24,551 nucleotides of DNA from a virus, in the IMG/VR virus record IMGVR_UViG_3300008117_005923, positions 1 to 24,551 of that record; one strand, 5' to 3'. A program made the position numbers and the translations under genes. This document shows positions 1 to 24,551 of this stretch, piece after piece; within the stretch, counting starts at the first letter, position 1, and the number at the start of each line of letters is the position of its first letter. The notes below the pieces were generated by a model. That model did not search any database. It saw nothing but the letters and a program-made list of their open reading frames with translations, and was not told where the DNA came from.

Positions 1-1728
1 ATCACGCTCGGCGGTGCAGACCACTGGGCCGAAGACCCAAGCGCTCGCCTCGCCGGCCGCGCCCACGTCTCTGTTAACGTACACCCTGCATATGTAAACA
101 TACCAGCGTCGCTCCAGGCAGTAACTCCGGTAATACACTATGTGTCCGTAGGCAATGACGAGGAGGCCCGAGCAGAGGCCGCTAACCGCGAGCGCCTGTT
201 CTTCTCCTGGTGGGCAAACCAGGAGATGGACCTAAAGCTCGAGGTCGCAGCACTTACCAAGAGCCTGTATGGATACACTGCAGCAAAGATCTACTGGGAC
301 CCATACGAAAAGACTCCCGTCATCAAGATCGTAGAGCAGCCAGAAAACCTATACGTAGGCTTTGGTAACTCTGACTACTCCAGGCTAGACTGGGCCCTGT
401 ACTGCTACGGCCTATCGCCGCAGGCAGTTAAGGAAGACTACGGAATTGACGTCATCCCAGTTAAAATGGGGGAGAAGTGGTACGGGTACTCAACACCCGG
501 GACGCACGACGATCCTCTGGCAAATGTATACAACAACCAGTTCGAACGCAACCCGCTGCGCCGCGAGACCGTCTACGAGCAGATGCAGGTCGAGGTGTAT
601 GATTATTGGTACAAGGTGCCAACATCAGCCGGTAAGCCACCTATGGTGTGGAATGCAATCTTCGTTGGCAACACACTAGTAAAGCACAGCCGACATCCGG
701 AGTATGAGGGAAAAATCCCATACGTACTTGTGCAGAACGGAAAGGTTCCTGGCAGCCCGTACGGGAAGCCTGAGCTCTATGATGTTGAGCAGTTGCTCCG
801 CGAGAAGGACGAGCGCATCACCAACCAGGCACAGATGATTCAGTCTGTGGTCGGAGGACAGATGTGGCAGCTCGTAGGCCCAGAGGCGCCGGACGAAGTT
901 CCACCAAGCGCACTTCCAAAGCCGAACAAGGTGGCTGCCCCTGGACCAGGGAACGAGATCCGTGCCCTGCAGCCATACATTCCGCAGTTCCAGATCGAAG
1001 ACTACAACAAGCGAATCGACCGCGAAATCGCAGTCGTCACAGGACTAAACGACCTCCTGCTTGGACTTGCTCCGACCAGCGTGCTCGGATCGTCCAAGGC
1101 GATTGCTTCGCTCATCGCCAACTACGAGTCTCGCATTGCGCCTAAGCGCAAGCTGTTCTACCAGTGGATCAAGGACGTCTGGTCGATGGCTGCAGCCGTG
1201 TGGCAATCAAAAGATGCCTCTGTCCGCACAATCCTTGACGGACAAGTTCGTCTCAACATTATTCCGCCTGAGCTTACGCCTCGAGATACGCTTGAGCTGG
1301 CTCAGACTGCAATCAACCTCGTTCAGAACCGCATCTGGAGCGCAGAACGCGCAATGGATCGCGTGGGCGTTGAGGACCCAGAAGGCGAGCTGGAAATCAT
1401 CCGCGATGAGCAGACTGACGCAACCGTCAATCCTGCAGCCGTGCTGACAATGGCCAACCTGCTGCAAACGTTCCAGCAGCTCCAGGCACAGGGAGTTCAG
1501 ATGCAGCAGCTTCAAGGCCAACAGGCCGCGGCTCAGCAGCAGCTTCAGGCACAGGAGCAGTCATTGAACGCGTTCAGGACGCTGAACCCACCAACCACAG
1601 CCCCGGAGGGCATGTCAGAGTTTGAGAACGCCGCGAATGCACCGGCGGAATCTCTACCGGCCAATTCAGAGGCTGGGGCGGAGCTTCCTCAGGAGTCGGT
1701 ACTCGGCGAGAATGGGAGTGAAGAGTAA
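1..1728 (+). CDS. Portal protein, 5' end outside window
   Basis: The reading frame is open from base 1, so the gene starts upstream; the GTG at 142 is internal. The product reads as a phage portal, the dodecameric ring at the capsid vertex through which DNA is packaged and ejected. Evidence is the family-like layout. An alpha/beta region (YTAAKIYWDP, then a segment with IPYVLVQNGKVPGSPYG) is followed by the long helical region typical of portal stems (QLLREKDERITNQAQMI, then DREIAVVTGLNDLLLG and KAIASLIANYESRIAPKRK). The C-terminus is a glutamine-rich, probably coiled-coil tail (about 1468-1560) followed by a low-complexity Ala/Pro/Glu end. The terminase is presumably just upstream. The stop overlaps the next start (TAATG). 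Portal identity is by pattern recognition, without a search. Confidence 0.85.
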   Translation: MTLGGADHWAEDPSARLAGRAHVSVNVHPAYVNIPASLQAVTPVIHYVSVGNDEEARAEAANRERLFFSWWANQEMDLKLEVAALTKSLYGYTAAKIYWDPYEKTPVIKIVEQPENLYVGFGNSDYSRLDWALYCYGLSPQAVKEDYGIDVIPVKMGEKWYGYSTPGTHDDPLANVYNNQFERNPLRRETVYEQMQVEVYDYWYKVPTSAGKPPMVWNAIFVGNTLVKHSRHPEYEGKIPYVLVQNGKVPGSPYGKPELYDVEQLLREKDERITNQAQMIQSVVGGQMWQLVGPEAPDEVPPSALPKPNKVAAPGPGNEIRALQPYIPQFQIEDYNKRIDREIAVVTGLNDLLLGLAPTSVLGSSKAIASLIANYESRIAPKRKLFYQWIKDVWSMAAAVWQSKDASVRTILDGQVRLNIIPPELTPRDTLELAQTAINLVQNRIWSAERAMDRVGVEDPEGELEIIRDEQTDATVNPAAVLTMANLLQTFQQLQAQGVQMQQLQGQQAAAQQQLQAQEQSLNAFRTLNPPTTAPEGMSEFENAANAPAESLPANSEAGAELPQESVLGENGSEE

Positions 1729-4397
1729 TGGCTATCCGAATTGGCAATAGGCGACGTGCCCGGTTCCGCAGGGCTACATCTGGGAACCAGGACCTCACTC
1801 TCCTAATCTATAACCTTGTCAAGGAGCAGAACGCGGCACGAAAAGCCGCTCTTTTTGCTGCGTTCGATGCGAACATGGCGTCTCGTTCATACGACGCCGA
1901 TTACGGTGGCCAGCCTGTTGACAGGGCTGCAGTAGAGGCATGGTACGCACAGGCAATTGCAGCGTTCCCTGCAGGGACTACAGAGCGTGATCGACTGCAG
2001 GCCGAGCTGATCGAATTTAGAACAGACGCAATCAATAAAGAGCTTTCTGCCTACGCTGACGCATACAAGAACGGGACATACGCATTTGGTCGAAAGATCA
2101 ACCTAAATGAGTACGTTCGATTCCTTAGGGACGCCGAAGGTCTAGCCCCAGACGCAGAGACTAAGATGAAGTACACAGTCGAAAGATTCATCGTAGAGTT
2201 TAACGATGTCCAGGACGATTTAATCTCAAAGGGCGCAAGCGCATCAACTCTTCTTGGCTTCTATCGAAGACAGCTCAAGAAAGCAGATGAAATGGGGATC
2301 ACCAAGTCATCTGACGCCTACCGCGATATCCGGCGCTACATCCGAGACACCTCAAAGCAGGCTGCTGCAGAGGGGCGAAAGGCCGCGCAGGAGAAGGCCG
2401 GACGGGTAATCTCCAGGCGAATGGCCAAGGTCGCCGACTCTATTAGCTCCGCAATAGAAGCTGCGTTCAATGCCGGCAGACTTGACTCTGCGACAAAGAT
2501 GCAGCTTCAGGAGCGCGATGGCCTGGACGCAGTTAACGCATTCCTAAAGCTTCCAGTTAGCGTTCGAACTTCGATCCTGCAGGCTGGCGCATCCGCAGGG
2601 GTTCAACTTGCCGGAACAGAGCTTACCGGACAGGGGTTCTACGACTATGTCCTTGATACTCGAGACGAGATCAAGACCTACGCTAACGCAGACTGGGTAG
2701 ACCTAGAAGTACGAACTTACCTAGAGGGCGTGCTAAACGATTTTGACAACACCGTCCTTAAGGGAGCTGACCTGCTCACCGACACTGAGAAGGCATCTGA
2801 CAGCGGCCTTAGGGCCAAGCTGGCCAGCACAAGGGGACTTGGAAGCCCGCTTGTCAACGTAGAGGCCTATAAGGCCCACGCCAGGACTCTCGGCTCCACG
2901 TCCACTGGCGATGTGTCAAGCCGAGCCGCAATTGCCCTACTCGAGGGGAAAGTACCAAATCCACGAGATTTCGGAGGCAAGACCGAGCTGTCCCAACTGA
3001 CACAGGAAGAAGCAACCTACCTAACTGAGTCATTTGCGGGAGATCTCTTTATTGACGGAAACCCGGTTGACAACGTGGCGATGGTAATAGACTCTTACAG
3101 GGATATCGGAAGGCTCCAGAGCGGCGGGTACCTGATCATGACTATTGATCCAAACACCGGTAGTCCTTTGATTCAGGTCGACGACAACCTTGTTCCAGGT
3201 GCAAACACATATGTTATGAGTGTGACGATCCCAGGCACCGGGATGCGAGTGTCCTCTGCGGTTCAGCAGGTGCCTCGCAGGCTGACAAACGGATCCAACA
3301 TAAACGCACAGGTAATTATGGAGCTGGATCAGAACAATCAGATAGATTACAAGGTAATCACGCCAGACGGATACAAGGTTGACTTTGACGCATACGAGCT
3401 TTGGCTAAGCAGCACTCAGGGGATCACTCCGGTATTCGATGGAAGCAACTTTGTAATAGATGCTCCGAGCGCAGTTTTGGATGCTTCTGCGATGCGCTCT
3501 GACAGCAGGTTCTCATCCTATGTTCCTAATGAGCCATGGAACGGTCTCGTTGTCGGCTCTAACGGAAATCAGGCTCTGGAAGACATTGCATCGGATATAG
3601 CCTCAAACTACGGATCACTGTTCAGTCTAAATGCTGACGGCACAGTATCGGTAACAGACCCTGTCAGGGCTGCCCAGGAAACCGGCCTAACGCAATCAGG
3701 AATCGATGCGATCATGAAGTCGGAAATCGGCAACAGGATTATAAATTCATCGATACAAACAGAGATTCGAGAGCGCAGTGTCCAGGACTTTAGGATGCGA
3801 GAACGCGCAGAGGCGAACGGTGGCACTGTGCCAACTCAGGCGGAGATGGATCCAGTCCGACTTCAGGCTGCAGCTGCTGCCGGCCAGGCATTTGACGCTG
3901 CAAACCCAATGTTGGCCCAGCTTAGGTCCCCTGCGTCATGGAGGACACGTATGATGGAAGGGGACACCAACCCGTACGGTGGGGCGTGGACATGGAATAG
4001 GGGTCAGGCGGCTACGCCTCCTGCCGGAACTCCCCGACTATCTTCACTCCCTCAAAACCCATTTGTTTCGCAAATGGAAGAAGTTCAGCAACAGGGTGTT
4101 CAGGCAAGAACAAACTGGAGACAGCTACAAACCCTTAACAATCCAGAACAGGCTAACAAGCCTACGGCCCCTGAGGATTACTTCTTCAGGTACAGCACTC
4201 TTAACGTTCAGCCGGGGACCACTCCTGGCACAGGGTTCACCCCCACCAGCCTAGGGAAGGCACCTTCTCTGGTCTCACCAAAGGCCAAAAGCACGTTCAC
4301 GACCGCAGAGGTAAATAAGTCGCTTATTGACTTCAGGGCCGGCGAACGCCAATCACTTGGTATTTCTTCAGACACTCAGACACAGAGAGGGCGCTAA
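1728..4397 (+). CDS. Large uncharacterised virion protein, 889 aa
   Basis: I do not recognise this family. The start ATG overlaps the portal stop by one base and has a GGGAG ribosome site, so it is translationally coupled to a structural gene. The N-terminus is very basic (RIGNRRRARFRRA). Residues about 20-400 look almost wholly helical and Ala/Arg/Glu-rich. About 400-640 look beta-rich (GGYLIMTIDPNTGSPLIQVD and following). About 640-720 are helical again, and the C-terminal 170 residues are rich in Pro, Thr, Gln and Ser and probably disordered. No signal peptide, transmembrane segment or catalytic motif was seen. Its place between portal and scaffold, and its size, suggest an internal virion/ejection protein or a portal-associated protein. 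This is inference only. Confidence 0.55.
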   Translation: MAIRIGNRRRARFRRATSGNQDLTLLIYNLVKEQNAARKAALFAAFDANMASRSYDADYGGQPVDRAAVEAWYAQAIAAFPAGTTERDRLQAELIEFRTDAINKELSAYADAYKNGTYAFGRKINLNEYVRFLRDAEGLAPDAETKMKYTVERFIVEFNDVQDDLISKGASASTLLGFYRRQLKKADEMGITKSSDAYRDIRRYIRDTSKQAAAEGRKAAQEKAGRVISRRMAKVADSISSAIEAAFNAGRLDSATKMQLQERDGLDAVNAFLKLPVSVRTSILQAGASAGVQLAGTELTGQGFYDYVLDTRDEIKTYANADWVDLEVRTYLEGVLNDFDNTVLKGADLLTDTEKASDSGLRAKLASTRGLGSPLVNVEAYKAHARTLGSTSTGDVSSRAAIALLEGKVPNPRDFGGKTELSQLTQEEATYLTESFAGDLFIDGNPVDNVAMVIDSYRDIGRLQSGGYLIMTIDPNTGSPLIQVDDNLVPGANTYVMSVTIPGTGMRVSSAVQQVPRRLTNGSNINAQVIMELDQNNQIDYKVITPDGYKVDFDAYELWLSSTQGITPVFDGSNFVIDAPSAVLDASAMRSDSRFSSYVPNEPWNGLVVGSNGNQALEDIASDIASNYGSLFSLNADGTVSVTDPVRAAQETGLTQSGIDAIMKSEIGNRIINSSIQTEIRERSVQDFRMRERAEANGGTVPTQAEMDPVRLQAAAAAGQAFDAANPMLAQLRSPASWRTRMMEGDTNPYGGAWTWNRGQAATPPAGTPRLSSLPQNPFVSQMEEVQQQGVQARTNWRQLQTLNNPEQANKPTAPEDYFFRYSTLNVQPGTTPGTGFTPTSLGKAPSLVSPKAKSTFTTAEVNKSLIDFRAGERQSLGISSDTQTQRGR

Positions 4398-4400
4398 CTA

Positions 4401-7400
4401 ATGGGATATATCGGCTCTTCTCGGGGAAGCGGACCTAGGTATAATAACCAGTCAATCTCTACGCCTCGATACAAGGCCCCCGAGCCGGACAAGATTGAGT
4501 TCGATCTTGACCCATCCTCACCTGCTGACGCCGTTTTTGGTGGAATAGGCAAGCTATTCTCTGGGGCGGTGTCAGGCGGTATGGGAGTGGCCAACGCACT
4601 TTCCAACGTTCCTGTAATTGGTGACGTAGGGAAAGCAGTTGCTGGAGGACTCGGCGCATTCGGTGAGGTTGGAATCAAGGGGATTGCCCAGGTTAAGGAT
4701 GTGGCCAAGGTTGGTCTGGACATCGTAAGCCTCCCAGGAAAGGCCGTACAGGCCGGCGCTGCCGCGGTTCGCCTGTCCGGTGTTTTCGGTGAGGCGCCGG
4801 CGGACGCGAAGAACATGATGAACAACGGTAAGTCTTTCGCTGATGTTGTTGGATATCTTACGGAAAATAACCGAGGTTTTAGCGACGATGCAATGACCAA
4901 CCTTGGATTCTCTCTTATTACTGATCCGCTGAACTACGTTAACCCAGCAGCTCCAATCCTCTCAGCGCGACACGCCTCTAAGTTTGCAAATATCGAGAAG
5001 GTGGCGATTGCAAAAGCAGACGAGGTCCTTTCAGCCTCAAAGGCCGGACGAGCAGTTGCTCCAGAGTACGCCTCGATGGTCGGAAAGAGGCCAGGTGATC
5101 TTCGGAAAGAAATGCTTCTTAAGCACATGGACAAAGACGACATAGATTTCCTTAACCGTTGGCGCATCGCGGGAAGCTTGTATGACGCCACTTTGGGCAA
5201 GGCCGGTCGGGCAATGAACTCTGTTGTTGATGCTGCCCGCGGACTGGCATCAGTAGGAATGATGCGTTCGTTTGGGGATACACCAAGAAACCTTCTTGAA
5301 GGGCTAGACGAGGCCGGGTTCTCAAAGGAAGCTGCGGCATACGCATCTTCGATTGGCCGGGGCCTTGTACAGTCAACAGTCTTTAGTGTATCTCGTCTTT
5401 TTGCAAGGACAGAGCAAAACCTTGGCCGACTTCGTGCCCAAGCAGTTCTAAACAGGGTTCAGGCTGGCGTAGACAACGCTATTGACGAAGCTACCACGGC
5501 AGAAAGACTTGTTAAAGACGGCCTGGCCTCCAATAATGATACTGCAACTGCCCTTATTGCAAGGGTCAAGGGCATGGACGACCGTGCACGTCGTCAGTTT
5601 GTACGTGAAATTGCAGACGAGTGGACCTCGTCACAGGTAAAGTCAGCAGGAGCCCAGGCTGGAGGAAACTACAGTAGGCTGATGGAGATCGGCGGAATCC
5701 GAATGGCCGACACCATCGATGAGACCACCTCCTTCCTTTCAGAGGGGTCCAGGCGATACGCAACCATGGCAGAGGACGCGCTTGAGAATCTATTTGTGGA
5801 GAAGTCTCGTGCGGCGATGTCGCCAAACGGGCGTAATGCAGTTTCTAGAATGCTTGGCGGAGAGGTCGTAACCACCGGAAACAATGCAGACGCCGCCCTG
5901 AGGGAGATTTTCCGAAAAGGCTCTAAGGGAGACAAGAAAGAGATGGCCAAGCTTGTCCATCTTTCCGAGCTAGCAGCGTATGGGGCCCAGGCTACCAGCG
6001 CAGCTACAGTTCGCAGCCTCCTAAGGTCTGCGGCTGCCGGCAACAAGGCAAACGTAGAGGAAATAATTGGCAAGCCAGTAACACTTGAAGCTTTCAACAA
6101 GCTAAAAGAGCTCCTTGCCACCGACGCAGGCAAAAAGCTGCTTAGAATGAACCTTGTTCGTGCTAATGTTCTAACTGAAGACCGTATTACGGCAATCTTG
6201 AACGTTGCTGATTCTATCCGGTCAGGACAGAAGACAAAGGCAGCACTTCTAAGCGCATTCCCAGACGACATGCGCGAAGGCCTTGCTACGGCCAAAACCC
6301 TAGATGAGCTCGCTCAGGTGGTCACTGCTTACTTCCCAGACATCTCTGTAAACTTGGGCAAGGCAAGCAGCAGCGAATGGTCTAGCCTCAAGAGCATATT
6401 AGAGGACGTTCTTGAAAGCGGAAGCTTCGTTACACTTGCAACCGCAGACGAGGTGGCGGAGCTTCGCAAGGTTCTTGATTCAGTGGCACCAGGCTCAGGC
6501 CGGGCAGTAGAGCAGTCGCTAGCCGCCGGAAGGTACTCGCTTGGGTTCGCCCCAGAGGCCGGCATTCTAAGAAGGCCTGTCAGCCGGGCCACTGATGACG
6601 GGGTCGAGATCTTCGACGAGCCGGTTGCTCCATTCATCGACAACACCGACGACTACATCGAGGGAATGGAGATGGGCGTAGACGCATTCAAGGCATCAGG
6701 CCTGCGTCGCCTAGCGAACAGATGGCTTCGTCCGGTATCCTCCGGAATGGTTCAGCAGAACCAAATGGACAACGCAATAGACGTAGTTCTTGCCGGTGGA
6801 GGATCCATATCTCAGGCAAAGACACTGTTCAATGCAATTAATGAGCTGGCCCTACGAAGGCGAGTAAGCCCACGAGCACTCGTCATGGACGAGAATGCCC
6901 TCCGTCAAGTGATGCAAGATGCCCTTGGAAGCAGGTACGACGACGTCGTGAGGGCGGCCGACAAGAGGCTTAAGGACCCGAGAAAGGTCCTGATGAAGAT
7001 CTACGCCGGAGACCGGGCCACCGTTGGCGTAACCCAGGCATTCACTGGGCGACTTAAGGTTATGCGTCCAAGCCTGGCAATAATCACTGACTTCATCTAT
7101 CCACAGCTCAAGTTCAAGCTAAACCCTCTGTTTTATTTGCAGGAGGCAATCGAGTCTCCATTCTTCAATTACCTACGAGGAATACAGCGACAAATAACTG
7201 GTGGGGAATACGAGGTTGTTCACGGATGGGCTAAGTACCTTCCATTCGCCAAGACACGAGTTGGCCGCACATTGGGCCTGTCCCGAGCCGTTGGCCCGGA
7301 GACCCAGCCTGAGATTGCAGCACTACTTCTTGGCGCTGGAGATTCTGCAATAAAGGCAGACCTAGACATTGCAGAGGCTGTAATTTTCCTACAGGGGTCC

Positions 7401-8876
7401 CAGGCAGCAAAAATACTTGATCAGACTGAGTCTGGTCGGCTTATGATTTCAACGCTTAAGCAGTCCATTTCTAGGGGCGCATCAGATGCACTTGGCAACT
7501 GGATAAATCCCTATCCTCTTAAGAACCGCAAGAAACTTGAGATGACCTTCAGCCTAGCGGCCGAAGAGGTTGCCAATAAGATTCGATTCGAGTTCCCGCA
7601 GCAGTGGGTAGCCATGACTGCAACATACGGAACAAATAAGCCGAAGATGGTCATGGCATACCTTCTACAGGACGCGGCGCGAGGGTGGGTCAACCCGATC
7701 AAGGTGATCGACGGGGCCCGGCCGCGAAACTTTGCGTTCGCCGGCCCAGGATCTGTCGAGAAGGCCAACGCCCTGCGTGACGAGCTGGCTAAGGTGGCCG
7801 AGATGCCAATTGGCGGAATGGGCGAAAACGAGGCAGCCAGGAAGGCTCTGTTCTCTATCCGAGAAAAGTCCTTGGCCGAGTCAGCTGCGGTTGGCAACGA
7901 AGTTACAAACATTACCAGCCTAATTCAGCGTGCCATAAATGCCGGCGAGACCGACGACGTAGCCTCTATCCTAAAGTCTGCCTCACAGGCTGCCGACGAC
8001 GCCGCAAGGATGGCTGCCGAATCAACAAATGACTTCCGCCTCCTGGATGAGGCAATTGTTACACTGACCAAGAGCGGGGATCTCAAGCCAGGGGCGTTCG
8101 GAGGGTTTAGCCGTGAGAAGATCTCGGCCTCGCTGGCCAGGCACCGGTCCTACGGGACTGACTTCCCAGGCATGGAGATGGTCATAGGAAAGCTCCGCTC
8201 TGGGTCAAAGCTTGACGTAACAGATATCCGTGCTCTAGAATTGGGTATGAATACCCTTTTGGATGTTCATGGGCCAGAGGAGGTCCTCCTGGAGGCAATG
8301 CGTGTTTCGTTGCGAAATGCCAACGACTCAGCTAACCGAATCCATTTCTACAATCCTAAGAGAAGCGCGTTCGAGCGCAGCCTTAACCATCCGTACCTGG
8401 CGTTCTACCCGCTCTCATACATGATCGGAAAGGTAGTCCCAGAGTTCTCGCGTGCACTTTTTGTAAAGTTCCCATTCACTAATGCGACACGACCTTTTGC
8501 AGGGTACGAGTGGGTTCATGAAATTCAAGATTTTATTGCGATGAAGGCTGAGGAGGACCCTGCATTTGCTGAGGCACTCCTGAAGTCAGACATCCTATTC
8601 CTGTTTAAGCAGCTATTCCCGGGCGTCCCTGGCGACATTGGAGTTACGGCTCCTCGCTGGGTCAATCGGTACTACGCTCAGATTCAGCGATCCCAACGTC
8701 CTCCGATGCCTGGCCGGGAACCGGCAAGCGCGGACATTGGGTATGGAATCAGGGCAATAGCCGATCAGGCCAAGGACCAAGGTTTGTTCGGGAATATTGA
8801 GCTGGCCGGCGGCGCAGCAACCGAGTTCTTGGACTGGTTCGGCGGCGCTGTCGATTTTAATGAATCTGGCAAATAG
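4401..8876 (+). CDS. Giant uncharacterised virion protein, 1491 aa
   Basis: The longest gene in the window, preceded by AGAGAGGG nine bases before ATG. The N-terminal 40 residues are polar and proline-rich. Residues about 43-130 form a Gly/Ala-rich, amphipathic to hydrophobic stretch (GGIGKLFSGAVSGGMGVANA and onward) of a kind seen in membrane-active virion proteins. A segment SLITDPLNYVNP follows at about 171-182. The middle is mostly helical with many charged residues. The C-terminal part contains an aromatic, probably conserved block at about 1327-1350 (NHPYLAFYPLSYMIGKVVPE) and then PFTNATRPFAGYEW. No lysozyme, transglycosylase, protease or ADP-ribosyltransferase motif was recognised. The likely role is an internal virion or DNA-ejection protein, or a displaced tape-measure protein; I cannot choose between them. 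Confidence 0.55.
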   Translation: MGYIGSSRGSGPRYNNQSISTPRYKAPEPDKIEFDLDPSSPADAVFGGIGKLFSGAVSGGMGVANALSNVPVIGDVGKAVAGGLGAFGEVGIKGIAQVKDVAKVGLDIVSLPGKAVQAGAAAVRLSGVFGEAPADAKNMMNNGKSFADVVGYLTENNRGFSDDAMTNLGFSLITDPLNYVNPAAPILSARHASKFANIEKVAIAKADEVLSASKAGRAVAPEYASMVGKRPGDLRKEMLLKHMDKDDIDFLNRWRIAGSLYDATLGKAGRAMNSVVDAARGLASVGMMRSFGDTPRNLLEGLDEAGFSKEAAAYASSIGRGLVQSTVFSVSRLFARTEQNLGRLRAQAVLNRVQAGVDNAIDEATTAERLVKDGLASNNDTATALIARVKGMDDRARRQFVREIADEWTSSQVKSAGAQAGGNYSRLMEIGGIRMADTIDETTSFLSEGSRRYATMAEDALENLFVEKSRAAMSPNGRNAVSRMLGGEVVTTGNNADAALREIFRKGSKGDKKEMAKLVHLSELAAYGAQATSAATVRSLLRSAAAGNKANVEEIIGKPVTLEAFNKLKELLATDAGKKLLRMNLVRANVLTEDRITAILNVADSIRSGQKTKAALLSAFPDDMREGLATAKTLDELAQVVTAYFPDISVNLGKASSSEWSSLKSILEDVLESGSFVTLATADEVAELRKVLDSVAPGSGRAVEQSLAAGRYSLGFAPEAGILRRPVSRATDDGVEIFDEPVAPFIDNTDDYIEGMEMGVDAFKASGLRRLANRWLRPVSSGMVQQNQMDNAIDVVLAGGGSISQAKTLFNAINELALRRRVSPRALVMDENALRQVMQDALGSRYDDVVRAADKRLKDPRKVLMKIYAGDRATVGVTQAFTGRLKVMRPSLAIITDFIYPQLKFKLNPLFYLQEAIESPFFNYLRGIQRQITGGEYEVVHGWAKYLPFAKTRVGRTLGLSRAVGPETQPEIAALLLGAGDSAIKADLDIAEAVIFLQGSQAAKILDQTESGRLMISTLKQSISRGASDALGNWINPYPLKNRKKLEMTFSLAAEEVANKIRFEFPQQWVAMTATYGTNKPKMVMAYLLQDAARGWVNPIKVIDGARPRNFAFAGPGSVEKANALRDELAKVAEMPIGGMGENEAARKALFSIREKSLAESAAVGNEVTNITSLIQRAINAGETDDVASILKSASQAADDAARMAAESTNDFRLLDEAIVTLTKSGDLKPGAFGGFSREKISASLARHRSYGTDFPGMEMVIGKLRSGSKLDVTDIRALELGMNTLLDVHGPEEVLLEAMRVSLRNANDSANRIHFYNPKRSAFERSLNHPYLAFYPLSYMIGKVVPEFSRALFVKFPFTNATRPFAGYEWVHEIQDFIAMKAEEDPAFAEALLKSDILFLFKQLFPGVPGDIGVTAPRWVNRYYAQIQRSQRPPMPGREPASADIGYGIRAIADQAKDQGLFGNIELAGGAATEFLDWFGGAVDFNESGK
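8212..8241 (+). promoter_or_regulatory. Possible internal sigma70-type promoter ahead of scaffold/capsid genes
   Basis: TTGACG at 8212-8217 and TAGAAT at 8236-8241 are separated by 18 bases; each hexamer matches consensus at five of six positions. It lies inside the 1491-aa gene, about 650 bases before the scaffold start. It could boost scaffold and major capsid transcription, ending at the stem-loop after the capsid gene. Chance matches inside long genes are common, so confidence is low. Confidence 0.25.
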
Positions 8877-8898
8877 CCAGTATATATAGGAGGAACGC

Positions 8899-9459
8899 AT
8901 GACGGACGAAGTCGTGACCCCGGCGGCCACAGAGTCGGCCAACCTTGACGTGCAGGACAATTTGCCTGCGGCCGAGGAGCCCACTCAGGGAGCTGAGGAC
9001 GTTACCACTTGGAAGAAGCGTCTTGCTGGTAAGGACCAGGCGCTTACGGCGACCAAGAAGGAACTTGATGACGCGAAGCGCCAACTGGACGAGCTCGCAA
9101 AGTTCAAGGCACAGATCGAGGAGCAGAGCCTATCAGAATACGAGAAGGCCCAGCTGAGGATCAAGGCCTTGGAGGATGAGATCAACTCCAGCCGGGAACA
9201 GGCAAAGAGGGACAGGCTCGCAAAAGAGTATCCTCTCTACAATCAGCTATTGCAGGACACTGCCGGACTAGACGAGGACTCCAAGGCTTCTGCCTTTGAG
9301 AAATTCATTGCCGATGCGCGTGCTGCTAGCGAGGAGGAGACGACATCTATTGTTGACCCTAACAACCCGCGGAGATCTGAGCCCAAAGTCAATACCAAGC
9401 GCGATTCAAAGTCTATTGCAGACGAGATGAAGTCGCTTGGCAATCCATTCTTTGAGTAA
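8899..9459 (+). CDS. Capsid scaffolding protein, 186 aa
   Basis: This assembly chaperone co-assembles with the major capsid protein and is lost before or during DNA packaging. The protein is small, highly charged and mostly helical. An acidic, Ala/Pro-rich N-terminus is followed by a long coiled coil at residues about 38-115 (ALTATKKELDDAKRQLDELA) and a C-terminus with basic residues (NTKRDSK) before SLGNPFFE. Scaffolds often bind the capsid shell through such a C-terminal end. The gene sits directly before the major capsid gene, the usual scaffold position. The start is fixed by a perfect AGGAGGA at 8888-8894, five bases before the ATG. No protease domain is fused to it. Sequence-level homology of scaffolds is weak, so the call rests on position and composition. 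Confidence 0.8.
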   Translation: MTDEVVTPAATESANLDVQDNLPAAEEPTQGAEDVTTWKKRLAGKDQALTATKKELDDAKRQLDELAKFKAQIEEQSLSEYEKAQLRIKALEDEINSSREQAKRDRLAKEYPLYNQLLQDTAGLDEDSKASAFEKFIADARAASEEETTSIVDPNNPRRSEPKVNTKRDSKSIADEMKSLGNPFFE

Positions 9460-9477
9460 AGATTGAGGTAAGTTAAA

Positions 9478-10449
9478 GTGGCTACAACCAGTACCGCTAC
9501 CACGAACTTCTCTGACCTCGTCACCGAATTGGTGGCGGCAAAGGCCGAAGAGGAGTTGCGTGCACGTGCAGTGCACGCGATGCCAGGGATGTATGTCCCT
9601 GCGCGTTTTGTGAAGGGCACCAACACCCTTCGCTATGCACGCTACGCTGACCTTGGCGTTGTTACAACGACGCTTACGGAAGGCACCGCACCTACGGACC
9701 AGGCGCTGACGATCTCAAGCGAGTTCTTCACGGCTGATCAATACGGTTCGACCGTCGCAGTGACGGACCTGGCCCAGGTCGATTCTCCGCACGATCTCAT
9801 TGGGATCGCAGCAGAGCGCATCGCCTACCAGGCAACCCGATCCATGGACGTTCTTGTCCGCGACGCAATTCACTCGACCGCTCTTACGGCAGCGGTCTAC
9901 GGCGCAACCGGCTCAGCAACCCTTACGCAGAATACTGCCAACTCGGCAGTGGCTGCTGCGGGCATCCTGAACGGCTCGTTCGTCAAGCAGATGGTTGCTC
10001 GTCTCAAGGGGGCCAACGTGCCTGCCTTCGCAGACGGCTTCTACCGCTGCATAATCCACCCTTCACAGGAGTATGACCTCGTGTCAGACACCAGCGTGAA
10101 CGGCTGGATCGAAGCCCACAAGTATGTGAACAACATCCCGCTTCTCACGAACGAGATCGGGCAGTTCGCAGGCGTGCGCTTCATTACGTCTTCGGACGCC
10201 AAGGTTTACACCGGCGCCGGCGCGAGCTCAGGGAACGTCTACACGGCGCTCTTCCTCTCGCCTGACGCGTACACCATTGGTGACTCGCAGACGCTTCAGA
10301 GCTACTTCGTTGCCCCAGGTGGTGATCACACCGACCCGCTGGCACAGAAGGCGCTCGTTGGTTACAAGATGCGCTTCGGATCCCTCCTCCTCGACGAGGC
10401 AGGCGCCCGCTATCGCATTCTTAAGACTCAGGCTACAGTCGCTGTCTAA
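9478..10449 (+). CDS. Major capsid protein, N4-gp56-like, HK97 fold
   Basis: This is the shell protein of the icosahedral head. The 323-aa product follows the N4-gp56 family pattern. An N-terminal helix rich in Ala/Glu leads to AVHAMPGMYVPARFVKGTNT and RYARYADL. Next comes LTEGTAPTDQALTIS, then the QYGSTVAVTDLAQVDSPHDL block, and then a helix AYQATRSMDVLVRDAI. A later IIHPSQEYDL and NEIGQFAGVRFITSSDA match the family's P-domain/A-domain region. Length is close to smaller members of the family. The start is GTG, with a GAGGTAAG-type ribosome site ending about six bases upstream. The codon mix seems to use more Leu CTC and Ile ATC than the giant genes upstream, as expected for a highly expressed product, though I did not count codons. 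A GC-rich stem-loop follows the stop. Confidence 0.9.
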   Translation: MATTSTATTNFSDLVTELVAAKAEEELRARAVHAMPGMYVPARFVKGTNTLRYARYADLGVVTTTLTEGTAPTDQALTISSEFFTADQYGSTVAVTDLAQVDSPHDLIGIAAERIAYQATRSMDVLVRDAIHSTALTAAVYGATGSATLTQNTANSAVAAAGILNGSFVKQMVARLKGANVPAFADGFYRCIIHPSQEYDLVSDTSVNGWIEAHKYVNNIPLLTNEIGQFAGVRFITSSDAKVYTGAGASSGNVYTALFLSPDAYTIGDSQTLQSYFVAPGGDHTDPLAQKALVGYKMRFGSLLLDEAGARYRILKTQATVAV

Positions 10450-10470
10450 TCACAGCATAGTTAGCTGAGC

Positions 10471-10512
10471 GGGGCCTCGACGGTTGTCTTACAAGTTGAC
10501 CGTCGGGGCCCC
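10471..10512 (+). terminator. GC-rich stem-loop after the capsid gene, likely terminator
   Basis: Bases 10471-10484 pair with 10499-10512 as a 14-bp stem with one T-G wobble at the seventh pair and a 14-base loop. It lies in the 92-base gap between the capsid stop and the glycosyltransferase start. No T-run follows (CCACACCC), so it would be an I-shaped or partial terminator, or an RNA-processing or stability hairpin. Partial read-through would make capsid mRNA more abundant than mRNA for downstream genes. A nearly identical design occurs at 18014-18047. Confidence 0.6.
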
Positions 10513-10541
10513 CCACACCCAGCCATAGGAGGATAACCGAT

Positions 10542-11798
10542 ATGGCTGATACTGTCAAGGTCTTGGTATGGGGCACTGCAGAGCAGGGCCCATGCGCATA
10601 TTTCCGCGGGCACATCTTTGACGAGGAGCTCAAGAAGCTCGGGATCGAGATGCGCCATATCGATAAGGTGGACTTCGTGGCCCACCAGTCGGCACAGGGC
10701 ATGCCGCAGAATGAGGCGATGCTCAAGGGCCTTCTTAAAATCGACACAAGGGACATCGATTGGGCTGACGTGATCATGTTCCGCAGATATTACAACACGT
10801 CCGCCAAGTGCTCTACCTGCCACTACGCAACTAAGGATCCGGTAAAATTCAAGTCCCATGAGCATGAGATGATCATCCGGGACGGCATTACCGAAATGGT
10901 CTGGCCTGCGTTTGAGAGCAGGGCCCACAACAAGGGCATCATCTACGAAACAGATGACAACCACTTCTTCGTACGTCCGTGGAATGGGTACTACCCAGAC
11001 GTTCAGGAGGAGCTGCCGCTGATCAAGCGTATGGTAGAGAGGGCGGATCTGGTCACTGTGAGTACTGGCCCGATCAAAAACTACTATCATCAGTTTAACG
11101 ACAACATCAGAGTTATCAGGAACGCAATCGATCCGTCGCTCTACACTACGTCGGCCCCTCGCCCAGAAGTGGGCGGAAATAAGGCCAGGTCTGTCTACTA
11201 TGGCAGCACAGTCAGAATGCGTGACTACGCTGGCGAGTGGGACCCTACGAGCAAGAAGTGGATAAACGGATATTGCGGCAAGGGTATAGAGGATCTTCGA
11301 CGAGAAGAAAAGCTGTGGAACGTATTCATTGGGGTAAACCCAGGAACTGAACACGTCATTGCGCCGTTCTTCGACGAGGCGTACCACTACGTTGAGAACA
11401 TCAGGCAGTTCGCCGAAACCCTGGCAGCAAGCCACCCAGATATAGGAGTTGCACCGCTGGTTGGCGACCTCTTTGACCAAAACAAGTCTGAACTACATTG
11501 GCTTGAGTACTCCATGGTTGGAGCAGCCTTTGTGGGCCAGAAGTTCAAATACGGAGAGGCACCATACAGCATGATCAATAACGGAGTTGATGGCTTTGTA
11601 GCATCAACAAGAACTGAGTGGTACATGTACTTAAAGCGCCTAGCTGAAAGCAAGGACCTGCGCGAGCAGATTGCCGGCGCAGCCAAGGAGCGAGTTCTCA
11701 GGGAGTACAACTACAAGGACAGGGCCCAGGAGTGGGCAGAGGCTTTCAGGTGGGCCGCAGCTCACCCGAACTATGGACTTAGGGAAAGAGGAGTTTGA
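10542..11798 (+). CDS. GT4-like glycosyltransferase within the capsid operon
   Basis: Likely moves a sugar from a nucleotide-sugar donor to an acceptor. The N-terminal Rossmann-like half begins KVLVWGTAEQGPCAYFRG. IIYETDDNHFFVRPWN (residues 133-148) resembles the mid-domain acidic motif of phage and bacterial GT4-type enzymes. The C-terminal half has the donor-site pattern FDQNKSELHWLEYSMVG (311-327) and INNGVDGFVAST with EW at 359-360, then a helical tail ending in the usual A-x3-V-x3-YN segment. An unusual insert carries C90, C93, H94, H106 and H108, a possible zinc site. The start is set by AGGAGGA at 10527-10533. Its seat between capsid and adaptor genes suggests the acceptor is a virion protein; host envelope or DNA are alternatives. 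Acceptor and sugar cannot be read from sequence. Confidence 0.83.
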   Translation: MADTVKVLVWGTAEQGPCAYFRGHIFDEELKKLGIEMRHIDKVDFVAHQSAQGMPQNEAMLKGLLKIDTRDIDWADVIMFRRYYNTSAKCSTCHYATKDPVKFKSHEHEMIIRDGITEMVWPAFESRAHNKGIIYETDDNHFFVRPWNGYYPDVQEELPLIKRMVERADLVTVSTGPIKNYYHQFNDNIRVIRNAIDPSLYTTSAPRPEVGGNKARSVYYGSTVRMRDYAGEWDPTSKKWINGYCGKGIEDLRREEKLWNVFIGVNPGTEHVIAPFFDEAYHYVENIRQFAETLAASHPDIGVAPLVGDLFDQNKSELHWLEYSMVGAAFVGQKFKYGEAPYSMINNGVDGFVASTRTEWYMYLKRLAESKDLREQIAGAAKERVLREYNYKDRAQEWAEAFRWAAAHPNYGLRERGV

Positions 11799-12484
11799 TG
11801 GCAACGTTTCAAGATCTCGTAGACGCAATCCAGGTCGAACTGCGAGACACTAGCGCTGTTACCTGGAGCGAGGCAGAAATAATCTCACTTGCCAACCTTG
11901 GAATTCAGCACGTGCAGTCTGTATATCCGAAGGAGATTGTAAAAGAGGTTCCATGGACTAATCCGGCAATAAGCAATGGCCTGAAGTCTGTCGATATCTC
12001 AACGACTACAAACACGGCCGGTGGCGATAAGTTCCTGTCGCTATTTAGGATCGATGTATTTGGAAACTCGTCGGGTAGCCGCACGGGTTTCCACGAGACA
12101 ATCGTCACATCGTCTGGAGAGGGAGCCAATTCCGGGTGGGACTTCCACGGCGGGATTCTCTATTTCCCTCCAGGCTACACCATAATCTCGCCAGCCATCC
12201 TGCGGATCTATGGCTACGGTACATACAACATTTGTGCGTCCGGGGTATCTGCCTCGTCCGTAACGGTCGACCTGGATTCGGCCGCAGAATACGCAGTAAG
12301 AGTGTTCGTCCAGTCTGAGGCGCTATACCGCCTCGTCAACGACAGGGCAGCCTTCCAGCAGTGGCAGGTATCCTCTGGCGCCACTGATGTGACGCCGCTC
12401 GGCATGAACCAGCTGGCCTTCAGCGCAAGGTCCAGGTGGAAGGACGAGTTCCGCCGCATCCGACGAATGCGGAGGCTCTCGTAA
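11798..12484 (+). CDS. Head-completion/adaptor protein (DUF6682/gp6-like)
   Basis: Likely binds under the portal ring and connects head and tail. The N-terminal 40 residues show the helix-turn-helix pattern common to phage adaptors: LVDAIQVELRDTSAVTWSEA, then IISLANLGIQHVQSVYP. A beta-rich middle follows, and a helical C-terminus (EYAVRVFVQSEALYRLVNDR) ends in a very basic tail (RRIRRMRRLS). This resembles short-tailed-phage adaptors rather than the small four-helix adaptors of many siphophages. The ATG at 11798 overlaps the previous TGA and has AGAGGAG four bases ahead; an in-frame TTG one codon upstream sits too close to that site. Family assignment is from pattern only. Confidence 0.62.
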   Translation: MATFQDLVDAIQVELRDTSAVTWSEAEIISLANLGIQHVQSVYPKEIVKEVPWTNPAISNGLKSVDISTTTNTAGGDKFLSLFRIDVFGNSSGSRTGFHETIVTSSGEGANSGWDFHGGILYFPPGYTIISPAILRIYGYGTYNICASGVSASSVTVDLDSAAEYAVRVFVQSEALYRLVNDRAAFQQWQVSSGATDVTPLGMNQLAFSARSRWKDEFRRIRRMRRLS

Positions 12485-13338
12485 TGGATTTCAATCAAGC
12501 AATCCAGCTCCAAACCTCAAGCTCAACCTTCATAAACCTGAACAGCGTCAGCTCCGCAGTGGCGCCCGCGACACCTGTGTCCGGGTACGCTGTGGAGAGC
12601 GCCGGGCTTGGTCAATCTACCATTAGGGGCTACGTCACGGAGAACGCGCAGCGAGACGGCGTGCAGGCGGCTGAGGCCTTCTTCGGGCCGAGGGCTGTCG
12701 AGATCAGCGTTGCCGTCTTTGGAAGTACGCTAGGGGATTTCTGGGACAAGATAGACGCCCTGAACGGGGCGCTTGACCCGTACCCTGCGCAGTTCGAATC
12801 GGACGACGGCTTCAGGCAGCTTCGGTTCTACTCGCCGACCGGTGCGACTAGCCGGCACCTATATATGTTCGTGCGCCCATCGAACTTGCCAAGCTACTCC
12901 TTCAACAAGAACCAGTCAGTTGGCCCGTCATCAAAGGGATTTGCTGCAAATGCCAGGGTTTCGTTTACGGCTAAGGACCCGCGTAAGATCTCTGTGTCAG
13001 AGACGACTGTGTCAATATCGACTGGGACCACCACTATTGCGTACAACGGAACGTACGATTACTACCCGCGTCTTATTGTTACAGCTTCTGGAACTAGCGC
13101 AAGCTATACCCTGGGTAGTAGGACTATTGGCCTTACCGGTCTCTCGAGCGGCACATCGTATTACATAGACCATCAGACGTACACGATACGTACTGGGTCT
13201 TTTACCGGCACGCTGGTGCCCGCAAGAATAGACAACACAACAACCACTGGGTTTGGCCCTATCAGACCAGGGGGCAATATCGTTCTTTCTGGAAGTGTAT
13301 CTGCCTGTAGTCTAATCTACAGAGAGGCCTGGCTGTGA
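12484..13338 (+). CDS. Distal-tail (Dit)-like minor tail protein
   Basis: A 284-aa, almost all-beta protein. The N-terminal half (GYAVESAGLGQSTIRGYVTE, EAFFGPRAVEISVAVFG, then FWDKIDALNGALDPYPAQF) resembles the ring-forming domain of siphophage Dit proteins. The C-terminal half (NGTYDYYPRLIVTASG, TSYYIDHQTYTIRTG) resembles the galectin-like domain. In that setting it would form a ring joining the tail to the host-binding tip. ATG 12484 overlaps the previous stop (TAATG) with GGAGG at 12471-12475. A GTG at 12436 would overlap the adaptor gene by 49 bases and has no clear ribosome site. The next gene starts within its stop (GTGA). A Dit-like protein beside a podovirus-like adaptor is unusual. 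Confidence 0.62.
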   Translation: MDFNQAIQLQTSSSTFINLNSVSSAVAPATPVSGYAVESAGLGQSTIRGYVTENAQRDGVQAAEAFFGPRAVEISVAVFGSTLGDFWDKIDALNGALDPYPAQFESDDGFRQLRFYSPTGATSRHLYMFVRPSNLPSYSFNKNQSVGPSSKGFAANARVSFTAKDPRKISVSETTVSISTGTTTIAYNGTYDYYPRLIVTASGTSASYTLGSRTIGLTGLSSGTSYYIDHQTYTIRTGSFTGTLVPARIDNTTTTGFGPIRPGGNIVLSGSVSACSLIYREAWL

Positions 13339-15146
13339 CGTCGCCGGTAGGAAAGTTCAGGATAACGCTATACGCTCTAGACACCTCTACGGGGTGGAGG
13401 GGTTCAGTTGCTGCGACCATCTACGATTCAATCGAGGTGGGCATCGCTGAGCGTGCCAATGAAATCGGAGAAGGGTACTGGGTGTTGCCAAATGAACATC
13501 CTTCTATCGGAGAGTGCGTAATCCAGCAAAGGCACTACGAGATCCATCGATACGACTCCGCAGTGGGCTCCTACCGCTGGGTAGGTGCCGGCATTCTTGA
13601 GGACGCAGAGGTCGGCCAGTTCGAGACCGTGTTCCGCGGCATTGACTACATGACCGTGTTCAATCAGTACTACACGCCCACGGTCGCGCTCACGTTCAAC
13701 TCAACCAACTACGTCTCTCCAGACATAACCCAAGACGGTCTCTCTTCTATATTCTCATACTCAAGAGGGACGATCCTAGACGGCGTTGACGGCGAGTTCG
13801 ACCCAGCAAATGCAGGCAAGAAGGCATGGTACACGAACAACGTAAACCTCGTTATTGACAACGTCGAGCTAACATCTACGGTCGCCGACACACTGACAAT
13901 TGACAGTGTCACAATTACCACGGCAAGTGTTAAGGTCCTGTGGGACGCAGTGTGGAACGGCGCAACTACTACGAGCTTCCCAACTAATAAGCAGTGGAGG
14001 TTTAGGCTGGACATGACGCCTCCAGCTAGCGAGGCCCCTGCTGTCCCTACGATTTCTGGCGGAGTATGGGAGTCGACAATAACCGGAGACACTACGTTCG
14101 CGGTTAACAATACATTCGTCATGCTTTACCCGTACGAGTCTAAGGACGTCATGTACCAGGCCCTCATTGCCGCGGGGAGGACGACTGCCCAAGCCGATGC
14201 GACGATCCTGGCCAACGCCACAAGATTCGCACTTCGCAAGGGGGTTACGTATAGCGCCATAATCCATGGGGCTATATATAGAACCAACTCAGGCCAGGCA
14301 ATACCGCACTGGATCAGATGTACCGAGCCTAAAAAGACAGACAAGTTTACAGTTGGGTCCGGAAACGAAACTTTCACTAACATATTTGACCGAGTGTTTA
14401 ACTCTGCCAAAACCACATTTGCCCTTAGCAGAATACGGTATGCATCAAGGTCTGTTTCGGGCTCTCCGTACACTACCCTGCTGACCTACAGCGCGGGCGA
14501 GCCGCCTGTAACATACCTGGCCAACACGGCCCGGCTGGAGATGCAGTCGCGAACAGACGGGCTCAAGACAATCTTTGGCATCTCTCACCCGTCATCAACA
14601 GGGTCATACGATGGCAACTTCCGAGTCCGCTATGATGTATCGGCTAATGCAATATCCACGATACGCCTATCTTACCCAGAAAACCTACGGGGCTACAGCT
14701 ACAGCCCTGGGGGGAGCAACATCAAAACACACATCCGAGTCATCCCGTCCACCCCGTTCCTCGCTGGCACAGCTAGTGCCGGCGCTGTCGGCGTGTCCAT
14801 CAACGGCGCCACAGCCACGACGGGGGAGGCAACCATCTATGGGGAGATCCCAAGCCTTGTAACACAAGCCGGGTTCGTGGATGACTTTGCCGCCCAGCTC
14901 GAGGCAGATCGTCTGGCCGACTCGTCAAAGGCGTCTGGGACCAAGGTGATCAACGTCCAGGTCAAAGAGGAGGCCCTCAAGCCATGGGACGGGTTCGACC
15001 TTGGAGATGCCGTGTCTTTGCACGTCGTCGACGGGAATGTTAACATCCCCGATGAGAAGGTCAATATTGCAGGCGTGGAGTGGGTGGGGTACGCAGACGG
15101 CCACGAGGAGTTGAACCTCGAGCTGATCCAAGGCACCAATTTCTAG
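13335..15146 (+). CDS. Tail hub/tip protein, Gp37-like
   Basis: A 603-aa, beta-rich protein directly after the Dit-like gene, the position of the siphophage tail hub (Tal or Gp37-like). The N-terminus FRITLYALDTSTGWRGSVAA, then ANEIGEGYWVLPNEHP and RYDSAVGSYRWVGAGILED, resembles the Gp37-like family, whose members fold as a hub with inserted domains. The segment around residues 170-350 looks like an inserted beta domain (WRFRLDMTPPASEAP). The last 80 residues (AQLEADRLADSSKASG, then VKEEALKPWDGFDLGDAVSL and VEWVGYADGHEELNLEL) match the closing part of hub proteins, in which a ring-closing beta domain follows a helix. GTG start, four-base overlap with the preceding stop, AGAGAGG upstream. No peptidoglycan hydrolase motif was seen. 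Confidence 0.62.
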   Translation: MTSPVGKFRITLYALDTSTGWRGSVAATIYDSIEVGIAERANEIGEGYWVLPNEHPSIGECVIQQRHYEIHRYDSAVGSYRWVGAGILEDAEVGQFETVFRGIDYMTVFNQYYTPTVALTFNSTNYVSPDITQDGLSSIFSYSRGTILDGVDGEFDPANAGKKAWYTNNVNLVIDNVELTSTVADTLTIDSVTITTASVKVLWDAVWNGATTTSFPTNKQWRFRLDMTPPASEAPAVPTISGGVWESTITGDTTFAVNNTFVMLYPYESKDVMYQALIAAGRTTAQADATILANATRFALRKGVTYSAIIHGAIYRTNSGQAIPHWIRCTEPKKTDKFTVGSGNETFTNIFDRVFNSAKTTFALSRIRYASRSVSGSPYTTLLTYSAGEPPVTYLANTARLEMQSRTDGLKTIFGISHPSSTGSYDGNFRVRYDVSANAISTIRLSYPENLRGYSYSPGGSNIKTHIRVIPSTPFLAGTASAGAVGVSINGATATTGEATIYGEIPSLVTQAGFVDDFAAQLEADRLADSSKASGTKVINVQVKEEALKPWDGFDLGDAVSLHVVDGNVNIPDEKVNIAGVEWVGYADGHEELNLELIQGTNF

Positions 15147-15148
15147 CC

Positions 15149-15397
15149 ATGTCGTACGCACAGTTTCAGGCTCTTATGGCCGCAATAAACGACGTCAGGT
15201 CCGAGCTCACGGAGCGCCTGGACCGCATCGAGTTGCGCCTGCGCGACGTGGAGGATTTCCAGACTAAATCGGAGGCCCTGGAGGAGGCTGGACAGGAGCG
15301 CAGTATTGCTCTACGATGGCGGGTGGGGATCGCTATTAGCGCCCTAGGGGCCGTCATGTCCCTCATAGTCCAGGTAATAAAACTGGGGGGAAACTAA
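15149..15397 (+). CDS. Small coiled-coil plus one-TM protein, possible holin
   Basis: An 82-aa protein with an N-terminal amphipathic coiled coil (residues about 3-50, IELRLRDVEDFQTKSEALEE) and one transmembrane helix (about 58-77, GIAISALGAVMSLIVQVIKL) near the C-terminus. This matches XhlA-type lysis proteins and other single-span phage membrane proteins, which sit at the end of the tail cassette. A holin or lysis accessory role is therefore plausible, but no endolysin gene is adjacent. The ATG at 15149 is two bases after the preceding stop; an upstream in-frame start would lie inside the hub gene. The stop overlaps the next start (TAATG). Confidence 0.5.
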   Translation: MSYAQFQALMAAINDVRSELTERLDRIELRLRDVEDFQTKSEALEEAGQERSIALRWRVGIAISALGAVMSLIVQVIKLGGN

Positions 15398-16188
15398 TGT
15401 CGCAAGAAGTACGCATGATCAAATCGCTGAGGGACCAGGGAATGTCCTTCGCAAAGATCGGTGAGCTGATGGGCATAACAAAGGATCAAGCTCAGAAGAA
15501 GTTTAAGAACTATGGGTCAGGGCTTGACGAGGACACAGTAGAACTGTACAATAGTACAGAAGGACTGGACACAAAGAGTATTCGAAAAACTAATAAAAAG
15601 TTAAACAGAACTGTTAATAGTTCAGGAGTTCTGTATACGCCCGGCGGGAATGACTACATTGGAGTCAACGTCGGGTTCTTTGACATTGAAAGCACTTACT
15701 CCAGTTGGCGCCGGATGCTCGTTGGCTCGATTGCCGACCAGTTTGGGAATGTTGAGACGTACACCCTTGACACCCATCCAGGAAAGAATTGGCTGGACGA
15801 CTCAAAGCTGGTCGAGGCGTACGCCCGACGGCTCGAGGAGTTTGACGTTCTCTATTCATGGAACGGCAAGCTGTTCGACATTCCGGTCATCAACTCTCGC
15901 TTGCTGAAGAATGATCTGAAGCCATGCGAGCCGCAGATGCACGTGGACCTGATGTACAAGGCTACGGGTTCTGCCCTGGCAATTGGACGCAAGTCACTCG
16001 AGAATGTGTCAAAGTATTTCGAGGTCAACAACTCAAAGACCCCGCTCGACGTGCGGATCTGGGAGAGGGCTGACCACGGGGACAAGGAAGCATACGAATT
16101 GATTATCGAACACTGCGAAGCAGACGTATTGGTCCTAAGGGACGTGTTCGGGAAGCTGAAGAAGCTCGTTCACGTAATGCACCGATGA
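15397..16188 (+). CDS. HTH plus RNase H-like 3'-5' exonuclease
   Basis: Residues about 5-37 form a helix-turn-helix of the short resolvase/sigma type (MSFAKIGELMGITKDQAQKK). A Lys/Asn/Thr-rich linker (about 45-80) follows, then a DnaQ-like (RNase H-fold) nuclease domain. The catalytic motifs are visible: FFDIEST (D96, E98), SWNGKLFDIP (N156, D161) and H239-x3-D243 with D249 behind it. This resembles predicted 3'-5' exonucleases of the RNase_H_2/YprB group. It could trim DNA ends or process RNA and be guided by its HTH; no polymerase domain is present. RmlD follows with a four-base overlap. The linker is encoded by unusually AT-rich DNA carrying two inverted repeats. Confidence 0.78.
   Translation: MSQEVRMIKSLRDQGMSFAKIGELMGITKDQAQKKFKNYGSGLDEDTVELYNSTEGLDTKSIRKTNKKLNRTVNSSGVLYTPGGNDYIGVNVGFFDIESTYSSWRRMLVGSIADQFGNVETYTLDTHPGKNWLDDSKLVEAYARRLEEFDVLYSWNGKLFDIPVINSRLLKNDLKPCEPQMHVDLMYKATGSALAIGRKSLENVSKYFEVNNSKTPLDVRIWERADHGDKEAYELIIEHCEADVLVLRDVFGKLKKLVHVMHR
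15541..15640 (+). other. AT-rich island with two inverted repeats inside the exonuclease gene
   Basis: By count, 34 of these 100 bases are G or C, against mid-50s around it. It holds CTGTAC-AATA-GTACAG (15544-15559, a 6-bp stem) and ACAGAACT/AGTTCTGT (15605-15634, an 8-bp stem with a 14-base loop). It encodes the interdomain linker, which can explain the composition. A regulator-binding or unwinding site is possible but unproven. Confidence 0.3.
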
Positions 16189-17042
16189 AAGTGGGCGTGG
16201 TCGGCAGCGGCCAGGTCGCCCAACACCTCATCGAGGAAGGGAAGAAGCGGGGTCTTGATATCGTCCTCATCGGACGCGATGGGGGCCCCGCCCCATCCAA
16301 GCGCAAGCACGCACCGGATCGGACATATACCGAGCTTGGTGACTTGCTAGCCCACGTAAAGGATCGCGACGTTGTGATCAACACCGCCGCGTTCCGCGAT
16401 CTCATGGCATGCCAGGCCGACGCAGAAAAGGCCATGGCTATAAACACGCACCTGCCAACGCTCCTGTCTAGCCAGGGGCCGCGGCAGGTTTTTATTTCTA
16501 CTGACTACGTCTTCCGTGGACTTCAGCAAGGACCGCGCCGAGAGACGGAGCAGCCGGATTCCATATGCAACTATGGCGCGAGCAAGATACGCGGTGAGTA
16601 CGGCGTCCTGGATAGAGGCGGCTCTGTGGTGAGGATTTCCTCGCCATGGGGGATATTCCCTAGCCCAGAGCGGGCTCACTTCGTGGACGCAATCGTCCCT
16701 AAGGGTGCGGCTTCCGGTAACCTAGACATGCCGATTGACCAGGTTTTTTCGCCAACATACCTTCCAGATCTTGCCCCAGTGATCCTGGACGTGGCGCTGG
16801 ATGAGAAGGCGGACGGTATATACCATGCGGTCAACAGCGGGTACACTAACTGGGCTGAGTTCACGAGGTTCATCTTCCAGACTCTTGGCGCCAAGGTGAA
16901 AGTGACCGGGTCTGAACGGCTCGATATCCTGCGCCCCAAGTTTGGCAACCTTGGAAACTCCAGACTTCCGAAGCAGAGGACCTGGCCAGAAGCTTTGGTG
17001 GAGTATCTTCGTGGCAGCCAGAAAGCAGAGGACTTGAGATGA
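16185..17042 (+). CDS. rmlD: dTDP-4-dehydrorhamnose reductase-like SDR
   Basis: In the rhamnose pathway RmlD reduces dTDP-4-dehydro-L-rhamnose to dTDP-L-rhamnose with NAD(P)H in the cytoplasm. The 285-aa length is typical. A glycine-rich NAD(P) loop (VGSGQVAQHL, residues 6-15) opens the Rossmann fold. INTAAF, then ADAEKAMAINTHLPTLL, fits the RmlD pattern. STDYVF (105-110) supplies the catalytic Thr region, and NYGASKIRGE carries the Y130-x3-K134 pair. SPTYLPDLA (189-197) is another family hallmark. The gene overlaps its neighbours by four bases on each side (ATGA), forming a tight pair with the following epimerase. The phage has an RmlC elsewhere but no visible RmlA or RmlB, so precursor would come from the host. 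Closely related deoxysugar reductases cannot be excluded. Confidence 0.83.
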   Translation: MKVGVVGSGQVAQHLIEEGKKRGLDIVLIGRDGGPAPSKRKHAPDRTYTELGDLLAHVKDRDVVINTAAFRDLMACQADAEKAMAINTHLPTLLSSQGPRQVFISTDYVFRGLQQGPRRETEQPDSICNYGASKIRGEYGVLDRGGSVVRISSPWGIFPSPERAHFVDAIVPKGAASGNLDMPIDQVFSPTYLPDLAPVILDVALDEKADGIYHAVNSGYTNWAEFTRFIFQTLGAKVKVTGSERLDILRPKFGNLGNSRLPKQRTWPEALVEYLRGSQKAEDLR

Positions 17043-17980
17043 AGATATTGGTCACTGGTAATGTGGGGTACCTAGGTTCAATCCTCACCAGCATGCTGAT
17101 GATTAGAGGGCATACAGTCCACGGTCTAGACAATGGCATGCAGCTTTCGACACTCGTAAATCCGCTCGGGCTATACAGCCCGGAGAAGCAGTACCATTCT
17201 TACGCTGACTTGGACGAGCCGGGCTACGATGTTATCTATCACTTGGCAGCAATATCGAACGATCCAATGGGGGAGGTGGACGACGGACTGACGTACGCCA
17301 CCAACGTCGCGCTCGTGGACTTTATCTGCCAGAAGTATCCAGACGCCAGGCATGTTCTTGCATCGTCGGCGTCGGTGTATGGAGCCATACCGTCAACGGA
17401 CATGGCGGACGAGCTTTATCCGCTAAACCCGCTCACGGCCTACGCTAAGAGCAAGGTAGCGGCCGAAGACGTGGTGAGGCGCCACTGGGACTACTCCATC
17501 CTGCGTATGGGTACCCTGTGGGGTGCGTCGCCAAACTTCAGGCGGGACATCGTAGTAAACGCATTTTTCCATGAAGCGCACTACTCTAACAAGATCACGC
17601 CAAAGGCGCAGGCTAGGCGCCCGATGCTGCACGTAGACGATGCTGCCAGGACCATGATCCTCGCAGGTTACTCCGGCCTATGGACTAACAAGGTGGTCAA
17701 CGTGGCCACCGAGAACACAACGGTGAGCGACATCGCAAAGGCGGTGGCGTTTGCATCCGGCGTCCAGGTCGACTGGTCGGAGTCCAAGGAGCCAGACAAG
17801 CGCGACTACGCTATGGTCACAAAGAGGTACGAGAGCATATCTGCAGAGCTAGGAATGGTGGTCAGGATTGGCGATCCTTCGGCCATGTCGGCGATCAAGT
17901 CCGTGATCTATGACTTCAACAAGCCGTATCCGACTCGGCTAGAGCAGCTCAGAGCTTGGCTTGACAACAAGAAAAGCTAG
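17039..17980 (+). CDS. NAD-dependent nucleotide-sugar epimerase/dehydratase (extended SDR)
   Basis: A 313-aa extended short-chain dehydrogenase. The nucleotide loop is TGNVGYLG (6-13). IYHLAAISNDP (66-76) is the usual strand-4 motif. The catalytic Ser/Tyr/Lys set lies in SSASVYG (109-115) and AYAKSKVAAE (Y135, K139). RPMLHVDDAAR is the substrate-side motif. It lacks the Asp-Glu pair (STDEVYG) of RmlB-type 4,6-dehydratases, so it is more likely an epimerase or reductase than RmlB. The substrate, probably a UDP-, GDP- or dTDP-sugar, cannot be assigned. It is translationally coupled to RmlD. A strong promoter is embedded in its last codons, and a stem-loop follows the stop. Confidence 0.82.
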   Translation: MKILVTGNVGYLGSILTSMLMIRGHTVHGLDNGMQLSTLVNPLGLYSPEKQYHSYADLDEPGYDVIYHLAAISNDPMGEVDDGLTYATNVALVDFICQKYPDARHVLASSASVYGAIPSTDMADELYPLNPLTAYAKSKVAAEDVVRRHWDYSILRMGTLWGASPNFRRDIVVNAFFHEAHYSNKITPKAQARRPMLHVDDAARTMILAGYSGLWTNKVVNVATENTTVSDIAKAVAFASGVQVDWSESKEPDKRDYAMVTKRYESISAELGMVVRIGDPSAMSAIKSVIYDFNKPYPTRLEQLRAWLDNKKS

Positions 17981-17989
17981 TGCGATAAT
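17961..17989 (+). promoter_or_regulatory. Strong sigma70/SigA-type promoter
   Basis: A perfect TTGACA (17961-17966), an ideal 17-base spacer and GATAAT (17984-17989, five of six). The -35 lies in the last codons of the epimerase gene. Transcription should start near 17996 and run into the Cas4-like/ERF recombination genes, so this is the best candidate for the promoter of the replication-recombination block. A stem-loop begins about 18 bases after the expected start point. Confidence 0.65.
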
Positions 17990-18013
17990 CAGGCCGTAGA
18001 GGCCAATTTCTAC

Positions 18014-18047
18014 GAGGGCTCCTGCGTCGGTCTCCGCAGGGGCCCTC
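18014..18047 (+). terminator. Stem-loop between promoter and Cas4-like gene: terminator or leader attenuator
   Basis: GAGGGCTCCTGCG (18014-18026) pairs with CGCAGGGGCCCTC (18035-18047): a 13-bp stem with one T-G wobble and an 8-base loop. AACTATTTGAG follows, so there is no solid T-run. It could end transcripts coming from the tail/sugar genes. However, it also lies inside the leader of transcripts from the promoter just upstream. It shares the wobble position and the GGGGCCC core with the stem-loop at 10471-10512. Confidence 0.6.
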
Positions 18048-18071
18048 AACTATTTGAGACTAGGTGAGAAC

Positions 18072-18728
18072 ATGCACGTGAAGGATAAGATTGCAGAGGT
18101 CCTCCGGGCTCGTAGCGAGGTCGGGCGTCCCTCGAAGCGCAAGTGGCGCGGCAGCCTTCTTGGTGGCTGCGTCAGGGCGCACTGGTATTCCGCCAACGGC
18201 GTGCCAGCCTCGGAGCCATTCACCGATGACACACTGCGAATATTCGCAATGGGGAATGCGGTTGGCGACTTCCTGGAGAAGGCGCTGCGGGAAGCTTACG
18301 GAGACAGGATCAGCTTCGAGGTTCCTGTGGTATCGGACGAGTTCGATTTCGCTGGAAACATCGACGCCCTGCTTCAGCTGGAAAGCGGCAAGGTAGTAGT
18401 CCTTGAATTCAAGAGTATTAAGCACCAGGGGTTTATCAGGCTCAGGGAGCCAAAGCCGGAGCATGCCATACAGGTGGCATCATATGCCCGGCTCATTGGA
18501 GCTGCGGACATCGAAGCGTGGGTTGTGTACGTCGACAAAGAAAACTACGATATCCTCGAGTTCCAGGTGGACGTGCCGTCGTGGGCGGACCGAGCCAGGA
18601 GAATCCTAAATGTGCTAGACTACTACGGCGACCGGAAACCGCCACGGTTGCCAGAGGCCGACACACGGAAGTGGCCGTGTGGATGGTGCAATTGGCGGAC
18701 GGAATGTCTAGGAGGTACAAATGGCTGA
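18072..18728 (+). CDS. Cas4-like PD-(D/E)XK nuclease with Fe-S cysteines
   Basis: A RecB/Cas4-family nuclease of 218 aa. The active-site residues are D98 (AGNIDALL), E112-x-K114 (VVLEFKSI) and Q134 (HAIQVASYARLIGA). Four cysteines, C33 (GGCVRAHW) and C203, C206, C212 (CGWCNWRTEC), match the iron-sulfur cluster layout of Cas4 and AddB. Phage members of this family degrade single-stranded ends and are usually unrelated to CRISPR adaptation. The neighbouring ERF gene points to end resection before strand annealing. ATG 18072 is preceded by AGGTGAG; an in-frame TTG at 18054 lacks a good ribosome site. The stop overlaps the ERF start by eight bases. Confidence 0.85.
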   Translation: MHVKDKIAEVLRARSEVGRPSKRKWRGSLLGGCVRAHWYSANGVPASEPFTDDTLRIFAMGNAVGDFLEKALREAYGDRISFEVPVVSDEFDFAGNIDALLQLESGKVVVLEFKSIKHQGFIRLREPKPEHAIQVASYARLIGAADIEAWVVYVDKENYDILEFQVDVPSWADRARRILNVLDYYGDRKPPRLPEADTRKWPCGWCNWRTECLGGTNG

Positions 18729-19242
18729 GGCCAAGAAGAACCTAGCTGCCAAGCTCGTGGACATCATGAAGGCAGTTGGATACATCCGCAAGTCTGGTAC
18801 GAATCAGGCCCAGGGATACAAGTACGTTATGGCCACCGATGTGGCCGACGCAGTTCGCGAGGAGATGGGCAAGAACAACGTATCGATGGTCCCGTCTTCG
18901 GTCGATGTGGTCGGGGAGGGCTTGACGCCTAGCGGCAAGCAGACCCTGCTCACGCTTCGATTTACGTGGACACTAACCGATGGAGACACTGGCGAGACTA
19001 TTACCTTCCAGTCCATTGGTACGGGGTCAGATAGCAGCGATAAGGCTGCTTACAAGGCGGCCACAGGTGCGCTCAAGTACGCACTTCTTACCGCGTTCTT
19101 GATCCCAACAGGCGACGACCCGGAGAACGACAGCAATGATAAGACAATTGCCGATGCAGCTGCTAGAATCTTCGAGGCTAAGCCAGCGGCAAAGACGCCC
19201 GCTAAGACAGCGTCTGCAGACTTCGAAGGGGTGGACTTCTAA
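18721..19242 (+). CDS. erf: ERF-family single-strand annealing protein
   Basis: Promotes annealing of complementary single strands during phage recombination and genome circularisation. The family pattern is plain: LAAKLVDIMKAVGYIRKSGT, then QGYKYVMATDVADAVREEM, and the core SIGTGSDSSDKAAYKAATGA with LKYALLTAFLIPTGDDPE. The 173-aa length is normal. After an Ala/Lys/Pro linker the protein ends in DFEGVDF, an acidic-hydrophobic tip like those by which SSB proteins recruit partners. A perfect AGGAGGT lies five bases before the ATG. It follows a resection nuclease, giving a nuclease-annealer pair. Its stop overlaps the next gene (TAATG). Confidence 0.9.
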   Translation: MAEAKKNLAAKLVDIMKAVGYIRKSGTNQAQGYKYVMATDVADAVREEMGKNNVSMVPSSVDVVGEGLTPSGKQTLLTLRFTWTLTDGDTGETITFQSIGTGSDSSDKAAYKAATGALKYALLTAFLIPTGDDPENDSNDKTIADAAARIFEAKPAAKTPAKTASADFEGVDF

Positions 19243-19634
19243 TGGAGCGACTTGATCTTTGGTTCGGTAAGGAAGCGCCGGTGCGCAAGCGTATTGAGAA
19301 GCTTGGGGTTAACGCCCTGACATTCCGCGGGCAGGCGCAGACGGCAGAGTATGATTGGTGGGTTGCTAACAAAAAGAATGGTGCAGAGCCGACTGTCCGG
19401 TATTTGAATGCATCGGTCACGGTGTTTGACGAGGCTCTAGCTGAGCACGTGGAAAAGATTTACGCGTCGTATCAGAAGAAGCTTGAGTCAGACTCGCGTG
19501 ATCCTCGGCCACATATTCATGTTATCGGTCGATTTAGCGGCGACAAAAAGCTGTCTGATGACGGCAAGCGTTACTTCGTCGACTTCAATGTTGTCGAGGC
19601 CAGCCCGCTAATTTTCGGGACGCTTAGGAAGTGA
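19242..19634 (+). CDS. Hypothetical protein, 130 aa, next to ERF
   Basis: Not recognised. It has a mixed alpha/beta pattern: a helix near the N-terminus, then strands around TVRYLNASVTVFDE, a helix AEHVEKIYASYQKK, and strands HIHVIGRFSG and KRYFVDFNVVEA. The last two could be part of an OB-like barrel. Because recombination operons often pair an annealer with an SSB or a dsDNA-binding helper, a nucleic-acid-binding role is a guess. ATG overlaps the ERF stop (TAATG) and the next start overlaps its stop (GTGA), so it is certainly co-translated with the recombination block. Confidence 0.7.
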   Translation: MERLDLWFGKEAPVRKRIEKLGVNALTFRGQAQTAEYDWWVANKKNGAEPTVRYLNASVTVFDEALAEHVEKIYASYQKKLESDSRDPRPHIHVIGRFSGDKKLSDDGKRYFVDFNVVEASPLIFGTLRK

Positions 19635-19840
19635 AGCCAGTATTCAGCGGTGCCAGGGCAGTAATCGAGGCGTCTCGATGCGCCCTGGACCGCGAATACT
19701 CCAAGCGCGATCACGCGGTCTGCGCTTGGTGCCAGTACGCACCTGGCGATTTGATCAAGGAGGTCTGGTCTTGGATGAAAGATCCTGCTAACGGGCAGGA
19801 GATTGCCAAGGAAGACAGGGGAGAGGTGGAGCTCTGGTAG
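19631..19840 (+). CDS. Small hypothetical protein with CxxC, 69 aa
   Basis: GTG start overlapping the previous stop by four bases, with TAGGA just upstream. C17, H28, C31 and C34 (HAVCAWCQYAPGD) could bind one zinc ion; the remainder is acidic and helical. No family recognised. Its placement in an unbroken chain of overlapping genes supports it as real. Confidence 0.6.
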   Translation: MKPVFSGARAVIEASRCALDREYSKRDHAVCAWCQYAPGDLIKEVWSWMKDPANGQEIAKEDRGEVELW

Positions 19841-19842
19841 GC

Positions 19843-20250
19843 ATGCTGCTCGCAGCTGCGATTGCAGTTTGCCTACCGACTCCGCAAGATACGAATAAAG
19901 GTTGGGCTTCTTGGTACGCCTCTCCGCTAAAGTCTAGTCACAATTACAATAATCCATGGTATACGAGGGGCAAGAAAAAGGTCATGAACTTTGCTGCGGT
20001 GAGATCATTCAAGTGGAATGACTCGCCATACTATGTTCAGGTCTGCTCTGTCAAGACTGGCAAGTGCGCTATTGCGAAGGTAGTCGATCACTGCGAAGGC
20101 TGCACCGGGAAGAGGCTCATTGACTTGAGCCCAATCTTGTTCGAAGCCATTGGCATACCTTTGCACCATGGCGTGGCAAAAATTACTCTTAGGAGGTTGT
20201 ATGGCTATCAAGGGCCCTTTAACTGCAGCGCAGCGTCGAGGCAGAAATAA
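19843..20250 (+). CDS. Exported double-psi beta-barrel protein (RlpA/expansin-like)
   Basis: A 135-aa protein that begins with a short hydrophobic segment (MLLAAAIAVCLP) usable as an export signal but lacking the usual basic start. The rest matches the double-psi beta-barrel of RlpA-like and expansin-like proteins: GWASWYAS (20-27), a basic middle, CAIAKVVDHCEGC with D82, and RLIDLSPILFEAIGIPLHHG (91-110), where IDLS is the family hallmark. Cysteines C68, C75, C84 and C87 may form disulfides outside the cell. Such domains bind or cleave peptidoglycan, so a lysis or wall-remodelling role is plausible, but it sits inside the recombination block rather than beside a holin. No in-frame start exists between the upstream stop at 19789 and this ATG. 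Its 3' end overlaps the next gene by 50 bases. Confidence 0.72.
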   Translation: MLLAAAIAVCLPTPQDTNKGWASWYASPLKSSHNYNNPWYTRGKKKVMNFAAVRSFKWNDSPYYVQVCSVKTGKCAIAKVVDHCEGCTGKRLIDLSPILFEAIGIPLHHGVAKITLRRLYGYQGPFNCSAASRQK

Positions 20251-20575
20251 TAGGAAAAGGGGTAATGCAATTGAGCTTTGGGCGTGCAAGGAACTTGGAA
20301 TTTCTCGTACAGGAATGTTTGGAGGAAAAACTGATGGCGGAAAACATGATGAGTGGCTGGTTATACAGGTCAAGAGCGGCCCGTCGAACTTCTCGGAAAA
20401 AGTCTGGAAGCTTCTTGAGTCGCTTAATCCGACGGCTTCGCAGCTCAAAGCGGTTGTCACGGTCAGCGCGGACGGCCCTGGGGCGAAGAGGCGGGCGTAC
20501 GTCACGCTAGAAATGTCTGACTTTATTGATTGGTTTGGAGGTAAGAATGTACAGAAAACCGACGATACTGAATAA
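20201..20575 (+). CDS. Holliday-junction-resolvase-like PD-(D/E)XK nuclease
   Basis: A 124-aa protein like archaeal Hjc and phage resolvases. A basic N-terminus is followed by KRGNAIELWACKELGI (E25), then GGKHDEWLVIQVKSG, in which D50 and the Q56-V-K58 strand supply the metal and catalytic positions. The usual motif is E-x-K; Gln replaces Glu here, a variant seen in some PD-(D/E)XK families. A resolvase would debranch recombination intermediates before packaging, which fits ERF and the Cas4-like nuclease nearby. AGGAGG at 20191-20196 fixes the ATG at 20201; a longer in-frame version from 20150 has no comparable site. It overlaps the beta-barrel gene by 50 bases in another frame; both read convincingly. 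Confidence 0.72.
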   Translation: MAIKGPLTAAQRRGRNNRKRGNAIELWACKELGISRTGMFGGKTDGGKHDEWLVIQVKSGPSNFSEKVWKLLESLNPTASQLKAVVTVSADGPGAKRRAYVTLEMSDFIDWFGGKNVQKTDDTE

Positions 20576-21071
20576 GGGTATCTTCATGGATGACCGAGGG
20601 TTCTTCCAGGAGGTCACGAAAGAGGGCGACGACATCATGAACCTGCTAGGAGTGATCCGGCAGATCAATATGAGCAAGAGCAAGAAGGGTACGCTTCGTG
20701 GCATACACGCCCAGACCGGCATGGCCAAGGCAATGTGGGTGCCGTACGGAGTTGCCCAGATCGTGGCTGTCAACCTGGACATTACGTCATCTGAGTTTGG
20801 CAGCGTCATATCGCACCACATGTCCGCAGGGGACGGCAAGGTATTCTACGCGCCTGACAATTGGGGCCGCGGATTCCTGGCCCTCGAGGAGGGTACGGTT
20901 GTGGCCTATGCCTGCTCAGATGTCTACCGGCCGAACTTTGAGTTCGGCATAAACCCGATTGACTGCGGCATAAACTGGGATCTCGAGCGCATCGACGGCG
21001 ATCCGCTCTTGAGCCCTAAGGACAAGGAGGCCAGGTCGATCAAGGACCTGTTGAAGACGAATGGTTCCTAA
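20547..21071 (+). CDS. rmlC: dTDP-4-dehydrorhamnose 3,5-epimerase-like (RmlC)
   Basis: RmlC converts dTDP-4-keto-6-deoxyglucose to the L-rhamnose precursor, the step before RmlD. The 174-aa cupin has the family blocks: DDRGFFQEV (15-23), KKGTLRGIHAQ (47-57) with catalytic His54, then WGRGFLALEEG (106-116). YACSDVYRPNFEFGINPIDC follows, carrying Y127 and D139, and LLSPKDKEA comes near the end. Canonical RmlC reads GLHYQ where this has GIHAQ. The start is fixed by GGAGG at 20537-20541; an in-frame TTG at 20526 is worse placed. It is about 3.5 kb from rmlD and embedded in recombination genes. Related enzymes making other 3,5-epimerised sugars remain possible. Confidence 0.85.
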   Translation: MYRKPTILNKGIFMDDRGFFQEVTKEGDDIMNLLGVIRQINMSKSKKGTLRGIHAQTGMAKAMWVPYGVAQIVAVNLDITSSEFGSVISHHMSAGDGKVFYAPDNWGRGFLALEEGTVVAYACSDVYRPNFEFGINPIDCGINWDLERIDGDPLLSPKDKEARSIKDLLKTNGS

Positions 21072-21267
21072 GAAGCCTAAAAGCAAGCCGTCTATTGAGC
21101 AAGCTCTGATGGAATGGCGAGTGATTTACGCAGGAGTGCTACAGACTCTTTATGAGTCGCAGGAAATTGACTCTGCTGTAGGTGAGCGCAGCGACACTTC
21201 TATCGAGGTCGCAGGGCAGATAGCAGCAGAGCTCTGGAAGGGAGTTGACCATGGCGACGACGCCTGA
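21061..21267 (+). CDS. Small hypothetical protein, 68 aa
   Basis: Not recognised. It has a basic N-terminus (MVPKKPKSKP), a helix around IEQALMEWRVIYAGVLQTLY and an acidic end. It overlaps the RmlC stop by 11 bases and the next small gene by 17. No zinc or membrane motif was seen. The ribosome site is weak, so it is probably made by coupling to RmlC translation. Confidence 0.5.
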   Translation: MVPKKPKSKPSIEQALMEWRVIYAGVLQTLYESQEIDSAVGERSDTSIEVAGQIAAELWKGVDHGDDA

Positions 21268-21406
21268 AGAGGTACAGCAACAGCCCAGGGGGGTTCAAAA
21301 AGTCATTGAGCGCATCACGGCTCCAGTGAGTACGACAGCGCCACAGCCATTTGCAGGAGTCCTGGCGGCAATACTTCTGGCCTTGGCGTTCGACCGGAAG
21401 CGATGA
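21251..21406 (+). CDS. Small single-span membrane protein, 51 aa
   Basis: ATG 21251 with GGGAG upstream and TGA at 21404-21406, linked to the next gene by ATGA. A polar, Gln-rich N-terminus (MATTPEEVQQQPRG) precedes a hydrophobic span FAGVLAAILLALAF (residues about 34-47) and a short basic tail (DRKR). The topology suggests an inner-membrane micropeptide, perhaps a small holin, antiholin or superinfection factor. No family recognised. Confidence 0.45.
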   Translation: MATTPEEVQQQPRGVQKVIERITAPVSTTAPQPFAGVLAAILLALAFDRKR

Positions 21407-21612
21407 TTTATTTCTCTTGCCCGATGTGTGATAGTGAAGCAGTCACTCCGCACAGGAAGCGGGCGAGGAAGTTTCTGGTCCAAGGTTCCAGGCAGTACGT
21501 TGCCAGGATGTATCTGTGCAGGAATTGCAAACACAAGTTCATTGTGGTATCTTTTATAGCCCGAGGCAAGGCAGCTATAGCAATAGAAGAAAGGTTGGAA
21601 GATGAGCATTGA
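21403..21612 (+). CDS. Zinc-ribbon protein, 69 aa
   Basis: Two CxxC pairs, C6-x2-C9 (FSCPMCDSE) and C39-x2-C42 (LCRNCKHKF), 29 residues apart, form a classic zinc ribbon. The loop between is very basic (PHRKRARKFLV), as in nucleic-acid-binding ribbons of transcription factors such as Ogr/Delta-like or NrdR-like proteins. The C-terminal helix is acidic. A small transcription regulator is a reasonable but unproven reading. It overlaps neighbours at both ends (ATGA before, 11 bases with MazG after). Confidence 0.65.
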   Translation: MIYFSCPMCDSEAVTPHRKRARKFLVQGSRQYVARMYLCRNCKHKFIVVSFIARGKAAIAIEERLEDEH

Positions 21613-21955
21613 CTTTAGCAAGTACCAGAAACAATCATCGGCTACTTCCGGCGCATTCCAGGACCTATACAGCGATCAGGCCAGGCTGGCCATCGCTGGT
21701 CTTGGCCTTGCCGGCGAGTCTGGCGAGGTGGTCGACTACCTGAAGAAGGTTGTTGGCCACGGACACAAGCTTGAAAAGGACAAGTTGGTGAAGGAGCTCG
21801 GCGACGTCCTGTGGTACGTGGCTGAGATCTGCAGCGCAATCAACGTTGATATGGGAGACGTTGCGAAACACAATATCGACAAGCTCCGCTCACGTTATCC
21901 AAAAGGGTTTAGCAAGGAGCGAAGCATCAACCGGGCAGAGTATGCAGAATACTAA
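21602..21955 (+). CDS. mazG: MazG-family NTP pyrophosphohydrolase
   Basis: Hydrolyses (d)NTPs or related nucleotides to the monophosphate and pyrophosphate. This 117-aa all-alpha protein has the metal-binding signature E39-x2-E42 (GLAGESGEVVDYLKK) and E65-x2-D68 (KELGDVLWYV), then the helix NIDKLRSRYPKGF. It has a single MazG domain, as in phage versions, which have been proposed to clean nucleotide pools or influence alarmone levels. It is followed with 14 bases of overlap by a second protein that seems to share the MazG-like fold. Confidence 0.88.
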   Translation: MSIDFSKYQKQSSATSGAFQDLYSDQARLAIAGLGLAGESGEVVDYLKKVVGHGHKLEKDKLVKELGDVLWYVAEICSAINVDMGDVAKHNIDKLRSRYPKGFSKERSINRAEYAEY

Positions 21956-22301
21956 GCCAGGGTACGACGTCCCGCAGGCGTTCAAGGACTACTTCTACAA
22001 TCTCTACGGTGATTGCTGGGAGATCCTTGTTTCACGCCAGCGCGGATACGGACCCACCAACATCGAGGCACTTGGCCCGCACGGCGTGTTCTCTCGCCTA
22101 GCATCGGACAAGTGCGCTCGAGTTTGGAACTCGATGAATGGCAGCATCGAGAGCGGCAAGATCAATCTCAACGATGACTGGTACGGCCCTGAGGTCAGGG
22201 ACGCCCTGATCGATATAGCTAATTACGCAATGATCATGATCTCGCTAGGCGAGGAGAAATGGTCCGATCTAGCGAGGGACAAAGATGGCGAGCGGGATTA
22301 G
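21942..22301 (+). CDS. DUF1599/Nmad1-like protein
   Basis: A 119-aa helical protein with the pattern I associate with DUF1599, also called nucleotide modification associated domain 1. YGDCWEILVSRQRGYGPTNI resembles the family K/R-x-x-Y-G block. GPHGVFSRLASDKCARVWN is the central R-x3-x-DK-x-x-R helix. VRDALIDIANYAMIMISL (D87, D91, Y95) is the closing D-x3-D-x3-Y block. The family is related to MazG/dUTPase-like folds and is found beside phage base-modification genes. Here it directly follows MazG. ATG 21942 is the only reasonable start; the ribosome site is weak, so coupling to MazG is likely. Family naming is from memory of the pattern. Confidence 0.65.
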   Translation: MQNTKPGYDVPQAFKDYFYNLYGDCWEILVSRQRGYGPTNIEALGPHGVFSRLASDKCARVWNSMNGSIESGKINLNDDWYGPEVRDALIDIANYAMIMISLGEEKWSDLARDKDGERD

Positions 22302-22482
22302 GATGGAGCTCGAGAAGGTTATTTCCGGAAGAAAGTTTACGGCAGAGCAGATAGAGGCCATACGATCTTCGATTGTTCGCGGCGACATCGACACTATTGC
22401 GCACGCCGCAGCCGGGGGAGTTGCCCTGGCCATAGAGATCATAAAGAAGTATGAACAAGAAAGCCAAAGACGAAGCGGCTGA
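22285..22482 (+). CDS. Small hypothetical protein, 65 aa
   Basis: Not recognised. It is helical, with TAEQIEAIRSSIVRGDID followed by a Gly/Ala-rich helix (HAAAGGVALAIEII) too short and polar to be a confident membrane span. GAGGG lies a few bases before ATG 22285; ATG 22303 in the same frame is an alternative. It overlaps both neighbours. Confidence 0.5.
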   Translation: MASGIRMELEKVISGRKFTAEQIEAIRSSIVRGDIDTIAHAAAGGVALAIEIIKKYEQESQRRSG

Positions 22483-22615
22483 GTTCTTCCGGCGCGATGC
22501 CCTGAAGCAGGGGATGTCCCTCAAGGACTACTGCGACAAGTACGGCATCGACTACTGGGAGCTCGTCGGCAAGAAGCGCCCAGAGGTGTCGATACACCAG
22601 ACCCAGGTGACTTGA
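22451..22615 (+). CDS. Small HTH-like hypothetical protein, 54 aa
   Basis: ATG 22451 to TGA 22613-22615. The basic/helical N-terminus (MNKKAKDEAAEFFRRDAL) is followed by QGMSLKDYCDKYGIDYWELV, which resembles a short helix-turn-helix of the transposase/sigma type. It overlaps the preceding gene by 32 bases in another frame. A promoter begins within its last codons, so it ends a local unit. No family recognised. Confidence 0.45.
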   Translation: MNKKAKDEAAEFFRRDALKQGMSLKDYCDKYGIDYWELVGKKRPEVSIHQTQVT

Positions 22616-22640
22616 CGGTCCTTGGGTCTTCTGCTAGGAT
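22612..22640 (+). promoter_or_regulatory. Sigma70-type promoter ahead of the 90-aa gene and dnaB
   Basis: TTGACG (22612-22617, five of six) and TAGGAT (22635-22640, four of six) with an exact 17-base spacer. This lies in one of the few non-coding gaps (22616-22662). Transcription should begin at about 22646-22648, inside the 5' arm of the hairpin described next, giving a leader of only about 16 bases. It would drive the 90-aa gene, the zinc peptide and dnaB. Confidence 0.5.
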
Positions 22641-22642
22641 GC

Positions 22643-22666
22643 CCATAGAAAGGAGGCCATCTATGG
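22643..22666 (+). promoter_or_regulatory. Hairpin enclosing ribosome site and start codon
   Basis: CCATAGA (22643-22649) pairs perfectly with TCTATGG (22660-22666). The 10-base loop holds the AGGAGG ribosome site (22651-22656) and the 3' arm holds the start ATG (22663-22665). Read-through mRNA would contain the full hairpin, while mRNA from the local promoter would lack most of the 5' arm. This suggests promoter-dependent control of translation. Confidence 0.45.
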
Positions 22667-22935
22667 ATATGGCATACACTAAGGACCAGTTTAGAGGACG
22701 CTACTACAAGGGCAACTGGGATGTTCCCATGATTCACAAGATGCTCGACTGGGCAGTAGAGCGAGCTGCCTACAACGGGCACACGTTCCTGAGGCTTGTG
22801 GTTGACGACCCGAAGGTATATGCGCTAAACTGCCTATATTGTGAGTCCTGGGCTTCGCTGTCGTCATACGCTGACGACTTCGGGATCTGGGGTGGGGTAG
22901 TATATCGAGAGTGCAATGGAGGCCAAGATGAGTGA
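22663..22935 (+). CDS. Hypothetical protein, 90 aa
   Basis: Not recognised. Starts at ATG 22663 with AAGGAGG six bases upstream, directly behind its own promoter. The N-terminus (YTKDQFRGRYYKGNWDVPMI) is aromatic and basic. A helix HKMLDWAVERAAYNGHTFLR follows, and then NCLYCESW with C57 and C60. There is no full zinc site. It is the first gene of a short unit that includes the zinc peptide and DnaB, and it seems to be the target of the leader hairpin. The first-gene position and tight control hint at an early host-takeover protein, but that is inference. Confidence 0.6.
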   Translation: MDMAYTKDQFRGRYYKGNWDVPMIHKMLDWAVERAAYNGHTFLRLVVDDPKVYALNCLYCESWASLSSYADDFGIWGGVVYRECNGGQDE

Positions 22936-23071
22936 AGTACAGGATTTCTGGGTTTACTGCCCGGCGGTGGGAAAAAAGCATGGGCTTATGGAGCTTATGA
23001 AGAACGATTCTGGAGGGCTGTTGCTTTACTGCCCTAAGTGCTACAAGCCACGAAAGAAGAAGGTACAGTGA
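22928..23071 (+). CDS. Small Cys-rich KTR-like zinc peptide, 47 aa
   Basis: ATG 22928 to TGA 23069-23071, overlapping both neighbours. FWVYCPAVGKKHG and then LLLYCPKCYKPRKKK give C11, H18, C35 and C38 as a possible zinc site, followed by a basic end. The layout resembles the short Cys-rich KTR proteins found on mobile elements, except that the first CxxC is reduced to one Cys. It is translationally coupled to dnaB. Confidence 0.55.
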   Translation: MSEVQDFWVYCPAVGKKHGLMELMKNDSGGLLLYCPKCYKPRKKKVQ

Positions 23072-24360
23072 TGCACGTTGCCCCTCATGACCAGGTAGCA
23101 GAGCAGGCCCTAGTTGGCAGCATCCTAATCGACCCTTCGATCTTCAGCCAGTTGTCTGAGATGATTAAGAGGGACGATATCTACAACCCGGGCCTTCAAG
23201 AGGTTTGGGGCGCCTTCGAGCGCCTTGATCTAAAGGGAGAGCCAATCGACCAGGTGACCGTTTATGAGGAGGCCAAGACATATCCCGGCATTGCAAACAT
23301 CATCACGGAGACCATGACATCTACTCCATACGCCGGTAATCCGCAGGCGTATGCGAAGATCGTTGCGGATAATGCGGTCTATCGCAGGTTGATTGAAGCA
23401 GCCCGCAAGATCGCCGAGCTGGGGTACAGCTCGCCCGATTCGACTGAGTCTGCCCTCGACAGGGCCGAGTCGATTCTCTTCTCCGCTAGCAGAAGCCAGC
23501 GTAGCGGTAGGTTCTGGACCGCCCCTGAGATGGTCGGTCGAGCATACGACCGCATCGCTCGCATCGCAGCGGGGGAGAATAGGGCTGGAGTTCCTACAGG
23601 AATTGCAAGTATCGACCGCGTAACCGGTGGCTGGCAGAAGTCAGACCTGATCATCATTGCCGCACGCCCTAGCGTCGGCAAGACAGCCCTTGCCACTACG
23701 ATGGCTATGAACGCTGCGGCGGCAGGCAAGAAGATTGCCATCTTCTCAATTGAAATGAGCTCTGAGCAGATTGGCGCACGAATGCTGTCAATTGCTAGCG
23801 ACGTGCCTCTTCACAAGATTCGCCAGGGCGTACAGAACGGGATGGATCTTGCCAGGATAGCATCTGGCGTTTACGAGATCGAGCGTGCCGACATCAATGT
23901 GGACGATACGCCGGCCGCCACTCCTGGAGAGCTGCGCTCTAAGTGCCGCCGGCTTTTGGCGGACAAGGGTGTCGATCTAATCATTGTCGATTATCTTCAG
24001 CTCATGAGTCCAGACCGCGTATCTAAGGACGGCAATCGAGTCAATGACGTCAGCGACATCAGCCGTGGATTGAAGATGCTCGCTCGCGAGCTGAACGTGC
24101 CGGTGATTGCGCTGTCGCAGCTTTCTCGCTCGTCTGAGTATCGCGAGTCTGGCGAGCCTCGCCTATCTGACCTTCGCGACAGCGGGGCCATCGAGCAGGA
24201 CGCCGACCTGGTCCTTATGCTATGGAAGAAGGGTGACGTTGCGTTTGACGACATCGACGAGACCGTGTATGCTAAGATTGCCAAGCACAGGAATGGGCCG
24301 ACCGGCTTGGCTGAGCTACAGTTCCATCGACCCACTGCAAAGTTTAGTGAGGTGAAATAA
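23071..24360 (+). CDS. dnaB: Replicative DNA helicase, DnaB-like
   Basis: Hexameric 5'-3' helicase that unwinds the phage replication fork and usually works with a primase. This 429-aa protein has the DnaB N-terminal domain (AEQALVGSILIDPSIF), a linker, and the RecA-like domain. Walker A is AARPSVGKTALA (K204). SIEMSSEQIGARML carries the catalytic Glu228, and Walker B is LIIVDYLQLM (D307). The DSGAIEQDADL block (370-380) and the KHRNGPTG loop (405-412) are further DnaB signatures. Length is slightly below bacterial DnaB (about 450-470). ATG 23071 overlaps the preceding TGA. An earlier in-frame start at 23038 would lie inside the zinc peptide gene and lacks a good ribosome site. No primase gene is visible in the window; it may follow. 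Confidence 0.95.
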   Translation: MHVAPHDQVAEQALVGSILIDPSIFSQLSEMIKRDDIYNPGLQEVWGAFERLDLKGEPIDQVTVYEEAKTYPGIANIITETMTSTPYAGNPQAYAKIVADNAVYRRLIEAARKIAELGYSSPDSTESALDRAESILFSASRSQRSGRFWTAPEMVGRAYDRIARIAAGENRAGVPTGIASIDRVTGGWQKSDLIIIAARPSVGKTALATTMAMNAAAAGKKIAIFSIEMSSEQIGARMLSIASDVPLHKIRQGVQNGMDLARIASGVYEIERADINVDDTPAATPGELRSKCRRLLADKGVDLIIVDYLQLMSPDRVSKDGNRVNDVSDISRGLKMLARELNVPVIALSQLSRSSEYRESGEPRLSDLRDSGAIEQDADLVLMLWKKGDVAFDDIDETVYAKIAKHRNGPTGLAELQFHRPTAKFSEVK

Positions 24361-24551
24361 TGATCAAGATCGAAGTAAAAGCTTGTGAGCATGGTCTATG
24401 CCGGTGCATGGCCGCCAAGATCGAGAAGGATATCATGCCAGAAGCTCACGCACAGGGTTTCAAGGAAGGATATGAGTCGATACTGGAAAGCATGGAGATG
24501 ATTACCGACGCGGTGGCAAAGCTCGCCAAAGCCGGCAAGGATCACAGGCCG
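24360..24551 (+). CDS. Hypothetical protein, 3' end outside window
   Basis: ATG overlaps the dnaB stop (TAATG) and the frame stays open for 64 codons to the window end. The N-terminus has three cysteines and a histidine close together (KACEHGLCRCMAAKI), a possible metal site. A helix with many Glu and Met residues follows. No family recognised; the position after dnaB suggests a replication-linked gene. Confidence 0.55.
   Translation, partial: MIKIEVKACEHGLCRCMAAKIEKDIMPEAHAQGFKEGYESILESMEMITDAVAKLAKAGKDHRP

Follow-up and report, generated by a model that had tools for sequence, protein, structure and literature searches.

Genomic context and start of the DPBB gene

The window analyzed here, i.e., the whole 24,551-base stretch of the IMG/VR record, carries on its plus strand an ORF at positions 19843–20250, whose 135-aa product has a hydrophobic N-terminus followed by a core of the double-psi beta-barrel (DPBB) type. 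A preliminary description of this DNA had named the ORF, its export-like N-terminus, Asp82 and the motifs ASWY and IDLS; all of these were found, the two motifs at residues 22–25 and 93–96, respectively. A reverse-strand ORF (20005–20505) overlaps the DPBB ORF, and codon statistics favor the plus frame. The first standard start codon is the ATG at 19843; judged from the sequence, the true start is probably the CTG at 19834. With this start, the DPBB gene spans 19834–20250 (+) and comprises a hydrophobic export-type leader (19834–19887, +, end approximate), a single DPBB domain (19888–20205, +, limits approximate, placed by AlphaFold and fold searches) and a short tail. Members of the window's subfamily retain a [CT]TG codon at 19834, preceded at a distance of 5 nt by GAGGTG or a comparable stretch rich in purines. 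One relative, L010, has no ATG, GTG or TTG ahead of the mature DPBB domain. In the window, the stop (TGG TAG) of a 69-aa ORF directly upstream (19631–19840, +) overlaps the putative CTG start region, and in a second subfamily the stop codon of the preceding nuclease gene and the DPBB start overlap, the latter being ATG, CTG, GTG or ATA at the same place. This arrangement suggests non-AUG, translationally coupled initiation of the DPBB gene. Apparently non-AUG starts at the conserved place overlapping the upstream gene end were seen in the window (19834) and in L010, L017, L018, L026, L031 and L033; the codon is CTG, but ATA in L031 and L033.

Recombination-type genes lie on both sides of the DPBB gene, as had been claimed. 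Upstream are a PD-(D/E)XK/Cas4-like exonuclease gene (18054–18728, +, recognized by Pfam and PHROGs) and the gene of an Erf-type single-strand annealing protein (18721–19242, +; PF04404, 54.6 bits; phrog_155). Downstream, the gene of a resolvase-like PD-(D/E)XK nuclease (20201–20575, +) shares its first 50 bases with the 3′ end of the DPBB gene, of which it is the conserved partner. Sugar-nucleotide genes (RmlD-like, epimerase and RmlC-like, the latter with PF00908 at 104.7 bits) are interspersed with the recombination genes at 16185–17980 and 20547–21071, and relatives retain these genes at lower identity. The region 15397–16188 encodes an RNase H fold protein resembling PolB-type exonucleases (PF13482), the N-terminus of which weakly matches a helix-turn-helix.

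Relatives were collected by scanning viral contigs with successive DPBB queries, which gave 4, 27, 9 and 44 loci in overlapping sets; two scans of genome contigs found no DPBB relative. Using tblastn, no match was obtained in a phage collection for the window DPBB, for the subfamily-2 DPBB or its nuclease, or for the C39-like peptidase of relatives, one L039 protein and an L035 protein read as terminase. The L064 DPBB gave six weak matches in Agrobacterium/Rhizobium phages (E 0.2). The capsid protein matched 62 records, but every one of them at less than 60% identity and with mixed hosts, so that no host was called. An actinobacterial host, as WhiB would indicate, gained no support, PF02467 being detected in 0 of 46 contigs, which as fragments do not prove its absence. 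The search for tRNAs returned nothing but tRNA-Ile (anticodon TAT), located in three contigs of the window's subfamily (L034 744–819, L038 8786–8861 and L045 16446–16521).

Fold and family membership

The proposed DPBB fold and its kinship to RlpA and expansins were supported by Pfam, profile search, AlphaFold, Foldseek and VIA-align. The window protein matches Pfam PF03330 (DPBB_1) with an E-value of 3.6e-6 and 27.6 bits, which is just below the gathering cut-off of 28.8 bits, and the same family is matched by all 26 aligned relatives at E ≤ 0.01 (best 4.9e-8). Besides DPBB_1, Pfam at E ≤ 1 gave the 135 aa of the window protein just a chance-level match to Neurexophilin and no SPOR domain. 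A sequence profile of the relatives retrieves expansins, loosenin, the papain inhibitor and PA4485 in the PDB. An earlier AlphaFold run with 26 rows and the leader was poor (pLDDT 57); the model used instead was computed from an alignment of 59 DPBB rows and reached a pLDDT of 81.4 and a pTM of 0.74. It ends with the barrel and a 10-residue disordered tail, i.e., no expansin D2 is present.

A comparison of the predicted structure with solved DPBBs, which the preliminary description had proposed, showed that the model matches PA4485, expansins, kiwellins and loosenin; in its build, the protein resembles wall-loosening proteins of both bacteria and plants. Foldseek listed 21 PDB matches at E ≤ 0.001, with PA4485 (6.8e-7), kiwellins, loosenin (1.2e-5) and expansins as the best. 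The Z scores of VIA-align were 10–12 for PA4485, expansins, kiwellin and loosenin and 7–8 for remoter barrels, and PA4485 was superposed on the model over 90 residues at 2.4 Å. Curated family models remain far from their cut-offs on the DPBB: TIGR00413 (RlpA) scores 14.1 bits (cut-off 82.15) and NF041144 (EXLX1) 17.2 bits (cut-off 100). The closest viral structures are uncultured Caudovirales proteins, several of them named RlpA-like, with 26–37% identity for the top five. Thus, the window protein is a divergent member of the phage RlpA-like proteins already on record. In PHROGs, six of the 59 DPBBs, the window protein not among them, match phrog_7930, a ‘lipoprotein precursor’. A lipoprotein reading was rejected: Cys10 is preceded by I-A-V, which we take not to be a lipobox, and the position is His in subfamily 2.

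Leader and conserved residues

Residues were compared in 59 non-redundant DPBBs, the relatives being 24–80% identical to the window. An 11-residue hydrophobic stretch precedes the domain in 59/59 DPBB relatives, compared to one of 32 nucleases scored alike, which bears out the predicted export-type leader. In ORF numbering, Ala52, Asp82, Cys84, Cys87, Asp94, Pro97 and Gly110 are invariant. The emphasis placed earlier on Asp82 (in VVDHC, codon 20086–20088, +) was thus correct in that the residue is present and invariant in 59/59, but the functional Asp of expansins aligns with Asp94 of IDLSP (codon 20122–20124, +), which is likewise invariant in 59/59. In the profile alignment, Asp94 falls on Asp78 of the Clavibacter michiganensis expansin, the residue mutated in 4js7 according to the entry title. 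According to a review, the functional Asp82 of EXLX1 corresponds to the catalytic Asp in GH45 and in MltA (PMC5072189). By way of the expansin alignment and this correspondence with MltA, the catalytic-type Asp of DPBB lytic transglycosylases is present as Asp94. EXLX1 Asp82 and window Asp82 share their number by coincidence, the latter being the other Asp of the pair. Directly after SWY, the window has Ala, while 29 of the 59 DPBBs have Asp; this position may correspond to that of the second catalytic Asp of GH45 on the first strand.

Four cysteines had been claimed for the protein. There are six in all (10, 68, 75, 84, 87 and 128), four of which lie in the core; just Cys84 and Cys87 are invariant in 59/59 DPBBs, while Cys68 and Cys75, although retained by all 26 sequences aligned first, are lost among the remotest members.

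A conserved pair of DPBB and nuclease genes

For the resolvase-like nuclease, no Pfam family above cut-off and no convincing PDB match were found. All 15 aligned nucleases match phrog_244 (RusA-like resolvase) weakly, with a best value of 2e-4 and 0.041 for the window. A recA match to the nuclease profile was discarded, as it was built of repeated 5.8-bit pieces. The window nuclease shares 43% identity (102 columns, E 1e-24) with the gene that immediately precedes the DPBB gene in the second subfamily.

The nuclease is present in 30 of 31 DPBB loci including the window (exception L028) and in 14 of 15 further DPBB loci (exception L065), though about 1.2 kb away in L055–L057. In the opposite direction, viral contigs were scanned by the nuclease alone. 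A first scan was seeded with nucleases adjoining DPBBs; of the loci newly numbered from the best 80 of 205 stretches, some of them on contigs already known, 69/74 contained a DPBB. A second scan used four seeds, three without a detected DPBB (one of these at a contig end) and one with the DPBB approximately 4 kb off on the other strand. Here, a DPBB was found in 57 of the 61 loci newly numbered from the best 80 of 253 stretches: 52 on the same strand within 400 nt and five at 406–495 nt, leaving four without. Since the loci overlap (same contig, different numbers), locus counts are not independent, and counts of clusters are safer. Clustering at 90% nuclease identity, with both scans keeping their best 80 stretches (of 205 and of 253), showed a DPBB in 28 of 34 clusters, of which 17 have it on the same strand within 400 nt, six within 2 kb and five farther away or on the other strand. 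Six clusters lack a DPBB; in one of them, L102, the sequence stops 81 bases past the nuclease gene. When gene families were counted up to 5 kb from 32 representative nucleases, the DPBB ranked first among true neighbors (28/32, 18 of them within 200 nt), followed by a family with 19/32. A family present in 29/32 loci was not counted as a neighbor, since it is an antisense shadow of the nuclease. The DPBB gene comes first in the window's subfamily and the nuclease gene first in the others, which means that the pair survives rearrangement. The placement of the DPBB among recombination genes is therefore conserved far beyond the phage of the window.

Several loci depart from the common arrangement. 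In L088, L090, L093–L096, L098 and L110, the DPBB and nuclease genes are on opposite strands with approximately 4 kb between them; in L093, an RmlC-like gene adjoins the nuclease. L139 has two nuclease-DPBB pairs on opposite strands (150–1198 and 5366–6300). Reading the DPBB-less loci L087, L092 and L143 by eye, no obvious substitute gene was found. In L150, where the DPBB is missing as well, a different membrane-anchored, extracellular-looking protein is encoded about 0.5 kb downstream of the nuclease (5517–6185).

A pairing this strong and specific could mean that the DPBB is not exported but stays in the cytoplasm or bound to the membrane and takes part in DNA processing together with the nuclease, and some DPBB members do look membrane-anchored with a linker when inspected by eye. 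We consider this extremely improbable, as the hydrophobic leader is found throughout the family, the Cys pair is invariant, and most of the solved structures nearest to the DPBB model are presumably extracellular proteins.

Allele exchange in the DPBB core

The contig L003 is 98–100% identical to the window in the genes adjoining the DPBB gene. However, 81 of the 115 differences between the two in the first aligned block fall between 19926 and 20221 (+), inside the DPBB gene. In this tract, identity is 96.6% with L009 but about 78% with the window; in the near-identical flanks, the relation is reversed. Thus, the DPBB core was swapped for the allele of a relative. The exchange within the gene covers 296 bases (19926–20221 in the window, 5764–6059 in L003), is limited to the DPBB core and concerns phages from two samples. 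There is a small chance that a chimeric assembly produced the tract, although the tract differs from L009 too. Comparing the two DPBB alleles, 39 synonymous and 24 non-synonymous codon changes were counted (dN 0.106, dS 0.96), so the DPBB frame is coding and constrained by purifying selection. A second patch of differences between the window and L003 lies in the nuclease gene at 18054–18728.

Such an exchange between otherwise near-identical phages would fit a role of the exported DPBB in superinfection exclusion, altering or masking the wall against competing phages, with help in lysis secondary or absent. The DPBB of subfamily 1 (66–83% identical to the window) also diverges more than Erf (97% in G005), and the gene is positioned away from lysis genes. 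On the other hand, allele swaps occur in neutral genes too, another patch of differences lies in the 18054–18728 nuclease, and the low dN relative to dS does not indicate diversifying selection. We regard superinfection exclusion as unlikely, albeit a contender to be taken seriously.

Lysis genes elsewhere in the relatives

A conventional endolysin was sought, since the preliminary description had suggested that the DPBB protein might stand in for a normal lysin. In L004, a PF13529 peptidase (24.5 bits, cut-off 24) adjoins a PF09682 holin (55.3 bits). L035, a member of the window's subfamily, encodes a peptidase homologous to that of L004 (31% identity, E 3e-17), which adjoins a small protein read as membrane-embedded and with no Pfam match. 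A profile built from these two C39-like peptidases matches 27/46 contigs; the 19 contigs showing none are all possible fragments. Pfam by itself found PF13529 in seven and PF09682 in nine of the 46 contigs. No C39-like peptidase is present in the window, a 24,551-base fragment, and by the gene order of G005 the peptidase region lies beyond its left end. The idea of a stand-in is thus not supported. A single in-frame stop interrupts the reading frame of the C39-like peptidase in both G063 (3924–4490) and G053 (194–772), be it a frameshift, an error or recoding.

These results bear on whether the DPBB protein could be a lytic transglycosylase of the RlpA type and, as such, the principal enzyme degrading the wall, a role put forward for ORF83 of phage PA-SR01 (PMC7431792). 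The protein does belong to the RlpA/MltA clan and has a conserved catalytic-type Asp, and no lysin was found in the window. However, relatives possess the C39-like peptidase, with the adjoining PF09682 holin in L004, and the window is a fragment without that region, which makes a primary lysin role unlikely. Further, the DPBB gene is outside any lysis cassette, its neighbors being recombination and sugar genes with peptidase and holin elsewhere in relatives, and the score of TIGR00413 is far below its cut-off. We therefore assign this possibility a very low probability.

The co-occurrence of a C39-like peptidase in 27/46 contigs could also be taken to mean that the DPBB inhibits a cysteine peptidase, perhaps the phage's own C39-like lysin until late in infection, or peptidases of hosts or rivals. 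The Streptomyces papain inhibitor (SPI, 5ntb), itself a small DPBB, is among the best profile matches, although weak in sequence (E 2e-4), and gives a Z score of 10.2. Of three DPBBs scanned with NF041659 (Papain_Inhib), two match weakly (L004 18.2 and L134 18.6 bits). These scores are far under the cut-off of 150 bits, though, and the window protein has no match; in the structure comparison, expansins and kiwellins score as well as the papain inhibitor, and the co-occurrence may merely reflect shared phage ancestry. An inhibitor function appears quite improbable to us, if slightly less so than a primary lysin.

A possible accessory role in wall loosening

We tentatively favor, at nearly even chances, an exported expansin/RlpA-like accessory wall-loosening factor, which is made with DNA-processing genes and aids rather than replaces the lysis cassette. 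This proposal builds on the fold, the leader, the invariant Asp pair, the pairing with the nuclease, the C39-like peptidase in relatives and the precedents of EXLX1 and T7. The leader would export a small protein, consisting of one DPBB of the expansin/loosenin/RlpA clan, to the host envelope. There, by analogy with characterized members of the clan, the domain may bind or cleave peptidoglycan; it would contact glycan strands via Asp82 and Asp94 and weaken the wall, and a separate C39-like peptidase together with a holin, both encoded elsewhere in the genome, would complete lysis. As the DPBB would be produced alongside the DNA-processing proteins, with its translation probably coupled to that of the neighboring genes, wall preparation would begin while genomes are being resolved for packaging. 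Export, the wall as target, loosening activity, timing and the contribution to lysis are what we infer here. Several observations speak against an accessory wall-loosening role: a second glycan-binding domain is absent (no D2, no SPOR), the curated RlpA and EXLX1 models score far below their cut-offs, the residue after SWY is Ala, the allele swap would equally fit an arms race, and 19/46 contigs are without the C39-like peptidase.

A broader idea is that the nuclease and the exported DPBB form one module across a large assemblage of uncultured phages, coupling completed DNA processing to action on the host wall, e.g., as a wall-priming timer or as a peptidase inhibitor that holds back the C39-like lysin for as long as resolution and packaging of the genomes are under way. 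It is speculative, and we would give it only a small chance, somewhat below that of superinfection exclusion and above that of simple peptidase inhibition.

Comparison with known systems

Small phage DPBBs are also found among the uncultured Caudovirales RlpA-like proteins in BFVD/UniProt (e.g., A0A6J7X0K2 and A0A6J5MWI2; TM-score (query) 0.61–0.73 for the top five), the names of which are automatic. Phage RlpA-like proteins have so far been reported phage by phage: OLIVR5 gp134 is one by annotation, and MA9V-1 ORF115 is another (PMC10537231). A DPBB core is likewise present in a chitosanase from a soil virus (PMC9485262). One such protein was proposed as a lysin, namely the above-mentioned ORF83 of the Pseudanabaena cyanophage PA-SR01, which belongs to the RlpA family; it is put forward as the main lysis gene, no lysozyme having been found, and the RuvC resolvase ORF77 lies six ORFs away (PMC7431792). 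PA-SR01 therefore resembles the window in having an RlpA-type gene, but in contrast to it, the relatives of the window have a C39-like peptidase.

Among bacterial proteins, Pseudomonas aeruginosa RlpA is an exported wall DPBB with a catalytic Asp, like the window protein, but has a SPOR domain, which the window protein lacks (PMC9712689). The bacterial expansin EXLX1 has its functional Asp at the IDLSP-type position, as in the window (Z 10.1 for 3d30); it is a two-domain protein, however, whereas the window protein is a DPBB alone. EXLX1 of Bacillus subtilis binds peptidoglycan, and its loss lowers autolysis (PMC5072189), which makes it a fitting model.

A literature search, largely short of full texts, returned no description of the DPBB-nuclease pairing, its breadth, the non-AUG start or the coexisting C39-like peptidase, and no phage paper combining a Holliday junction resolvase with RlpA. 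In the window and its relatives, a small, apparently secreted DPBB accompanies a single nuclease family through many divergent uncultured phages, with a C39-like peptidase encoded elsewhere. The pairing hints that DNA processing and the host cell wall may be connected in a way not described so far. A parallel, for which no homology is claimed, exists in phage T7, where the gene 3 endonuclease is directly followed by the gene 3.5 lysozyme with a one-base overlap. The product of T7 gene 3 resolves junctions; that of gene 3.5 is an amidase without a leader and is annotated as also inhibiting T7 RNA polymerase. Whether the DPBB helps or restrains lysis, and why it is kept beside a resolvase-like gene, as with T7 genes 3 and 3.5, is a testable question, and the answer would also explain what this widespread, unnamed pair of genes does.
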